A DNA stretch of 64,000 nt, taken from assembly GCF_025398735.1 (NCBI RefSeq), contig NZ_CP104694.1:62001-126000 (forward strand). Reading direction: 5' to 3'. The DNA comes from Tahibacter amnicola (GTDB lineage: Bacteria; Pseudomonadota; Gammaproteobacteria; Xanthomonadales; Rhodanobacteraceae). Both the position numbers and the translations under genes were made by a program. The notes under the pieces are model-generated. The model did not search any database, was not told the DNA's origin, and saw only the letters and a program-made list of their open reading frames with translations. Shown here one piece after another: positions 1 to 64,000 of the stretch. How positions within the stretch are numbered: the first letter of the stretch is position 1; each line of letters starts with the position of its first letter.

Positions 1-745
1 TCGCGGCCCCTGACAGCAGCCACGGCCAGGCGCGCGGCAAGGTCGATGCCGGTCGCGACAGTGACGCGGGCAGCACCGGGTCACTCGCGTCCAGCGCCTC
101 GGGCGTCGCCTCGCGCGTCCGCAGCACAGTCCAGCCGACGGCACCCACGAGCACGGCGGCGCCGAGATAAAAGGCGTAGCGCACCGCATCCGGAACGACG
201 CCCGCCGGCGCCGTGTTGGCCACTCCGGCATGGGCCAGGAACCATGGCAGGGCACTGGCGACGACGGCGCCCGCGCCGATGAAGAAACTCTGCATGGAAA
301 AGCCCGCTGCACGCTGCGCCGGGGGCATCTGGTCGCCGACGAAGGCACGGAACGGTTCCATCGCAACATTGATGGCTGCGTCGAGTACCCAGAGCAAGCC
401 AGCCGCGACCCACAGCGTGGGCGAGTTGGGCATCGCGATCAGGGCCAGGGAGGCGACCAGGGCGCCAGCCAGAAAGTAGGGACGCCGGCGGCCCAGCCGT
501 GTCCAGGTGCGGTCGGAAAAGTAGCCGATCACCGGCTGTACCAGCAGGCCGGTCAGCGGCGCGGCGATCCACAGGGCTGGCACATCGTCGATGGAGGCAC
601 CGAGGGTCTGGAAGATCCGGCTGACATTGGCGTTCTGCAACGCAAAACCGAACTGGATCCCCAGGAATCCGAAACACATGTTCCAGATCTGCCAGAACGT
701 CAGCGACGGGCGCTGTATCCGCGTCGACGCGGGGTTCTGCTCCAT
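1..745 (-). CDS. MFS sugar permease, SLC45/GPH-like (3' end outside window)
   Basis: Inner-membrane major facilitator transporter, probably a proton symporter for an alpha-glucoside such as maltose or sucrose. The frame opens at the ATG at 745 (MEQNPAS...) and stays open to the left edge, so only about 248 N-terminal residues are seen. Hydrophobic segments begin near residue 20. The loop between helices 2 and 3 carries GYFSDRTWTRLGRRRPYF, the form of the MFS signature typical of SLC45/plant sucrose-transporter relatives. It follows the TonB-dependent receptor on the same strand with a gap of about 110 bases, so the pair is probably one operon: outer-membrane import feeding inner-membrane import. 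Substrate is inferred from the GH13 enzyme nearby. Confidence 0.85.
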   Translation of the reverse strand, partial: MEQNPASTRIQRPSLTFWQIWNMCFGFLGIQFGFALQNANVSRIFQTLGASIDDVPALWIAAPLTGLLVQPVIGYFSDRTWTRLGRRRPYFLAGALVASLALIAMPNSPTLWVAAGLLWVLDAAINVAMEPFRAFVGDQMPPAQRAAGFSMQSFFIGAGAVVASALPWFLAHAGVANTAPAGVVPDAVRYAFYLGAAVLVGAVGWTVLRTREATPEALDASDPVLPASLSRPASTLPRAWPWLLSGAA

Positions 746-857
746 GACCGGCTTCCTCCTGGGCGGGCGGCGTGCTGCGGCGTCTGTTCGTGGTGCGGCA
801 AGGATTGCAGCTTGCGGCGGTGCCGGCGGCCGCGCAAGGGCGGCCGCCGGCCAGCGA

Positions 858-3608
858 TCAGAACTTCGCGGCGAACTGCAGGCCGTAAGTCCGCGGCGTG
901 TTGAGATAGCGCAGGTTGACCGAATCGTTGATAAAGCCCTTGCCGGAATAGGCCTTGTCGGTCACGTTGGCAATGTAGGCGGACAGCCGGAACTGGTCGT
1001 CATCGCCCATCGTCATGCCCGCGGAAAGGTTGAATACCGCAAAGGCGTCGACGCGATCGGAAAGGGCCAGTCCATTGGCCGCCGGGCCGATCTGCGCCGG
1101 ATTCGAACCGTTGTTCACCGGCATCTGCGCCAGCGGAATCTCGATCACCTGGCCGTTGGCATCGCGACCGAAACCGCGGTTGTTGAAGGCCGTGAGGTAA
1201 TAGTCCGAGCGATACAGCATGTTCATCGTCCAGTCGATGCTGTGCACGGCGCCCCACTCCACGTCGATGATCTGGCTCAGCACCAGATTCACGTTGTGCG
1301 TGGAGGTATTGGGCAGGCGGTTGCCTCCGATCGGCACGATGAGGTTCTGGCCGCCGGCACGCGTGTCGAGAATCGAGGAATCCTTGAACTGGCTGTCGAG
1401 GTAGTTGTAGTTGAGCGATACGTCAAAGCCATGCGCCAGCTTGATACCGGCCTCGATTTCAAGGCCGAGCACCTCCGCGTTCGCCGCGTTGTCGCTGAAG
1501 ACCTGCAGTGTGGTCGCCGCCGGGTTCGTCGGCGTGGGGCTCGGAATCGCGATCAGGTTCTGCACGACCTTGTTCTGATAGTCGTAATAGAACAGCGAAC
1601 CATTCAGGCGTACCGGGCGGCCGTTCCAGTTGAAATCGTTCTTGCTGCCGACCTCGTAGACCAGCAGCTCCTCCGGTTTCCAGGTGCGCGCCAGGACGGT
1701 ACCGTCGCCCAGTACCAGCGGACGATTGATGCCGCCCGAACGCGTACCTGTGGAGATCGTGCCGTAGAGCATGGAACGGTCGGCGATGTCGTACTCGAAC
1801 CCGGCACGCCAGTCGACGAAGTTATCTTTATACACATTCGCACTTCTGCCGTCGGGATAGTCGGACCGGATGATCAGCTCGATCTGGTCGCGGTAGCGCG
1901 CCAGGAAGTCATCCCAGTTGTCCTGGGTGCCGAAGCGCGCGATGCCGTCGAGGAAGTAGTCGATGGAATGGTTGCTGCCGCCATTGCAGGTCAACGCAGC
2001 GGGGCTCCAGCCCGAGCAGATGCGCGGATCATTGAGCAGCCGGCCACCCGGATCACGCAGCTGGAATCCGGATGAACCAAGGATCAGCCCCGTCGTATAG
2101 GGATTGGTCGTGAGATTCGGATCCAGCCCGAACTGCGCGAACAGTTCCTCGGGGATCACGAACTGGTACTTCATGTTGGATTCGCGCGCTGTCTTCTTGT
2201 CGTCCGTGTAGCGCAGGCCGCCGATGAAGCGCAGGTCATCGTTCCACTTGAACGTGAAGTCGCCGTAGGCCGCATTGGACCTCACGCGCGAATCGTCGCC
2301 GCGATTTTCACCACCCAGTCCATCCTGCCAGCCGCAGATGGTGCCGGGTCGATACCAGTCGCAATCGCCGAAATAGCCATTGCCCACGTCCCACGACAGA
2401 TAGTCGAACTTCTCGCCGAAGAAGAAGCCGCCCGCCGACCAGATCAACCGGTCGGTTTCGCCGAAGAATCGCAGCTCATTGATGCTGGAGCTGGATTTCT
2501 CGGCCTGGTAGAACGTGTCGTACCAGGCCAGCCGTTCGGGATTGTGATACGCCTCGCGTTCGGATCCGGGATAGACGAAGCCCAGCTGCCATTCGCGCGA
2601 CGCATTGCGGTTGTAGAAATCGTATTCGCGCCAGGAGCCGTTGTACTCGACCGAGAACCGGTCGAAGGACCAGGTCAGGGTTCCGGCCACGCCCTTGATG
2701 TCGTTCGCCGTCAGGCCTTCCGTCCGGAAATACTGCCGGTACGGGTCATCCAGATCGTCGATGTCATAGCCTGCCGCCAGCGCACGGTTGGCGAAGACGC
2801 CCGGGTCTCCGCTGCCGTTCTCTTCGACGCGATCAACCATCAGGTTGGCGGAGAAGGACTCAGTGGGCTGCCACAGCACGGACACCCGCGCCGCCTGGTT
2901 GTCGATCGCACCCGGTGGTTCAAAATGCGATGGATAACCGTTGGTGTAGTACGAATCGTGCTTGTCCGAGTACAGGGCGGCGCGCACGGCCAGCGTTTCG
3001 CCCAGCGGCAGGTTGACGACGCCTTCCTGCGTCTGCGCGTTGTAGTCGCCAAATCCGATCTTCACGCTGCCGCCGAACTGGCCGAGTTCCGGCAGGTTCG
3101 GAATGATGTTGATCGAGCCGCCGGTGGCGTTGCGTCCACGCACGGTGCCCTGGGGCCCCTTGTTCACTTCGATGCGTTCCACGTCGAAGAACATCGGCCC
3201 GATCGAACGCGGGCGCGGCAGGTAGATACCGTTGTAGTACGTCGCGATAGACGGATCAGAGGAGAAATCCGAGTCGGCCGCGCCAATGCCACGCAGGAAG
3301 ATCTCGTACTTGCCTTCCTGGCGCGTGATCTGCAGGCCAGGCACGACCGCCTGGAGATTGGTGAAATCCGTGTTGACGCCCAGACGTTCGATATCCTCGC
3401 CCGTGAAGCTCTGGATCGTACCGGCGTACTCCTGGATGCTCTGCACGCGGCGGTTCGCCGTGACATTCACGCTTTCGAGCACCTGCGTGTCTGCCGCTTC
3501 GGCCGCGTCAGCCGCCGTGGTCGACACGTCCGCCGCGCACGCCATTCCGGCCACGCCGTAACCTGCCGCTGCCAGCGCAAGACTCAGCAGGTTTCGCTTC
3601 AGTTGCAT
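858..3608 (-). CDS. TonB-dependent receptor (probable sugar importer)
   Basis: Outer-membrane 22-strand barrel receptor of 916 residues. I chose the ATG at 3608 because GGGAGAG lies just upstream and it gives a clean signal peptide (MQLKRNLLSLALAAAGYG... cleaved near A25). A TonB-box-like stretch (ESVNVTANR, about 45-53) precedes the plug domain (about 55-175, containing LRGIGAADSDF and NKGPQGTVRGRNATGGSINI). The rest is barrel, ending in the usual aromatic residue (FAAKF). It lies upstream of the SLC45-like permease on the same strand, the arrangement of carbohydrate-utilisation loci in xanthomonads. The ligand cannot be read from the sequence; an alpha-glucoside is inferred from context. 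Confidence 0.93.
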   Translation of the reverse strand: MQLKRNLLSLALAAAGYGVAGMACAADVSTTAADAAEAADTQVLESVNVTANRRVQSIQEYAGTIQSFTGEDIERLGVNTDFTNLQAVVPGLQITRQEGKYEIFLRGIGAADSDFSSDPSIATYYNGIYLPRPRSIGPMFFDVERIEVNKGPQGTVRGRNATGGSINIIPNLPELGQFGGSVKIGFGDYNAQTQEGVVNLPLGETLAVRAALYSDKHDSYYTNGYPSHFEPPGAIDNQAARVSVLWQPTESFSANLMVDRVEENGSGDPGVFANRALAAGYDIDDLDDPYRQYFRTEGLTANDIKGVAGTLTWSFDRFSVEYNGSWREYDFYNRNASREWQLGFVYPGSEREAYHNPERLAWYDTFYQAEKSSSSINELRFFGETDRLIWSAGGFFFGEKFDYLSWDVGNGYFGDCDWYRPGTICGWQDGLGGENRGDDSRVRSNAAYGDFTFKWNDDLRFIGGLRYTDDKKTARESNMKYQFVIPEELFAQFGLDPNLTTNPYTTGLILGSSGFQLRDPGGRLLNDPRICSGWSPAALTCNGGSNHSIDYFLDGIARFGTQDNWDDFLARYRDQIELIIRSDYPDGRSANVYKDNFVDWRAGFEYDIADRSMLYGTISTGTRSGGINRPLVLGDGTVLARTWKPEELLVYEVGSKNDFNWNGRPVRLNGSLFYYDYQNKVVQNLIAIPSPTPTNPAATTLQVFSDNAANAEVLGLEIEAGIKLAHGFDVSLNYNYLDSQFKDSSILDTRAGGQNLIVPIGGNRLPNTSTHNVNLVLSQIIDVEWGAVHSIDWTMNMLYRSDYYLTAFNNRGFGRDANGQVIEIPLAQMPVNNGSNPAQIGPAANGLALSDRVDAFAVFNLSAGMTMGDDDQFRLSAYIANVTDKAYSGKGFINDSVNLRYLNTPRTYGLQFAAKF

Positions 3609-3679
3609 GCTTCTCTCCCGGATGACATCGCAGTCGGGGCGGGATGCTAAGGCCGGAAATCCCGGTCGCACAGGGATTT

Positions 3680-3695
3680 GCATACGTATTCATGC
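3680..3695. promoter_or_regulatory. Candidate operator upstream of TonB receptor
   Basis: About 75 bases upstream of the receptor start lies GCATACGTATTCATGC, whose ends form a dyad. Read on the minus strand it contains CATGAATACGT. Closely similar words (CATGAATTCGT, CATGAATACGA) occur in the promoter region between the second receptor and the GH13 gene. This suggests one shared regulator, possibly LacI-type. It is an inference from sequence only. Confidence 0.35.
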
Positions 3696-3871
3696 GTGCC
3701 ATCGGCCATCGTGGTGAATTTGTCGCCATGTGCGACTGCAACATCGCAACGGGCGAACACCGTCGTCCGCTGTCGCCGGGGGCGTGCTGCGCCGCGACGA
3801 CGCGCAGCCCTCTGCCCCGCCGTGACGGCAGGGGCTGAATACGTTTTCACAGAGCCCGCGGAACGCGGATG

Positions 3872-6082
3872 TCAGAGTTTTCGTTCGAAGCTGAGCCTGA
3901 TGCCGCTGCTGCCATCGCTCAGTTCTTCCTGCGAGCGCGTGGCCCGGGCGTCCTGGTGCCAGGTGGTGATGCTCTCGGGCTGTTGCAGCACATCCGATAG
4001 CGCGAGGCGCCATTGGGTACGTTCATCCGATTTCCACAGCGCGTAGATATCCAGACGTCGCTTCAGTCGCGTACGCCGGCTCACCGCCAGGTCGGTGTAG
4101 CTGAACTGGCTGCCTTCGATGCTGAAGTCCGCACCGACTGAAAACGCCGCTGTCGCACGCCAGTCGAAACCCACGCTGCCGCTCACCGGCGTCTGCGACG
4201 TCAGGCGGTTGTAGGGCGGCGGCAAGGCGTCGACCGTCGACCAGTTGCGCGTGGCGTTGCCCCGCAGGGCGATCTCCGGGCCAGCGGGCCACCAATGCCG
4301 CAACGGGATCTTCACCTCGACCGTCACACCGCGCGTGCGCGCGCTGCCGCTGTTGATGGGCATGGTGAGCCACACCCCGTCGCGTTCGAATACCGGATGC
4401 GTCGTGACATCGTCGATGCGCCGGAGGTAGCCGCTGATGCTCCACAGCCCGTCGTCACCGATGTAGTGCTCGTAGGCAACATCCAGGCCCCACGCCTTTT
4501 CCGGCCGCAGGGCCGGGTTGCCCTCTTCGTCGGGATTGGCCGGGCCATTGTTATTGTTGGACGGATAGCGCCGCGGGACCAGATTGCGCGGCTGCGGCGT
4601 CGTGTACGTGCGCGCGACGCCGATGCGGACCTGGTCCGTGTCATTGCCCGGCCGTTTCCAGACCAGCTGGCCGATCGGGCTGAGCACATCGGCATGACGG
4701 CGGGTGGTTTCGATGGTGCGGCCGGACACTGCCGATCGCCATCCTTCCCAGCGCAGGCCGAGATAGGACTGCCAGTCGGGCGTGATCTGCCATTCATCCT
4801 GGCCGTAGAACGCAAGCCAGGTCATGTCCGCGCGGAAGTCTTCGTCGATCGTGTCGAGCAGAACGCCCTCGCCGCTCCGGTCGTGCTGCAGCCGGCTTTC
4901 CGTGCGGCGCGTGCGGGCGAGATCCCATCCGGCTCCCAGATTGTGCTGGTCGCCCAGGCTGAGGCGATATTTGCCGGTGCTGAAGGTGCCCGTGTCCGTG
5001 ACGCCGGAAATCACGTTTCGGTCGAGCAACAGCTGCGAAGAAGCATCGTAGCCCAGGAAATTGAGACGGGTATCGCGGTGTGCGGTGTTGAATCCCGCAT
5101 TGACGTCCAGCGTGGCGCCTTCGCCGATCGGTCGGGTCCAGGTCACGTCGCTGCGCGTCGAGCGGCTGCCGGAGTCCGTGTTGCGCTGGTTGACGGGGTA
5201 CATCGTCGGCCTGCCCTGCAGGGTCTGCTCGTGCATCTGGCGCTGCCAGAGGTCGTCGGTTTGCTGGAGCAGTGTCTGCCAGGCGACCGAACCGCCACCG
5301 GGCAGCTTCCAGGTGAATCGGGGCGCAAGGTTCAGCCGTCGGCTGTCGCTGTCGATGCGGTCGCGCGTGTGGCGCAGCCGGGTCGGTTTTCCCGTCTTGT
5401 CCCAGGCACGATCGATGCGCCAGCCCTCCGGCTGATTGCGTGTCTTGAGGGCGGTGCCGGTCACGCTGTAGGAGAAGTCCTCGTATTTGTCCGCTATCGC
5501 CAGCGTCAGGTCCGGATACCAGGGGCCACTGTCCTGGCCCAGGCCGACCTTCAAGGTCTGCTCGCTGCTGCGCAATTGCCGGCGTAGCACGATATTGATC
5601 GTGCCCGCGACGGCCCGCGTGCTGTACTCGGCAACGGCCGCGGGAAGAATCTCGATGCGTTCGATCAGGTCCGGCGCAATCGACTCGAGGGCAAAGTCCG
5701 GCGGCGTCGGATTGCCGTCGAGCAGGATCTGCGTATAGCGCCCGCCCAGTCCCCGAAGCCGCACGCCATTGGCAGTGACCGTGATGCCCGGCTGGCGTCG
5801 CAGTACATCCAGCAGGGTGTTGTCGCCGTACCTGGCAATGTCATCGCGCGATACGACGACACGACGGGTCGAATCCACCTTGCGCATCTGCAGGCGCGTC
5901 GGCGCCTTTACTCCGATTGCGCCCAGCGGCGTGGCCTCGGCCGGCTTCGGCGCTGCTGAACCCGCCTTGTCCGCCGCGTGCGCCACGGGCAGCAAGCTGC
6001 AGATCACGACCACCACGCTTCCACCACGAGCGCGGCGTCGCGCCCCGCCCGGGCGTCCACGCCCTTTCCCCCGATCCTTCAC
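3872..6082 (-). CDS. TonB-dependent receptor, ferric-siderophore/colicin-receptor-like
   Basis: Second outer-membrane TonB-dependent receptor, about 736 residues, a different subclass from the one at 858-3608. The GTG at 6082 is preferred: AGGGGGAT precedes it and it gives a positively charged start plus hydrophobic core (GSVVVVICSLLPVAHA, cleaved near residue 36). The frame itself opens further upstream, but that extension has no signal-peptide character. The plug domain starts at RRVVVSRDDIARYGDNTLLDV (written here as its first part, about residue 74) and continues through LRGLGGRYTQILLDGNPTP; the barrel ends in LSFERKL. It is divergent from the GH13 gene, which may make it part of the sugar locus; its plug otherwise resembles FepA/Cir-type receptors, so the ligand is open. 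Confidence 0.88.
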   Translation of the reverse strand: MKDRGKGRGRPGGARRRARGGSVVVVICSLLPVAHAADKAGSAAPKPAEATPLGAIGVKAPTRLQMRKVDSTRRVVVSRDDIARYGDNTLLDVLRRQPGITVTANGVRLRGLGGRYTQILLDGNPTPPDFALESIAPDLIERIEILPAAVAEYSTRAVAGTINIVLRRQLRSSEQTLKVGLGQDSGPWYPDLTLAIADKYEDFSYSVTGTALKTRNQPEGWRIDRAWDKTGKPTRLRHTRDRIDSDSRRLNLAPRFTWKLPGGGSVAWQTLLQQTDDLWQRQMHEQTLQGRPTMYPVNQRNTDSGSRSTRSDVTWTRPIGEGATLDVNAGFNTAHRDTRLNFLGYDASSQLLLDRNVISGVTDTGTFSTGKYRLSLGDQHNLGAGWDLARTRRTESRLQHDRSGEGVLLDTIDEDFRADMTWLAFYGQDEWQITPDWQSYLGLRWEGWRSAVSGRTIETTRRHADVLSPIGQLVWKRPGNDTDQVRIGVARTYTTPQPRNLVPRRYPSNNNNGPANPDEEGNPALRPEKAWGLDVAYEHYIGDDGLWSISGYLRRIDDVTTHPVFERDGVWLTMPINSGSARTRGVTVEVKIPLRHWWPAGPEIALRGNATRNWSTVDALPPPYNRLTSQTPVSGSVGFDWRATAAFSVGADFSIEGSQFSYTDLAVSRRTRLKRRLDIYALWKSDERTQWRLALSDVLQQPESITTWHQDARATRSQEELSDGSSGIRLSFERKL

Positions 6083-6199
6083 GCCATCCCCCTGAAAATC
6101 CGACGCCGGACGGATACCACGGCGTCGCCACCGTCCGCTGTGATGCGCTCGCGGTTGCCTTGCGGCCCCTGCTTGCGTGTACGAAATGACGCGTAGTTT

Positions 6200-6271
6200 G
6201 CCATGAATTCGTGGCGCCGGACGGAAAGGCCAATCCACGCCCGCCGCCCCGATCGGAGCCATGAATACGAT
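6200..6271. promoter_or_regulatory. Candidate operator pair in divergent receptor/alpha-glucosidase promoter
   Basis: GCCATGAATTCGTGGC at 6200-6215 is a 16-base dyad with one mismatched pair. CATGAATACGATT follows at 6260-6272, and CATGAATTCG recurs at 6341-6350 over the GH13 start codon. All match the word found upstream of the other TonB receptor (3684-3694, minus strand). No regulator gene for the locus lies in the window; a LacI-type regulator may lie to the left of it. Confidence 0.35.
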
Positions 6272-6341
6272 TTCAGAAACCTTTGCGGTGGCGGACCTGC
6301 GGGTATCCTCAGCGCCTCATCGAGGTATTGAATCCCTGCCC

Positions 6342-7970
6342 ATGAATTCGCCGGACTGGTGGCGCGGCGCCATCATCTACCAGATCTATCCGCGCAGCTT
6401 CCAGGATGCCAACGGCGACGGCGTGGGCGACCTGCGTGGCATCACGCAACGGCTGGACTATGTCGCAAGCCTCGGCGTGGACGCCATCTGGATTTCCCCG
6501 TTCTTCAAATCGCCGATGCATGACTTCGGCTACGACATCGCCGACTACCGCGCCGTCGATCCACTCTTCGGCACGCTGGCCGATTTCGACACGTTGCTCG
6601 AACGGGCACATGCGCTGGGACTGAAAGTCATCATCGACCAGGTGCTCAGCCATACCTCTGCCGAACACCCCTGGTTCCTGGAAAGCCGCGAGGACCGTCT
6701 CAACCCGCGCGCCGACTGGTACGTCTGGGCCGACGCACGCGCGGATGGCTCGCCACCGAACAACTGGCTGTCGATCTTCGGGGGCGTGGCATGGCAATGG
6801 GAGCCGCGGCGGGGCCAGTACTACCTGCACAATTTCCTGGCATCCCAGCCCGACCTGAATTTCCACCACCCGGATGTGCGACGCGCCACGCTCGAGAACG
6901 TGCGCTTCTGGCTGGAACGCGGCGTCGACGGACTGCGCCTGGATGCGATCAACTTCTGCTTCCACGACCGGCTGCTGCGCGACAATCCGCCCAAGCCGGC
7001 CAGCGAACGCAGCGGCCGCGGCTTTGGCGTGGACAATCCCTACGCGTTCCAGTACCACTGGTATAACAATACGCAAACGGAAAATATTGCTTTTCTGGCG
7101 GAACTGCGCGCCCTGATGGACGCGTTTCCCGGCACCGTGACCCTGGGCGAGATCTCCGCGGAGGATTCGATCGCCACCATGGCCGAGTACACCCGCCATG
7201 GCCGTCTGCACATGGGCTACAGCTTCGAGCTGCTCACCGAGGATGGATCGCCCGGCTATATCCGAAGCACCGTCGAACGCCTCGAAGCGCAGATGGACGA
7301 GGGCTGGCCATGCTGGGCGATCTCCAATCACGACGTGGCACGCGTCGCCAGCCGCTGGCACGGCGATGCCACCAGTCACGCGCGTGCCGCGCAGCTGACG
7401 GCGTTGGCCGCATCCCTGCGTGGATCCGTCTGCGTCTACCAGGGCGAAGAGCTGGGCCTGACGGAGGCGGAGCTGCCCTACGAGGCCATCCGTGATCCCT
7501 ATGGCAGGGCGTTCTGGCCGCGGTTCAAGGGTCGTGACGGCTGTCGCACGCCCATGGTGTGGGATGACAGTGAAGACGCCGGCTTCACCGCGGCCCAACC
7601 GTGGTTGCCGATTCCCGCAGCGCACCGCGAACGCAATGTGGCGCGGCAACTGGCCAGTGCGGACTCCACGCTGCGGCGCCTTCGCCGTTTCTTGCGCTTC
7701 CGCTCCGGCCAGCCGGCATTGCGCACCGGGGCCATCACCTTCGTGCCCACGCCAGCCCCCGTGATCATGTTCTATCGCCGCAGCGCGCAGCAGACGCTGC
7801 TGGTGGCGTTCAACCTGTCGGCGCAGAGCCAGTCTGTCGTACTGCCCGGCGGCGACATAACAGGGCACCGCGGCGATCACGGCCTCGACGATGGTGTGGT
7901 GACAGATGGCGTGTTGCAGCTGCCTGCGCACGGCGCGTGGTTTGGCGAATGCGGTTCGCTACCCGTGTAG
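6342..7970 (+). CDS. Alpha-glucosidase, glycoside hydrolase family 13
   Basis: Hydrolyses alpha-1,4 (and perhaps alpha-1,2 or 1,6) glucosidic bonds of small maltose-type sugars, probably in the cytoplasm as no signal peptide is seen. The start at 6342 (MNSPDWWRGAIIYQIYPRSF) matches the usual beginning of this family; the in-frame ATG at 6261 would add 27 residues of no family character and overlaps a candidate operator. The (beta/alpha)8 motifs are all present: IIDQVLSHTS, GLRLDAINF (nucleophile D201), LGEISAED (acid/base E270) and ISNHDVAR (H330, D331). Length 542 is normal for oligo-1,6-glucosidase/alpha-glucosidase relatives. It stands divergent from a TonB receptor and near the SLC45-like permease, fitting an alpha-glucoside utilisation locus. 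Confidence 0.94.
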   Translation: MNSPDWWRGAIIYQIYPRSFQDANGDGVGDLRGITQRLDYVASLGVDAIWISPFFKSPMHDFGYDIADYRAVDPLFGTLADFDTLLERAHALGLKVIIDQVLSHTSAEHPWFLESREDRLNPRADWYVWADARADGSPPNNWLSIFGGVAWQWEPRRGQYYLHNFLASQPDLNFHHPDVRRATLENVRFWLERGVDGLRLDAINFCFHDRLLRDNPPKPASERSGRGFGVDNPYAFQYHWYNNTQTENIAFLAELRALMDAFPGTVTLGEISAEDSIATMAEYTRHGRLHMGYSFELLTEDGSPGYIRSTVERLEAQMDEGWPCWAISNHDVARVASRWHGDATSHARAAQLTALAASLRGSVCVYQGEELGLTEAELPYEAIRDPYGRAFWPRFKGRDGCRTPMVWDDSEDAGFTAAQPWLPIPAAHRERNVARQLASADSTLRRLRRFLRFRSGQPALRTGAITFVPTPAPVIMFYRRSAQQTLLVAFNLSAQSQSVVLPGGDITGHRGDHGLDDGVVTDGVLQLPAHGAWFGECGSLPV

Positions 7971-8039
7971 TAGCGTCGACATGACCGCGTGCGCGAGTGG
8001 ATGCCGTCGGTGTAGCTGTTTAGCCTGCAGTACGTAAAA

Positions 8040-8558
8040 TCATCCCTGCATCTGCGCCAGCGCGAAAAGAAGAAACGCGGCGATGGCGGTATCCATCGGT
8101 ACCGGCTTCATCGTGGCGTGTCCCTGGGTGAATACGGGCTGCGACACTTCCGCGACGCGGTGTCCCGCCAGTAGCAGATCCGACCGGGGCGCCAGCTTGC
8201 CGCGCGGACGAAGGACGAACGCCACGGCGGCCACCTCCAGCGTCAGTTTCACGCTGTCATCGTTCGCCCGAAGCGACCAGTCCCGGCTTACCCGGGCCAG
8301 GCACTGTCCATCCTCGTGCAGCGAATAGCGCCGGCTCAGACGCGCGGCCTCGTAGATCGTGCGCAGCAGGCTGCGACCTTCGCGCGCGGCATCCGCGCCC
8401 CGGTCGTTGCGCAACAACAGCCGCCGCTCACCGAGGTACAGCCCTGATTCGCAGGGCGTCGACAACGGGCGGATCTCACCGATCTGCCCGGCCTCGCTGC
8501 GGATCACGGCTGTAGTGACAGCATCCTCGACGAGGGTGACAGTCAGCGAGGAAAGCAT
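8040..8558 (-). CDS. Hypothetical protein, 172 aa
   Basis: Convergent with the alpha-glucosidase and divergent from the protein kinase gene. The ATG at 8558 has GGAG about nine bases upstream and gives MLSSLTVTLVEDAVTTAVI. The protein alternates short beta-type segments with charged turns (LYLGERRLLLRNDRG, YSLHEDGQCLARVSRDW) and ends in a hydrophobic stretch (TAIAAFLLFALAQMQG) that could pack in a core or insert in the membrane. The strand pattern is loosely like LURP-one/Tubby-C barrels, but I do not recognise a family. The frame is open much further upstream only as an antisense shadow of the kinase gene. Confidence 0.6.
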   Translation of the reverse strand: MLSSLTVTLVEDAVTTAVIRSEAGQIGEIRPLSTPCESGLYLGERRLLLRNDRGADAAREGRSLLRTIYEAARLSRRYSLHEDGQCLARVSRDWSLRANDDSVKLTLEVAAVAFVLRPRGKLAPRSDLLLAGHRVAEVSQPVFTQGHATMKPVPMDTAIAAFLLFALAQMQG

Positions 8559-8699
8559 GCACGGTGCTCCGGCATCGGGGGCGCGGATTATAGACAGGCC
8601 ACGGCACTTGATCGGATGCCGCCATTGCGCCTTTGATAGCGCGCAACGGGTGTTTCGTCGCCCGGGCGCGGCGGGTAGGCGGGCATCACGAGGCCAGCG

Positions 8700-11432
8700 A
8701 TGGGTGAACAGGAACGGTGGGCGCACGTACGGGTGTTGTTTGACCAGGCGGTCGAGCTGTCGGGGCCTGCCCGCGACGACTTCATCCGCATCCACTGCAA
8801 TAGCGACCTCGCCCTGGAGGCCGAGCTCAGAGCCCTGCTCGACGCCGATGTGGGCACCCAGGACGCGCACGGGCTGCGCCACGCCACGCCAGCGAACTAC
8901 GCCGCCATCGCCGACCGCACCGATGAGGCAGCCATTCACGCCCGCATCGGTCAGCAGCTGGGCGCCTACCGGCTGGAAAGCGTGCTCGGCGTGGGTGGCA
9001 TGGGCGCCGTGTACCGGGCGGTTCGTACTGACGGGCAGTTTGACCGTGCTGTCGCCATCAAGCTGATCCGGCGTGCACTGGCCGCCGCAGATCTGATGGC
9101 ACGCTTTGCGGTCGAGCGCGCGGTGCTCGCGCAGCTCGATCATCCCCATATCGCCCGCCTGCTCGATGCCGGCATGAGCGCGGCCGGCGAGCCGTATCTC
9201 GTGCTGGAGCTGGTCGACGGCACGCCGCTGCACAGCTATTGCGACACGCACCAGCTGGATATCGATGCGCGGCTGGACCTGTTCCTTTCCGTCGCCGGCG
9301 CAGTCGAACATGCACACCAGCGGCTGGTCGTGCACCGGGATCTCAAGCCCTCGAATATTCTCGTCACCACGGACGGCCAGGCCAAGCTGCTGGATTTCGG
9401 CATCGCCAAGCTGCTACAGGCCGGCACGGCGACATCCCACGACACCGCTGCTACCGCCGAGCGCCTGCTCACGCCCGACTACGCCTCGCCCGAACAACTG
9501 CGTGGCGAGGCCGTCACCACCGTGACAGACGTCTACCTGCTGGGCATCGTCCTGTATGAGCTGCTCACCGGCCATCGCCTCTGCCAGGAGCGTTCGCACA
9601 GCCTCTATGAACGCGAGCAGTGGCTGGCGACCGGTGCGATCGTGCGGCCGAGCCAGCGTGTGCTCGCGGCCGATGACGCGGATGCCGTCGCGGCGCGACG
9701 CGGGCTCTCGCCGGCCCGCCTGTCACGCCGGCTGCGCGGTGACCTGGATGCCATCGTTCTCAAGGCCTTGCGCCCGGAAGCCGGCCAGCGCTACGCCTCC
9801 GTCGCTGCGATGGCCGACGACCTCCGCGCACACCGGCAGGCTCGTCCGGTACTGGCCCGGCGCGGCGGCTGGCGCTATCGCGCGGCGCGGTTTCTGCGCC
9901 GGCACGCACTGGCCAGCGCCCTGGCCGCAGCCACTGCAGCGGCGCTGGTGCTGGGTCTGGGCACAGCGCTCTGGCAGGCGGAAAACGCGCGGCGCGAAGC
10001 CGTCACCAGCCGGCAGGCGGTGGCCTTCCTGGTGGAAGCCTTCCGCCTGTCCGATCCGGAAAATACCCGGGGCGACACGGTCACCGCGCAGGAAATCCTG
10101 CAGCGGGGTGCCGAGCGGATCGGTCGCAGCTTGCAGGAGGCACCCCAGGCTCGCTTCACCCTGCAGATGGCGCTGGCCGAATCGTTCCTGGGGCTGGGGC
10201 TGCCCAAGCAGGCCATTCCACTGGCCGCCGACGCCGTGGCGCTGCAGGAGTCACTGCCCGGTCAGGACGCGACGGAACTGGGCCGCGCCCTGGTCCTGCT
10301 CGATGTCGCCCGCGGCAACGCTGGCGAACCACGCGACAACCTCGCCCTCGCCGACCGGGCCCTCGCGCTGGAGTACCCGGATACTGAGGCCGGGCAGGAG
10401 CAGCTCGTTCGCGCACAAATGCACAAAGCGACGCGACTGGCCTCGCTCACCCGCTACGACGACGCCGAACCCCTGTATCGTGCCGCGTTCCAACGCCAGC
10501 TCGCCTTGCGCGGCAAGCGCAATCCCGAGGACCTGATCACCTTCTCCGCCCTGCTCAACGGCACCGGCCGCAGCCGTGAGGCGGAAACCTTCCTGCGCGA
10601 GGCCGTCGCGACGCTGCGCGCCGATCCGGACCCGCATCCCCACGCGCTCGCATCGACGCTCGCTTCGCTGGGCACCAACCTGACGCGGCAACAACGAGCG
10701 GAGGAATCGGTCCCACTCTACGAGGAAGCGCTGGCGCTGAAGACGGCCGTATTCGGTGAGAAACACCCGAGCACCCTGATCACCATGGGCAACCTCGGGC
10801 GCGTCATGGTCGATCTGGAACGACCAGAAGCGGAAGCACTGCTGCGCAAGGCCATTGCGCTCAGTACCGAGGTGCGCGGGGCCGGGCATCCGAATACAGC
10901 AGCGTCGCAAGCCGCACTGGCGCGCTTTCTGGCCGATAGCGGACGCGCCGCGGAGGCGCTGCCGCTGTGGATGGCCGCACTTGCCAGCGCCGAGAAGGCC
11001 TTCGGCAGTCGCGATGGCGCAACCGGCATCAGTGCGGTCGGCCTGGGGCGCGCCTACCTGGCACTGGGCCGAGCCGGCGACGCCGAGCCGGTCCTGCGCA
11101 AGGCCGTGACCATCTACGAAGCCCTGGGACGGCACGGCGAGGAGCGGCTGGCCCGGGCCCGCGTGGAGTGGACGCGGGCGCAGCTGGAAATAGGCGCGCC
11201 GCCGGTTGACTGCGCCACCGTGGAGGATGCCTGGCACCGTCTGGAACGCATGGCGCATCCGGATGCCGTCGCCGTGGCCTACGCCAGTGCGGTTGCGGCG
11301 ACGTGCCGCCTCCGGCGTGATCCCGGCGATCGCGATGCCCGCCAGTGGCGGGATCAGGCACGCACCGTGCTCAGTCAATCCTCACGCAGGGCCGTGCTGG
11401 AAAAGACGTACGTCGGTGCGGGCCCGCCGTAG
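8700..11432 (+). CDS. Membrane-anchored Ser/Thr protein kinase with TPR sensor domain
   Basis: Hanks-type kinase of 910 residues. An N-terminal helical segment (1-80) of the sort seen in proteobacterial kinases is followed by the catalytic domain (about 90-370): glycine loop GVGGMGAVYRA, AVAIKL lysine, HRDLKPSN (H212, D214) and DFG (D232). These are intact, so it should be active. A single transmembrane helix lies at about 402-425 (HALASALAAATAAALVLGLG). The remaining 480 residues are TPR-type helical repeats, expected in the periplasm if the kinase is cytoplasmic. Such kinases commonly sit beside an ECF sigma factor; none is present here, so it is an orphan. Its stop is only four bases from the stop of the convergent regulator gene. 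Confidence 0.93.
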   Translation: MGEQERWAHVRVLFDQAVELSGPARDDFIRIHCNSDLALEAELRALLDADVGTQDAHGLRHATPANYAAIADRTDEAAIHARIGQQLGAYRLESVLGVGGMGAVYRAVRTDGQFDRAVAIKLIRRALAAADLMARFAVERAVLAQLDHPHIARLLDAGMSAAGEPYLVLELVDGTPLHSYCDTHQLDIDARLDLFLSVAGAVEHAHQRLVVHRDLKPSNILVTTDGQAKLLDFGIAKLLQAGTATSHDTAATAERLLTPDYASPEQLRGEAVTTVTDVYLLGIVLYELLTGHRLCQERSHSLYEREQWLATGAIVRPSQRVLAADDADAVAARRGLSPARLSRRLRGDLDAIVLKALRPEAGQRYASVAAMADDLRAHRQARPVLARRGGWRYRAARFLRRHALASALAAATAAALVLGLGTALWQAENARREAVTSRQAVAFLVEAFRLSDPENTRGDTVTAQEILQRGAERIGRSLQEAPQARFTLQMALAESFLGLGLPKQAIPLAADAVALQESLPGQDATELGRALVLLDVARGNAGEPRDNLALADRALALEYPDTEAGQEQLVRAQMHKATRLASLTRYDDAEPLYRAAFQRQLALRGKRNPEDLITFSALLNGTGRSREAETFLREAVATLRADPDPHPHALASTLASLGTNLTRQQRAEESVPLYEEALALKTAVFGEKHPSTLITMGNLGRVMVDLERPEAEALLRKAIALSTEVRGAGHPNTAASQAALARFLADSGRAAEALPLWMAALASAEKAFGSRDGATGISAVGLGRAYLALGRAGDAEPVLRKAVTIYEALGRHGEERLARARVEWTRAQLEIGAPPVDCATVEDAWHRLERMAHPDAVAVAYASAVAATCRLRRDPGDRDARQWRDQARTVLSQSSRRAVLEKTYVGAGPP

Positions 11433-11436
11433 CGCC

Positions 11437-12003
11437 TCAGACCGTTGCACCCGCGTCGTCGAAGATCCGCATCGTGCCGACGGAGATCACCTCGGTGACA
11501 TCCTGGGCAATGTTGGCGACGCTGTGCGGCTGATGCGCATCAAAATGCAGGGAATCACCCACCGCAAGGTCATAGCGCGTGCCGGCCACGACGTAGCGCG
11601 CCTGGCCGCTGAGAACGTATACAAATTCATCGCCATCGTGCGACACCTCTTCGGAGGTGTAGCCGACCGGCATCGTCATCTTCACCGCATTGATCTGGTG
11701 ACCCGGGAAGCGGCTGGAGAGCCGTTCATAGGTCTGGCGCTGGCTGCCCACCGCATAGCGCTGGCGCTGGCCCTGGTGCGAATCGGGCGCATCCTGCGAG
11801 GGTTGCTCCAGCAGCGCGCGCATCGGCACATTCAGCGCCTTGGCGATGTTGGCCAGGGACGAAATCGAAATGCCGGTGAGGTTGCGTTCGGCCTGGGACA
11901 GGAAACCCACGGAGACGCCGGCGGCGCTGGCGACATCGAGCAACGTCTTCTTGGCTTCGCGACGATAGCGCCGCAGGCGCTCGCCGATGTGCGGGTGGGA
12001 CAT
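11437..12003 (-). CDS. XRE-family regulator with C-terminal cupin domain
   Basis: Cytoplasmic DNA-binding regulator of 188 residues. The start at 12003 (MSHPHIGERLRRYRREAKK) has GAGGAA seven bases upstream; the longer open frame has no family resemblance. The helix-turn-helix is at about 8-62 (LLDVASAAGVSVGFLSQAER). The C-terminal half is a cupin (EEVSHDGDEFVYVLSGQ, VGDSLHFDAHQPHSV), the effector-sensing part of PuuR-like regulators of amino-acid and polyamine catabolism. It is divergent from an M24 peptidase gene with a strong inverted repeat between them, so control of that gene and of itself is the natural guess. Confidence 0.9.
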   Translation of the reverse strand: MSHPHIGERLRRYRREAKKTLLDVASAAGVSVGFLSQAERNLTGISISSLANIAKALNVPMRALLEQPSQDAPDSHQGQRQRYAVGSQRQTYERLSSRFPGHQINAVKMTMPVGYTSEEVSHDGDEFVYVLSGQARYVVAGTRYDLAVGDSLHFDAHQPHSVANIAQDVTEVISVGTMRIFDDAGATV

Positions 12004-12132
12004 CGCTGGGTTCCTCGCGGGCAAGGGTCGATTGTATGGCGCGGCGGCGTCCGATCCGCAGCCCTGGCCATGGAAATTCAAACGAACGACCGACTGTGAT
12101 CCGGACGCCGCCCGACTCGCGCCGGTCGCCGA

Positions 12133-12184
12133 TTTTAGCATCGCTTAAATGTCGGGTTGACACGCTATTTAAGTCCGACTAAAA
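12133..12184. promoter_or_regulatory. Inverted-repeat operator over a sigma70-type promoter
   Basis: Two 18-base arms, TTTTAGCATCGCTTAAAT (12133-12150) and ATTTAAGTCCGACTAAAA (12167-12184), are inverted copies sharing TTTTAG-N5-CTTAAAT at every outer position, separated by 16 bases. The right arm overlaps the spacer and -10 of a plausible promoter for the downstream peptidase: TTGACA (12157-12162), 17 bases, TAAAAA (12180-12185). The layout suggests repression by the divergent XRE-cupin protein. Confidence 0.6.
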
Positions 12185-12276
12185 AATGGCGCTCACCGGA
12201 CGGACGGCGCACTATCGCCATCCCTCCGTCGTGGCGGACACGGGCCGGCCGCCTCCCCCTTTCTCCAGGAGCGCAT

Positions 12277-13509
12277 ATGACGATCGGTGTCGGCGGCAAG
12301 AGCCGCGAAGAAGCCTTGGCCAGCCTTTCCAACCGGATGGCGGGCGCCGTGCCCATTGGCCGTGAGGAGTACGAAGCGCGCATCGCGCGGGCCCAGGCGC
12401 TGATGCGCGACCAGGGCATCGCCGCGATCTACATCAACGCCGGCGCCAACCTGGCCTACTTCACCGGCACGAAATGGAAGGCCAGCGAGCGCATGGTCGG
12501 CGCCATCCTGCCTGCGAGCGGCGCACTCGAATACATCGCGCCGGCGTTCGAGGTCGGCACGCTCAATGACTTCATGGTCGTAAAGGGCACCATCAATGCC
12601 TGGCACGAACATGAAAGCCCCTACCAGCTTTTCCTCGACGCCCTTGCCCGCATGGGCGTGCGGCCGAACGGCCAGACGCCGCGCATCGGCATCTGCGAAA
12701 GCGCTGCATTCTTCATCTTCGATGGCATCCGCCAGCTTGCCGCCGGCTACGAGTTCGTCAACGCCAGCGCGGTGACGGCGCCCTGCCGCATGCGCAAGTC
12801 GCGCAATGAAATCGCCCTGATGCAGCGCGCGCATGACATCACGCTGGAAGTCCACCGCGCCGCGGCCAGCATGCTCCACGCGGGCATCACCACGACCGAA
12901 GTGGAAGAATTCATTCAGCTGGCGCATCGCCGGTCGGGCGCTTCCGGGTCGTATTTCTGCATCGTGCTGTTCGGCGCTGCCACGCAGTTCCCGCACGGCG
13001 TGAAAGATCCGCAGGTGCTCAAGGACGGCGACATGGTGCTGATCGATACCGGCTGCCTGGTGCACGGCTACATGTCCGACATCACCCGCACCTATGTGTT
13101 CGGCACGCCCACCGAGCGCCAGCGCTCGGTCTGGAACAGCGAGAAGGCCGCCCAGGCCGCCGCCTTCGCGAAGGCGCAGCTGGGCGTCCCGTGCAAGGAC
13201 GTGGACGCCGAAGCACGGCGATCCCTGGCCGCCGACGGCTTCAGCGCCAACTACGACCTGCCCGGCCTGCCGCATCGCACCGGCCATGGCATCGGCCTGG
13301 ACATTCACGAATGGCCCTACCTGGTCGGCAGCGACACCACGCCGCTGGACGTCGGCATGTGCTTCAGCAATGAGCCGATGATCTGCGTGCCGGGCGAATT
13401 CGGCATCCGCCATGAGGATCACTTCTACATGACGGAAGACGGCCCGCGCTGGTTCACCCAGCCGGCGCACTCGATCGACGATCCGTTCGGGCTCGCCGTC
13501 GCGAAGTGA
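12277..13509 (+). CDS. M24 family Xaa-Pro peptidase
   Basis: Cytosolic dinuclear-metal aminopeptidase of the pita-bread fold, removing the N-terminal residue before proline, or a related creatinase/prolidase. The ATG at 12277 has AGGAG six bases upstream and gives 410 residues. A creatinase-type N-terminal domain (about 25-165) precedes the catalytic domain. All five metal ligands are present: D257 (VLIDTG), D268 (MSDITR), H337 (HRTGHGIG), E366 (SNEPMI) and E380 (IRHEDH). It is divergent from an XRE-cupin regulator and probably controlled through the inverted repeat at 12133-12184. The exact substrate cannot be told. Confidence 0.92.
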   Translation: MTIGVGGKSREEALASLSNRMAGAVPIGREEYEARIARAQALMRDQGIAAIYINAGANLAYFTGTKWKASERMVGAILPASGALEYIAPAFEVGTLNDFMVVKGTINAWHEHESPYQLFLDALARMGVRPNGQTPRIGICESAAFFIFDGIRQLAAGYEFVNASAVTAPCRMRKSRNEIALMQRAHDITLEVHRAAASMLHAGITTTEVEEFIQLAHRRSGASGSYFCIVLFGAATQFPHGVKDPQVLKDGDMVLIDTGCLVHGYMSDITRTYVFGTPTERQRSVWNSEKAAQAAAFAKAQLGVPCKDVDAEARRSLAADGFSANYDLPGLPHRTGHGIGLDIHEWPYLVGSDTTPLDVGMCFSNEPMICVPGEFGIRHEDHFYMTEDGPRWFTQPAHSIDDPFGLAVAK

Positions 13510-13521
13510 TGCCGGATACGT

Positions 13522-13552
13522 GGCCTGTAACGGCATATGGCCGTTACAGGCC
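13522..13552. terminator. Bidirectional hairpin between M24 peptidase and aceK
   Basis: A perfect 13-base-pair stem (GGCCTGTAACGGC / GCCGTTACAGGCC) with loop ATATG lies in the 44 bases between two convergent stops and abuts the aceK stop codon. There is no strong U-tract on either strand, but position and symmetry fit a shared terminator. Confidence 0.7.
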
Positions 13553-13553
13553 G

Positions 13554-15275
13554 CTACAGCTGCGTTCCCAGCATGACCTGCGTCTCCAGCCGCGTCGATT
13601 CCGGGTAGGGCGGCACGTCAGGCCGCTCGCCCTGGGACAGCTGGCGCTGCAGGTCCAGCCACCAGCGCACGTCAAAAATATCGCCATGCACCTGCCGGAG
13701 CAGCGCCAGGTGGTCCTCGCGCAGGCCGAGGAAGCGCGGGAACTGCTCCGGAAAGACGTCGTGCGGGCCGACGTACATGGCCTCGCCATGGGGGCGTCCC
13801 TCGTCGTCGTCGTCCGGCATCGCGCGGAACCGGCATTGCTCGACCAGGCAGAGTTCGTCGTAGTCGTAGAAGATGGCCCGGCCGTTGCGCGTGATACCGA
13901 AATTCTTCAGCAACAGGTCACCCGGAAACACATTGCTGCGCGCCAGATCCTTGATCGATTGGCCGTAGTCGAGCACGGCGCGCCGCACCAGGTCCGCCTC
14001 GGCCTCGCGGATGTAGAGATTCAGCGGGCGCAGACGGCGTTCGATGTAGCAGTGGGAAATCACCAGGTCCGTGCCGTCGACATAGGCGCTCTCCCGGCAT
14101 TCGGCGAGGATTTCCGCCAGCAACGGGGCATCGAAGCGCATTTTTGGAAAACGCAGGAAGCGGAACTCCTGCGCATCCACCAGGCGCCCGGCGCGATCGT
14201 GGTGGAAGACCAGGCGGTACTTCGCCATCACCTCGTCACGCACGGATTCCTTCGGAAACGCAAAGCGGTCGCGGATCAGCTTGAACACGAGTGGATACGA
14301 CGGCAGCGTAAAGACCAGCATCACCATGCCGCGCTCGCCCTCGGCGTGAATCAACGGCTCATCCGGATCGCGCGCCATATGGCGGAAAAAGTGGCGGAAA
14401 CGCTCCGTCTTGCCCTGCTTGGCCCGTCCCAGCACGGTATACAGCTCGTCGATCGGCTTTGACGGCAACAGCGTGCGCAGGAACACCACCGCATCGCCGA
14501 CGGTCGCCAGGTCGGCGTGGAAATAGCTGCGCGCATAGCCGAATACCTGCGCCACGTGCTCGCGCTCGGTCAGCACCGCGTCGGCACGGATCCCACCCGG
14601 TTCATTCACCAGCGCGATCACCAGCGGTGCGATGCGGTCCACACCGAAGACCCGCCCCACCAGGTAGGCGCGACGCTCCCGGTAGAACACGGTCTCCATC
14701 AGTTCAATCGCGCGTACCGGGTCGCTGCCCCAGTGCTCCAGGCGCCGCGAAATCGCTTCCGCGATCCGCATAGCGCACAGGCCGGCATGGGCATAGGCCG
14801 TCGCGAACGGGTAGTCGTCCAGCACCGCCTGGCAGACGCGCGCCAGGTTGCTCCACACTGCGTAGCTGTGCCGGCTGACCGGATGCGTGATGCGGTCCGT
14901 CGGCTCGATGTCCAGCGCGACGAACTCAATGGCGGCATCGACGCCGCGAATGCGGAAGAAACGGCGCGTCAGCGTGTTGAACCAGGTTTTGTACAGTTCC
15001 TGGTCCAGGAGGTTGCCGATGGTGACGGCATAGGCGTCGCGAATGAGTCGCCATTGCTGGCGATCGGCAAGGCTCTCGCCCAGCAGGGCCTCGATCCGCC
15101 CGGCCATCTCGCCGATGCAGACGTCATAGAGTTCGATGCGTTCCACCGCGTCCGCACCGGCGCCGTTCCAGTCGCGATTCTCGAATCGCCGCTGCGCGCG
15201 CTGGGTGATGGATCGGAAACGGGCGTGGTAGTCGTCAAATCCGGCGCGCAGCGCCTGGGCAGCTTCCTGGTGCAT
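13554..15275 (-). CDS. aceK: Isocitrate dehydrogenase kinase/phosphatase
   Basis: Bifunctional cytosolic enzyme that phosphorylates and dephosphorylates isocitrate dehydrogenase, switching carbon between the TCA cycle and the glyoxylate bypass. 573 residues from the ATG at 15275 match the usual length; a TTG 21 bases upstream is an alternative. Recognisable blocks are the regulatory N-half (RRFFRIRGVDAAIEFVALD), the nucleotide-binding start (LVFTLPSYPLVFKLIRDRF), YIERRLRPLNLYI and the catalytic segment SNVFPGDLLLKNFGITRNG with FYDYDELC. aceA and aceB, its partners in E. coli, are not adjacent. Its substrate gene icd lies 4 kb away on the same strand, beyond hen1-pnkp. Confidence 0.97.
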   Translation of the reverse strand: MHQEAAQALRAGFDDYHARFRSITQRAQRRFENRDWNGAGADAVERIELYDVCIGEMAGRIEALLGESLADRQQWRLIRDAYAVTIGNLLDQELYKTWFNTLTRRFFRIRGVDAAIEFVALDIEPTDRITHPVSRHSYAVWSNLARVCQAVLDDYPFATAYAHAGLCAMRIAEAISRRLEHWGSDPVRAIELMETVFYRERRAYLVGRVFGVDRIAPLVIALVNEPGGIRADAVLTEREHVAQVFGYARSYFHADLATVGDAVVFLRTLLPSKPIDELYTVLGRAKQGKTERFRHFFRHMARDPDEPLIHAEGERGMVMLVFTLPSYPLVFKLIRDRFAFPKESVRDEVMAKYRLVFHHDRAGRLVDAQEFRFLRFPKMRFDAPLLAEILAECRESAYVDGTDLVISHCYIERRLRPLNLYIREAEADLVRRAVLDYGQSIKDLARSNVFPGDLLLKNFGITRNGRAIFYDYDELCLVEQCRFRAMPDDDDEGRPHGEAMYVGPHDVFPEQFPRFLGLREDHLALLRQVHGDIFDVRWWLDLQRQLSQGERPDVPPYPESTRLETQVMLGTQL

Positions 15276-15396
15276 GGACGATGCGGTCTCCGGCAAGGCC
15301 GGCCCGCAGTATTACCCAGGCCGGGGCTGCGCCGTAAAGCCGTAGTGGGGTGCCGCCTGCGGTGCGATACTGGGTCGTTCCCCACCGCCGACACTC

Positions 15397-16782
15397 ATGC
15401 TGATCACCATAGCGACCCGCCATTCTCCGGCCACCGACCTGGGCTACCTGCTCTCCAAGCACCCGGACCGTCTCAACCAGTTCGAGCTCGCCTTCGGCAA
15501 GGCCAGCGTATTCTTTCCGCACGCCAGTCACGACTATTGCCAGGTGTGCCTGCTGCTCGAGATCGATCCCGTCAGCCTGGTCCGCGGCAGCACCAACGAA
15601 GGTGGACCTCTTGCCCAGTACGTCAACGACCGCCCATATGCCGCATCGTCATTCCTGGCCGTGGCCCTGGCGCGGGTGTTCAGCACCGCGATGAACGGCG
15701 AGTGCAAGGGTCGCCCCGAACTGGCGGCCACGGAGATTGCCTTCGAGATCGACGTCCCCGTACTGCGCAGCCGCACCGGCGAGGCCGCCATCCGCCGCTG
15801 CTTCGAACCGCTGGGCTACACCGTTCACGCCGACGCGCTGGGCGAAACGCCCGTGAACGATTCCCCTGCATCGTATTTCCGCCTCCGCATGACCGGTACG
15901 CAACGCATCAGCGCGCTGCTGCAGCACCTGTACGTGTTGCTGCCGGCCATCGACGGCGACAAGCACTACTACATCGGCAATGACGAAGTGGACAAGCTGC
16001 TGGCCAAGGCCTCCGGCTGGCTGCCGTCCCATCCAGAGCGCGAATGGATCACCCAGCGCTTCCTCAAGCGCCAGCGTTCCCTGGTGCGCGCGGCACTGGC
16101 GCAACTGCTCGAATCGGACGAAGACGACGTCGAGACGCAGGAACAGACGCGCGAAGCCCGTGAAGAAGGCATCGAGCGTCCCCTGAGTCTCAATGAGCAG
16201 CGCATCGGTACCGTACTGGCCACGCTGCGGGCCGTCGGTGCCGGCAGCGTGCTTGACCTGGGCTGCGGCGAAGGCCGCCTGCTGGAGGCCCTGCTCGACG
16301 ATTCCCGCTTCACCCGCATTGCCGGCGCAGACGTATCACTGCGCGTACTCGAGCGCGCCGCCGATCGCCTCAAGCTCGAACGCATGGCGCCGCGCAAGCG
16401 CGAGCGGTTGTCCCTGTGGCAGGGCTCCCTCACCTACCGGGACGCGCGTTTCGCGGGGTTCGATGCCGCCTGCGCCGTGGAAGTGATCGAGCACATGGAC
16501 CTGCCGCGACTGGATGCTTTCGAGAGCGTCGTGTTCGCGCACGCACGGCCGTCAACCGTCGTGATCACCACGCCCAATCGCGAGTACAACGTGAAATTCG
16601 AAACGCTGCCCGCCGGCCAGATGCGCCACCCCGACCACCGCTTCGAATGGGATCGGGAAACGTTCCGCCACTGGGCCGGGTGCGTCGCGCAGCGGCATGG
16701 CTATCACGTCGAATTCCTGCCGATCGGCGCGGATGATCCGGTCGTCGGAGCACCGACCCAGATGGGAGTGTTCCGCCGATGA
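15397..16782 (+). CDS. hen1: 3'-terminal RNA ribose 2'-O-methyltransferase Hen1
   Basis: Methylates the 2'-OH at the 3' end of a cleaved RNA before ligation, so that the repaired tRNA resists renewed cleavage at that site. 461 residues: an N-terminal Hen1-specific domain (MLITIATRHSPATDLGYLL, about 1-240), an acidic linker (ESDEDDVETQEQ), then a SAM methyltransferase domain with VLDLGCGEGRLL and the metal-binding signature EVIEHMD followed by MRHPDHRFEW. The ATG at 15397 starts right at the conserved first strand. The last four bases (ATGA) overlap the pnkp start, so the two are one operon. Confidence 0.96.
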   Translation: MLITIATRHSPATDLGYLLSKHPDRLNQFELAFGKASVFFPHASHDYCQVCLLLEIDPVSLVRGSTNEGGPLAQYVNDRPYAASSFLAVALARVFSTAMNGECKGRPELAATEIAFEIDVPVLRSRTGEAAIRRCFEPLGYTVHADALGETPVNDSPASYFRLRMTGTQRISALLQHLYVLLPAIDGDKHYYIGNDEVDKLLAKASGWLPSHPEREWITQRFLKRQRSLVRAALAQLLESDEDDVETQEQTREAREEGIERPLSLNEQRIGTVLATLRAVGAGSVLDLGCGEGRLLEALLDDSRFTRIAGADVSLRVLERAADRLKLERMAPRKRERLSLWQGSLTYRDARFAGFDAACAVEVIEHMDLPRLDAFESVVFAHARPSTVVITTPNREYNVKFETLPAGQMRHPDHRFEWDRETFRHWAGCVAQRHGYHVEFLPIGADDPVVGAPTQMGVFRR

Positions 16783-19318
16783 ACGTCAAGATTCCCCAAC
16801 TGTCGCTGGTCGCCCTGGTGGGCGCGTCGGGCAGTGGCAAGTCGAGTTTCGCACGCCGTCACTTTGCGCCTACCGAAGTGCTTTCCTCTGACGTGTGCCG
16901 CGGCTGGGTCTGCGACGACGAGAATGACCAGTCCGCCTCGGCCGATGCCTTCGAGGTGCTCTACACGATTGCGCGCAAGCGCCTGGCCGCGGGTCGCCTG
17001 ACCGTGGTCGACGCCACCCATGTTCGCGCCGAGGACCGCAAGCAGCTGGTGGCGCTCGCGCGCGAGTATCACGTCCTGCCGGTTGCTCTGGTGTTCGATC
17101 TGCCCGAATCCGTCTGCCACGAGCGCAACGCCGCGCGACCGGGCCGTCAGTTTGGTTCCCATGTCGTCCGACAGCAGACCCAGGCCATGCACCGCGGGCT
17201 GCGCGGACTGGCGAAGGAAGGGTTCCGTCACGTACATATCTTCAAGAGCGTGGCCGATGTCGACGCGGCAACGATCACGCGCGAGAAACTGTGGAACGAC
17301 CGGCGCGACGACACCGGTCCGTTCGACATCATCGGCGACGTGCACGGCTGCTACGCGGAACTGTGCACACTGCTGGAAAAGCTCGGCTATTGCATCGAAG
17401 GCACCCGCCAAGCGCCTGAAGTGACGCCTCCCCGGGTCGCCGCGCGCTTTTCCTCGGGGACCTGGTCGATCGCGGCCCCGATTCGCCCGGCGTGCTGCGC
17501 CTGGTCATGCACATGGTTGGCGCCGGCACGGCGCTGTGCGTGCCCGGCAATCACGACATGAAGCTGATGCGCAAGCTCAACGGCAAGGACGTGCGCATCA
17601 CCCACGGCCTGGCGGAAACGCTGGCGCAGCTGGAACACGAACCGGCGGAATTTGCCGACGCCGTGCGCCGCTTCGTCGACGGCCTGGTCAGTCATCTGGT
17701 GCTCGACGAGGGCCGGCTGGTGGTGGCGCACGCCGGCATGAAGGAATCCATGCAGGGTCGCGGATCTGCCGCCGTGCGCGAGTTCGCCCTGTACGGCGAG
17801 AGTACCGGCGAAACCGACGAGTACGGCCTGCCCGTGCGCTATGACTGGGCGCGCGACTACCGCGGCAAGGCCATGGTGATCTATGGACACACGCCAGTGC
17901 CGCAGGCCGAATGGGTCAACCGGACGCTGTGCATTGATACCGGCTGCGTCTTCGGCGGCGAGCTGACCGCGTTGCGCTATCCGGAGAGGGAGCTGGTTTC
18001 CGTGCCTGCGCAGAAGGTGTGGTACGAACCTGTCCGTCCACTCGCGGCGGAACCCGCGGCACCGCAGCGCGAGCTGACCTTGCTCGACTACGACGACGTC
18101 GGTGGCAAACGCGTGGTGAACACGCGCATTTTCCATAAAGTCACCGTCCGCGAGGAAAATGCCGCGGCCGCGCTGGAAGTGATGAGCCGGTTCGCGGTCG
18201 ATCCGCGCTGGCTCGTCTACCTGCCGCCGACCATGGCGCCCCCCGAAGCCGCTCCGGACGGTGACTCGCTGGAGCGCCCGGAAGAGGTATTCGCGTACTA
18301 CCGGCACGAAGGCGTCGGTCACGTCGTGTGCCAGGAAAAACACATGGGATCGCGGGCTGTGATCGTGCTGTGCCGCGACGAGTCGGTAGCCCGTCGGCGC
18401 TTCGGTATTGGCGGCGACGGCCGCGGCGTGATCTACACCCGCAGCGGCCGCCGCTTCTTCGAAGACGGTACGCTTGAACAGGCTTTGCTCGATCGTATCG
18501 ACACCGCGATGGATCGATCCGGCCTGTGGGACGCGCTACAGACCGACTGGATCGTGCTCGATGCCGAACTCATGCCCTGGTCGGCCAAGGCGCAGGAGTT
18601 GTTGCGTGCGCAGTACGCACCGACGGGCATCGCCGGTTGCGCCGCCCTTTCCGTGGCCGATACTCTCCTCGCCGAAGCCGGACGACGCCTGCCGGAGATT
18701 GACGCGCTGCACACATCTGTACGCGAACGGCGGGATGCCGTCGAACGGTACGTGACGGCCTATCGCCGCTACTGCTGGACGGTCAACGGCATTGACGATC
18801 TACGCCTGGCGCCGTTCCACATTCTCGCGACGGAGAACTCCGTCGGGCTGGCCCGCGACCATCGTTGGCAGATGGAAACGCTCGCCACGCTCTGCGCCAC
18901 CGATCCCGGCTTGCTAAACGTCACGCAGCATCGTTTCGTGGACCTGGCAGACCCCGCCAGCGTCGATGCGGCGGCGCAATGGTGGCTGGCGCTCACCGCC
19001 GCAGGCGGCGAAGGTATGGTGGTCAAGCCGGTGGACGCGATTGCCCGCGGCCGTCGCGGCCTGGTCCAGCCCGCACTCAAATGCCGTGGCCGCGAGTACC
19101 TGCGCATCATCTATGGCCCCGAGTACACGGATCCGAAGCAGCTGGAGCGACTGCGTCATCGACGCGTCGCGGCCAAGCGGTCGCTCGCCATCCGCGAATT
19201 TGCGCTGGGGATCGAAGCCCTGCACCGGTTTACGGAGGCAGAGCCGCTCTACCGCGTGCACGAGTGCGTGTTCAGCGTCCTGGCGCTGGAAAGCGAGCCG
19301 GTGGATGCGCGACTCTGA
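16779..19318 (+). CDS. pnkp: Polynucleotide kinase-phosphatase Pnkp, split by a one-base frameshift
   Basis: End-healing and adenylyltransferase subunit of the bacterial Hen1/Pnkp RNA-repair complex. The 5' part (16779-17561) encodes the kinase (P-loop GASGSGKSS, residues 14-22) and the start of the phosphatase (DIIGDVHGCY). The 3' part continues in another frame from about 17434 with RRALFLGDLVDRGPDSPGVL, CVPGNHDMK and the ligase-like domain (EKHMGSRAV, adenylated lysine). Homology switches frame around CCTCCCCGGG (17427-17436). Restoring one C in the run at 17430-17433 gives TPPPGRRALFLGD and an 846-residue protein, normal for Pnkp (about 850-870). So either a base was lost in sequencing or assembly, or the gene is truly broken. 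Everything downstream is free of stops, which argues for a recent or artefactual event. Confidence 0.93.
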
Positions 19319-19342
19319 CGCCGGCACAGGACCAGATACGAA

Positions 19343-19366
19343 GAAGGGCTGCCGAAGCAGCCCTTC
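19343..19366. terminator. Bidirectional terminator between pnkp and icd
   Basis: Perfect 10-bp stem GAAGGGCTGC / GCAGCCCTTC with the stable CGAA tetraloop, centred between the convergent stops of pnkp and icd. No long U-tract follows on either strand. Confidence 0.75.
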
Positions 19367-19395
19367 TGGTCACAGCAGGCGTAACTGGCGAACGA

Positions 19396-20694
19396 TCAGA
19401 GTGCCTTGATCAGCTCGTCGGCGAATTCCGAGCACTTGATCTCCTTGGCGCCGTCCATGAGACGGGCAAAGTCGTACGTGACGGTCTTGTTGCCGATGGC
19501 CTTGTCCATGGCGCCGATGATCGCGTCGGCCGCTTCGGTCCAGCCCATGTAACGCAGCATCATTTCGCCCGAGAGGATGACCGAGCCCGGGTTGACCTTG
19601 TCGAGATTCGCGTACTTCGGCGCCGTACCGTGGGTGGCTTCGAACACCGCATGGCCCGTGACGTAGTTGATGTTGCCGCCCGGCGCAATGCCGATGCCGC
19701 CGACTTGCGCGGCCAGGGCGTCGGAGAGGTAGTCGCCGTTGAGGTTGAGCGTGGCGATGACGTCGAATTCGTCCGGACGCGTGAGCACCTGCTGCAGCGT
19801 GATGTCGGCAATGGCGTCCTTGATGAGGACCTTGCCCTTGGCCAGCTCAGCCTTCTGCTCGGCGTTGGCCTCGGCCTCGCCCTTGGCAGCCTTGGTGCGC
19901 TCCCACTGTTCCCAGGTGTAGACCTGGTCGCCGAACTCTCGCTCGGCCAGGGCATAGCCCCAGTTGCGGAACGCGCCTTCGGTGAATTTCATGATGTTGC
20001 CCTTGTGCACAAGGGTGACCGAACGGCGCTTGTTGATGACGGCGTATTCGATCGCGGCGCGGATCAGTCGCTCGGAACCATCCTTGGAAACCGGCTTGAT
20101 GCCGATGCCAGAGGTTTCCGGGAAGCGGATCTTGCCGAACGCCTTCGGGAAGGCTTCCTTGAGCAGCGCCTGGAACTTGGCGTTTTCTTCCGAACCGGCT
20201 TCGAACTCGATGCCGGCGTAAATGTCTTCGCAATTCTCGCGGAAGATCACCATGTCGACCTTGTCCGGCGACTTCACCGGCGAGGGCACGCCCTTGAACC
20301 AGCGCACCGGGCGCAGGCAGACGTAGAGGTCGAGCATCTGGCGCAGGGCGACGTTCAGCGAGCGGATGCCACCGCCGACCGGCGTGGTCAGCGGGCCCTT
20401 GATCGAGACGAGGTAGTCGCGGCACGCCTGGACCGTGGAGTCAGGCAGCCAGGTGCCGTACTGGTTGTTGGACTTCTCGCCGGCGTAGATCTCCATCCAG
20501 TGGATCTTGCGCTGCCCGCCATAGGCTTTCTCCACCGCCGCATCAAATACGCGGACCGAGGCGCGCCAGATATCGGCACCCGTGCCATCGCCTTCGATGA
20601 AGGGGATAATCGGGTTGTTGGGGACGTTCAACTTGCCGTTTTCGATCGTGATCTTGGCGCCACCGGCGGGGGCGGTGAGAATGGGCTCGGCCAT
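19396..20694 (-). CDS. icd: NADP-dependent isocitrate dehydrogenase
   Basis: TCA-cycle enzyme converting isocitrate to 2-oxoglutarate with NADPH. 432 residues from the ATG at 20694 (TGGAG seven bases upstream; [12 protein letters not shown]). Family blocks are clear: [72 protein letters not shown] and ATHGTAPKY. The AceK phosphorylation serine is conserved as S112 (equivalent to E. coli S113), consistent with the aceK gene 4 kb away. It is of the dimeric E. coli type rather than monomeric. Confidence 0.97.
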
Positions 20695-20871
20695 GCGTTG
20701 CTCCAGACGAAGAGGTGGCAGCAGGCGCTGCCAGATGGGTAAGCGGGGTATTTTCCCCATTGGCCGGCACGGCGTCCATCGCTGGCGCTGCCGCGGCGCG
20801 CAACGGTACTGCCGGCAGCCGTTCGACAACCGGCAGATCCGGCCGCCCGGCGCAGCCCCGGGAACTGCACC

Positions 20872-21291
20872 ATGACCGGACAAATCCCCGGGCCCGACAC
20901 CTATGCCGTCACCACCGAGCCACGGCGGGACTACCTGCGCGTCGTGATGAGTGGCGTACGCAGCACGGTCGAGGCCAGCATCGAGGCCTGGCGCGAGATC
21001 GGCCGCCAGGTTCAGGCACACGGGGCCCGGCGCGTGCTGGTCGTGAGCAAGCTCAGCGGCCCGCTGCCGACGCCAGCGCAGCAGCTACAGATTCTCCACG
21101 CCCTGATCGGCGCAGGTTTTGAAGGGGTCCGCACCGCCTTCGTGCTGGACGATGTGGTCAATGTCGTTGCGCTGGAGTTCGGCGAGATCATCGCGCGCGA
21201 ACTGGGACAGGAATCGCGGGTTTTCGGCTCCGAATCGGTCGCCGAGCTATGGCTGCGCCATGGCGAGGCCAGCAGCGACTACGATCGCTGA
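20872..21291 (+). CDS. Small STAS/SpoIIAA-like protein, 139 aa
   Basis: Divergent from icd. The ATG at 20872 follows GGGAA. The protein has an alternating beta/alpha pattern: [69 protein letters not shown]. This is the layout of SpoIIAA/STAS-like single-domain proteins of unknown role, where the last element corresponds to the usual F-x-D/S-x-x-A-W-L end. No signal peptide or membrane segment, so cytosolic. Function unknown; family call moderate. Confidence 0.75.
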
Positions 21292-21299
21292 TCGTGTCA

Positions 21300-21794
21300 T
21301 CAGCTCGCGCCACCGCCCGCCTCCGCTGGCCGCACATGGGCGCGAGAGGCCTTCAGGCGCCAGCCGGTGCCGTCCTTCACGGCGATAGTGTGGTTGATGA
21401 ACTGCCGGACCAGGATCCGTTCTCCCGACGGAAGCAGTCGCTCCAGGCGGACGTCGTTGTCGGTCAGCACAAGGTCCGGCGCCAACGCCTGCCATCGCAC
21501 AATGCGCGTCACGTGGCGCAAATCATCGGACATCGCCGAGAACGACTTCTGAAAATAGATCTCAATGGCGTCGCGCAAAACCACCGTCTCGCGACCGGCA
21601 ATTTGAAGGGTTGCATCGGTGGCGAACAGGGCGCTCAATCCTTGTGCGTCACGGGCATCCCAGCGGCGGTCGGTTTCGGCGGCCAGCTCGCGCAGCGCCT
21701 GTTCCAGCGTGTTGGTCGACGAACCGGCTGCCGCGGGGCGCGTTGCCACGAAGAGCATGATCAGCGCAACGAGGCAGGCCAGCAGGCGGTTCAT
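21300..21794 (-). CDS. Exported SnoaL/DUF4440-like protein
   Basis: 164 residues with a clear signal peptide (MNRLLACLVALIMLFVATRPAAAG, cleaved near residue 23). The mature part has the cone-shaped NTF2-like pattern of the SgcJ/EcaC and DUF4440 families: a first helix LEQALRELAAETDRRWDARDA, the strand LSALFATDATLQIAG, and a final sheet including LVRQFINHTIAVKDGTGWRL. These domains bind small molecules or are catalytically diverse; no catalytic assignment is possible. Its stop is eight bases from the stop of the convergent STAS-like gene. Confidence 0.8.
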   Translation of the reverse strand: MNRLLACLVALIMLFVATRPAAAGSSTNTLEQALRELAAETDRRWDARDAQGLSALFATDATLQIAGRETVVLRDAIEIYFQKSFSAMSDDLRHVTRIVRWQALAPDLVLTDNDVRLERLLPSGERILVRQFINHTIAVKDGTGWRLKASRAHVRPAEAGGGAS

Positions 21795-22069
21795 GGCAAC
21801 TCCGGACCCCAGTGATGGAAGCGTGACATTACGTCGACAGCGCCCGCCGGGCCAGGCCGGATGCGTTGAACCGAAGCAATTGCGTGCCGGGTCGAATCAT
21901 CTTTCCGTGTGCTACGTACGTAGTAGCGAAATTGTGCGCGACCACGCCTCGCCCACTCGACGAAAGTCGAAATCAGTGCGGCCGGCCGGAACTCGTCTGC
22001 TGGGCGCTGTGGCCGCACAATACCGGCGCGACAGATCGTGTCGATCAAAGCAGTCCACAGGGGATATCC

Positions 22070-23014
22070 ATGATGACGTCAATCGACCGCCTGCTTTTCC
22101 GGACCCGCGCGCTTCGTCGGCAACTGGTCCGCCTGGCGGTCGCCGGTGTGGCTGCCTGCCTTCCGTTCATGGCGCAAGGCGAGGAGCCGGCGGTCGTTGT
22201 AGCCACCTACCACTACGCCCGATACGACCGCGCCGCGGCGTTGCAACCCCTCGCCCGACACCTGGCGGACACGCTCGGCCGCCCCGTAACCGTGCACGTT
22301 TCCGACTCGCCACGGGCACTGGCCCGATCCATGGCGGAAGGCAGCGTCGACATCGCCATCACAAATACGTTCGTTCATCTTGCCACTCGCGCACTGTCCA
22401 CGCTCAAGCCCGTGGCCGTGTTCGACGTCCCGCAGCACACGCTGGAGCGATATCGCGGCGTCTTGATTGGCCGGAAAGACGGTCCAGTGACCCACGCGTC
22501 GGACCTTGCCAACGCCAAGCCCGGCATCCGCTACGTTCAGACGATTCCCGGCTCGACATCCGGCGGCCTCGTGCAGGATCTCCACCTCGCCGCGATCGGT
22601 GCCGCCCACCCTTTCGGCCAACCCACCTACGCCGGCACGCACGAGGCAGTTCTGGAGCAGGTCCGCCAGGCACAGGCCGACCTCGGCGCATTGGCCGAAC
22701 CGCCGTGGCAGAAATGGCAAGCGGAGAACTCCGCCGTCGCCACAGAAATCGTGGAACTGTGGCGTTCTCCACCTATTCCGCCAGGCCCTGTTGTCTGCCG
22801 TACGGACGCCGCCATCGATTGCACCGCCGTTGCAGATACGCTCCTGGCCCTGGACAAGGCAAACCCCGCCGCCCTGGCGGCGCTGACCGCCGCGTGGTCC
22901 GAAGCCAGCGGTACGACCCGGCTGCGTCCTGTCGATGAATCGGCGTATGACGCACTGGTGGCCCGATTCCGCGACGCTCAGCGGATGAAGGCGGTACTGG
23001 AGCAGTTGTTGTAG
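22070..23014 (+). CDS. PhnD-like periplasmic substrate-binding protein (orphan)
   Basis: Periplasmic solute-binding protein of 314 residues in the phosphate/phosphite/phosphonate (PhnD) class. Start at 22070 after AGGGGATATCC; Arg-rich N-terminus and hydrophobic core (LVRLAVAGVAACLPFMAQG) form a signal peptide cleaved near residue 37. Typical blocks: VDIAITNTFVHL, LIGRKDGPVTHASDLANAK, IPGSTSGGLVQDLHL, AQADLGALAEP. No permease or ATPase gene follows, so it is not part of a full ABC transporter here. PhnD-fold proteins without a transporter sometimes act as sensors for histidine kinases or c-di-GMP enzymes; that is only a possibility. Confidence 0.85.
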   Translation: MMTSIDRLLFRTRALRRQLVRLAVAGVAACLPFMAQGEEPAVVVATYHYARYDRAAALQPLARHLADTLGRPVTVHVSDSPRALARSMAEGSVDIAITNTFVHLATRALSTLKPVAVFDVPQHTLERYRGVLIGRKDGPVTHASDLANAKPGIRYVQTIPGSTSGGLVQDLHLAAIGAAHPFGQPTYAGTHEAVLEQVRQAQADLGALAEPPWQKWQAENSAVATEIVELWRSPPIPPGPVVCRTDAAIDCTAVADTLLALDKANPAALAALTAAWSEASGTTRLRPVDESAYDALVARFRDAQRMKAVLEQLL

Positions 23015-23352
23015 GGGACCGGGTGACGGTTCAGGCGTGGTGCGCATTTCGATGGCGCGGATGGAGCCAGGCATCGTAGGCAGACGGTGCGTAGTGGCAC
23101 ATGGGGCCAGGCATCGATTGGCTGGGCATCGATTGGCTGCCAGGCGTCGGTCGATGAAGGAGGGGTTGGTGCCAGGCATCGATTCGGGAACAGGGCACCG
23201 CGGAAGCGAGTTGTCCGGGCGCTTTCCATGGCGCCGGTGCATCGTTAGACGGTGACAGACATCAGTCCCCTTCCGTCCGAAGAAGTCGCGTAACGCTGCG
23301 AATCAGAAGATTCCGAGGCCACCCTCAGAATTTGGCCGATTCGCAACGCGAC
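23015..23352. repeat. Intergenic region with GGTGCCAGGCAT-type repeats
   Basis: The 338 bases before the RAYT gene hold four diverged copies of a word close to GGTGCCAGGCATCGATTGG: GGAGCCAGGCA at 23063, GGGGCCAGGCA at 23103, GCTGCCAGGCG at 23136 and GGTGCCAGGCA at 23168. GGCTGGGCATCGATTGG at about 23120 is a further decayed one. The core TGCCAGGCA is a palindrome around one base. All copies here have the same orientation, opposite to those after the RAYT gene. No protein-coding sign. Confidence 0.6.
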
Positions 23353-24333
23353 ATGCGCTGCCACAGTGTCCGGATGAGGCAGCCCCGATACCAGCTTGTC
23401 AGCACATCAGAACGACGCTTTTATCATTGCGTCTCCCGTTGCGTACGTCGCGCCTACCTGTGCGGATTCGACACGGCAACCGGGCAATCTTTCGAGCATC
23501 GCCGTCAATGGGTCGAGGAGCGCCTTCTCGCACTGGCCGACATTTTCGCAGTCGGCATCTACGCCTACGCTGTGATGGAGAATCACGTCCACTTGGTCCT
23601 GATGGTGGATCCCGCCGTCGCAGCGACCTGGTCCGCCGAGACCGTGGCTGAACGTTGGGTGCGTCTGTGCCCCGTCCGGACAAACGGAAAGATCGACGCG
23701 GACGCATGCCGGATGCGTCAGGATCTCATCGCGTCCGATCCCGTACAGACCGCCGTCTATCGCCATCGCCTCGTCGACCTCGCCTGGTTCATGCGAAGCC
23801 TCAATGAACCCATTGCGCGACGGGCGAACAGCGAAGATGCCTGCACTGGCCATTTCTGGGAGAGCCGTTACAAATGCCAGGCGCTGCTCGATGACGCGGC
23901 GATCGTTGCCTGCATGACCTACGTCGATCTCAATCCGGTTCGTGCCGGAATCGCATCCGACCTTGCCTCATCGACACACACGTCGGTGACGCGTCGACTG
24001 CGTTCGGCACGGCCGGCAGGCCATGCACTGCGACCGATCCGCGGGATTCCCGCCAAGTCCTTTCCGATCACGACCATCGCATACATCGACCTGGTCGAAT
24101 GGACAGGCCGCCAGTATCAGCCAGGCAAGCGCGGACGCATCAGCGAGGCACCGCCTTCCGCGCTGCGTCAGCTGGCGATCGACGAAGTCCAGTGGCGCCG
24201 GCAGGCCATGGCAGTTGAGTCCTGCTACTGGCGCGCCGTGGGTTCGATGCAGCGCTTGATCGATAAGGCACACGCCATTGGCCAGTCCTGGCTCAAGGGT
24301 ACTGGTCGAGTCGCGCAGGCGAAGCGTTGCTGA
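23353..24333 (+). CDS. REP-associated tyrosine transposase (RAYT), Y1 transposase family
   Basis: Single-strand DNA nuclease/transposase related to IS200/IS605 TnpA, domesticated in many genomes and linked to spread of REP palindromes. About 326 residues from the ATG at 23353 (23374 is an alternative). Seen: the N-terminal YHCVSRCVRRAYLCG block, the HUH-type metal motif in ENHVHLVL, GHFWESRYKCQ, and TYVDLNPVRAG, whose tyrosine is the likely nucleophile. The C-terminal 100 residues are basic. It is solitary, without terminal IS ends, and is flanked on both sides by palindromic TGCCAGGCA/TGCCTGGCA repeats in inverted orientation, the layout expected of a RAYT and its own repeat family. Confidence 0.9.
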   Translation: MRCHSVRMRQPRYQLVSTSERRFYHCVSRCVRRAYLCGFDTATGQSFEHRRQWVEERLLALADIFAVGIYAYAVMENHVHLVLMVDPAVAATWSAETVAERWVRLCPVRTNGKIDADACRMRQDLIASDPVQTAVYRHRLVDLAWFMRSLNEPIARRANSEDACTGHFWESRYKCQALLDDAAIVACMTYVDLNPVRAGIASDLASSTHTSVTRRLRSARPAGHALRPIRGIPAKSFPITTIAYIDLVEWTGRQYQPGKRGRISEAPPSALRQLAIDEVQWRRQAMAVESCYWRAVGSMQRLIDKAHAIGQSWLKGTGRVAQAKRC

Positions 24334-24842
24334 TCCTCGTGATCGTTCGGCACGCAGATTGAATTTCCCCCTGAACCCGGCCGCAAATCGAACAACAAGA
24401 TCGGCACCAGATCGCCCCCCGGGCGACGCAGCTGCGGGTCCGACCGGTTTTCTGCAAGTCATCCAAGGCATCGCCACGAACGACGCGGGGCATCCGTCAG
24501 GGCCTACGCGAATAGTACCTGGCACCAACGTCGTTCATGCCTGGCACCAACCGCAATCTTGGCTGGCGCCGAATGCCTGGCTGGCACCGAATGCCTGGCT
24601 GGCGCCGAATGCCTGGCTGGCGCCGAATGCCTGGCTGGCGCCGAATGCCTGGCTGGCGCCGAATGCCTGGCTGGCACCGAATGCCGGCCACAATCCTGGC
24701 TAGCACCGAATGCACGGGTACCTAAAGCGCACCACCCGGAGCCGACAGTTCCATTGCTCCAGACGTCAAACGGCCGGAGCTTTCGCCCCGGCCGCTGGAC
24801 AGGTGCCGCCGATTGCCCGGTATCCAGGGCGATTCGTCGGGT
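24334..24842. repeat. Intergenic region with 18-bp minisatellite
   Basis: Six perfect-length tandem copies of GCCTGGCTGGCRCCGAAT fill 24575-24682 (R is A in the first and last copies, G in the four middle ones). A partial copy precedes (24557-24574) and a decayed one follows (to about 24712). Upstream are two dispersed copies of the TGCCTGGCACC word (24516-24526 as TACCTGGCACC, and 24538-24548). The unit itself looks like an expanded version of that word. Because 18 is divisible by three, all six frames read through it as hexapeptide repeats, which I regard as spurious. Confidence 0.85.
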
Positions 24843-27800
24843 TTACGGGGTCGGATCGAAACCGTTGCGGAAGATCAGATCCGGGTCCACGCCGCACATG
24901 CCTGTACCGGTGGCACACACGGCCGGTGCAAAGCCGGCACTGAGGCGTGTACCCGGCGCGACACTGTTGGTGTTGTGTGAGTACGTGGTGAAGGTTGGAC
25001 CGGTCGAGGCAGCCTGGACGCCAATCGTCGCCGCGGTACCGTTCGCCGCCGCCGCGTTGTTGTAGATCAGCTCGAATGCGTTCGAACCTTCGTGGAACAG
25101 CACGGCGAAGTTCACGGTGGTCGCCGCCGAGCTGACCAGCACGCCACGCCATTCGATCTTCAGGGTGCGATTGGGCGCGGTACCGGTGATATCGGTAAAC
25201 ACACCGGTGTTCGCAGGACGCGTGTCGAGATCGTCCCAGAACGCGAACAAGGTCGGAGCGGAAGCCGGGAAGCTCTGGCCGTTGTCGCCACCGCCGGCAC
25301 CGGCCACCGGAAGCATGGCATTGCCCCAGGCGTTGGAACCATTCGGAGCGAACATCACGAATCCATTGGAGCTGATCGAGATCGTGCTGCCGCCGGTGAC
25401 TGCCGTACCGTAGACCGAGAAGCTGAAGTCGGCCGGCAGCGTGAACGGTGCCACGACGTCGTCACCATTGCTGTTCGCCAGGAGCGTTCCGCCGGCAGGG
25501 ATCGTCGCGCCAGTGCTGGAAGTGAACGCGTAATTGGTTCCCGCCGCCCGTCCAACGGGCAAGTTGTAGTTGAGCACCGTCGGCGAACCATTGCCGGCAT
25601 AGGTAATGGTCTGAGTCAGCGCAATCGTGCTGAAGCAGGCCACGTTGCTGGCCGTGCTGATCTTGAAGGCCGTGCTGTTCATGCCCGTGCCACCCGGCAC
25701 CACATCCGGATAATTCGAGCTCGCCTGCGTGATCGTCACGCCCGGCGTCGTCGTGCTCAAGGTGCTCGACACCGCCGTCGCGGTTCCGCCGCCACCGTTG
25801 TTGACGGACACCGTCGTGTCATTGCACTCGTTCGGTTCGATCAAATTGTTGCCCGTCGTGACCGCCGTGGTACCCAGGGTGAGCAGCGGATCGGGCACCG
25901 TCACCTGTGCAGTGAACTCATGCGTTTCCGTGCCACCGCAAGTGTCCGTGGCGCTGGCGCGGATCTTGTAGCTGCCGAACGTGGTGTTGGCATCTGTGGT
26001 CACCGTGACCGTACCGTTCGGCGCGATCGAAACCGTGCCACCGCCCGGCAAGGTCGTCGGCGAAACCGTGATGCCCACATAGTTGCTGTTGGCGTCGGCC
26101 GGAGCCTCTGTCGGCGCGACACTGCGCGTGACGTTTCGCGACAGGATCTGGTTGGCGTAGGTACCCAGCGTCGGCACCTGGTTGGCGCCGACATTGATAT
26201 TTACCAGGGCCGAGGCCACCGCCCCCTGGCTGTCCGTCACTGTCACCAGGACCGGATACACCTTGTTCGCGTTGACGTTGGTCGGTGTCACCAGGCTGCA
26301 TGCGGCCGTCGCCGTCAGGCTGATGTTGCCTCCGTTGTTGGCGACCGACACGCCCAGCTCCGGCGGCGCGCCGCTCACGCTGACCGAGAGATTGCCGGCG
26401 CCATCCTGCGTGTCGCTGACGGTCGCGACCGTCGCCGTCGCAGCCGGGCTGCCCTGGCGCGTGTTGACCGAGCCGGTGACGTTGATCGACGGTGCCGAGT
26501 TCACCGCCGAGGTGACTGCCAGATTGACGTCGGAGACGTCGAAGAAGATGTTGCCGACCGCTTCCACTTTGACGCGGGCCTGGGCTGTTGCCGGCGTGCT
26601 GGCAGGAATTGTCACCGTCGCCGAACCATTGTTCGGAACGCTGGCCGCCAGTTCGACCGGATGGGTGTAACCACCGTCGAGCGACAGCGTGATACGCACG
26701 TTGACCGTGCTGATCGGCGCGGCGTCGGTACTGGCCACGCTCCAGGTGACGGTCTGCTCGGAACCGGCGGCCCAGCTTACGGCGGTGTTCGGTGAGGTGA
26801 CCGCGAATGGACCCGCCGTACTTACCACGCTCACGGCCGTGGAGGCTTCGTTCGTGCCGCCGGCACCGGCACGGTTGTCGCGAGCGGTAACGCGGAAATT
26901 CAACGTGCGGCTGGTAGTCGGCAAGGTTTCGCCTGTATAGACCAGCGGCGCATCGGTGCCCGGCAGGGCGGCGGTCGTCGGCGGAACGTTGGCGTTATTG
27001 AGGATGTAGCGCAGGCTTGGGAAGACACGAACGGGACTGTGCACCGGATCGAAACCGCGGAAGATCGGCCGCGTGCCGTCGTCCACGAGTGCACCACCGG
27101 TCGTTGCCGCGCCGAGGTTGAACTGCTCCCAGAGGTAGGTGAGCGTGTCGTTGTCTGCATCTGAGCCCGTAGCGGTCAGTGCGAATGGCGTGCGCGCGGG
27201 AATCGAGAAGGCAGCGGGCGTATTGACCACCGGCGGCGTGTTGCCGGTCGCCGTGGAGACGGCGCAGGCACCGCCGGAGCCGCCGATGAATCCGAGGATC
27301 GAGTTCAGGCTGGCGCGGTGGAAGTAGTCCTCGCTGTTGGGCTGAAGATTCTCCGCCCCGCAGATGCCGGCATAGGCCATGATGCTGACGCCGCTGCCAC
27401 TCTCGTAGGCATTGGCGGGGCTGCGGTTGGCGCCGCCGCAGGAGCCGACCGAGCTGTTGAAGGTATGCGGGCCGCCGAACTGGTGCCCCATTTCATGGGC
27501 GACGTAGTCGACGTCGTAGGCGTCACCGGTCGGCGCGCCGGAACCGGTCACACCACGAGCCTTCGTGCTGGTGTTGCACACGGACTGGAGCGTCGCCAGG
27601 CCGCCGCCGCCGGTGCTGAAGATGTGGCCGACATCATAGTTGGCGTTGCCGATCACCGCGTCCACATTGGTCTGGTTCTCGCCGATCAGCGAACTGCCAC
27701 TGGAATTGGTGTACGGATCGGTGTTGCCGTTGGTGTAGATGATCTGGTCGGTATTGCCGACCAGCACCATGCGGACAGCCAGCTCACGCTCGTAGACACC

Positions 27801-28553
27801 GTTGACGCGCGCCATCGTCGTGACCATGCCGGCCAGTGCGTCGGCGACGGTTCCACCGTGGAACTGCGTGTATTCACCCGTGGCGGCCAGCGCAAGGCGA
27901 TAGGTGCGGAGCGTTCCGCCGGAGGAGACTTCCGGTACGGGCGACATCCCGGCATGCTCGGTTCCAACGAGCACGCCGTCGGTATCCGTCACCTCGCACC
28001 GAAGGTGCTTGCCGCTGACGGAATAGTCGCTGCGGGCGTAGGACACGTAGTGCGTCGTGTCCTTCTTCTGGTAAGGATCGATGTAGAACGCCCCGTCGGC
28101 CGACAGGATCTGGCCATGGAAGCCCTTCTGGGTAACGTCAAAACGCAACGTGGCCGTCGGGTCGGTGACGCCCTGTCCGATATACGTGTGGATATCGGGA
28201 TACTTGCGCGCCAGCTCGGCGTCCATGATGGGCGATTCGACGACACGGAATTCGGCGAAGGTGCCGTCCGGCATCGGCAGCGTCATCTTGAACGGGCTGG
28301 ACGTCACCGGCTGCTTTGACTCCAGTGGCGCCTGCGCCAGGCGTGCCTTGAGGCCGGCGGTATCCAGCGCCAGCGTGCGGTACGCGTTCGGCACGACGAC
28401 GCGTTGCCCGTCGCGCGCGAAGCTGGCTTCCGCCACGTCCTGCCACAGACCGTCGCTCACCACCGATGGCGAAGCGCCGACGGCAAACGAATAGGTGCCA
28501 GCGCCGATTGCGGCGCAGGCGAGAATCCAGAAATGTTTAGTACGACCCAACAC
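24843..28553 (-). CDS. Secreted reprolysin-like metalloprotease with Ig-like/cadherin-like repeats
   Basis: Large secreted zinc endopeptidase, 1,236 residues. The GTG at 28553 is chosen because GGGAGGGGAA precedes it and it gives a signal peptide (MLGRTKHFWILACAAIGAGT, cleaved near residue 27). A propeptide-like region runs to about 190. The catalytic domain (about 200-440) contains HEMGHQFGGPHTF, the HExxHxxGxxH zinc site (H353, E354, H357, H363), and a Met-turn SIMAYAGICG. About 450-1000 are Ser/Thr/Gly-rich beta-sandwich repeats (SDADNDTLTYLWEQF, VTWSVASTDA, TVTDSQGAVASA). About 1050-1215 is a further beta domain (FAFWDDLDTRPANTGVF). The chain ends DPDLIFRNGFDPTP, resembling the short GFE/GFD tail on many secreted proteins of this bacterial group. 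Likely role: extracellular protein degradation. Confidence 0.93.
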   Translation of the reverse strand: MLGRTKHFWILACAAIGAGTYSFAVGASPSVVSDGLWQDVAEASFARDGQRVVVPNAYRTLALDTAGLKARLAQAPLESKQPVTSSPFKMTLPMPDGTFAEFRVVESPIMDAELARKYPDIHTYIGQGVTDPTATLRFDVTQKGFHGQILSADGAFYIDPYQKKDTTHYVSYARSDYSVSGKHLRCEVTDTDGVLVGTEHAGMSPVPEVSSGGTLRTYRLALAATGEYTQFHGGTVADALAGMVTTMARVNGVYERELAVRMVLVGNTDQIIYTNGNTDPYTNSSGSSLIGENQTNVDAVIGNANYDVGHIFSTGGGGLATLQSVCNTSTKARGVTGSGAPTGDAYDVDYVAHEMGHQFGGPHTFNSSVGSCGGANRSPANAYESGSGVSIMAYAGICGAENLQPNSEDYFHRASLNSILGFIGGSGGACAVSTATGNTPPVVNTPAAFSIPARTPFALTATGSDADNDTLTYLWEQFNLGAATTGGALVDDGTRPIFRGFDPVHSPVRVFPSLRYILNNANVPPTTAALPGTDAPLVYTGETLPTTSRTLNFRVTARDNRAGAGGTNEASTAVSVVSTAGPFAVTSPNTAVSWAAGSEQTVTWSVASTDAAPISTVNVRITLSLDGGYTHPVELAASVPNNGSATVTIPASTPATAQARVKVEAVGNIFFDVSDVNLAVTSAVNSAPSINVTGSVNTRQGSPAATATVATVSDTQDGAGNLSVSVSGAPPELGVSVANNGGNISLTATAACSLVTPTNVNANKVYPVLVTVTDSQGAVASALVNINVGANQVPTLGTYANQILSRNVTRSVAPTEAPADANSNYVGITVSPTTLPGGGTVSIAPNGTVTVTTDANTTFGSYKIRASATDTCGGTETHEFTAQVTVPDPLLTLGTTAVTTGNNLIEPNECNDTTVSVNNGGGGTATAVSSTLSTTTPGVTITQASSNYPDVVPGGTGMNSTAFKISTASNVACFSTIALTQTITYAGNGSPTVLNYNLPVGRAAGTNYAFTSSTGATIPAGGTLLANSNGDDVVAPFTLPADFSFSVYGTAVTGGSTISISSNGFVMFAPNGSNAWGNAMLPVAGAGGGDNGQSFPASAPTLFAFWDDLDTRPANTGVFTDITGTAPNRTLKIEWRGVLVSSAATTVNFAVLFHEGSNAFELIYNNAAAANGTAATIGVQAASTGPTFTTYSHNTNSVAPGTRLSAGFAPAVCATGTGMCGVDPDLIFRNGFDPTP

Positions 28554-29130
28554 GTTCCCCTCCCAACCAATAGATGTGCGGCCCCAGCCGCGTCGTGGTC
28601 CGATCGGTCGCCTGCACGCAGCGCGCGACGACGAGGGCTGATAATAGTCCGGACAAGCCCTCGCCCCGCGCCCACCAGACCCTGCCGAATGTGCTTTTTT
28701 GTGTAGCGAAGCAGATCCCTGACCGTTGACCTGTACCGCAGGCACGACCAATTCTGCCGATGGATACGCTATCCACCGACAGAACTAAATTTGTCTATAA
28801 ACACCGGCACTGGGCGTGGAAATTTGCCAACTATTGGGCCAACTCAATCGGTAGGTGCCGAACAGAAGCGGTTCGGTTTACGGGCTTCGCTGCCGAAGTG
28901 GTAGCGTATGGTCATGCCGAGGTGGAATATGAAGCCGTCGACTTGAAACGGAATGTGTCGGCGGGAGGGCGTTCGCATTCGGAACCTGCCGGGCGCAACC
29001 GGAAATCGGAACCGGTCCGGACAACACCGCCTGACCAAGCCGGCTGCCCGCGCGTATTTGCCCCCCTGATCACTCGCCGGCAGTTCGCCGCGCGTCCATA
29101 ATCACGCGTGCCGACGGAATCGAGGTCTCG
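28554..29130. other. Divergent intergenic region with long hairpin
   Basis: 577 bases between the protease and a histidine kinase, noticeably more AT-rich than its surroundings at 28780-28840. TTCTGCCGATGGATA (28752-28766) and TATCCACCGACAGAA (28770-28784) form a 15-bp inverted repeat with a three-base loop. Its two imperfect positions become G-U pairs when read on the minus strand, that is, in the 5' leader of the protease transcript. No convincing -35/-10 pair and no other gene seen. Confidence 0.45.
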
Positions 29131-30696
29131 ATGACTGCACGCCCGGACGACCCGCCGATCGAACTGCGTCACGCGGACGCCCTGAGCGAAGCCCTGGCGC
29201 GAGAGCTCTACCATCGTGGACTGCTGGGCCTGATTCCGACGGTGCCGGTCGTCGGACTGCTGTGGTGGATGCTGCGCGATGCCAGCCATACCCGCCCGGC
29301 CATCACCGTCGCGTTCGCCATGATTGCCGTGATCATCATCGCGCGCGCCGCGCTGGTCGGGCGGCACTACGTCACCGCGGGACGCGTCGTCGACCCGCGC
29401 CGGCGCATCCGCCTGTACGCCCTGGGTTCCGGGCTCTTCGGGCTGGGCCTGGGCGCGATGAACGCGCTGGCGGCGCCGGTGATTTCGCCGATCATGCTGG
29501 TGACGATCGCACTGGTCATTGCCGGATTCACGTCCCTGTCGACGGTCAGCAATGCGCCCAGCCCCTTGTGCCATCTCGCATTCGTGCTGCCGAGCATGGC
29601 GTCGGTGATGTACGGCGTGCTGGTCAATCCGGCGATGACGCTGCGTGGCACACAATTGACCTTCGTCATCCTGTATACCGCCGCGCTCGCCGTGCAGGGA
29701 TGGAATGCGCACGTCTCAGTGCGCCGCACGCTAGCGCTCAGCCTGCAGCTGGCCCAGGCCAACCAGGACCTGTCCTTTTCGAACGAGGCCATGGCCAGAG
29801 AGATTGACGAGCGATTGCGTGCGGAAGCGACGCTGCAACAACGCAATGCCCAGCTTGCCACCGCCAACGAGAAGCTGGCGACCGCACAGAGCCAGCTGCT
29901 GCAGTCGGAGAAATTGGCGTCAGTCGGGCAATTGGCCGCAGGCGTCGCACACGAGATCAACACGCCGATCGCCTATGTACAGACCAATCTGAAAACGCTT
30001 CGCGACTATCTGGACGGTGTTTTCGCCCTTCTCGGTCTCTACCAGCGCGCGCAGGAGTCTGCCGATCCGGCTGCCTTTTCCGAACGCATCGCGCAGAAGC
30101 GCCAGGAGGCCGACATCGACTACGTCACGGGCGATGCCTTCACGCTCCTGGATGATTCCGAGTACGGTCTGCGCAAGGTGACGACGATTGTCCGCGGACT
30201 GAAGGACTTCTCGCGTATCGATGTGCCGCAGACCGAGGAAGCGGATGTGCACATGCTGCTGGACAACGCCATCAACATGGCGAGGCACGAAATCGGCCAC
30301 AAGGCACGTGTGCAGAAGGTCTACGGTGAGATTCCACCGCTGCGCTGCCTGCCGTTCCAGTTGAGCCAGGTCTTTCTGAATCTCCTGGTAAACGCGGCGC
30401 ACGCCATCGTCGAGCGCGGCGAGATCCGCGTCACCACGCGCCATGAGGGTGATTTCGCCCTGGTCGCCATCAGCGATACTGGCGTGGGCATCGCGCCGGA
30501 AAACCTCCCGCGCCTGTTCGAGCCATTCTTCACGACCAAGCCGATCGGGATCGGCACCGGGCTGGGCCTGTCGGTGTCCTGGGGCATCGTGAAGGCGCAT
30601 GGCGGCACGATCGATGTCGATAGTGTGCCGGGCAAAGGCAGCACATTCATCGTACGTCTTCCGCTGGGAGGTCCAACCAGCGATGGGGCGTCGTGA
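29131..30696 (+). CDS. Six-transmembrane sensor histidine kinase
   Basis: Inner-membrane sensor kinase of 521 residues. The N-terminal 190 residues hold about six membrane helices (for example GLIPTVPVVGLLWWML and PIMLVTIALVIAGF) with almost no periplasmic part, so the signal is probably sensed in the membrane. A coiled coil (about 200-258) leads to the dimerisation domain with phosphoacceptor H274 in GVAHEINTPIAYVQTN, an insertion, and the ATPase domain (NLLVNAAHAI, DTGVGI, GTGLGLSV). It resembles the kinase core of the gene at 43170. No response regulator is adjacent. Its stop overlaps the beginning of the open frame of the ATP-grasp gene. Confidence 0.93.
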   Translation: MTARPDDPPIELRHADALSEALARELYHRGLLGLIPTVPVVGLLWWMLRDASHTRPAITVAFAMIAVIIIARAALVGRHYVTAGRVVDPRRRIRLYALGSGLFGLGLGAMNALAAPVISPIMLVTIALVIAGFTSLSTVSNAPSPLCHLAFVLPSMASVMYGVLVNPAMTLRGTQLTFVILYTAALAVQGWNAHVSVRRTLALSLQLAQANQDLSFSNEAMAREIDERLRAEATLQQRNAQLATANEKLATAQSQLLQSEKLASVGQLAAGVAHEINTPIAYVQTNLKTLRDYLDGVFALLGLYQRAQESADPAAFSERIAQKRQEADIDYVTGDAFTLLDDSEYGLRKVTTIVRGLKDFSRIDVPQTEEADVHMLLDNAINMARHEIGHKARVQKVYGEIPPLRCLPFQLSQVFLNLLVNAAHAIVERGEIRVTTRHEGDFALVAISDTGVGIAPENLPRLFEPFFTTKPIGIGTGLGLSVSWGIVKAHGGTIDVDSVPGKGSTFIVRLPLGGPTSDGAS

Positions 30697-30719
30697 CACC
30701 GCTTGTCGTCGCCGCGACG

Positions 30720-31469
30720 ATGTCGCAGTCTGGCCGAATGCCGACACTGATCCTGACACCCCGACAGACGCCCGATTCACGCGCACTCTGGAAGGCGGCC
30801 AGCCAGATGGGCTGGCAGACAGAACGCCTGGGCAGCTGGCGCATTCCCGAGCACGTGAGATCGGCGTCCGAGCCGGTCCTGTATGCCGAAGCGTTGTTTG
30901 GTCCGGATCTGGCGGCGGATCTCGGCCTGCGCCTGTTGCATGCGCCGGACGACTGGCTGCCGACGCTGCCGGAACGGTATCGGCGGCGCCGGGTGGAGTT
31001 GATGACACTTGCCGAATGCCGGAAGGTACCAGGCGACCATTTCATCAAGCCGCCCGGCGACAAAAGCTTTCCTGCTGCCGTATACGACGCGCAGACGCTT
31101 CCCGTTCTTGACGACGACACGCAGCCTGTCCTGGTCGCCGAAATTGTCCACTGGGCCATGGAGTACCGATGCTTTGTCCTCGACCGGCGCGTTGAAACCT
31201 GGTCCGTGTACCTGCGCGACGGTGATCTCCCCGAGGAAGGCGGCTATGGCGCCACGGCTGCCGAGGCGACCGCTGTCATCGGCTTCATGGACGCATTGCT
31301 TGCCGACCCGAGCGTCGTGCTTCCTCGTGCCTGCGTGGTCGACATCGGATACATCGCCGATCGTGGCTGGGCCTGCGTCGAACCGAACGGCGCCTGGGGC
31401 GCCGGTCTGTATGGATGCGATCCGGTCAAGGCACTGGGCGTCATCCGCCACGCGAGCGAACGCCGCTGA
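30720..31469 (+). CDS. ATP-grasp domain protein (DUF4343-like)
   Basis: Probable ATP-dependent carboxylate-amine/thiol ligase of unknown substrate, about 249 residues. The start is uncertain: GTG 30693 (overlapping the kinase stop), ATG 30720 or ATG 30738 (MPTLILTPRQTPDSRALW), none with a good ribosome site. Visible ATP-grasp elements: FIKPPGDKSFPAAVY (small nucleotide lid), LVAEIVHWAMEYRCFVLD and the metal-binding end VVDIGYIADRGWACVEPNGAWGAG. Very tight linkage to the kinase upstream suggests translational coupling. Members of this family occur as stand-alone genes in many bacteria; role unknown. Confidence 0.8.
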   Translation: MSQSGRMPTLILTPRQTPDSRALWKAASQMGWQTERLGSWRIPEHVRSASEPVLYAEALFGPDLAADLGLRLLHAPDDWLPTLPERYRRRRVELMTLAECRKVPGDHFIKPPGDKSFPAAVYDAQTLPVLDDDTQPVLVAEIVHWAMEYRCFVLDRRVETWSVYLRDGDLPEEGGYGATAAEATAVIGFMDALLADPSVVLPRACVVDIGYIADRGWACVEPNGAWGAGLYGCDPVKALGVIRHASERR

Positions 31470-32063
31470 GCAAACGACGGCGCCGTGCGGCGCCAGCCGT
31501 CGAACGGTGCCAGCCATGGTCCGCCTGCAGGCCTGACGCACGCCGGCGTTCGGACGGTGCCAGGCATCACCGGCGATCCCGTCCGGATGACTTGCTACCC
31601 GTTTCTCAGTGGCCCTGCGCATGTGCACAGTTGCCCATGAATCCGTCGGGCTTTCCGGTTCGTGGGTGGCACCGTCCAGCCTTCCGGTTTCATGGGTGGC
31701 ACCTTCCAGCCCGGCCCTGGTCTCACGGGTGGTTGGGCAGGCGCCAGTCATGCCGGCCACCGTCCGATGCCTGGCACCGTCCTTCACCGTTCTTCATGCC
31801 TGGCACCATGCGGCAGCGACACACCTCAGCGCGCAGCGCCAGAACCTGCCAAGCACGGTCATGCGGTGGACAGGACGCGCGCTCCTGATCGTGCCTGGCA
31901 CCGTTCGGCAGGGTGGGGTTTCTGCAAATTCGATCACGAGTCGTGGCGATTGCGCCAAGTAGTGGCGATCGGCACGCACTGTGCAAATGGCGTGAAAACG
32001 CGGACGCGTACCGGTCGCTGCGAGGCGGCCGGGAGCGTGCTCGACCTTACCCAGGGGCAGCCC
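31470..32063. repeat. Intergenic region with TGCCTGGCACC repeats
   Basis: 594 bases with several copies of the repeat word found around the RAYT gene 7-8 kb away: GGTGCCAGCCA at 31506, GGTGCCAGGCA at 31556, then in opposite orientation TGCCTGGCACC at 31768, 31797 and 31892. A separate direct repeat pairs two stretches of about 24 bases (about 31650-31710) ending in GGGTGGCACC and TCCAGCC. Left copies point one way and right copies the other. No coding sign; an open frame through it continues into the next gene but its start belongs at 32064. Confidence 0.6.
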
Positions 32064-33023
32064 ATGCTTTCGACCCGATATCTCGCCCAGCCGGACATCA
32101 CCGACGCCGCGCGTGAGGCGCTGATCAACGCAGAACGTTTGCGTCTGGGCGGCTACTTTGCGGAGGCCTTCCAGGTCGCGGCGTCGCTGACCCGTCCAGG
32201 CGCCTGGGAGTGTCCGCGGGGCACGCAGAATTTCCGGCGCGCGGCGAGTCTTCTACCGACCCTTGCCTGGCTCAATGACACGTTCTGTCCGGCCGTTGGC
32301 GACAATCCACGACGCACACCGCGCGAGCTGGCGGCCTGGGCAGGCGGCATGGCGCGTCACAACCTTGACGCTCTGGTGATTGCCGGACGCCAGCAGCTAC
32401 AGCCGGCCGGGACGGACTGGACCCAGGAGGGTCTGGACGCCCTCAACGGCGAGGTCTGCGACGGACGTGTCGCGCCCGCTGTGTCGGAGTTTTTGTCGGA
32501 GCTGGAATGGGTTCTCAAGGCGCGAGTCCGTCGCGCGCTTGGCCTGCGTCCGCCGGAATGGCTGCCGGTCGTCGCCCGCGGCGTGACGCCGTTCCATATC
32601 GGCGGCGGTATCCGGACGGCGCCCGCGGCGGATGGATTCCACCACCGCAATCTCATGGAAGTCCTGTTCCGCTGCATCGAACACACCGGTGGCGGCGCCT
32701 ATCTGCCCGCACGGTGCGTGCTGCTGACCGTCATCCTGGAGTTGCATGAAGGCAGTCACGAGGGCGCAGCCGATGTACTGGCGCGCTGGTCGCCGTGGCT
32801 GGTCGCGCAGAGTGCGAGCGATTTCCTGCTCCAGCACTGGCAACCCTATGTCGACATGCTGCGCAGTCGCGCTTTGGCGTCGATGCTGGGTCTGGATGAT
32901 GTGGTCGTGGCCAACTACATGACCACTTTCCGCAGCCGCCAGGAAAGCGCTCCGGGCACCGTAAGCCCGGCACAGGATCCACCTGCGACCGCAAGGCCAC
33001 GCCTGTCGCTCGTGGTGGGATAA
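32064..33023 (+). CDS. Hypothetical protein, 319 aa
   Basis: I do not recognise this protein. The ATG at 32064 follows CAGGGGCAGCCC and gives MLSTRYLAQPDITDAAREAL. There is no signal peptide or membrane segment; it is likely cytosolic and mostly helical, with a possible conserved core at NFRRAASLLPTLAWLNDTF, FLSELEWVLKARVRRALGL and LVVG at the end. Codon use is like the neighbours. It stands alone between a repeat-rich gap and an exported lipocalin-like gene. Confidence 0.6.
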   Translation: MLSTRYLAQPDITDAAREALINAERLRLGGYFAEAFQVAASLTRPGAWECPRGTQNFRRAASLLPTLAWLNDTFCPAVGDNPRRTPRELAAWAGGMARHNLDALVIAGRQQLQPAGTDWTQEGLDALNGEVCDGRVAPAVSEFLSELEWVLKARVRRALGLRPPEWLPVVARGVTPFHIGGGIRTAPAADGFHHRNLMEVLFRCIEHTGGGAYLPARCVLLTVILELHEGSHEGAADVLARWSPWLVAQSASDFLLQHWQPYVDMLRSRALASMLGLDDVVVANYMTTFRSRQESAPGTVSPAQDPPATARPRLSLVVG

Positions 33024-33137
33024 CCCAATGCGCTGATACCGCGCAGGTCTATTGCGGCAATCGCGCGTTGGATGCCCGGCGGGTGCCCTCTTCCGCGCCA
33101 GCGCCCTACTCTTGGACGTCCCCGCCGGAGCACGTCC

Positions 33138-33656
33138 ATGAAGGTCATCTACAGTGTATTTCTGGCTTTTGCGGCAAGCGCAGCGGTCGCCGCGGAAGCC
33201 CCGCCCCCCAAACCATGCACGGCACCCGCCTACCGCCAGTTCGATTTCTGGCTGGGCGAGTGGGATGTGTTCAATCCCGCCGGCAAGCACGTCGGCAAGA
33301 ACCGCATCGAATCCATCTTGAACGGCTGCGGCGTGGCCGAACATTGGACCGGCGATACGGGCGTCCGGGGCACCAGCTACAACGCCTATGACCAGCGCCA
33401 CGGCCACTGGAACCAGTACTGGGTGTCGGACGACGCCGATGTGCTGTGGTTGACGGGCAGCGCCGAGGGCAAGGGAATGCTCCTTTCCGGCGAACAGCCC
33501 GATCCCCAGTCAGGCAAACCGGTGCGCCACCGCGTGCGCTGGACGCCCCAGGACGACGGCAGCGTACGCCAGGTCTGGGAATCCTCCAGCGACGCCGGCA
33601 AATCCTGGAACACCGTCTTCGAAGGCCTTTACCGCCGCGCCGGAAAGTCCGGCTAG
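33138..33656 (+). CDS. Exported DUF1579-like beta-barrel protein
   Basis: 172 residues with a signal peptide (MKVIYSVFLAFAASAAVAAEA, cleaved near residue 19). The mature part starts with YRQFDFWLGEWDVFNPAG, a pattern typical of small lipocalin-like barrels (DUF1579 and relatives), followed by strands alternating with tight turns (HWNQYWVSDDADVLWLTG, VRWTPQDDGSVRQVWESS). Probably a periplasmic binding protein of unknown ligand. Its stop codon overlaps the stop of the convergent cysteine-cluster gene (shared CTAG). Confidence 0.8.
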   Translation: MKVIYSVFLAFAASAAVAAEAPPPKPCTAPAYRQFDFWLGEWDVFNPAGKHVGKNRIESILNGCGVAEHWTGDTGVRGTSYNAYDQRHGHWNQYWVSDDADVLWLTGSAEGKGMLLSGEQPDPQSGKPVRHRVRWTPQDDGSVRQVWESSSDAGKSWNTVFEGLYRRAGKSG

Positions 33657-33997
33657 CGCCACGTTTCCGGCGTCAGCGGAGGCAGGCCGTAGTGGGCACG
33701 CGCCTTGTCGCACTGCGGACTGGGTTCGCCGTTCTCCCACGCGGGAAGCAGCTCGCGGCAGGGCGACGGCCGGTGCGCGTACTGGGTGCATCGGGCGTCG
33801 ACGCCCACCGTTCCGGCCAGCGCGATGCAGTGCGAGGCCGGCCCGTCGGTGCCGCGCATGCACAGACGATGCGGGTCCAGTTTTTCGGTCAGGCGTACGT
33901 CCATGCCGTCGGGCGAATAGAGCGTGGACTCCGACCAGTGGAAAGCGACGCGGAAGCGGGCGCAACAGGCGCCGCAAGTCAGACAAGGATGCTGCAT
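33653..33997 (-). CDS. YkgJ-family cysteine cluster protein
   Basis: Small cytosolic protein of 114 residues, thought to bind a metal or an Fe-S cluster. From ATG 33997 it begins MQHPCLTCGACCARF, the CxxCxxCC signature, with further cysteines in RLCMRG, SHCIAL, ARCTQY, PCRELL and QCDKAR. The open frame extends upstream but the cysteine signature normally sits at the very N-terminus. Function of the family is not established. Confidence 0.88.
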   Translation of the reverse strand: MQHPCLTCGACCARFRVAFHWSESTLYSPDGMDVRLTEKLDPHRLCMRGTDGPASHCIALAGTVGVDARCTQYAHRPSPCRELLPAWENGEPSPQCDKARAHYGLPPLTPETWR

Positions 33998-34083
33998 GGC
34001 GGATGATCGTGCGAACCTGCGCAGTATAGGGCCAGGCGCGTCTGCGCTACGCTGGTGCAACCGTCCTGGCGTGGAAACAAGGC

Positions 34084-34524
34084 ATGTCCGAGACTTCCCA
34101 GCGGCGCGGCATCCGCCTTGCCAGCCGCGTGTTCCTGATCGGTTCGGGGATGCACGCCGTGCTGCATTACCGCTTCTATGTCGATACGGCGTCCATGGAC
34201 GCCAGCCGGCGCGCCGTCATGAGGTATCTCCAGGGCGTGGTCGTCGTGCCCCGCTTCGGTACCACGATGTGGACGATCCTGTGCATGTTCAGTCTGTGCT
34301 TTGCGATCCTGCTGGCACTGACAGGCACCGCGTACTGGTGGATGGCCAAGGACCTGCCCGCTGCCCGTCTGCGCCCCCTGGCTACTGCCAGTGCCTGGCT
34401 GTGCCTGGGCAGCACCGCCCTTGTGGCAGGGCTTTACCCGGTGCTCCATGCGGTACTGATCCTGCTGCTGGCCAGTCTGGGGTTCTGCTACGCCGCCTGG
34501 TTCGCACGCCCGCGGGGGCCGTAG
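34084..34524 (+). CDS. Small integral membrane protein, 146 aa
   Basis: Four likely membrane helices: about 15-30 (weak), 58-85 (TTMWTILCMFSLCFAILLAL), 95-115 and 118-140 (VLHAVLILLLASLGFCYA). It resembles the LIC_13387-type uncharacterised membrane proteins. The ATG at 34084 is the first in frame. It is convergent with queF with only two bases between stops. No function assigned. Confidence 0.72.
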   Translation: MSETSQRRGIRLASRVFLIGSGMHAVLHYRFYVDTASMDASRRAVMRYLQGVVVVPRFGTTMWTILCMFSLCFAILLALTGTAYWWMAKDLPAARLRPLATASAWLCLGSTALVAGLYPVLHAVLILLLASLGFCYAAWFARPRGP

Positions 34525-34526
34525 CG

Positions 34527-35351
34527 CTATTGCCGAGCGGTGCGATCGTTGGGCGGCACCCCGGGCTCGGTGGAGCGCCACGGATTGATGTCCAGGCCGC
34601 CGCGCCGTGTATAGCGTGCGTAGACCGTCAGCGCCTGCGGCGCGCAGCGCCGGGATATGTCCATGAAGACGCGTTCTACACATTGTTCGTGGAAATCGTT
34701 GTGACGGCGAAATCCCACGAGATACCGAAGCAACCCCTCGCGGTCGATCCGCGGCCCCCGGTAGGCGACCTGCACGCTGGCCCAATCCGGCTGGCCCGTC
34801 ACCGGGCAATTGGATTTGAGCAGGTGCGATACCAGCGTCTCGTCCACCACCTGGCTGTCGTCTGCTGCCAGATAGTCCGCCCGTGGTGGGCCATAGTCGT
34901 GAATGGCGATATCCAGCTCGTCAATGCATTCCCCCGCTGGCTCGCTCAGGCCAAGCGCGGAGAACCGGGCGCGACCGAACACCTCTACCGCCACCGGAGC
35001 ACCGGCCGCCGCGGATAGATCCCGCGTCATTCGCGCTACCAGTTCAGCAGCATCGACCAAGTGTGTCTGGGCGAAGGAATTGAGATAAAGCTTGAACGAC
35101 TTGGACTCGATGATATTCGGCGACTGCGCCGGTATGCGGAACTCGGCAATGGCCACGTGTGGCTTGCCCTTTGGGTCCAGCCAGGACAATTCATAGGCAT
35201 TCCAGATGTCCACGCCGTGGAACGGCAGGGCTTCTGCCAGTCCGATCTCCGCCCGCTTGCCCACGCGGGGAATCGGATAGAGCAGCGTAGGATCGTAGTC
35301 ATCGCGATAGGCGACGGTCTTGCCAAGCGGGGAATGTTCGACCGGATTCAT
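34527..35351 (-). CDS. queF: NADPH-dependent 7-cyano-7-deazaguanine reductase
   Basis: Reduces preQ0 to preQ1 in queuosine tRNA modification, in the cytosol. 274 residues, the long two-module form typical of gammaproteobacteria (E. coli about 282). Seen: substrate/NADPH segment [15 protein letters not shown] in the N-module, and the catalytic [17 protein letters not shown] with C182, which forms the thioimide, in the C-module, followed by [13 protein letters not shown]. The ATG at 35351 starts at the usual [13 protein letters not shown]. No other queuosine gene is nearby. Confidence 0.97.
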
Positions 35352-35716
35352 GCGCCCATTTTAGTGCAATTGCGGCCGCCGGAATCTGCCGGTCACTTTT
35401 CCCGCTCTGGCTGGTGCACAGGGGCATGGCTGCACCGTGCCAGGTCGCGCCCGCACCGTTTTCCGCTGACGGGGGCCAGTCAGGTATTGCGGTCGTGCTT
35501 GTCGCCGACGTGGCCCGCCCAAGAGCATGCCCAGAGCCGTTTCGGGCGCCGCTGTTGACGCCGACGCAGATTCACCCCGGGTGAACCCTGCGGGCTAACG
35601 CGAGCTACACAGGACGTAGCGGCCACGACTGCGTTCACTGTTGCAGTCGCTTCTGCGCGCAGGATGCGCGCCGCCTTTCCGGGGCATGCGGGTCGGCAAT
35701 CCCGTGTCCACGCGCC
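35352..35716. other. Intergenic region, no gene seen
   Basis: 365 bases upstream of queF and downstream of the SRPBCC gene. TTCACCCCGGGTGAA (35571-35585) is a seven-plus-seven palindrome that could be an operator, although it lies about 220 bases from the queF start. One weak GTGCCAGG word is present near 35439. Nothing else stands out. Confidence 0.4.
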
Positions 35717-36229
35717 CTATCGCGTCTTGTCCACCCAGTTCCCGAACTGCACTCCCACCACCGAATCGACCACCGGCGCCAGCTTGTCCAGCTGGTGCGC
35801 GGCCGTGCCGCTCACCCGATAGCTGACGGTGATGTCGGTTCCCGCCTCTGCCGCTTTGAGCGCGACGCTGACAACGCCCGTCACTGCCATGTCCTGCATT
35901 GGGCCGAATGCGCCGTTGATGCGCAGCAATTCATTGGTCCGTGCCATCACGACGCGGCCGTGCTCCGCCTCGCCGCCTTTCCAGCGTTCGCAAAAGCAGC
36001 CGCCCGCAGCCATCTTCAGGCTCAGATTGGCCGGATCGCCAGACCAGGTGTGTTCCTTCGGCCAGTATTTTTCCGGGTGTCCGAGCAACGCCCAGGCTTT
36101 TTCGGCGGAAGCGGAAGTGTGGTACTGCCGCTCCACGAGGAATCCGTCAGGCGTCGCAAACTTCACTTCCGCCGCGGCGGTGGTGGAGAACAGCGCGAAT
36201 GCGGTGAATCCGGCAATGCGGAGCGTCAT
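35717..36229 (-). CDS. Exported SRPBCC (START-like) protein
   Basis: 170 residues; GGAGG five bases before ATG 36229 fixes the start. Signal peptide MTLRIAGFTAFALFSTTAAA, cleaved near residue 20. The mature part has the Bet v1/polyketide-cyclase pattern: FLVERQYHTSASAEKAWALL, the loop HPEKYWPKEHTWSG, a central sheet and a C-terminal long helix (AAHQLDKLAPVVDSVVG). Secreted SRPBCC proteins probably bind hydrophobic ligands; none is identifiable. Confidence 0.85.
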   Translation of the reverse strand: MTLRIAGFTAFALFSTTAAAEVKFATPDGFLVERQYHTSASAEKAWALLGHPEKYWPKEHTWSGDPANLSLKMAAGGCFCERWKGGEAEHGRVVMARTNELLRINGAFGPMQDMAVTGVVSVALKAAEAGTDITVSYRVSGTAAHQLDKLAPVVDSVVGVQFGNWVDKTR

Positions 36230-36385
36230 CGGCAACCTCCTGATGGATGGCTTCGAATGGTAGTGGAGAACGGCGCGGACCAGCGACGCGGCATTCGCGA
36301 CGGGACGCACCCATTCCGCTGCCACGGCCGTTGCTCCGGTTTGCGCTGCCCGCGCGACTGTAGCTGATATGGCGGCGCGACGGTG

Positions 36386-36790
36386 CTAATCCGCGGGGCC
36401 GGTTGCCAGCGGCGGAACCGCAGTGGGCTGGCCGTGCGAATCCAGGGCGATCATGACGAAACGGCCACGCGTACAAAGGCGGGCGTCACCGGTCAGCGGA
36501 TCTTCGGCGACGAGATCGACTTCCACCTGCATGGAACTGCGTCCGGTCTCCACAATCCGGGCGATCAGCTCCACCAGCTGTCCCTGCCGAACCGGCTGCC
36601 GGAAATCGACCTGTTCGGACCGCGCGGTCACGACCGTGCGACGCGCATAGCGGGTCGCGACGACGAAGGCCGCCTTGTCCATCCAGGCAAGCGCCTGGCC
36701 GCCGAACAAGGTACCCAGGTGGTTGGTGTGATCGGGAAAGACGATCTCGATCAGACGCGCCTCGCTGGCGAGGGGAGCGGGTACGGACAT
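36386..36790 (-). CDS. Acyl-CoA thioesterase, hotdog fold
   Basis: 134-residue hot-dog protein of the YciA/BFIT-like acyl-CoA thioesterase group, hydrolysing acyl-CoA to acid and CoA in the cytosol. The signature FPDHTNHLGTLFGGQALAWMD, with the catalytic acidic residue in the central helix, is plain; the strand VVTARSEQVDFRQPVRQGQL follows. It lies downstream of nrdB on the same strand, but a strong hairpin separates them. Confidence 0.92.
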   Translation of the reverse strand: MSVPAPLASEARLIEIVFPDHTNHLGTLFGGQALAWMDKAAFVVATRYARRTVVTARSEQVDFRQPVRQGQLVELIARIVETGRSSMQVEVDLVAEDPLTGDARLCTRGRFVMIALDSHGQPTAVPPLATGPAD

Positions 36791-36819
36791 GGCAGCGGGC
36801 CCGGATGGTGCGTAGCATT

Positions 36820-36841
36820 CGCCGGCCGCGACGGGCCGGCG
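36820..36841 (-). terminator. Terminator after nrdB
   Basis: CGCCGGCC and GGCCGGCG form an 8-bp stem with a six-base loop, starting four bases after the nrdB stop. It should close the nrdAB transcript. Confidence 0.6.
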
Positions 36842-36845
36842 GTGG

Positions 36846-37856
36846 TCAGAAGGCGGCGTCGAACGTCACTTCACCTTCCACGGCAACCTGATACGCCGAC
36901 ACGCGGCGCTCGAAGAAGTTGGTCAGTTCCTGCACGTCCTGCAGGTCCATGAAGGCAAAAGGATTGCGCGCGCCGTAGCGCTTGGCCAGACCCAGCTGGG
37001 TCAGGCGCTGGTCCGCGACGTACTCCAGGTACTGACGCATATCCTTGAGCGACAGGCCGGCCACACCGCCCGAAAGCACGTCCTCGGCAAACTGCTGTTC
37101 GCAGGCGATGGCTTCGTCGAGCATGCGGCCGATCTCGGCTTCAAGGTCCGCGTCGAAAAGGCCCGGTTCCTCCTCGCGCGCCACGCGGATCACTTCGAAC
37201 GCGAAAGCCATGTGGCCCGACTCGTCGCGGAACACCCAGTTGGTGCCGGAGGCCAGGCCGTGCAGCAGGCCGCGCGAGCGCAGGTAATAGACGTAGGCGA
37301 ACGCCGCAAAGAAGAACAGGCCTTCAATGCAGGCGGCGAAGCAGATGAGGTTCAGCAGGAACTGGCGCCGCTGCTCGCGCGTTTCGACGCGATCGAGACG
37401 GTTGATGGAGTCCATCCAGCGGAAGCAGAACTCGGCCTTCTGCTTGATCGAGGGAATGTTCTCCACAGCGTCGAACGCCTTGGCGCGTGCCTCGGGTTCC
37501 GGCAGGTAGGTGTCGAGCAGGGTGAGGTAGAACTGCACGTGCAGGGCTTCCTCGTACAGCTGGCGCGACAGGTACATGCGCGCTTCGGGCGCATTGATGT
37601 GCTTGTAGAGATTGAGTACCAGGTTGTTCGCGACGATCGAATCGCCCGTGGCGAAGAAGGCAACGAGGCGCTCGATGAGGTGCCGCTCGGCCGGTCCGAA
37701 TTTCTGGCGCAGGTCGTTCACGTCAAGGGAGAAATCGACCTCTTCCACCGTCCAGGTGTTGCGGATCGCGTCCCGGTACATGTCGTAGAAGCGCGGATAG
37801 CGCATCGGACGCAGGGTCAGGTTGAAACCGGGATCGAGCAGTTTGGCGGCAGACAT
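36846..37856 (-). CDS. nrdB: Class Ia ribonucleotide reductase beta subunit
   Basis: Carries the diiron-tyrosyl radical used by NrdA to make deoxyribonucleotides aerobically. 336 residues from ATG 37856 (MSAAKLLDPGFNLTLRPMRY). All ligands and the radical residue are present: D72, E103, H106, E178, E212 and H215, with the radical tyrosine Y110 in EEALHVQFY four residues after H106, at the same spacing as in E. coli. It follows nrdA by 81 bases on the same strand and shares its riboswitch-controlled promoter. Confidence 0.96.
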   Translation of the reverse strand: MSAAKLLDPGFNLTLRPMRYPRFYDMYRDAIRNTWTVEEVDFSLDVNDLRQKFGPAERHLIERLVAFFATGDSIVANNLVLNLYKHINAPEARMYLSRQLYEEALHVQFYLTLLDTYLPEPEARAKAFDAVENIPSIKQKAEFCFRWMDSINRLDRVETREQRRQFLLNLICFAACIEGLFFFAAFAYVYYLRSRGLLHGLASGTNWVFRDESGHMAFAFEVIRVAREEEPGLFDADLEAEIGRMLDEAIACEQQFAEDVLSGGVAGLSLKDMRQYLEYVADQRLTQLGLAKRYGARNPFAFMDLQDVQELTNFFERRVSAYQVAVEGEVTFDAAF

Positions 37857-37937
37857 AGGGCAATCCTTGGTGACGCGTGCGGCGCCGCCCCGTGGGACGA
37901 CGCCTGGTGTGGACAATGACAGCGGCGGCGCCAGTGC

Positions 37938-40382
37938 TTACTGACAGGCCTCGCAATACTCCGGATTCTCCAGCGAGCAGAACACGGCCTTCTCCGCCTG
38001 CTCCTGCGTCGGAACCACTGCGGCCGCCGGCGCGGAGACCGTGGTCTTGGCAATCTTGGTCGCCGGACGCGAACGCAGGTAGTAGGTCGTCTTCAGACCC
38101 GCCTTCCAGGCGTACATGTACATCGACGAGAGCTGGCCGATGTTGGGGTTTTCCATGAACAGGTTCAGCGATGCCGACTGATCGATGTAAGCGCCGCGCT
38201 CGGCCATCATGTCGATCAGCGATCGCATCGGGATTTCCCACGCGGTGCGATAGATCTGGCGCAGGCGGTCGGGGATCTCGGCGATGGACTGCACCGAACC
38301 TTCCGACAGTTTGATGCGGTCGCGCATCTCGGCCGTCCAGTAGCCCAGCTGCTTGAGTTCCTCCACCAGATAGCGATTCACCTGGAGGAAGTCACCGGAG
38401 AGCGTTTCGCGTTTGAACAGGTTGGACACCTGCGGCTCGATGCATTCGTAGCAGCCCGCGATGGAGGCGATGGTCGCGGTCGGTGCGATCGCGATCAGCA
38501 GCGAATTGCGCAGGCCGCTCTGCTTGATGCGTTCGCGCAGTGCGTCCCAGCGTGCCGCATCGGACGGCGTCACGCCCCAGGCGTCGAACTGCAGTTCGCC
38601 GCTGGCCGTGCGCGTGTCAGCGAAAGCCGGGTGCATGCCCTGCTCGACGGCCAGCTCGTTCGAGGTGACCAGCGCGTGATAGTAGATTTCTTCGGCGATC
38701 TTCGCCGACAGCGAACGCGCCTCGGCCGAGTCGAACGGCAACCGCAGCTTGAAGAAGACGTCCTGCAGGCCCATCACGCCCAGGCCCACCGGGCGCCACT
38801 TCAGATTGGCCGTACGTGCGGTTTCGATGGGATAGAAGTTGAGGTCGATCACGCGGTCGAGCTGGCGCACGGCCACGCGCACCGTCTCGGCGAGCTTCAC
38901 GAAGTCGAATCCGTCGTCACCCACGTGCTGGCCGAGGTTGACCGAGCCGAGATTGCACACCGCCGTCTCCGACTGCGAGGTGACTTCGATGATCTCGGTG
39001 CACAGGTTCGACAGATGGACGACGTTGCCTTCCTTCGCCGTCTGGTTGCAGGCGCGGTTGGACTTGTCCTTGAACGTCATCCAGCCGTTCCCGGTCTGCG
39101 CCAGCGAACGCATCATGCGGGCGTAGAGGTCGCGCGCACGGATCTGCTTCATCGCAAGGCCGGCGGCTTCGGCCTGCTCGTAGGCATGATCAAATGCCGG
39201 GCCGAAACGGTCGACGAGCTGCGGCACGATCTTCGGGTCGAACAGCGACCACATGCCGTCGGTCTCGACGCGGCGCATGAAGAGGTCGGGAATCCAGTTG
39301 GCGAGATTGAGGTTGTGCGTGCGACGCGCCTCGTCACCGGTGTTCTCGCGCAGCTCGAGGAATTCCTCGATATCCGCGTGCCAGGTTTCCAGGTAGACAC
39401 AGGCCGCGCCCTTGCGCTTGCCGCCCTGGTTCACCGCGTTGACCGAGGCGTCCAGTGTCTTGAGCCACGGCACGATGCCGTTGGAAAGGCCATTGGTCGA
39501 GCGGATCAGCGAACCGCGCGAACGCACGCGCGTATACGACAGGCCGATGCCGCCGGAGAACTTCGACAGCATCGCCACGTCGGCATAACGCTTGTAGATC
39601 GCTTCGAGCGAGTCATCCGGCGAATCGAGCAGGAAGCAGGATGACAGCTGCTCGTGCGTGGTACCGGAATTGAACAGCGTCGGCGAGCTCGGCAGGTAGT
39701 CGAGGTTCGCCATCAGGCGGTACAGCTCCAGCGCCTCGCCCACGTCTTCGCTCAGGGCACAGGCGATGCGCAGGAAGAACTGCTGCGGCGTCTCGATGAC
39801 CTTGCGCGACTGCGGATGACGCAGCAGGTAGCGGTCGTACAGCGTCCGCAGACCAAAGTAGTCAAAGCGCTTGTCCATTTCCGGATCGAGCGCGTTGTTG
39901 AGCTTGCGCGCATTGGCCTGCACGAATTCGAGCAGACGCGCATTGATCAGCCCCAGCTCATGGCCGCGCGCCACCGACTGCGAAAACGCGTGGATTTCCT
40001 GGCCACCCACTTCCTTGTCGATATAGGCCGCGAGCAGACGCGCCGCGAGACGGCCGTACTCGGGCTCTTCGGCAGTGAGCATGGCGGCGGTGCGGATCGA
40101 CAGTTCGTCCAGCTCGCGCGTGGTGGCACCGTCGTACAGGCCGGAGATCGTGCGCGTGGCCACGCGCATCGGGTCCACCGAAAACAGGCCGTCCGCTGCG
40201 CGCGTGACGGCGCGGACAATCTTGTTCAGGTCAACCGGCTCGCGCTTGCCGTTGCGCTTGGTGACAGCCATGGCGCCGCTGGAGTGCGGTGGCGTCAGCG
40301 CAAACTGCGGCGCGCGGGTTTCGTTGTCACGCGCGGATCGCGCGGCGGTGGAAGTGGTGTTGTCGAGTTCGGTCGTATGCAT
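37938..40382 (-). CDS. nrdA: Class Ia ribonucleotide reductase alpha subunit
   Basis: Catalytic subunit of oxygen-dependent ribonucleotide reductase, 814 residues. Start at 40382 with GGAGGG six bases upstream. An N-terminal ATP-cone (VTKRNGKREPVDLNKIVRAV, about 40-130) gives overall allosteric control. The active site shows SSCFLLDSP, NLCTEII (C461, E463) and AVCNLGSVNL, the radical-transfer tyrosine pair is in LKTTYYLRS, and the C-terminal regenerating pair is EYCEACQ. The first gene of an nrdA-nrdB operon behind a roughly 400-base leader that contains a cobalamin riboswitch. Confidence 0.97.
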   Translation of the reverse strand: MHTTELDNTTSTAARSARDNETRAPQFALTPPHSSGAMAVTKRNGKREPVDLNKIVRAVTRAADGLFSVDPMRVATRTISGLYDGATTRELDELSIRTAAMLTAEEPEYGRLAARLLAAYIDKEVGGQEIHAFSQSVARGHELGLINARLLEFVQANARKLNNALDPEMDKRFDYFGLRTLYDRYLLRHPQSRKVIETPQQFFLRIACALSEDVGEALELYRLMANLDYLPSSPTLFNSGTTHEQLSSCFLLDSPDDSLEAIYKRYADVAMLSKFSGGIGLSYTRVRSRGSLIRSTNGLSNGIVPWLKTLDASVNAVNQGGKRKGAACVYLETWHADIEEFLELRENTGDEARRTHNLNLANWIPDLFMRRVETDGMWSLFDPKIVPQLVDRFGPAFDHAYEQAEAAGLAMKQIRARDLYARMMRSLAQTGNGWMTFKDKSNRACNQTAKEGNVVHLSNLCTEIIEVTSQSETAVCNLGSVNLGQHVGDDGFDFVKLAETVRVAVRQLDRVIDLNFYPIETARTANLKWRPVGLGVMGLQDVFFKLRLPFDSAEARSLSAKIAEEIYYHALVTSNELAVEQGMHPAFADTRTASGELQFDAWGVTPSDAARWDALRERIKQSGLRNSLLIAIAPTATIASIAGCYECIEPQVSNLFKRETLSGDFLQVNRYLVEELKQLGYWTAEMRDRIKLSEGSVQSIAEIPDRLRQIYRTAWEIPMRSLIDMMAERGAYIDQSASLNLFMENPNIGQLSSMYMYAWKAGLKTTYYLRSRPATKIAKTTVSAPAAAVVPTQEQAEKAVFCSLENPEYCEACQ

Positions 40383-40599
40383 GGCGTCCCTCCGGTGCGA
40401 GTGGGGGCACGGTCATCGTCCCGGCCCAGGGGACGACAAAACGAAGGGACGGCGACGCCGCGGTCAGGGACCGCCGCATGGCCACGCCCCCTCGGGCGTG
40501 CGGAGTGCAGGATGGTGATCGGCGGTCGCGCGCGATGAGACGGCGCAACCTTTAGGCCGACGACCTCCCCGCGGAGGCTCCGGAGCCAGTCCGCGCGGT

Positions 40600-40795
40600 G
40601 TGCGACGCGCGGCTGTCGGCAGGTATTCGGGCTCGCGGACCCGGCCCGACACGCGTCGAACCGCCTACACGCCGTCGCTTCCCAGCCCCGGAGGACCAGT
40701 GCATTTGACGACTGTCGTTTCCACTCACCGCTGCGGGGCAGCTCCGGAATTTCACCGGATTCCCGTTTAATCCCGGCCGAGACCGGGAACCGACG
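40600..40795 (-). ncRNA. Cobalamin (B12) riboswitch controlling nrdAB
   Basis: Read on the minus strand, the conserved core is unmistakable: GGGAATCCGGTGAAATTCCG followed by GAGCTGCCCCGCAGCGGTGA (40764-40725), and the 3' conserved segment GCCCGAATACCTGCCGACA (40632-40614). These are the B12-box and the L5-proximal and closing elements of the aptamer. A short hairpin, CCTCCGCGGGGAGG (40577-40564), lies downstream and may belong to the expression platform. The nrdA start is about 220 bases further. Binding of adenosyl- or methylcobalamin would be expected to turn nrdAB down. Confidence 0.93.
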
Positions 40796-40801
40796 GGACA
40801 C

Positions 40802-40845
40802 AACATATCGGGGTTGACAGAACCGGGTCAACACAAAAGGCTGTG
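40802..40845 (-). promoter_or_regulatory. Probable nrdAB promoter
   Basis: On the minus strand TTGACC (40831-40826) and TATGTT (40807-40802) are separated by 18 bases and would start transcription about 40795, right at the 5' edge of the riboswitch. CACAGCCTTTTGTG (40845-40832), a CACA-N6-TGTG dyad, sits directly upstream of the -35 and is loosely like an NrdR box; a second clear box at the usual spacing is not seen. Confidence 0.5.
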
Positions 40846-40914
40846 GACTGAGCCCTTCGTCACCGAATCGGGCGAGCTCGGCGGAAGCGCCGTGTCAAGC
40901 CCGCGCCGCCGTCC

Positions 40915-41106
40915 TCAAGGGCACGCCAGCGCAGACGCGACGGTGCCCTCGGCAGCCGCACGCTCGGGCGCTGCGGCCCGCGCCGGGGACACTGGCCGGG
41001 CCGCGTCGACCGGCGTGGTCTGCGGAGCGAGAACGTCCGGCCGGACGATGTAGCCATGCATGAACAGCAGGTCTTTGGCGATCGAGAACTTGGCGAGGGA
41101 GAACAT
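40915..41106 (-). CDS. Possible small protein, 63 aa
   Basis: Divergent from the LysR regulator. From ATG 41106 it reads MFSLAKFSIAKDLLFMHGYI, then an Ala/Pro-rich tail. The first 25 residues look protein-like; the tail may be disordered. No good ribosome site is seen. A small gene divergent from a LysR regulator is a common target arrangement, but this could also be chance. Confidence 0.35.
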   Translation of the reverse strand: MFSLAKFSIAKDLLFMHGYIVRPDVLAPQTTPVDAARPVSPARAAAPERAAAEGTVASALACP

Positions 41107-41219
41107 GGTGGGCTTCGCTTTGCGCCGAGGGCGCTGTGTTGAGGCGAATGCAAGCGTAGTCGCGCCATACCGCTGCAAAAAGCGATATCTTCGCAAGCCA
41201 GGCTTGAGGAATTCTCACA

Positions 41220-42140
41220 ATGGCACGTCCGCCACTGGCCGCACTGCAGGCCTTCGTCCAGATCGCGCACTGGCGCAACCTGTCGCGGGCTGCCGAGCAG
41301 ATGAACCTCACCGTCAGTGCCTTGAGCCACCAGATGCGCACCCTGGAAGAGCGCCTGGGCGAGCGGCTCCTGATTCGCGGGCCCCGCGGCGTTTCACTCA
41401 CCCCCGAGGGCGAACGCCTGCTGGATGCCGTGGAGGCGCCGATTGCGGCCATCGAGCGGGCGCTCAAGCCGCCGCAGCGGCGTCATGCGGATGACCTGTC
41501 GATCAGCATGCTGGCAACGATCGCGTCGGGCTGGATGGTGCCGCGCCTGCCGCGGCTGTTCGCGCGTCACCCGCAACTGGAGCTTCAACTGCACTCGGGC
41601 GCTGCGCTGGTGGACTTCAGCAAGGAACCGATCGACGCCGCCATGCGCTTTGGTCCCGGCAACTGGCCCGGCCTGCACGTGGTGCATCTGTTCGACGAAT
41701 GGGTCACCCCCGTGGCCAGCCCGAAACTCCTGGCGGAGCGCGGTCCGCTACGCATCGAGGAGCTGTCGCGGTGGCCACTCCTGGGCGATCCGGGCGATCG
41801 CTGGACAGACTGGTTCGCGCAATTTGGCGGAACGCCGCCAAAGCGCTTCGTGGCCAAATTTGGTGACACGGAGACACTGCATCGCGCCGCCACGGAAGGG
41901 CTGGGCATTGCGCTGGGGCGCGTCACCATGACGCGTGCCCTGATCGAGACCGGCCGGCTGGTGCCGCTCACCCCGTTGCGCCTGCGCGCGGAGTGGTCGC
42001 ACTACCTGGTCTACCCGCCGCGCTCGGCCAATCACCCGGGCGTGCTCGCCTTCCGCGACTGGCTGCTGGACGAGGCACGGCTCCATGTGCAGGAGCTGGA
42101 CAGCAAGACGGCGCCGAAACGGCGCCGTCCGGGGAAGTGA
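41220..42140 (+). CDS. LysR-family transcriptional regulator, GcvA-like
   Basis: 306 residues. N-terminal winged helix-turn-helix (LSRAAEQMNLTVSALSHQMR, about 22-41, continuing LEERLGERLL), then a linker helix and the periplasmic-binding-type effector domain (DLSISMLATIASGWMVPRLP, about 93 onward; PIDAAMRFGPGNWPGLHVV). The sequence is closest in type to GcvA regulators. ATG 41220 lies about 113 bases from a divergent small open frame, the only visible candidate target. The coding end contains a perfect hairpin (42107-42129). Confidence 0.93.
   Translation: MARPPLAALQAFVQIAHWRNLSRAAEQMNLTVSALSHQMRTLEERLGERLLIRGPRGVSLTPEGERLLDAVEAPIAAIERALKPPQRRHADDLSISMLATIASGWMVPRLPRLFARHPQLELQLHSGAALVDFSKEPIDAAMRFGPGNWPGLHVVHLFDEWVTPVASPKLLAERGPLRIEELSRWPLLGDPGDRWTDWFAQFGGTPPKRFVAKFGDTETLHRAATEGLGIALGRVTMTRALIETGRLVPLTPLRLRAEWSHYLVYPPRSANHPGVLAFRDWLLDEARLHVQELDSKTAPKRRRPGK
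42107..42129. terminator. Hairpin in the 3' end of the LysR gene
   Basis: Perfect 10-bp stem GACGGCGCCG / CGGCGCCGTC around AAA, inside the last codons of the regulator gene and 24 bases from the convergent response-regulator stop. It probably serves as terminator for both. Confidence 0.5.
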
Positions 42141-42152
42141 GTGCGGCACGCC

Positions 42153-43076
42153 TCAGGCGCGGGCGCGCTCGCGGATCCGCTGGAAGAACGACACCACCCG
42201 CGATGAAAACGAACCGGTCGTCTCTTCCGCACCACTGCTTTCGACCACATGCGCCTTGGCCAGCACTGGCGATGCGCTGAGCTGGCGATAACGCGCCATG
42301 GCCGAATCGACGGCCGTCTCGAGCATGTGCGGGCGCACGGGCTTGGGCAGGAAACGGTAGATCTGCGCCTGGTTGATCAGCTCGATCAGCTGCTTGGTAT
42401 CGTGGAACCACGCCAGCACGACCGTGACCAGGTGCGGCGCATGCCGCTTGAGCGTCTTGAGCGCCAGCGTGATGTCGGCACCGCCCAGCTTCACGTCGGA
42501 GACGACCACGCCCACCTTTTCGCGTTCGATGATCTCGAACGCCGCATCCAGATTGTTGGCCCAGTGGACCCGTACGCGACGGCCCAGCGCACCTTCGATC
42601 AGCTTAAAGACTTCTTCGCTGTCGTCGATCACCAGCAGGTCAGCGTTGGGCGCCTTGTTGTCGGTGGCGACGGCGACCGGGTGGCGCGACTGCTCGAAGA
42701 GCTCGTTGGCAATCGAGGCGGCCTGGTCAATCGTCTTGCGGAACTCATCCGCATCCCACGGCTTGGAGATAAAACGGAAGATCTCGCCGTCGTTGATCGA
42801 ACCGACGATGGCGGCCAGATCCGAGTAGCCCGTCAGCAGCACGCGCATGGTCAGCGGCGAGATCGCGCGCACTTCGCGCAGCAGGTCGACGCCGGTCACC
42901 TCGGGCATGCGCTGGTCGCTGACCACCACGTGCACGCGTTCGCGCTTGACCACGTCAAGCACTTCGCGCGGATTGGTGGTGGCGATGACGTTATAGGCCG
43001 TTTTCAGCAGGATGTTCAGCGAGCGGACGATGCGCTCTTCGTCATCGATGCAAACGATAGTGGGTTTCTCAGGCAT
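42153..43076 (-). CDS. Response regulator with two receiver domains
   Basis: 307 residues with no DNA-binding or enzymatic output domain. Receiver 1 (about 5-122) has D11/D12, phosphoacceptor D54 (VVSDQRMP) and K105 (FISKPWD). Receiver 2 (about 146-260) has D151/D152, D194 (VVSDVKLGG) and K245 (FLPKPV). Both look functional. The last 45 residues are a basic tail. It follows the histidine kinase on the same strand by 93 bases. Twin receivers without output suggest phospho-relay or protein-protein signalling. Confidence 0.94.
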   Translation of the reverse strand: MPEKPTIVCIDDEERIVRSLNILLKTAYNVIATTNPREVLDVVKRERVHVVVSDQRMPEVTGVDLLREVRAISPLTMRVLLTGYSDLAAIVGSINDGEIFRFISKPWDADEFRKTIDQAASIANELFEQSRHPVAVATDNKAPNADLLVIDDSEEVFKLIEGALGRRVRVHWANNLDAAFEIIEREKVGVVVSDVKLGGADITLALKTLKRHAPHLVTVVLAWFHDTKQLIELINQAQIYRFLPKPVRPHMLETAVDSAMARYRQLSASPVLAKAHVVESSGAEETTGSFSSRVVSFFQRIRERARA

Positions 43077-43169
43077 GTCCGTACCCTCGGAACGTTCCAG
43101 AAGACGATGGGAAGCATAGACCAGACACCCGTACGGTGCCCGTCAACAAATAGTGAACAATATCGCGTC

Positions 43170-45554
43170 TCATGCGGCCACCTGCGCGCGTTGCTGGGTC
43201 GGCAGGCTGATGACGAACCGCGTGCCGCGACCGGGCTCGGACGCCACACGGATGTGCCCGTTGTGCTGCTGCACGATCTGATAAGTGATCGACAGCCCCA
43301 GGCCCGTGCCATGGCCGACCGGCTTGGTGGTGAAGAACGGCTCGAAGATACGCGAGATGATTTCCTTGGGAATGCCCTTGCCGTTGTCCTGCACGGCGAT
43401 GTGCACGTAGCCGTCGGAATAGCTCGTCTTGATCAGGATCTTGCCGGTGGTCTCGATGGCCTGCGCGGCGTTGTTGAACAGATTGATGAAGATCTGGTTG
43501 ATCTGCGACGGTGAGCAGGAAATCGTCGGGACGTCGGCGTAATCCTTGATGACCTCGACCTTGGCCTTGAGCTGGTTCCTGGCGATGTTCAAGGCACTGT
43601 CGATGCATTCGTGGATGCTTACGTCCTTGACCTTGGCTTCATCCAGTCGGCTGAAGTTGCGCAGGTTGAGCACCAGCTCGCTGATCTGCTCCACACCGTA
43701 GAGCGCGTCGGTGGCCAGCTGGGTGGTGTCTTCGGCGACCTGATCTTTGCGGATCTCCTGCGCACAGGCAATGGTCTTGGCAACATTGGCATCCGCCGTG
43801 ACGGCGGCCGGGCTGCCCGCCTGTTTCTCGGCGATCTCGGCCAGCTCCAGGAAGCGTTGCTGCAATTCCTTGCCCATCAGGATGTTGTTCTTCACATAGC
43901 CCAGTGGCGTGTTGATCTCGTGCGCAATGCCCGCGACCATCTGACCGAGCGAAGCCATCTTCTCCGATTGCACCAGCTGCGCCTGGGAATTCTTCAGCTG
44001 GGTCAGCGTGCGGCTGAGTTCCTCGGTACGTTCCTGCACGCGCCGTTCCAGCATCGCGTTGGCTTCGGCCAGCTTGCCTTCGGAGGTGACGATCTCGTGC
44101 GCCAGCGTGTTGATGTGTGCGCCGAGCAGGCCAATCTCGTTGCGGCTCTTGACCTCCAGGCGGCTGTCATCCAGTTCGTGGTGGCGGCGTTCGCTGATCA
44201 GCTGTCCCATGCGGCGCACGGCGCCGGAAATCTTGGCGATCGGCCCGAGCATCCAGCGGCTGAAGATCCAGTACGCCAGCACGATGGCGAAGAGGATGGT
44301 CGCCAGCAGGTAACCGATCAGCAGCCGGGTGATGGAATCGGCCACGGCTACCGTTTCGGCAACAGGCTTGACCACGCCCAGCTTCCAGTACGGGCCGGGC
44401 ACATGGAAGAGGAACAGGGTCGAAGGCTGCTTGAGCACCGGGTCGGTCGACAGCGGCGTGGTGCGATAGAGCGTGCCCTTGTCCAGGGTGAGCTGGTTCT
44501 TGAGCGGATCAGTCAGCACGGCAGCGGTCAGGAGCGCCTGGGAAGCGTCGATCTGGTAGCTGGCCTCGTCGATCTGCTTGGCCACGGCGTCGATCTTGTC
44601 GCCGGCGTTCTTGCGCGCCAGCGCCAGCAATTCATCGTTCATCGCAGCCAGCGCGCGCTCGGCCTCGGCAAAGCCCGGCTCGGCCTTCGCGTACTCGGCG
44701 GCGAGAATGAACTCCTCCGTGCGATCGCCCTTGTCGTTCTTGCCGATGCGCTTGACCTTGGTGGGGTCGGCGTAGGTGATGAACCGGTTGTAGCGGTCGA
44801 CCAGGAAGATATAGCCGCCAGTGCGCTGGGCCCATTCGCGTGCGAAATTGGCCAGGCCTTCCAGGCGCATGTCGATCGTGGTGACGCCCGTCAGCGCTTC
44901 GCCTTCGCGCACTGGCACGGTGCAGGTCACCATCGGCTGGAAGGAGTAGGGATCGGTGTAGGACTGGCTCCAGTAGCAGGTGTCGTTGCGCACGAAGCGC
45001 GCCGGTACGTACCACTCTTCGTTGTGATAGCCCGGTCCCGGCTGGTTGTAGTCGTCGAAGTAGTTGAGCTGGTCTTTGTCGTCACGGCCCCAGAAGAAGC
45101 TGCGTCGTTCGCGATCGGGTGTGAAACGGAACGGCTCGGGCCAGAAACCGCCGCCGGCAACGCCGCGGTCGCCGCCGAAGTCGATCAGGCGCGGCAGGTC
45201 GGCCATGAAACGCGCTTCGTCTTTGGGCAGCACCTGGCTGGCGGTCGCGACCGAACGCGTCAGCGCCGAAACCTCGTCCAGGCGTGCGTCCAGCCCTGTC
45301 ACCACGGTATTGCCCATCTGTTCGATCAGGCGATACGCCTCGCGTTCCAGATGCGTCTTGCCTTCGCGATTCATCACGATGACGATGCCCGCGACGATCC
45401 AGGCCGTCAGCAGGATGCCGGCGGCCAGTGCACGAAATTTCAGACCCCGGTGCCAGGCTACCGACCAGGACTGGTCCGGTGCTGCCGCGGTATCAGCAAC
45501 GGCCGGCACCGTGGCCGGCGTGCCCGAATGAAGATGGTCGGCGCTGTCGCCCAT
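43170..45554 (-). CDS. Sensor histidine kinase with periplasmic Cache-type domain
   Basis: 794 residues from ATG 45554 (AGGGG upstream). Membrane helix 1 at about 42-61, a large periplasmic region (62-405) with PDC/Cache features ([58 protein letters not shown]), helix 2 at about 408-430, HAMP-like linker, coiled coil, then the kinase core with H545 ([16 protein letters not shown]) and ATPase motifs ([22 protein letters not shown]). Small organic ligands are the usual signal for such domains. It forms an operon with the twin-receiver protein downstream. Confidence 0.95.
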
Positions 45555-46072
45555 ACATCCGCCCCTGTATTGATGCTTTTGTAAATAGTCGCGGTTTTGC
45601 ACGGGCTCGTGTCGAGGCCGGGTGTCACGAAATGTGACGACAGTCGCGCAATTGACGTGACGGACCGCACATTGGTACGGATCTGACAAGACACGCCGCG
45701 AAACACATCTGGCCGGATGCCGCAGTATTTTCAGCAATAACGTCCGCTGCGCCGCTCCGTCCCGGACCCGGCCGTGGCCGCTGGGTGCCACTATGTGACA
45801 CGGCGCCAGTGGTCCTAGACTTTGGTCGTAATGCGCAGCGGGGCGCCGCTTTCCGGTGTTCTCGCGGCAGCGGAACGACCAGATCTGCGCAGATTCACGC
45901 CCGACCGCGCAGCCGCCCGCCCCGGAGGGGACGCTACCGCCCAGTCGTGCGAAATACGCGCCATGCCGTTGAGGGACGGCACGCCCCCGGTCGCGTCATC
46001 GCAGAGGGGCGTGGTAGCGTCGGCGGTCTGGCCGTTCCCCCTCTGCTTCCCCGTGGGTCAAGGAGATCCCCC
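45555..46072. other. Divergent intergenic region
   Basis: 518 bases between the sensor kinase and the methyltransferase-like lipoprotein gene. GTCACGAAATGTGAC (45624-45638) is a perfect five-base inverted repeat with a five-base spacer. A related half-site, ATGTGACAC, occurs near 45792. These could be binding sites of one regulator. No gene is supported. Confidence 0.4.
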
Positions 46073-47035
46073 ATGCACAAGCTCGCGTTGGCATTGACCA
46101 TTTCGCTCACCCTGGCCGCCTGCGGCGGCCAGGGCGAATCGCCCAAGCCGGTCGCACCGGCTGCACCGGCTGCACCCGCTGCCAAGCCGGTCGACCAGCC
46201 CGCCACCCCCACCCCGCCGCAGGCGGCCGGCGCGTCGCTCGATGCGCGCCTGGATACCGTACTCGCCGGCAGCTGGCGTTCGGCCGAGAACAAGGCACGC
46301 GACGCGCATCGCCATCCCAAGGAGACGCTCGCCTTCTTCGGCCTGCAGCCGGGGATGACGGTGATCGAGCTCACGCCAGGCGGCGGCTGGTACACGGAAA
46401 TTCTCGCGCCGCTGGTCAAGGGCAACGGCAAGCTCGTGGCGGCCGTGCTCGACCCCGCCACGGCGGCTAGCGAGAAAGGCAAGGCCTACCACACCAAGTC
46501 GCTCGACAACTTCCGCGCCAAGCTGGCGCAGGACGGCGAGCGCTACGCCGATGTCGAGGTGCGTCCGTTCGCCCTGACGACGCCAAGCTTTGGCGCGCCG
46601 GGAAGCGCCGACATGGTGCTGACGTTCCGCAACGTTCACAATTTCATGATGTGGAACAATGACGCGGCCATGTTCAAGGCGGCGTTCGACGTCCTCAAGC
46701 CCGGCGGCGTGCTCGGCGTGACCGACCACCGCGCGGCAGCCGGTGCGGACCTGGCCAAGATCAAGGACTCGGGCTACATCCCCGAGGAATACGTGATCAA
46801 GCTCGCCACCGACGCCGGTTTCACGCTCGAGGGCAAGAGCGAGATCAACGCCAACCCGAAGGACACGAAGGACTACCCCGGCGGCGTCTGGTCGCTGCCG
46901 CCAACCCTCGACCAGGGCGACAAGGACCGCGAGAAGTACGTCGCCATCGGCGAGTCGGATCGCATGACGCTCAAGTTCGTCAAGCCCGCCGCGGCCGGTG
47001 ACAAGGTGTTCCAGGCCAGCGATTCCGCGCGCTGA
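46073..47035 (+). CDS. Lipoprotein with SAM-methyltransferase fold
   Basis: 320 residues. AGGAGATCC precedes ATG 46073. The N-terminus is a lipoprotein signal ([17 protein letters not shown], lipidated C17, then Gly, so outer-membrane sorting is expected) followed by an Ala/Pro-rich linker (about 22-50). The rest looks like a class I methyltransferase: [20 protein letters not shown] as motif [14 protein letters not shown] as motif IV, and [20 protein letters not shown] is not known in the periplasm, so the enzyme may bind something else or have lost methylation. A strong hairpin follows the stop. Confidence 0.88.
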
Positions 47036-47044
47036 GTGTCACCC

Positions 47045-47074
47045 GGGCGATCGCAGCGACCGCTGCGATCGCCC
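47045..47074. terminator. Hairpin between lipoprotein gene and rluE
   Basis: GGGCGATCGCAGC and GCTGCGATCGCCC form a perfect 13-bp stem with a GACC loop. It ends seven bases before the rluE start codon, where a ribosome site would be. It may terminate the upstream transcript or restrain rluE translation. Confidence 0.7.
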
Positions 47075-47081
47075 GCTGCGT

Positions 47082-47675
47082 ATGCTGATCGCCTTCAACA
47101 AGCCCTACGGCGTGCTGTGTCAGTTCACCGACCGCAGCGATCCGCCGCGCGCCACGCTGGCCGACTACATCGACCGGCCGGGTGTCTACGCCGCCGGCCG
47201 CCTCGACTACGACTCCGAAGGCCTGTTGCTGCTGACCGACGAAGGCCCACTGGCACACCGGCTGACCGACCCGCGCCACAAGCTGCCCAAGACCTATCTG
47301 GTCCAGGTGGAAGGCATCGTTACCGAAGAGGCATTGGAGCACCTGCGCCGCGGCGTGGCGCTCAATGACGGCCGCACGCTTCCTGCGCAGGCGCGCGCGC
47401 TGCCCGCGCCACCGGCTCTGTGGCCGCGCGATCCACCGGTCCGCTTCCGCAAACAGGTACCGGACGCCTGGCTCGAACTGACCATCACCGAGGGCCGCAA
47501 TCGCCAGGTCCGCCGCATGACCGCGGCCGTCGGGCTGCCCACCTTGCGCCTGGTCCGCCAGCGCGTGGGCGACTACGCCCTGGATACGCTGCTACCCGGT
47601 CAATGGCGCCAGGAGCACGCGGCAGTACCCGATACACCGCGGGCAGTGCCGCCGCGCAACCGGCGTCGCCGGTGA
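47082..47675 (+). CDS. rluE: 23S rRNA pseudouridine synthase, RluE type
   Basis: Isomerises a uridine (2457 in E. coli 23S rRNA) to pseudouridine. About 197 residues from ATG 47082 ([17 protein letters not shown]). The catalytic motif is [16 protein letters not shown] with D42; then [12 protein letters not shown] and the RluE/F-type segment [21 protein letters not shown] (given here in part: [10 protein letters not shown]). There is no S4 domain, as expected for RluE. The upstream DNA has no Shine-Dalgarno sequence but a strong hairpin. Confidence 0.93.
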
Positions 47676-47762
47676 GGCCGTGCTTCCGGCCTCTGCGGTG
47701 ACAGGCCGGAAGCGAGTAGGATGGTGCGTACCGTGTACTGCCCGATCGGATGTGGTCTTGCC

Positions 47763-48506
47763 ATGACGTTCAAGGATCATTTCTCGACCCAGGCTGCTAT
47801 CTATCGCGAAGCACGTCCGCACTACGACCCGGCGCTTTTTGCCTGGCTGGCGGGTCTGTCGCCCGGTGCGCAGCTGGCCTGGGATGCCGGTTGCGGCAAC
47901 GGCCAGGCCAGTGTCGCGCTGGCTGCCCACTTCCGGCGCGTGTACGCCAGCGACCCCAGCGCCGCGCAGATCACGGCGGCCGAACCCGCAGCCGGCGTCG
48001 AATACCACGTCGAACGGGCCGAAGACTGCGCCCTCCCCGATCACAGCACCGACCTGGTGACGGTCGCCCAGGCCCTGCACTGGTTCGATCTGGCGCGCTT
48101 CCACGATCAGGTGCGCCGCGTGCTGCGTCCTGGTGGCGTCATCGCCCAGTGGTGTTACGGCGACTGCACCATCGACAGCGCGGTCGACACCGTCAAGCAC
48201 CGGCTCTACGAGACGATCCTGGGCGATTACTGGCCGCCGGAGCGGCGCCTGGTGGAAACTGGCTATGCCAGTCTCGATTTCCCGTTCACGCGACGCGAGG
48301 CACCCGATTTCGCGCTGCGTGCCGAATGGAATCTCGCTCAGTTCCTCGCGTACCTGCGCTCCTGGTCGGCCACCCAGCGCTATATCGCGGCCCGCGGCGA
48401 GGATCCGGTGTCGCTGGTCGAGCCGGACTTTGCACGCACATGGGGCGACGCACAGGCGATACGCCCGATCCAGTGGCAGCTGACGGTGCGCGTAGGTCGC
48501 GTCTGA
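47763..48506 (+). CDS. Class I SAM-dependent methyltransferase
   Basis: Cytosolic methyltransferase of 247 residues. ATG 47763 gives MTFKDHFSTQAAIYREARPH, a start typical of the TPMT/trans-aconitate-methyltransferase-like group. Motif I is WDAGCGNGQASVAL, motif II VYASDPS, then VAQALHWFDLARFHDQVRRV and LRPGGVIAQW. The substrate is unknown; relatives methylate small carboxylates. It ends four bases from the convergent YiiX-like gene. Confidence 0.9.
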   Translation: MTFKDHFSTQAAIYREARPHYDPALFAWLAGLSPGAQLAWDAGCGNGQASVALAAHFRRVYASDPSAAQITAAEPAAGVEYHVERAEDCALPDHSTDLVTVAQALHWFDLARFHDQVRRVLRPGGVIAQWCYGDCTIDSAVDTVKHRLYETILGDYWPPERRLVETGYASLDFPFTRREAPDFALRAEWNLAQFLAYLRSWSATQRYIAARGEDPVSLVEPDFARTWGDAQAIRPIQWQLTVRVGRV

Positions 48507-48510
48507 AACA

Positions 48511-49113
48511 CTACCCTTCCCCGACGGTCTCCAGCGCATCGCTGTCAAACATTGCCTGCGGCGAGATCACGTCCTCCCCGCGCGGCACGCCGGTGCCATA
48601 GCGTTCGCGCAGTTTCGCCTTCACCGCCGGATCATCCAGCCGGAAGCTGCCGAGCTTCTGCAGCTCGCCCAGTCGCACGCCAAACGCGCGCTCGTAGAGT
48701 TTCCAGGCCAGCTCGGAGCAGTAGATGCGCTCATCCGACCAGCCGAAGTACAGGTCGTAGGGCTTGCCGCGCAGCGTCTGTGCCACGGCACGCAGCCGCG
48801 CGACACCCTTGGCATCGAGGCGGCGATCCGCATCGCGCCAGCGCTTGACCACGTAATGCCCGCCCGCACCGCGCGCCACCCATTCCTTGAGCGGTGTGTC
48901 GCGTACGGTGGAGACGGCTTCGAACACGTAGGGTTTGCCCTGGCGCAGGAAGATCACGCCCATGTGGCTGTAGCGCGATCCCGTGGCGCGCTGGACCGCA
49001 GTGCTCTGGGCGGAACGGGACGTGTGGAAGATCAGGTCGCCGTCGCGCCATGACGGTTCGCCACGGCCGCAACCGGCCGCGAGCAGCGAGAAGACCAGGA
49101 GGAATCCACGCAT
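48511..49113 (-). CDS. YiiX-family permuted papain-like lipoprotein
   Basis: 200 residues with a lipoprotein signal (MRGFLLVFSLLAAGC, C15). The catalytic pair of the circularly permuted NlpC/P60 (YiiX/YebB) group is present: H50 in GSRYSHMGVIF and C132 in RIYCSELAWK. Probably an outer-membrane-anchored hydrolase acting on peptide, amide or ester bonds in the envelope. The downstream signature ISPQAMFDSD, reminiscent of the family end (PED/ISP), is also seen. Confidence 0.9.
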   Translation of the reverse strand: MRGFLLVFSLLAAGCGRGEPSWRDGDLIFHTSRSAQSTAVQRATGSRYSHMGVIFLRQGKPYVFEAVSTVRDTPLKEWVARGAGGHYVVKRWRDADRRLDAKGVARLRAVAQTLRGKPYDLYFGWSDERIYCSELAWKLYERAFGVRLGELQKLGSFRLDDPAVKAKLRERYGTGVPRGEDVISPQAMFDSDALETVGEG

Positions 49114-49413
49114 TCGATAGTCGGGTCAGTACCGCCGATGCGGCGGAGCGCCAGACCCGCGGCCAGCCGTCGAAGTTCCGGCGGAGCCTGTCCGGGCGGC
49201 GTCGCTATCCGGTCTGTGCGTCAATGACTTTTCGCCGAAGCAGCCGGAACTGCGCGTGCTACTGTGCAGTCGTGGCAGAACCGATCTGTCGGAAAGCGCA
49301 ATTGCCACTCATGAACGAAGGCAGGTGTCTTGCAAGTCGCTCCCCACGAGGCCGACCGCACAGGGCGGTCGACCGACGTTTGCCGGCCCGCCGCTGCCGG
49401 CAGGGAGGACACC
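49114..49413. other. Intergenic region, nothing identified
   Basis: About 300 bases between the divergent YiiX-like lipoprotein and the alpha/beta hydrolase. No gene, repeat or clear promoter was recognised apart from the GGGAGGAC ribosome site of the hydrolase at its right end. Confidence 0.4.
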
Positions 49414-50256
49414 ATGTCGCTTTCTAGAAAAGTGCTCGCGCTCCTCGCCCTTCCCCTTGTGGCGTACGTCATTTACCTGGCCTTCCTGTACGCGATGCAG
49501 CGCTCGATGCTGTTTCCGATCGCCACGGCCGAACGGTACCCCTATCGCGGAACGCTGACCCCCAACGCGGAACTGGTGGAAGCACCGGTGTCCTTCGGCA
49601 AGATGCGCGGCGTGTTCCTGCGCGGACCGCAGGAAAAGGCGCCCGTCGTGATCTACTGCCACGGCAACGGCGAGATCGTCGACTACCACCTGACAACCTT
49701 CCAGTTCGTGCAGGCACTGGGCGTGCATGTGTTCCTGCTCGAATTGCCCGGCTATGCCGGTGCCGACGGGGAGCCGACGCTCGCCAGCATCCGCGAAGTG
49801 GTGGTCACCGCCTACGACTGGCTGATCAAGCAGCCACTGGTCGATCCGGCGCGCGTGATCGCGATGGGCACGTCGATCGGCGGCGCGCCCGCAGCGGAAC
49901 TGTCGCACCACCGTGCGGTGCGCGCGCTGGTCGTCCTGTCCACGTTCACGTCGGTGGCAGACCTGGCCGGCGGGTACTACGTGCCGGCCTGGTTCGTGCG
50001 CGATCCCTTCGATACCGCGCAACGCCTGCGCGAGTTCGTGGGCCCCGTCTTCATCGCCCACGGGCGCTTCGACGAGATGATTCCGTTCGCGCACGGACAG
50101 ATGCTCGCCCGCTCCGCGCGGCAGTCGCATTTCCAGGCCTACGACTGTGGCCACAATGACTGCCCGTACCGTGAACCCCAGTTTGCGGCCGTCCTGGGCG
50201 AATTCCTGCGCACGCATGGCATCCTGGGCGCAACCACCATGGCAGGTACTCCATGA
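49414..50256 (+). CDS. Membrane-anchored alpha/beta hydrolase
   Basis: 280 residues; GGGAGGACACC precedes ATG 49414. An N-terminal hydrophobic helix (LALLALPLVAYVIYLAFLYA, about 8-27) anchors it or acts as signal. The BAAT/dienelactone-like hydrolase core has the oxyanion segment YCHGNGE, nucleophile S154 (GTSIGG), D220 (GRFDEM) and H247 (CGHNDC). It resembles the YfhR/Bem46 group. Its last four bases (ATGA) overlap the DUF1287 gene, so they are cotranscribed. Confidence 0.92.
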   Translation: MSLSRKVLALLALPLVAYVIYLAFLYAMQRSMLFPIATAERYPYRGTLTPNAELVEAPVSFGKMRGVFLRGPQEKAPVVIYCHGNGEIVDYHLTTFQFVQALGVHVFLLELPGYAGADGEPTLASIREVVVTAYDWLIKQPLVDPARVIAMGTSIGGAPAAELSHHRAVRALVVLSTFTSVADLAGGYYVPAWFVRDPFDTAQRLREFVGPVFIAHGRFDEMIPFAHGQMLARSARQSHFQAYDCGHNDCPYREPQFAAVLGEFLRTHGILGATTMAGTP

Positions 50257-50867
50257 TCCGTATTGTCGCCGGCGCGATCCTCGCGCTGGCATCGGCGCCA
50301 GCCCTCGCCGCTACCGCGCGCTTTCCCGACACCCTCATCACGGCGGCTACGGCCCAGATCGGCGTGACGCTCGCCTACGATCCGCAGTACCGAAAGCTCG
50401 CCTACCCCATGGGTGATGTCCCTATCGATCGCGGCGTGTGCACCGACGTGGTGATCCGTGCGTATCGCGCGCTCGGCGTCGATCTGCAGCAGCGCGTCCA
50501 CGAGGACATGCGCACCCACTGGAATGCCTATCCCAAGCTCTGGGGATTACGCGGCACCGACCGCAACATCGACCACCGCCGCGTACCGAACCTCGCCGTG
50601 TTTTTCCGGCGCCACGGCCGCGAACTGCGCGTTTCGCAGACCGATGCCTCGACCTACAAGCCCGGCGACATCGTCACCTGGCGCCTGGCCAGCGGCGTAC
50701 CCCATATCGGCATCGTTTCCGGCGAGTCGGTCCACGGCCGCCCGCTGGTGATCCACAACATCGGCGCCGGAACGCAGAGCGAGGATGTGTTGTTTGCGTA
50801 CGAGGTGACGGGGCACTACCGGTACGAGCCGGAAGCGCAGCAAAGCCTGCGTAGAGGAAGCCGCTGA
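50253..50867 (+). CDS. Exported DUF1287 protein
   Basis: 204 residues with a signal peptide (MIRIVAGAILALASAPALAA, cleaved near residue 20). DUF1287/YijF features: AQIGVTLAYDPQYRKLAYP, DRGVCTDVVIRAYRALGVDL, with a cysteine in the VCTD motif that is the presumed nucleophile, then GVPHIGIVSGE and VIHNIGAGTQSED. This family shares the NlpC/P60-like fold and is thought to act in the cell envelope; activity unproven. Translationally coupled to the hydrolase upstream. Confidence 0.92.
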   Translation: MIRIVAGAILALASAPALAATARFPDTLITAATAQIGVTLAYDPQYRKLAYPMGDVPIDRGVCTDVVIRAYRALGVDLQQRVHEDMRTHWNAYPKLWGLRGTDRNIDHRRVPNLAVFFRRHGRELRVSQTDASTYKPGDIVTWRLASGVPHIGIVSGESVHGRPLVIHNIGAGTQSEDVLFAYEVTGHYRYEPEAQQSLRRGSR

Positions 50868-50998
50868 GGTGATGTTCCTTCCCCAGTACCACGGTCGATG
50901 GCAAGCTGGTCGATACCGTGACGGTACGCGCGCCATCGAGCTGACCTTACGGACGCACGAATAGCCGCGTCAGTCAGCACGGCCTGGAGGGTTCCACG

Positions 50999-51226
50999 CT
51001 AAGAATCCGCTGCGATGCGATAACCCACCTTGATGTCCGCCAGCGCCGCGCGGATCGCGTCCCAATTCCCGACGGACACCTCGACAGTGACAGACCTGCC
51101 TGCGAGCACCTCGTCGGTCACCCCTTTGGCAACCTCGCGGCGATAGCCCAGTTCATCGCGGAGCAATTGCGTCATCGATACCTTCTTGAACCCGCGCTCC
51201 CATCCGCTTAGCACGATCCGAATCAC
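50999..51226 (-). CDS. Small protein resembling ribosomal L7/L12 C-terminal domain, 75 aa
   Basis: MIRIVLSGWERGFKKVSMTQ opens a beta-alpha-alpha-beta-alpha-beta pattern: a strand, then a helix LLRDELGYRREVAKGVTDEV, strand VTVEVSV and NWDAIRAALADIKVGYRIA. This order is that of the L7/L12 C-terminal domain, found also as free small proteins. The TGA is at 50999. It lies 39 bases after the 164-residue gene on the same strand, so they are probably cotranscribed. Role unknown. Confidence 0.65.
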   Translation of the reverse strand: MIRIVLSGWERGFKKVSMTQLLRDELGYRREVAKGVTDEVLAGRSVTVEVSVGNWDAIRAALADIKVGYRIAADS

Positions 51227-51265
51227 AGCTATCTCCAGGGCAATCGGTCAGGTGCCGCTTCGGCA

Positions 51266-51760
51266 TCACCAGGGATAGGTGAACCCCAGCGTCTCACCAA
51301 GATAGCGTCGCGCTGTCTCCAGGTTCTGTTCTGTTGATGTGATCCCGCTGGAGGATCGCGGTGGAACGGCGGCGCCAAGATCTTCCAGCGCATACAGGAG
51401 TTGCGAAACAGCGCCATTGTGTTCCAGGAGAAGCCGCAAGTGGCGATCAAGCCATATGGTGAGAAGCGGGACGAGACGCTTGTCGCCAAACTTCGACAGC
51501 GCAAAAGCAATGGCGCTCATCTGGCGCGTTTGGCACCGACCGGTGACGACGATGTCGACCAACACCTGTTTCACTGCGGTGAGATCCTCCGCCGTGATGG
51601 TTTCGTCAACCAGGAGTTCTGCAAACGCTGGACCCGCACAGTCGGGGCGCCGCCCTTGCGAACACTCACTGTAAGTCACTGCTTCGAGCAGCAGATCGTC
51701 GCTGACGGATCCGCCGGCCTGGAGGCCGGCTATCAGGTGAGCCAGGGCTAGCTTCGACAC
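51266..51760 (-). CDS. Hypothetical helical protein, 164 aa
   Basis: MSKLALAHLIAGLQAGGSVS starts a soluble, helical, HEAT-like protein (LTAVKQVLVDIVVTGRCQ, MSAIAFALSKFGDKRLVPLL, LDRHLRLLLEHNGAVSQLLY) with no signal peptide. I do not recognise the family. With its small partner downstream it resembles the paired small cytosolic genes often found as immunity proteins, but no toxin gene is nearby. Codon bias looks slightly weaker than in the flanking genes. Confidence 0.6.
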   Translation of the reverse strand: MSKLALAHLIAGLQAGGSVSDDLLLEAVTYSECSQGRRPDCAGPAFAELLVDETITAEDLTAVKQVLVDIVVTGRCQTRQMSAIAFALSKFGDKRLVPLLTIWLDRHLRLLLEHNGAVSQLLYALEDLGAAVPPRSSSGITSTEQNLETARRYLGETLGFTYPW

Positions 51761-51886
51761 GGCTTGACCCTCGCATTCATCGTAGTGCGCTCAGCCACGG
51801 GCACACACCGGCTGGCGTGCGCCTTTCGGCTGCCCAGCAGCAGGTGTTTCGCGGTGACTACGAAAGCTGTAGCGGACGGGTGAAGG

Positions 51887-52135
51887 TCACGCCACCGGAA
51901 CCCCATGCTTGCGCCGCACCTCGTCAATGCGTGTCTGCACCGCCGGCGGCAGTGCGCTCTTCTCGGCTTCCGAGAAGACTTTGGCCAGCACGCGGCGCTC
52001 GTCGTCGTCGATGGTCTGGTCGCGCAGGGCAAGGCCCAGCAGGAAGTTGATCTCGCCCACATCCAGCTGACCGTCGTCGGCAAACACATTGATCGAACGG
52101 AATGCAATTTCGATGTGGCTCTTGGGCTCAACCAT
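51887..52135 (-). CDS. TerB-like small protein, 82 aa
   Basis: From ATG 52135: MVEPKSHIEIAFRSINVFAD, then DDGQLDVGEINFLLGLALRD and QTIDDDERRVLAKVFSEAEK. The two acidic D-x-G-x-[LI]-D-x-x-E stretches, each before a helix, are the hallmark of TerB-like (TerB/DjlA N-terminal) domains and also recall EF-hand loops. Cytosolic. Function unknown. Confidence 0.65.
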   Translation of the reverse strand: MVEPKSHIEIAFRSINVFADDGQLDVGEINFLLGLALRDQTIDDDERRVLAKVFSEAEKSALPPAVQTRIDEVRRKHGVPVA

Positions 52136-52294
52136 GGCGACTCCTGAGGTTGCCTGGACCGACCGGGGCGGCCGGCCCGTACATGACCGGGACAGGGGGA
52201 TATCCTATCCCGATTGGCTGCTCGCGGTGCGGGTCGGGGCGCTGGAGTCCGGGGCAGTGCCCACTCCCGCTTGGCGCCATCGGGATAAGACCGG

Positions 52295-52320
52295 CGCCCG
52301 GCCGGCGAACCGGCCGGGCG
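52295..52320 (-). terminator. Terminator after the glycine-zipper lipoprotein gene
   Basis: CGCCCGGCCGG / CCGGCCGGGCG is a perfect 11-bp stem with a CGAA (TTCG on the minus strand) tetraloop, beginning about ten bases after the stop at 52331. Confidence 0.7.
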
Positions 52321-52330
52321 TCGTGCCACG

Positions 52331-53116
52331 TTACTGCGTTGCGACGTGCAGGCCGCCGAGCACCGGCGACAGGTCCACGGCCAGCTCGCGCGCCTGGCCC
52401 TCGGCGGTGCGGTAGCGCAACACCAGCTGGTGCGGCGCGGCGACCACGGGGAAGAACACCGACCCCTCGCGCTCGCCGTTGGCCGGTACCGGATCCTGGT
52501 TCAACGTGCGCGCGTCGAGCGCGTGCTGGATCTTGCCGTTCTGGATGGCGCGATCAATACCCACGCCCACCAGCGTGACGCCACCCAGTGCCGCACCCGC
52601 GCCGACTGCCAGCACCGTGCTGCTGCCGCTGGCGCCCATGAAGCCGGTGGCCGCCACGCTGCCGGCCACCGCCGTACCGCCCAGGGCGAGGCCGGTGCCG
52701 ACCGCGATCGAGGCCGCCGGCGCCGCGCCAGGTTTCACCTTCATGCCCGAGTCCCGGTAGCGGCGGATATTGCGCTTGCTCTGGCTGGCCAGCTCACGGC
52801 GCTCGGACGTGGCCGCGACCGTGGTGCCCAGCGGATCAACCAGGCTCACGCCTTCGATGCGCAACGGCATGTCGGTGTGGTTTTCCACCGAGACGCGGTA
52901 TTCGTCCCAGTAGGCCTTCCGGCTCCACGAGCCAGGACCGTTGCGCCATACGACGTGATCGATGCGCAGGCTCACCTCCTCGGTGCTGGCAGTGCCAAAC
53001 ACGGCGGGGGTCGATTCATCCTGCGCCACGGGCGCCTTGAGCATGCGGGTCGATGCGCAGCCGCTGCCCAGTGTCATCAGCACCGCCAGGAACAGCGCGT
53101 TGTAGCTTCGCTTCAT
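52331..53116 (-). CDS. Lipoprotein with glycine-zipper segment
   Basis: 261 residues from ATG 53116. Lipoprotein signal MKRSYNALFLAVLMTLGSGC (C20, then Ala). A beta-rich region (about 45-115: VSLRIDHVVWRNGPG, YRVSVENHTDMPLRIEGVSL) precedes a long Gly/Ala-rich hydrophobic stretch (about 140-195, for example VGTGLALGGTAVAGSVAATG), a glycine zipper that could insert in a membrane or self-associate. The end is again beta-rich (HQLVLRYRTAEGQARELAV). I know of no assigned function; an outer-membrane envelope role is likely. Confidence 0.75.
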   Translation of the reverse strand: MKRSYNALFLAVLMTLGSGCASTRMLKAPVAQDESTPAVFGTASTEEVSLRIDHVVWRNGPGSWSRKAYWDEYRVSVENHTDMPLRIEGVSLVDPLGTTVAATSERRELASQSKRNIRRYRDSGMKVKPGAAPAASIAVGTGLALGGTAVAGSVAATGFMGASGSSTVLAVGAGAALGGVTLVGVGIDRAIQNGKIQHALDARTLNQDPVPANGEREGSVFFPVVAAPHQLVLRYRTAEGQARELAVDLSPVLGGLHVATQ

Positions 53117-53606
53117 TCTCGTTTTCTCCTTTGTCATCGGCAGACGGTACGTGCGTTGGCGGTGCAGTCCGCCACGCCGGCACGCGCTCGTACTCGGCGC
53201 GACGGCGCCCGGCGTGCCACGTAAACGAAGAGCGACGTACGTTTATACGGGTATCGTTCTGTGTGACCGCCAGAAACGCACCGGGAGGAGACTCTCCCTA
53301 CGCCTCAAGGCCCAGGTGAATAGTCGCTTTTGCGCGGTTGTGGCAGATCCACTTCGTGCGAATTGGCCAGGGCCCTGCCACTCTGCCGGCACTGGCATCT
53401 GACTTGGACGCAAGGCGTTGCCGAAGTGGCGAGGTCACATCTACGTGATTTCTCACGCGGCAATGCGTCATTACTTCGGACCAGCTGAAAAGACGACGCG
53501 TCGGAGAACCGCAAGCCCCCTGGTCGCCACGCGGCACGCATCACCCCGTGGCAGCGGATTCAGTACCGCCTTAGACTGCCGCCAACACGGCGCGCTCGTG
53601 ACCGCC
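53117..53606. other. Intergenic region before the GGDEF-EAL gene
   Basis: 490 bases. The frame of the GGDEF-EAL gene is open back to about 53418, so the N-terminus could be longer than given, but that part has no domain character. The stretch 53230-53260 is AT-richer. No repeat, terminator or RNA was recognised. Confidence 0.35.
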
Positions 53607-54914
53607 ATGCCCCACGTCCTCGACCCAGTGACCGGCATACCGGATCGCCACGACTTCATGGCGACGCTGCAGCGGGCCGTCGGCACGGCCAACGAGATGC
53701 ACACCTCGCTCGCCCTGCTGGTGGTCGATATCGATGGCTTTGCCAAGATCAATCGCGCCAGCGGCTATTCGGCAGGCGATCGCGTGCTGCGGCACCTGGC
53801 GCAGCAGCTCAGGCAGGTGGCGCGCGATACGGACTACGTGGCGCGGCTGGGTGGCGACCGCATGGCGTTGATCCTGCCGGCCATCATGAACCAGGGGCAT
53901 GCGGAACTGGCGATCCAGAAGCTGTTCCGCCTGCTCGACCTGCCATTCAGCTGGCAGGCTGTGCGCTTCAAGATCAGCGTGACCGTCGGCGCGGCGATCT
54001 GTCCGCAGCACGCCAGCCATCCCGAACATCTGCTGCGCCAGGCCGAGAAGGCGATCGACACGGCGCGCAGTCTCGGACAGCGCAGCGCCTTTCCGCCTGA
54101 CGTGGGCGTCGACGAGGGCCTGTCGGCGTTCTGGGACATGGAGATCGAACTGTTCGGTGCGGTCGAACGCGGCGAGATGGCGATGTATTACCAGCCCAAG
54201 GTGCGCCTGCCCGATCTGCGACCGATCGGCGCCGAGGCGCTGATGCGCTGGTTCAATCGCGCGCGCGGCGCGGTGTCGCCGTCCGTGTTCGCGCCGATCG
54301 CCGAGCAGACGGGCCAGATCAAGCCGCTGACCATCTGGGCCCTGAACACCGTGTTGCGCCAGGCCAGCGCCTGGAAACACCCCTGGGGAAACCTGTCGGT
54401 GTCGGTCAACGTGCCGGCCGAACTGGTGGTGCAGCATGATCTGCCGGAGCTGGTGGAAAGTGCGCTGCGCCTATGGGGCAACGGACACATCCAGCTGATC
54501 CTCGAGATCACCGAGCGCTCCCTGGTCGCCGATCCGAAGCAGAGCTTCCGGATCCTCTCCCAGGTGCGCGACCTCGGTGTAAAGGTGTCGATCGACGATT
54601 TCGGCACCGGCTATTCCTGCCTGGCGTATTTCAAGGACCTGCCGGTGGATGAGCTCAAGGTGGACCAGTCCTTCGTCTCGCGCCTGCTGTCGGATACGGC
54701 CAGTGCGGACATCACCTCCCTGATCGTGGAGCTGGCGCACCAGTTCGGCTTGTGCGTGGTGGCCGAAGGCGTGGAGGACGTGGCCACGCTCGACGCCCTG
54801 TGCGCGCGCCGCTGCGATATCGCACAGGGATTCCTGTTCGGAAAAGGCATGCCGGTTGATGCATTCGAACACTGGCTCACGGTGCCCGCGATGACACTGG
54901 AGCGCCATGCCTGA
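53607..54914 (+). CDS. GGDEF-EAL protein; probable cyclic-di-GMP phosphodiesterase
   Basis: 435 residues from ATG 53607 (MPHVLDPVTGIPDRHDFMAT), no membrane segment. The GGDEF domain (about 1-165) is degenerate: LGGDRMALI replaces GGDEF, so it should not make c-di-GMP. The EAL domain (about 185-430) keeps its key residues: YYQPKVRL, GAEALMRW, SVNVPAEL, LEITERSL, SIDDFGTGYS, ELKVDQSFV and VVAEGVED. The expected activity is hydrolysis of c-di-GMP to pGpG. It is convergent with an HD-GYP gene, also of c-di-GMP type. Confidence 0.93.
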   Translation: MPHVLDPVTGIPDRHDFMATLQRAVGTANEMHTSLALLVVDIDGFAKINRASGYSAGDRVLRHLAQQLRQVARDTDYVARLGGDRMALILPAIMNQGHAELAIQKLFRLLDLPFSWQAVRFKISVTVGAAICPQHASHPEHLLRQAEKAIDTARSLGQRSAFPPDVGVDEGLSAFWDMEIELFGAVERGEMAMYYQPKVRLPDLRPIGAEALMRWFNRARGAVSPSVFAPIAEQTGQIKPLTIWALNTVLRQASAWKHPWGNLSVSVNVPAELVVQHDLPELVESALRLWGNGHIQLILEITERSLVADPKQSFRILSQVRDLGVKVSIDDFGTGYSCLAYFKDLPVDELKVDQSFVSRLLSDTASADITSLIVELAHQFGLCVVAEGVEDVATLDALCARRCDIAQGFLFGKGMPVDAFEHWLTVPAMTLERHA

Positions 54915-54931
54915 GCCCGCAATGGCAACCG

Positions 54932-56194
54932 TCAATCCAGGAACAGCTCCCGCGGCTTGATGCCGAACGCGCCGCTCGGCAGGCCACACTTGACGCTGAG
55001 CGGCTGGCCGCGGTCGTCCTTGTCCACCACCGCCAGGTCCAGCGTGCGGAACTGCCGCAACGGCGTCTTGTTGCGGTCGAGCAGGACCATCACCGTCGGC
55101 CGCAGGCGCTTGAGGCTATGCACGGCGCTGACCACGCCCACTTCGCCACTGGACAGTTCCACCAGCGAGCCGGTGGGATAGATGCCGCAGGTCTGGATGA
55201 ACTGCTCGACCAGTTCGGCCTGGAACAAGGTTCCGCGGTGTTCGTACAGATCGGTCACCGCCTTGTGCGGAGAATTGCTGGGAACATAGGGCCGCACGCA
55301 GACCATGGCGTCGTAGCTGTCGACGATGCCCATGATGCGACCGAACAGCGGGATCTCGCTGCCGCTCAGGCCGTTTGGATAACCGCTGCCGTCGTGACGT
55401 TCGTGGTGCGTCGCCACCATTTCCACGAGCTTCTTGGACAGCCCCGGCGTGCGCTCGACCAATTCCAGGCTGTGTTCGACATGACGGCGGATCAGCTGCA
55501 CTTCGTCGGCCGACAGCGACGTCTGGCGCGCCAGCAGATCCATCGGAATGCGCGTCTTGCCCACGTCACACAGCAGGCCGCCCAGCGCCAGCTCGTGCAG
55601 ATCGCTCTTGTCCAGTCCCAGGTGACGACCAAAACTCGCCGCCCAGAGCGCGCAGCCCAGGGCGTGCTGGTAGGCGTAGGAGTCCCGGCGCTTGATCTCC
55701 TTGAGCCAGACAAAGGCAAAGGGATTGCGCAGGATGGATGCCACCATCGCCGAAACGCCGTGCTTGAGGCGTTCCAGGTCCAGGTACTGAACGCGACGCA
55801 GGTCGTCCATCACTTCCTGGAAGCGCTTTTCGAGGTTGTTGTAGGCCTGGGCGGCGTCCTTGAGCTCGTCCTTGAATTCGCGCTCGATCGCCCAGGTGTT
55901 CTTGCGCGCGTCGGCCAGCTCGTCGCGATCGCGTGCGATGCGCACGACCGCCGCAGGCGCTTCCCGTTCGGGTTCGAGTGTGAGGTAGCGCGGTTCCGGC
56001 GCCTTGCCCAGCGCCGTATCGACATACACGAAGGCGCAGATGGCCTGCAGCTTGCGGACCGAATCGGGCGCTTCGAGCCGGACGCCTTCCATGGGAAAAT
56101 CCGTCTCGATCCAGGGCCGGTCGAGCCGGCTGACGAACATGCCCGGGGTCAGGCCACGTACGCTGACCCGCAGTTCTCTGGCAGTGAGGTTCAT
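54932..56194 (-). CDS. HD-GYP domain protein with DUF3391 N-terminus; metal residue replaced
   Basis: 420 residues. N-terminal DUF3391 (VRGLTPGMFVSRLDRPWIET, about 11-100), a coiled region, then the HD-GYP domain (about 170-340). The HD pair reads CD: GGLLCDVGKTRIP, C209-D210, so one metal-ligand histidine is missing. Other motifs are kept: RRHVEHS, HHERHDGSGYPNGLSG, DSYDAMVCVRPY. HD-GYP domains hydrolyse c-di-GMP; with this substitution activity may be reduced or metal preference altered. GGGGGA precedes the start codon. Convergent with the EAL gene. Confidence 0.92.
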   Translation of the reverse strand: MNLTARELRVSVRGLTPGMFVSRLDRPWIETDFPMEGVRLEAPDSVRKLQAICAFVYVDTALGKAPEPRYLTLEPEREAPAAVVRIARDRDELADARKNTWAIEREFKDELKDAAQAYNNLEKRFQEVMDDLRRVQYLDLERLKHGVSAMVASILRNPFAFVWLKEIKRRDSYAYQHALGCALWAASFGRHLGLDKSDLHELALGGLLCDVGKTRIPMDLLARQTSLSADEVQLIRRHVEHSLELVERTPGLSKKLVEMVATHHERHDGSGYPNGLSGSEIPLFGRIMGIVDSYDAMVCVRPYVPSNSPHKAVTDLYEHRGTLFQAELVEQFIQTCGIYPTGSLVELSSGEVGVVSAVHSLKRLRPTVMVLLDRNKTPLRQFRTLDLAVVDKDDRGQPLSVKCGLPSGAFGIKPRELFLD

Positions 56195-56383
56195 GGCATC
56201 CCCCGACGCGCAAGGACGAGCGCGACGCCGCCATTCATCCCCTGATCCACGAAGCCGACCCTGGCCGGCAGAGGATTACCGGCGTGTCGCCGGGGCTATT
56301 CTGCGCCTGTCCGGGCGCAGCTGCACCCGTTTGTTGGCAACAAGGCGGCACGCCGTCGGGCACCAGGGCTCGACTAACGCCAA

Positions 56384-56402
56384 GGGCCCGCCCCGCGGGC
56401 CC
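56384..56402 (-). terminator. Terminator after the alkaline phosphatase gene
   Basis: GGGCCCGC and GCGGGCCC form an 8-bp stem with a CCC loop about 15 bases after the phosphatase stop on the minus strand. Confidence 0.5.
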
Positions 56403-56416
56403 GCGTCGGGTTCCGC

Positions 56417-58129
56417 CTACTTGCCGCGCAACCGTTCGTACGACGGCAACCGGGTTGGCACGCCGTTCTTGTCGCAGGACTCCATTTTGCACAGCTGCGC
56501 GCGCAACACCGGGGCGCTCTGCGCGATGATGTGGAAGATGACGTTCTGTTCCAGCTCGCCATGGAAGGCATAGGCACCCGGGCCGCGCGCGAAGATGGCC
56601 ACGTCCTCGCCGCCGTGCGATTCGCTGCGCATGGGCAGGGTGGCTTCCTGCAGGTAGTCCGGTGCCTGCGTATCGACGCCAGAGAGATCCGGACGGACCG
56701 TGGCCACGCTCGCCTTGGTGTAGCCGTGGGGGAATTTCTTCGGGCCCGCCGGCTGGCGGTCGGTCGCTCCGAAATAGCCCGGGCCATTGGCATAGCTGAG
56801 CGTCGTATACGGCAGCCCGAGCTGGTCCTTGGCCAGGTCGCTGCCGGCACCCTCGAAATCCGAGCCACCGCGTACCAGGCCCAGAATGGGATTTCCGCGC
56901 ACCGGATAGCCGGCAAAGCTCATCGTATGGGCGTGGTCGGCGGTAACCACGATCAGGGTATCGCTGACGGAGGTCTCGTCCATCGCCACCTTGACCGCAT
57001 CGGCGAAGGCGATGGTGTCGGTCAGTGCGCGATAGGCATTACCGGCGTGGTGGGCGTGGTCGATGCGCCCGCCCTCGACCATCAGGAAGTATCCCTTCGG
57101 GTTGCGCTTGAGCAAGGTGATCGCCGTGCGCGTCATCTCGGCCAGGCTGGGTTCGCCCGCCTTGTCCGTGGCGCGATCGTGCTCATAGAGCAGATGCGAG
57201 GGTTCAAACAGGCCCAGCACCTGGCGCGGCGGCGCGCTTTCCAGCGCTGCCATTTGTTCCTTGTTCCATACATATACCGCGCCGTCGCGTTGCTGCCACT
57301 GGGCGATGAGGTCGCGTTCATCCTTGCGCTGCCCGCTGGTGCCGGCATGCTCGGGGTCGCGTTGCGACGCCGGGATGAACGCGGTGCGGCCGCCGCCCAG
57401 GGCGACGTCCAGGCCATCGCCGACGGGAAACTCCACCAGCTGGCGCGCAAAATCGGTGCAGCCCTGCGCCTTGGCTGCGTCGGGCATGGCCGCGTCGACT
57501 TCCCATTCGCGCTCCGGCAGGTGCCCATAGGTGGCGGCCGGCGTGGCATGGGTGATGCGAGCTGTCGTGACGGCGCCGGTGGCCATGCCGGCGGCCTCGG
57601 CCAGCTCCACCGCGGTGACCAGCTCCTGCCCTTTGCTCGACGCACAATCCGCCCGCTCGGCGGCCTGGCCAATGCTGATAAAGCCCGATTTCGTCTTGGC
57701 GCCGGTCATGATGGCGCTCATCGTGCCGGCCGAATCCGGGGTCTGCGAGTCGGTCTCGTAGGTCCGGCTCAGCGCGGTGTACGGCAGGGTTTCGAACGAC
57801 AGGCGGTGGCTTTCGCCGTCCTTGCCCTGGAGCTGGCCCGCCAGGATGTGCGCCGCGGCAATCGTCGGAATGCTCATGCCGTCGCCCAGGAAAACGATCA
57901 CATTCCTGGCACGCGGCGCCTTCGGGCCCAGATGGGCATGCGCGGTGGCGGCCCCGGCGGTGAACCACCACGCGGCCGTCTCGCCGGACGGACGTGCAAT
58001 CGACGGCACTTCGATCGCGCCGGCCGCGGCATCGGCACCCGGGTGTCCGGCGCGATCGGCCGTCGGCTGGCTGGCGCAGGCGGAAAGGAGCAGGGCGAGC
58101 GCCAGCGGCGCAGGACGCAAAGTTCTCAC
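56417..58129 (-). CDS. Alkaline phosphatase, PhoA superfamily lipoprotein
   Basis: Removes phosphate from organic monoesters at the cell envelope. 570 residues from GTG 58129 (GGAG seven bases upstream); lipoprotein signal MRTLRPAPLALALLLSAC, C18. Active-site blocks: FLGDGMSIPTI (D83 metal), TPDSAGTMSAIMTGAKT (nucleophile S133), FLMVEGGRIDHAHHAG, VTADHAHTM and MRSESHGGEDVAIFARGPGA. The protein is longer than E. coli PhoA (471), in line with the lipoprotein type found in xanthomonads and Bacteroidetes. It is divergent from cpdB, a sensible pair for phosphate scavenging. Confidence 0.94.
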   Translation of the reverse strand: MRTLRPAPLALALLLSACASQPTADRAGHPGADAAAGAIEVPSIARPSGETAAWWFTAGAATAHAHLGPKAPRARNVIVFLGDGMSIPTIAAAHILAGQLQGKDGESHRLSFETLPYTALSRTYETDSQTPDSAGTMSAIMTGAKTKSGFISIGQAAERADCASSKGQELVTAVELAEAAGMATGAVTTARITHATPAATYGHLPEREWEVDAAMPDAAKAQGCTDFARQLVEFPVGDGLDVALGGGRTAFIPASQRDPEHAGTSGQRKDERDLIAQWQQRDGAVYVWNKEQMAALESAPPRQVLGLFEPSHLLYEHDRATDKAGEPSLAEMTRTAITLLKRNPKGYFLMVEGGRIDHAHHAGNAYRALTDTIAFADAVKVAMDETSVSDTLIVVTADHAHTMSFAGYPVRGNPILGLVRGGSDFEGAGSDLAKDQLGLPYTTLSYANGPGYFGATDRQPAGPKKFPHGYTKASVATVRPDLSGVDTQAPDYLQEATLPMRSESHGGEDVAIFARGPGAYAFHGELEQNVIFHIIAQSAPVLRAQLCKMESCDKNGVPTRLPSYERLRGK

Positions 58130-58198
58130 GGCAATCTCCGGCACGAGAGCGAATAGGGGGCGGCAACAACCGCGGACCAACGGCGCGCAAGTCTGACA

Positions 58199-58247
58199 GC
58201 CCGCCCGGACGACGACCAGACGGACCCGCATGCGGATCCGGGCGGGC
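58199..58247. promoter_or_regulatory. Inverted repeat between phosphatase and cpdB
   Basis: GCCCGCCCGGA (58199-58209) and TCCGGGCGGGC (58237-58247) are perfect 11-base inverted arms with a 27-base spacer, just upstream of a possible -10 (GCTATGGT, 58250-58257) of cpdB. It may be an operator or a looping site. No canonical Pho box is present. Confidence 0.4.
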
Positions 58248-58279
58248 GATGCTATGGTTTCGCCTTTCCCTTGCGTTGA

Positions 58280-60286
58280 ATGCCCATGATGCGTCGCCTG
58301 CCGTTGCCGATCCTGACCAGCCTGCTTCTTTCGGCCTGCACCACCGGTCCGGCAGGACGCCACGACGACGGCCCGAAACCGCCCGCCGACGGCGCGCGTG
58401 CGGACGTCGCCCTGCTGGAGACGACGGACCTGCATTCGAACGTGCTGTCCTACGACTATTTCAAGGGCGCCGCCGATCCGACCCTGGGTTTTGAGCGGGT
58501 CGCCACGCTGGTGCACGCGGCGCGGAAGGATTTCCCGAACAATTTCCTGTTCGATGACGGCGACACCATCCAGGGCACCGCGCTGGCCGATCACCAGGCG
58601 CTGGCCAGCCCACTGGCCTGCGACCAGAAGCTGGCGATGTACAAGGCGATGGATGCACTGGGCTACGACGGCGGCACCATCGGCAACCACGAGTTCAACT
58701 ACGGTCTGGACTTCCTGGCGCATGCCACGGGCACGCCGCTGAATGTGGAAGGCACCGACGGCGCCCGCTGCACCGGCCCGGACTTCCCGCTGGTGCTATC
58801 GAATGTGTACTCCAGCCGCGACGGCAAGCCGCTGTACGCCCCGTACCGCGTGCTGACCAAGTCGATCACCGCCTGGACCGCCGACGGCAGCGCAGTGCAG
58901 GTTCCGTTGCGCGTGGGCATCCTGGGTTTCACGCCGCAGCCGATTCTCAAGTGGGACAAGCGCAATCTCGAAGGCAAGGTGACCGTCACCGGCATCGTCG
59001 AGGCGGCGCAGCGCTGGGTGCCGGAGCTGCGGTCACAGGATGTCGATATCGTCGTCGCGATCTCGCACGGCGGTCTCAATCCGGACGCGTACCACGAGAC
59101 AATGGAGAACGCGAACTGGCACCTGGCGGGCGTGCCGGGGATCGACGCGCTCCTGATGGGCCATTCACACGATGTGTTCCCCAATGCCAGCAATCCGAAG
59201 TCGCGCTTCAACACCATGGCCGAGGTCGACAACGAACGTGGCTACGTGCGTGGCGTGCCGGCGGTGATGGCCGGCTACTGGGGCAAGGGGTTGGGCGTGA
59301 TCAAGCTCGCCCTGGTGCGCCAGGGCGGCCGGTGGGTGGTCGACAAGCAGAAGACCTACAGCGAGGTTCGCCCGATTTGCACGGCCGCGAAGGAATGCGT
59401 GGCGGCCGATCCGGCGATCGCCCGCGTGATCGATGCCGAACACCGGGCGGCCAACGCCTGGGTCAGCACGCCCATCGGACGGACCGCGGTTCGCCTCAAC
59501 ACCTATTTTTCGGACCTCGGCGAAGTGTCGGCCCTGGGCGTGATCAACGCCGCGCAGCGCGACTATGTCGCCCGGCGCATCAAGACCGAGCGGCCGGACC
59601 TCGCTGCCGTTCCGGTGCTGTCTGGCGCGGCCGCCTTCAAGGCCGGTTTTGCCGGCAGCGAGGACTACACCGACGTCGCTCCCGGCGAGGTGACGATCAA
59701 GAGCGCAGCGGACCTGTACCTGTATCCCAATACCATCGCCGCCGTGCACATCGACGGCAAGACACTCAAGGGCTGGCTGGAAAAGGCGGCCGAGCGCTTC
59801 AACCAGCTCGACCCGGCGGCGACCACGCCGCAACCGCTGGTCAATGTCCGCGTGCCGACCTACAACTTCGACGTCATCCAGGGCGGCCTGCGCTACACCT
59901 TTGATCTGTCGCGGCCGACGGGCGAACGCGTCGTTGCCCTCACGTACAAGGACAAGCCCGTGGCGCCGGACGCCGCGTTCATCGTCGCCACCAACAACTA
60001 CCGTGCCAGCGGTGGCATTCCGGGTGTGGATGGCAGCCGCATCGTGCTGGCGGAAGAGACGACCAACCGGGACATCGTGATCGAATGGCTCAAGGCGCAC
60101 CCCACCCTTTCGGCCAAGGACATCGAGCCCAGTCCGGTCAGTTTCGCCCGGTTGGGCCTGAAGGCACCCGCCACCTTCCGCAGCCGCACCGGCAAGGCGG
60201 CCATCGCCGTGGCCGCTGGATTCACATCCGTGCGTGAAACTGCCGGCAACGGTGACGGAACGTCCACCTACGCGGTCGAGTTCTGA
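58280..60286 (+). CDS. cpdB: 2',3'-cyclic-nucleotide 2'-phosphodiesterase / 3'-nucleotidase
   Basis: Envelope enzyme that degrades 2',3'-cyclic nucleotides and 3'-nucleotides to nucleosides and phosphate. 668 residues, like CpdB (about 650). Here it is a lipoprotein (MPMMRRLPLPILTSLLLSAC, C20) instead of soluble periplasmic. The metallophosphatase domain has D50/H52 (ETTDLHSN), D95 (DDGDTIQG), N136/H137 (GNHEFNYG), AISHGG and GHSHDVFP. The C-terminal nucleotide-binding domain carries YTDVAPGEVTIKSAADLYLY and YRASGGIPGV. Divergent from the alkaline phosphatase gene. Confidence 0.95.
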   Translation: MPMMRRLPLPILTSLLLSACTTGPAGRHDDGPKPPADGARADVALLETTDLHSNVLSYDYFKGAADPTLGFERVATLVHAARKDFPNNFLFDDGDTIQGTALADHQALASPLACDQKLAMYKAMDALGYDGGTIGNHEFNYGLDFLAHATGTPLNVEGTDGARCTGPDFPLVLSNVYSSRDGKPLYAPYRVLTKSITAWTADGSAVQVPLRVGILGFTPQPILKWDKRNLEGKVTVTGIVEAAQRWVPELRSQDVDIVVAISHGGLNPDAYHETMENANWHLAGVPGIDALLMGHSHDVFPNASNPKSRFNTMAEVDNERGYVRGVPAVMAGYWGKGLGVIKLALVRQGGRWVVDKQKTYSEVRPICTAAKECVAADPAIARVIDAEHRAANAWVSTPIGRTAVRLNTYFSDLGEVSALGVINAAQRDYVARRIKTERPDLAAVPVLSGAAAFKAGFAGSEDYTDVAPGEVTIKSAADLYLYPNTIAAVHIDGKTLKGWLEKAAERFNQLDPAATTPQPLVNVRVPTYNFDVIQGGLRYTFDLSRPTGERVVALTYKDKPVAPDAAFIVATNNYRASGGIPGVDGSRIVLAEETTNRDIVIEWLKAHPTLSAKDIEPSPVSFARLGLKAPATFRSRTGKAAIAVAAGFTSVRETAGNGDGTSTYAVEF

Positions 60287-60421
60287 CGAAACCCGCGGCC
60301 AGCCGGCACGCGGAATGGCTGCAGGCTCCGCCTTCGTTTGAACGTTTCGCGTCAACGGCGGTACCGGGCCAATCCGTCCGCGACGACGCCCAAGAACGGC
60401 GTAGCGGGATAAACTCGGGAA

Positions 60422-61486
60422 ATGTCCAAGAGTTCCGATTCCCACGAAGGCCGACGCAGCGACGGCCACTCCGGCCGGGGCCGGTCCCGCGCCACGCCGG
60501 CAGCTCCCGCTGCCGCGCCGGCTCCACCGGCGCATCCGGCCGATGCATCGGATCGCTCGCGCCGCGTGCTGGCGGCATTTCTGCGGCTCGCGCCCGAGGC
60601 GCAGCGCGAGCGCTTCCGCGACTATCTCGTGCTCATGCGCATGGATCGCCCGGTCGGCGCGCTGCTCCTGCTATGGCCGACCTGGTGGGCGCTGTGGCTG
60701 GCGCGGGGTGATTTCCCGCCGCCGCACCTGCTGGTCATCTTTACCATCGGCGTATTCCTCATGCGCGCCGCCGGCTGCGTGATCAACGACTATGCGGACC
60801 GCTGGCTGGACCCGAAAGTCGAACGCACGCGCGGCCGTCCGATCGCCGCCGGGCGCATCACGCCCAAGGCGGCGCTGGTGTTATTCGCGGTCCTGATGGT
60901 GCTGGCCTTCGGCCTGGTGTGCCTGACCAACGCGATGACGATCAAGCTGTCCCTGGTCGGTGCGGCGCTCGCCACGCTCTATCCATTCGCCAAGCGCTAC
61001 ACACATCTGCCGCAGGTGGTACTGGGCGCCGCCTTCGGCTGGTCGATCCCGATGGCCTTCGCCGCCGTCAGGGGCGGTGACGGGGACTGGCTGGCGGCGC
61101 TGCCGCCGCTGTGCTGGCTGCTGTTCCTGGCCAACGTGCTGTGGGCAACGGTGTACGACACTGAGTACGCGATGGTCGACCGGGACGAAGACATCGAGGC
61201 CGGCGCGAAATCCACCGCTATCCTCTTCGGCGAGGCCGACCGCGTCATCGTCGGCGTGCTGATGGGAACCTTCGTCCTGGCGCTGGTGCTGGTGGGCAGC
61301 CGGGCCAAGGTGCATGGCATCTACTACGCGGGCGTCGCAGCGGCGGCAGCGCTCTGCATCTGGCAGCAGTGGCTGATCCGCCACCGCGACCGCAAGGCCT
61401 GCTTCGAGGCCTTCCGCAACAATCTATGGCTGGGCATGGCCGTGTGGATCGGCCTGTGCCTGGCACTGGGCCTCAAGCCGGTGTAA
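60422..61486 (+). CDS. ubiA: 4-hydroxybenzoate polyprenyltransferase
   Basis: Inner-membrane prenyltransferase attaching a polyprenyl chain to 4-hydroxybenzoate in ubiquinone synthesis. 354 residues from ATG 60422. The first 70 residues are hydrophilic and Ala/Pro-rich (RATPAAPAAAPAPPAHPAD), an extension not usual in UbiA (about 290); a downstream start cannot be excluded. The core begins YLVLMRMDRPVGALLLLWPT, with the first Asp-rich motif CVINDYADRWLDPKVERT and the second DTEYAMVDRDEDIEAG, and about nine membrane helices. No other ubi gene is adjacent. Confidence 0.95.
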   Translation: MSKSSDSHEGRRSDGHSGRGRSRATPAAPAAAPAPPAHPADASDRSRRVLAAFLRLAPEAQRERFRDYLVLMRMDRPVGALLLLWPTWWALWLARGDFPPPHLLVIFTIGVFLMRAAGCVINDYADRWLDPKVERTRGRPIAAGRITPKAALVLFAVLMVLAFGLVCLTNAMTIKLSLVGAALATLYPFAKRYTHLPQVVLGAAFGWSIPMAFAAVRGGDGDWLAALPPLCWLLFLANVLWATVYDTEYAMVDRDEDIEAGAKSTAILFGEADRVIVGVLMGTFVLALVLVGSRAKVHGIYYAGVAAAAALCIWQQWLIRHRDRKACFEAFRNNLWLGMAVWIGLCLALGLKPV

Positions 61487-61494
61487 ACCGGCAG

Positions 61495-61529
61495 GCGGCG
61501 GAGGTCGGGCACAACCCGTCCTCCGCCGC
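61495..61529. terminator. Bidirectional terminator between ubiA and the hypothetical gene
   Basis: GCGGCGGAGG / CCTCCGCCGC forms a perfect 10-bp stem; inside it GGG and CCC can pair again around CACAA. It lies between convergent stops. Confidence 0.6.
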
Positions 61530-61542
61530 AGCGGACCGCGAC

Positions 61543-63138
61543 TTATTCCGCGAGCTCGGCGCGTTCGAAATTGGACTTGTCGATGGGCATCAGGGCCCAG
61601 CCGCCGGCAATCCGGCGACGCAACTGCACGATGCCCTTCTCCACGCCGGCCACTTCGCCGTACATGGCGGGGCGCGCTTTCATATAGATCGCCACGCGCT
61701 TGCCGACCCATTTGCCCAGGTCCGCATAGGCGACCGGCGTTCCCGCCGGCGGCGGCGGTGGCGGCTCATCATCGAGCGGAACCACGGCAGGCGCGGCCGG
61801 AGCGCGGACTGTCTCGACCGCCCTGGCCGGTGCCGCCGCCGCGATGCTGTTCACCGGCGTTGCCGGCGCCGCTACGGAGGGTGCAGCAGGCGTAACAGCG
61901 GTTGATACCGGCGGCGCTGTCGTGACAGCCGGTGCCGTGGCACTGGCTACGACCACCGCACTGCCCGGCGCTGTCGCCGCCGGTGCGGCCGCTGCGGGCG
62001 CGACGCCGTAGCCCAGCTGGACCGGATCGATGCCCTCGCTGCGCAGGACCTGCACCATCGTGGGCAGCGGAGCGGTGTCGTCGTAATCCTCGGCTTCTTC
62101 GTCCATGCCCGGCAGCGGCCGCGGCGCGGTCGATTCCAGGCTCAACGCCATCGGCGTGCCGTTGAAGGTGAACTGGCCGCGCATGGCCGGCAGCCAGCTG
62201 GACAGCGTGTCGCTTTCCTGCTGCTGGACAGTGATCGGCGGGTCGTACTTGAGGTTGAGCGCGATCTTGCCGCCCTTGGTGGCGAACTCGCGATAAGCGT
62301 TGACCAGATTCTCGTGACCGGCGACGCCGACGGCGGCGAGGGCGCGGCTGACCGATGCAACGTGGCGGGCGACCACCTGGTCGGGCGTCACCTTGTCCTT
62401 CTTGGCGCAATGCTGGTTGCGCGCGGCGACGAAACCGCGGTCTTCGATTTCCCACTCGTCCTGGACAATGTCAGCATCGCCGCTGCCGCGCAGGCTCAGC
62501 AGCGCCGAGGTATCGCGCAGCGTCATCGACCCGCGGTAAGCCACGCGCGCTACGCCGGGCGTATCAATGGACTTGATGATGTTGAGCGTGTCGCCGTCAC
62601 GGTGATATTCGACGATCACTTCGGTGGGGCCAGGCGTAAGCCCCATGTCCTTGAGTTCGTCGGTGCTCCAGAGCGAATCCTCCGCGCAACCGAAGGCTTC
62701 AAACAGTGCGCCGGACGAGCCGCCGAAGGCGGCCAGCTCGTAGCCGAACGGGCTGTCCTTGGTGCCCTGCCCCCCGGTCAGCACGATCTTCACGTCGCTG
62801 ATCGCGTTGAACATCTTGCGTTCCTTGCGCGACAGCAGGCTGCGGAAGTACTGCCAGAAGGGGATCTCGATCCGCACCTTCTCGAACACGAAGTCGTCCG
62901 AGCTGCCGTCCATGAGCGGGAAGTGCACGTTCTTGGCGCTGATCGTGCCGGTGAAGCCCGGCCAGCTGGCCTGGTAGGTCGTGTCGTCGCCATCGAAGGC
63001 GACCAGCATGACGCGGCCAAGAACCCGATTGGAGTGGAATGCCACGTAAGCAACCAGCAGCGCGATGGTGAATACCGTGCTCAGCACGCGCTTGATAGAC
63101 ACACCCGACTGGCGGGCGCGGAACAGACGAACCCTCAT
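61543..63138 (-). CDS. Membrane-anchored hypothetical protein, 531 aa
   Basis: AGGGTGATT precedes ATG 63138. A basic N-terminus and one membrane helix (VLSTVFTIALLVAYVAF, about 18-34) put the rest in the periplasm. About 40-350 form a beta-rich region (YQASWPGFTGTISAKNVHFP, KIALNLKYDPPI) with scattered cysteines. About 385-480 is an Ala/Pro/Val-rich linker ending PPPPPP. A small C-terminal domain follows (WVGKRVAIYMKARPAMYGEV, AGVEKGIVQLRRRIAGGWAL). The first part recalls AsmA/DUF-type envelope proteins only loosely. I do not recognise a function. Confidence 0.72.
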   Translation of the reverse strand: MRVRLFRARQSGVSIKRVLSTVFTIALLVAYVAFHSNRVLGRVMLVAFDGDDTTYQASWPGFTGTISAKNVHFPLMDGSSDDFVFEKVRIEIPFWQYFRSLLSRKERKMFNAISDVKIVLTGGQGTKDSPFGYELAAFGGSSGALFEAFGCAEDSLWSTDELKDMGLTPGPTEVIVEYHRDGDTLNIIKSIDTPGVARVAYRGSMTLRDTSALLSLRGSGDADIVQDEWEIEDRGFVAARNQHCAKKDKVTPDQVVARHVASVSRALAAVGVAGHENLVNAYREFATKGGKIALNLKYDPPITVQQQESDTLSSWLPAMRGQFTFNGTPMALSLESTAPRPLPGMDEEAEDYDDTAPLPTMVQVLRSEGIDPVQLGYGVAPAAAAPAATAPGSAVVVASATAPAVTTAPPVSTAVTPAAPSVAAPATPVNSIAAAAPARAVETVRAPAAPAVVPLDDEPPPPPPAGTPVAYADLGKWVGKRVAIYMKARPAMYGEVAGVEKGIVQLRRRIAGGWALMPIDKSNFERAELAE

Positions 63139-63206
63139 GCGAAATCACCCTGATGACCCCGAGAGCCATCATACCGGCACTTTTCCGGCCGTGCCGGAGC
63201 CAGGTC

Positions 63207-63971
63207 TCAGTCGGGCGACGGGACGGGCGCCGGGCCGCCGGACCGAGGCGCGCGGGCGAGGGCCCAGGCGCTGACCCGCGCCACGCCGGCCGTGCGCAGC
63301 GCACCGGCGCAGGCGGCCAAGGTCGAGCCGGTGGTCATCACGTCATCGACGAGGGCCACGTGGGCCGGCCAGCGCAGCCCGGCGGCCGGGGCGAATGCGC
63401 CGCGCAGGTTGCGCCGCCGGGCGAGTGCGGCCAGGCCGGCCTGGGCGGGCGTTTCGCGGATCCGGTCCAGGCCGCCGGCGAGCACGGGTATTCCCAGGGT
63501 CTGTCCCAGGTGACGCGCCAGTTCCAGCGACTGGTTGAATCCCCGCTCGCGCAGGCGTTGCCGGTGCAGCGGCACAGGCACCAGCGCCTCGGGCCGGTCG
63601 CCGGGCGGGACGGCAGCCATCGTCTCGGCCAGGACGCGGCCGCAGGCAAGGTCGCCGGAGAACTTGAACCGGGTCAGCAATTGATCAAGCGGCGCGGCGT
63701 AGACAAAGGGCGCCCAGGCCGCATCGTACGGCGGCGGCCGCTTCAGGCACGGGCCGCATACGCCATTGCCGCTTTCCAGGGGAATCGCGCAGCGCGTGCA
63801 GGCACGGTGGTTGGGCGTGAAATCCCGTCGGCAGCCGGTGCACAGGTCCTGCGACGGTGCTCCCCGGTCCCCGCAGAGGACGCAGCGGGACGGCAGCCAA
63901 CGGAATCCCCACCGGCGCAGGCCGTCAACCCAAGCGATTCCCTTCAAGTTGACAGTCTCCGGATCGATCAC
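63207..63971 (-). CDS. comF: ComF family phosphoribosyltransferase-like protein
   Basis: 254 residues from GTG 63971. Two CxxC pairs near the N-terminus make a zinc ribbon (C30/C33 with C44/C47) and a second set follows (C58/C61, C72/C75). The C-terminal half is a type I phosphoribosyltransferase domain with PVPLHRQRLRERGFNQSLEL and the PRPP loop VALVDDVMTTGSTL. ComF is needed for natural DNA uptake in transformable bacteria, probably in single-strand DNA handling in the cytosol. The 3' neighbour on the same strand is unrelated. The gene lies at the right edge and appears complete. Confidence 0.93.
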   Translation of the reverse strand: MIDPETVNLKGIAWVDGLRRWGFRWLPSRCVLCGDRGAPSQDLCTGCRRDFTPNHRACTRCAIPLESGNGVCGPCLKRPPPYDAAWAPFVYAAPLDQLLTRFKFSGDLACGRVLAETMAAVPPGDRPEALVPVPLHRQRLRERGFNQSLELARHLGQTLGIPVLAGGLDRIRETPAQAGLAALARRRNLRGAFAPAAGLRWPAHVALVDDVMTTGSTLAACAGALRTAGVARVSAWALARAPRSGGPAPVPSPD

Positions 63972-64000
63972 GACACTCGCCCGACTTTACGACCGGAAGG

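Follow-up and report, generated by a model that had tools for sequence, protein, structure and literature searches.

B12 elements on genes for B12-independent isozymes are said to have been described by Rodionov in 2003 and by Vitreschak in 2003. In Streptomyces coelicolor, as related in PMC4991794 (citing Borovok 2006), a B12 riboswitch lets AdoCbl regulate the class Ia ribonucleotide reductase (RNR) genes nrdAB of nrdABS; the initial annotation of the locus studied here had pointed to Streptomyces nrdABS as a known case of B12-controlled class Ia RNR. In delta-proteobacteria, B12 elements lie on nrdDG, and the account in PMC545781 proposes that B12 represses this B12-independent isozyme when NrdJ is present. 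A B12 riboswitch over a class Ia RNR is thus of a kind already known from other bacteria. Searches of open-licence papers for riboswitches in Lysobacter, Xanthomonas and Stenotrophomonas turned up no title on nrdAB riboswitches in the host order. Here we analyse the nrdAB leader of Tahibacter amnicola within a 64,000-nucleotide stretch of its genome (the window). The leader is very probably an AdoCbl-type OFF switch that chooses NrdJ when B12 is present, where we infer both the ligand and the OFF direction.

The nrdAB genes and enzyme class

The nrdA gene (37938–40382, minus strand) encodes a class I RNR alpha subunit of 814 aa with barrel, all-alpha and ATP-cone domains. The protein scored 722.7 bits with TIGR02506 versus 366.5 bits with the NrdJ model, the latter being under that model's cut-off. 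The beta subunit gene nrdB (36846–37916, minus strand) is 356 aa long as an open frame, and translation likely starts at an internal ATG near 37856, giving about 336 aa. When NrdB was aligned to solved R2 proteins, the carboxylate and histidine metal ligands were found to be kept (D of ATGDSIV, E and H of EALH, E of CIEGLFF, E and H of RDESGH), with a tyrosine, the Y of VQFY in EALHVQFY, at the radical position. The predicted enzyme fits class Ia, with a diiron-tyrosyl radical, rather than the phenylalanine-bearing class Ic. The regulated genes are, by this alignment, class Ia nrdAB, as the initial annotation had held.

A cobalamin aptamer in the nrdAB leader

The initial annotation had recognised a B12-aptamer core upstream of nrdA-nrdB and had suggested a search of the minus strand with RF00174. 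The covariance model matched at 40809–40600 on that strand with 111.2 bits (E 5.3e-27), well over the gathering score of 31.5 bits in sequence and structure, and the match runs end to end (model positions 1–189 of 189). It was the sole gathering-level Rfam match within the window, and a genome-wide search returned it again. The spacer from the match to the nrdA ATG is 217 nt. The element is predicted to be an adenosylcobalamin-type (class I) cobalamin riboswitch. Its loop L5 has the core CCCCGC (40733–40738, minus strand; from the Rfam match and the sequence), which would form one half of an L5–L13 kissing loop.

Promoter and NrdR-like boxes

A predicted sigma70 promoter occupies 40802–40831 on the minus strand, with TTGACC (40831–40826) separated by 18 nt from TATGTT (40807–40802). 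It was the sole match of a promoter scan over 40300–41250, for which shuffled sequences gave a mean of 0.1. Transcription is expected to start near 40795, so the RNA would begin almost at the aptamer, and the earlier claim of a start point at the aptamer's 5′ edge agrees with this.

Two NrdR-like boxes in tandem, spaced by 33 bp, overlap the promoter: box 1 (CCACAGCCTTTTGTGT, 40831–40846, minus strand) matches at 11 of 16 positions, and box 2 (CCCCGATATGTTGTGT, 40798–40813, minus strand), which overlaps the −10 element and the aptamer edge, at 12 of 16. Sites were scored against a consensus of the NrdR box. In 79 of 92 family leaders the best match reached at least 12/16, where shuffles would give 0.36 leaders; the top two sites lay 32 bp apart in 74/92 and 33 bp apart in 9/92. 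An NrdR protein is encoded in the genome (204.3 bits), and we infer that it would bind and repress the nrdAB promoter. As a separate observation, 18 of the 92 leaders have a perfect upstream DnaA box (TTATNCACA), compared with 0.08 expected; the window has none.

The regulatory arm P13/L13

Downstream of the aptamer, alignments and sequence define a hairpin GCCTCC-GCGG-GGAGGT (40563–40578, minus strand) as P13/L13. The stretch GCGGGG of L13 (40572–40567) exactly complements the L5 core CCCCGC (40738–40733), so that an L5–L13 kissing loop with a P13 arm is present as complementarity only. The same CCCCGC occupies the L5 position in 89 of 92 family aptamers. According to PMC10653944, P13/L13 is the ordinary regulatory arm of corrinoid riboswitches. 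The initial annotation had described a long spacer with a CCTCC/GGAGG hairpin as an unusual expression platform; the spacer and the hairpin (40578–40563) are as described, and the label of unusual does not hold, since the hairpin is the standard P13/L13, with complementarity to L5, and long spacers occur widely in the family (145–411 nt from aptamer to ATG in leaders with the start codon set by hand).

The leader could be aligned from promoter to ATG across eight genomes of the host genus, in which the P13 pairs are kept despite changes (GCCTCC/GGAGGT, GTCTCC/GGAGAC, GCTTCC/GGAAGC); pairs of P13 are also retained through changes across genera. Folding of 40 aligned family spacers of about 150 nt with RNAalifold predicted P13, a following stem with compensating changes, and a distal hairpin, hairpin B. 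There were 21 pairs in this fold, six with changes on both sides, and the changes inside P13 itself were one-sided. A crude scan detected a stem of 5 bp or more enclosing a GCGG loop in 84/92 leaders, in about six of which the best stem matches hairpin B or another hairpin instead of P13.

Hairpin B and the ribosome-binding site

In T. amnicola, hairpin B has the form CACGCCC-GAGG-GGGCGTG (40483–40500, minus strand) and hardly varies among the eight genomes of the genus that were aligned. The family leaders inspected have an analogous hairpin a short way upstream of the start codon, commonly as CCTGC-GCGCGGGA-GCAGG, and the genome's own metE leader holds a counterpart, TTCGCCC-GCGG-GGGCGAA. 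Inspection of the own btuB leader by eye did not reveal this arrangement. In much of the family, the hairpin B loop reads CGCGGGA/G and can pair with L5, as L13 does. One reading is that hairpin B is a second part of the platform, common to nrdA and metE, whose loop would pair with L5 in competition with L13. We regard this as unlikely; the loop in the host genus is GAGG, which leaves only a GGGG–CCCC match and counts against such competition.

Closer to the gene, CGTCCCTTCG (40442–40451, minus strand) is a possible 10-bp partner of either the nrdA ribosome-binding site (RBS) region CGGAGGGACG (40385–40394, minus strand), at −16.8 kcal/mol, or the 3′ arm of hairpin B (40494–40485), at −16.4 kcal/mol. 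These alternative pairings suggest a putative translational switch, to which the shuffle control gives no support. In the 72 of 92 leaders with the start codon set by hand, the best pairing to the RBS did not outdo that of dinucleotide-shuffled spacers (mean z 0.14), with z below −1.65 in 8 of the 72; the mean z of the eight leaders of the host genus was 0.55. RBS occlusion is therefore left unproven as the mechanism, the pairing being matched by shuffled leaders. The nrdA leaders are, as an observation apart, G+C-rich.

Intrinsic termination was also considered and set aside: the region 40300–41250 holds two terminator-like sites, of which one is on the opposite strand, against 0.6 ± 0.9 expected. 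A variant of the OFF switch, in which B12 would act via the aptamer mainly through Rho-dependent termination in the long spacer, is favoured by the lengths of the family spacers, by this lack of a convincing intrinsic terminator and by RBS pairing at chance level. The Mycobacterium tuberculosis metE switch offers a parallel, where, according to PMC11260477, Rho and/or RNA decay are thought to add to translational control. With the 10-bp RBS helix that the T. amnicola leader can form speaking against it, we think this variant quite possible without calling it probable.

B12 genes elsewhere in the genome

The genome comprises 6,458,662 bases in one contig and has three RF00174 matches: before nrdA, before btuB and before metE. 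Near the btuB aptamer are genes for cob(I)yrinic acid adenosyltransferase, CbiB and cobyric acid synthase. A B12-dependent NrdJ is encoded in the same genome, scoring 584.9 bits with a cut-off of 399.95, as are MetH and BtuB; a class II NrdJ and a capacity to import or make cobalamin had both been anticipated by the initial annotation, and BtuB and the corrinoid salvage genes answer to the latter. A methylmalonyl-CoA mutase-type protein is also encoded. For the de novo corrin pathway a single family was searched, TIGR01467, and CobI/CbiL gave only a weak match (59.7 bits, under the cut-off of 163.25), so that the organism is probably a corrinoid scavenger by its gene content. NrdAB and MetE, the two B12-independent enzymes that have a B12-dependent counterpart, likely both bear a switch.

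These genes bear on whether B12 could instead turn nrdAB ON. An activating corrinoid riboswitch does exist, on cobT, as reported in PMC10653944. We give this direction next to no chance at nrdAB, since the regulated gene encodes the B12-independent isozyme in a genome that also encodes NrdJ, and since the own metE leader has a similar P13 and distal hairpin.

Conservation in the host family

Among 117 sampled genomes of the host family, 93 have an nrdA orthologue (E 1e-100 or better) and 116 have NrdJ. We examined the DNA upstream of all 93 nrdA genes and of one divergent paralogue. For 92 of the 93, RF00174 reached the gathering score in the upstream DNA, in coding-strand orientation; the sole miss was locus L102 of genome G006, where RF00174 had no match upstream of nrdA. 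Nor did RF00174 match upstream of the paralogue (L110 of G036, 54% identical). The nrdA aptamer is nearly fixed in the sampled genomes of the host family.

Distribution beyond the family and the link with NrdJ

Across 143 genomes spread over the class, an NrdA match at E 1e-100 was obtained in 79. Besides the host genome, only G128, of the same order, reaches 80% NrdA identity, the other matches lying at 43–51%. Among the best 80 named NrdA loci, those outside the order are largely labelled as myxobacteria and Acidobacteria. Twenty loci of the same nrdA clade outside the order, each with 600 nt or more of upstream sequence, were scanned, and eight carry an aptamer, which is RF00174 in seven and the AdoCbl-II family RF01689 in one (L187, Acidobacteriaceae). 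All eight are on the coding strand and come from loci labelled as Acidobacteria or myxobacteria. Within the host order, 17 of 20 named loci have RF00174, and the three without it are Stenotrophomonas (L121, L122 and L128).

Further loci were searched with a DNA profile built from 88 of the 92 family aptamers (L018, L036, L067 and L098 were left out). On the 25 Rfam-positive loci, the profile gave at least 64.9 bits in 24 and 20.3 bits in the AdoCbl-II locus L187; on the 15 Rfam-negative loci, it gave nothing in 14 and a weak 15.7 bits in L183. A simple aptamer motif search recovered only 23 of 92 known positives, and its negatives were discarded.

There are 11 Stenotrophomonas-labelled loci among the best 80. 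The aptamer was not found in nine of these (L121–L129; three by Rfam, six by the DNA profile) and is present, by the profile, in L143 and L147. NrdJ passes its cut-off in the two aptamer-bearing genomes and in one of the nine others (L123), which seems to have lost the aptamer while NrdJ is still present. All nine aptamer-less leaders retain the TTGAC...CTATCTTGTG promoter, and four of them (L121, L123, L127 and L128) retain a P13-like TCTCCGGGGGGAGA. Among the eight NrdJ-less genomes, the other RNR match of L195 is a second class I alpha subunit (PRK09209). Locus L152 (Lysobacteraceae NML08-0793) likewise has neither aptamer nor NrdJ.

A promoter kept after the aptamer has gone, as in these nine loci, and covered in T. 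amnicola by tandem NrdR-like boxes, would suit the alternative that the aptamer is a relic, still recognisable, with nrdAB governed by NrdR alone. We consider this very improbable, given that the T. amnicola aptamer is complete with exact L5–L13 complementarity and that an aptamer is retained in nearly all family leaders.

In a first set of 40 genomes, NrdJ passed its cut-off in 23 of 25 with an aptamer and in 10 of 15 without (Fisher p 0.08); with an NrdJ fragment in G259 counted as present, the former becomes 24/25 (p 0.02). The set was then extended by eight Stenotrophomonas-labelled and seven other loci of the order. Over all 55 genomes, the counts are 31/33 and 11/22 (p 0.0003), for the order alone (35 genomes) 23/25 and 1/10 (p 7e-6), and for the 11 Stenotrophomonas-labelled genomes 2/2 and 1/9 (p 0.055). 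These p-values serve as description only, given the relatedness of the genomes and the choice of the extra 15 by hand. The exceptions, which speak against a strict link, are NrdJ without the nrdA aptamer in G006 and L123, and an aptamer with NrdJ not found in the drafts G110 and L165, the latter a MAG. Beyond the order the aptamer–NrdJ link is loose, NrdJ being encoded in the genomes of 10 of the 12 loci that lack the aptamer.

A model for nrdAB control and comparison with known systems

The AdoCbl-type OFF switch is the best explanation. Its aptamer and kissing-loop complementarity are shown by sequence, as are the importer, the isozymes that depend on B12, the NrdR-like boxes and the conservation across the family. 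When coenzyme B12 is present, the aptamer would bind it, L5 would pair with L13, and the P13 arm would be stabilised. Expression of nrdAB would then drop, by a translation block or by Rho-dependent termination, and deoxyribonucleotides would be made by the B12-dependent NrdJ. With no B12, P13 would yield and NrdAB would be produced. The same B12 signal would repress MetE, with MetH taking over, as well as btuB-cob corrinoid uptake and salvage, and NrdR at the promoter would provide a second control by dNTP level.

If so, the B12-riboswitch choice between RNRs is not an actinobacterial rarity, being nearly fixed among the genomes sampled from a large gammaproteobacterial family and occurring also on the same nrdA clade in loci with Acidobacteria and myxobacteria labels. 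To the known kind this locus adds that near-fixation, aptamers over members of the nrdA clade beyond the order, loss of aptamer and NrdJ together in most of the Stenotrophomonas loci, and a distal hairpin common to the nrdA and own metE leaders. Stenotrophomonas, with its promoter kept, its aptamer gone and NrdJ gone in 8/9, represents a natural experiment on why the switch is retained.

In the class I metE switch of M. tuberculosis, anti-RBS elements were reporter-tested, according to PMC11260477, whereas the pairing found here did not beat shuffles. The delta-proteobacterial case, as given in PMC545781, shares the proposed B12 repression of a B12-independent isozyme alongside NrdJ, but there NrdDG is regulated and here class Ia NrdAB. 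Propionibacterium acnes nrdAB, as described in PMC3848588, resembles the present locus in its leader cobalamin riboswitch, the nrd-box (NrdR) over its promoter and a cobalamin-dependent NrdJ; it has a single nrd-box at nrdAB and early termination was observed, whereas the boxes here are in tandem and known from sequence. Like S. coelicolor nrdABS in the account of PMC4991794, T. amnicola has a B12 riboswitch before class Ia nrdAB and an AdoCbl-dependent class II NrdJ in its genome. Unlike the actinobacterium Streptomyces, it is a gammaproteobacterium and, by gene content, a corrinoid scavenger, with a leader that carries P13/L13 together with hairpin B.

Leader architecture around the nrdA aptamer

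A second cobalamin aptamer, on the opposite strand and pointing away from the nrdA aptamer, was found in four genomes of genus g13 (nrdA loci L192, L071, L104, L105 and L107). At L192, which lies in the same place as L071 and belongs to the only one of the four genomes inspected, this second aptamer is located upstream of btuB, and thus nrdA and btuB are arranged head to head there, with one switch each.

Perfect DnaA boxes (TTATNCACA) adjoin the NrdR-like boxes upstream of nrdA in 18 of the 92 aptamer-bearing leaders of the family, which suggests replication-linked control; the window itself lacks the perfect box. The leader of locus L094, with a 411-nt spacer, is longer than that of L052 (245-nt spacer) by an insert-like stretch of ∼165 nt, which separates hairpin B from nrdA.

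In nine Stenotrophomonas-labelled nrdA leaders (L121–L129; stretches of ∼420 nt upstream of nrdA), the aptamer is gone and the promoter is kept. A P13-like hairpin is still present in four of these (L121, L123, L127 and L128), and eight of the nine genomes have no NrdJ.

Additional reductase genes and split reductase matches

Locus L110 (G036:C2:181506-182826), from the same genus as the window genome, encodes a second NrdA (54% identical) that has no aptamer and may serve as a B12-insensitive reserve. NrdJ matches fall in two pieces in 20 of the 117 family genomes (e.g. G036:C1:693803-697084), with the break near residue 350–358 and both pieces within a single open frame of 1104–1364 aa; the break is probably an intein. 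The NrdA match at G007:C2:2515-6042 is likewise split within a single open frame, of 1358 aa, where an intein is again the probable explanation. At G099:C2:505735-508138, the NrdA match is split across two frames, of 1308 and 372 aa.

Variant and possibly exchanged aptamers

The nrdA aptamer at L018:4141-4274 (genome G079, same genus as the window genome) has no peripheral arm beyond the core, and measures 134 nt against the usual ∼210 nt, scoring 68 bits. The shortening may reflect an altered corrinoid preference, or decay. An Acidobacteriaceae nrdA carries an AdoCbl-II aptamer (RF01689; L187:1223-1299) in the position that RF00174 holds in others of its nrdA clade. The pattern looks like either two separate recruitments of B12 control or a swap of one aptamer for the other.
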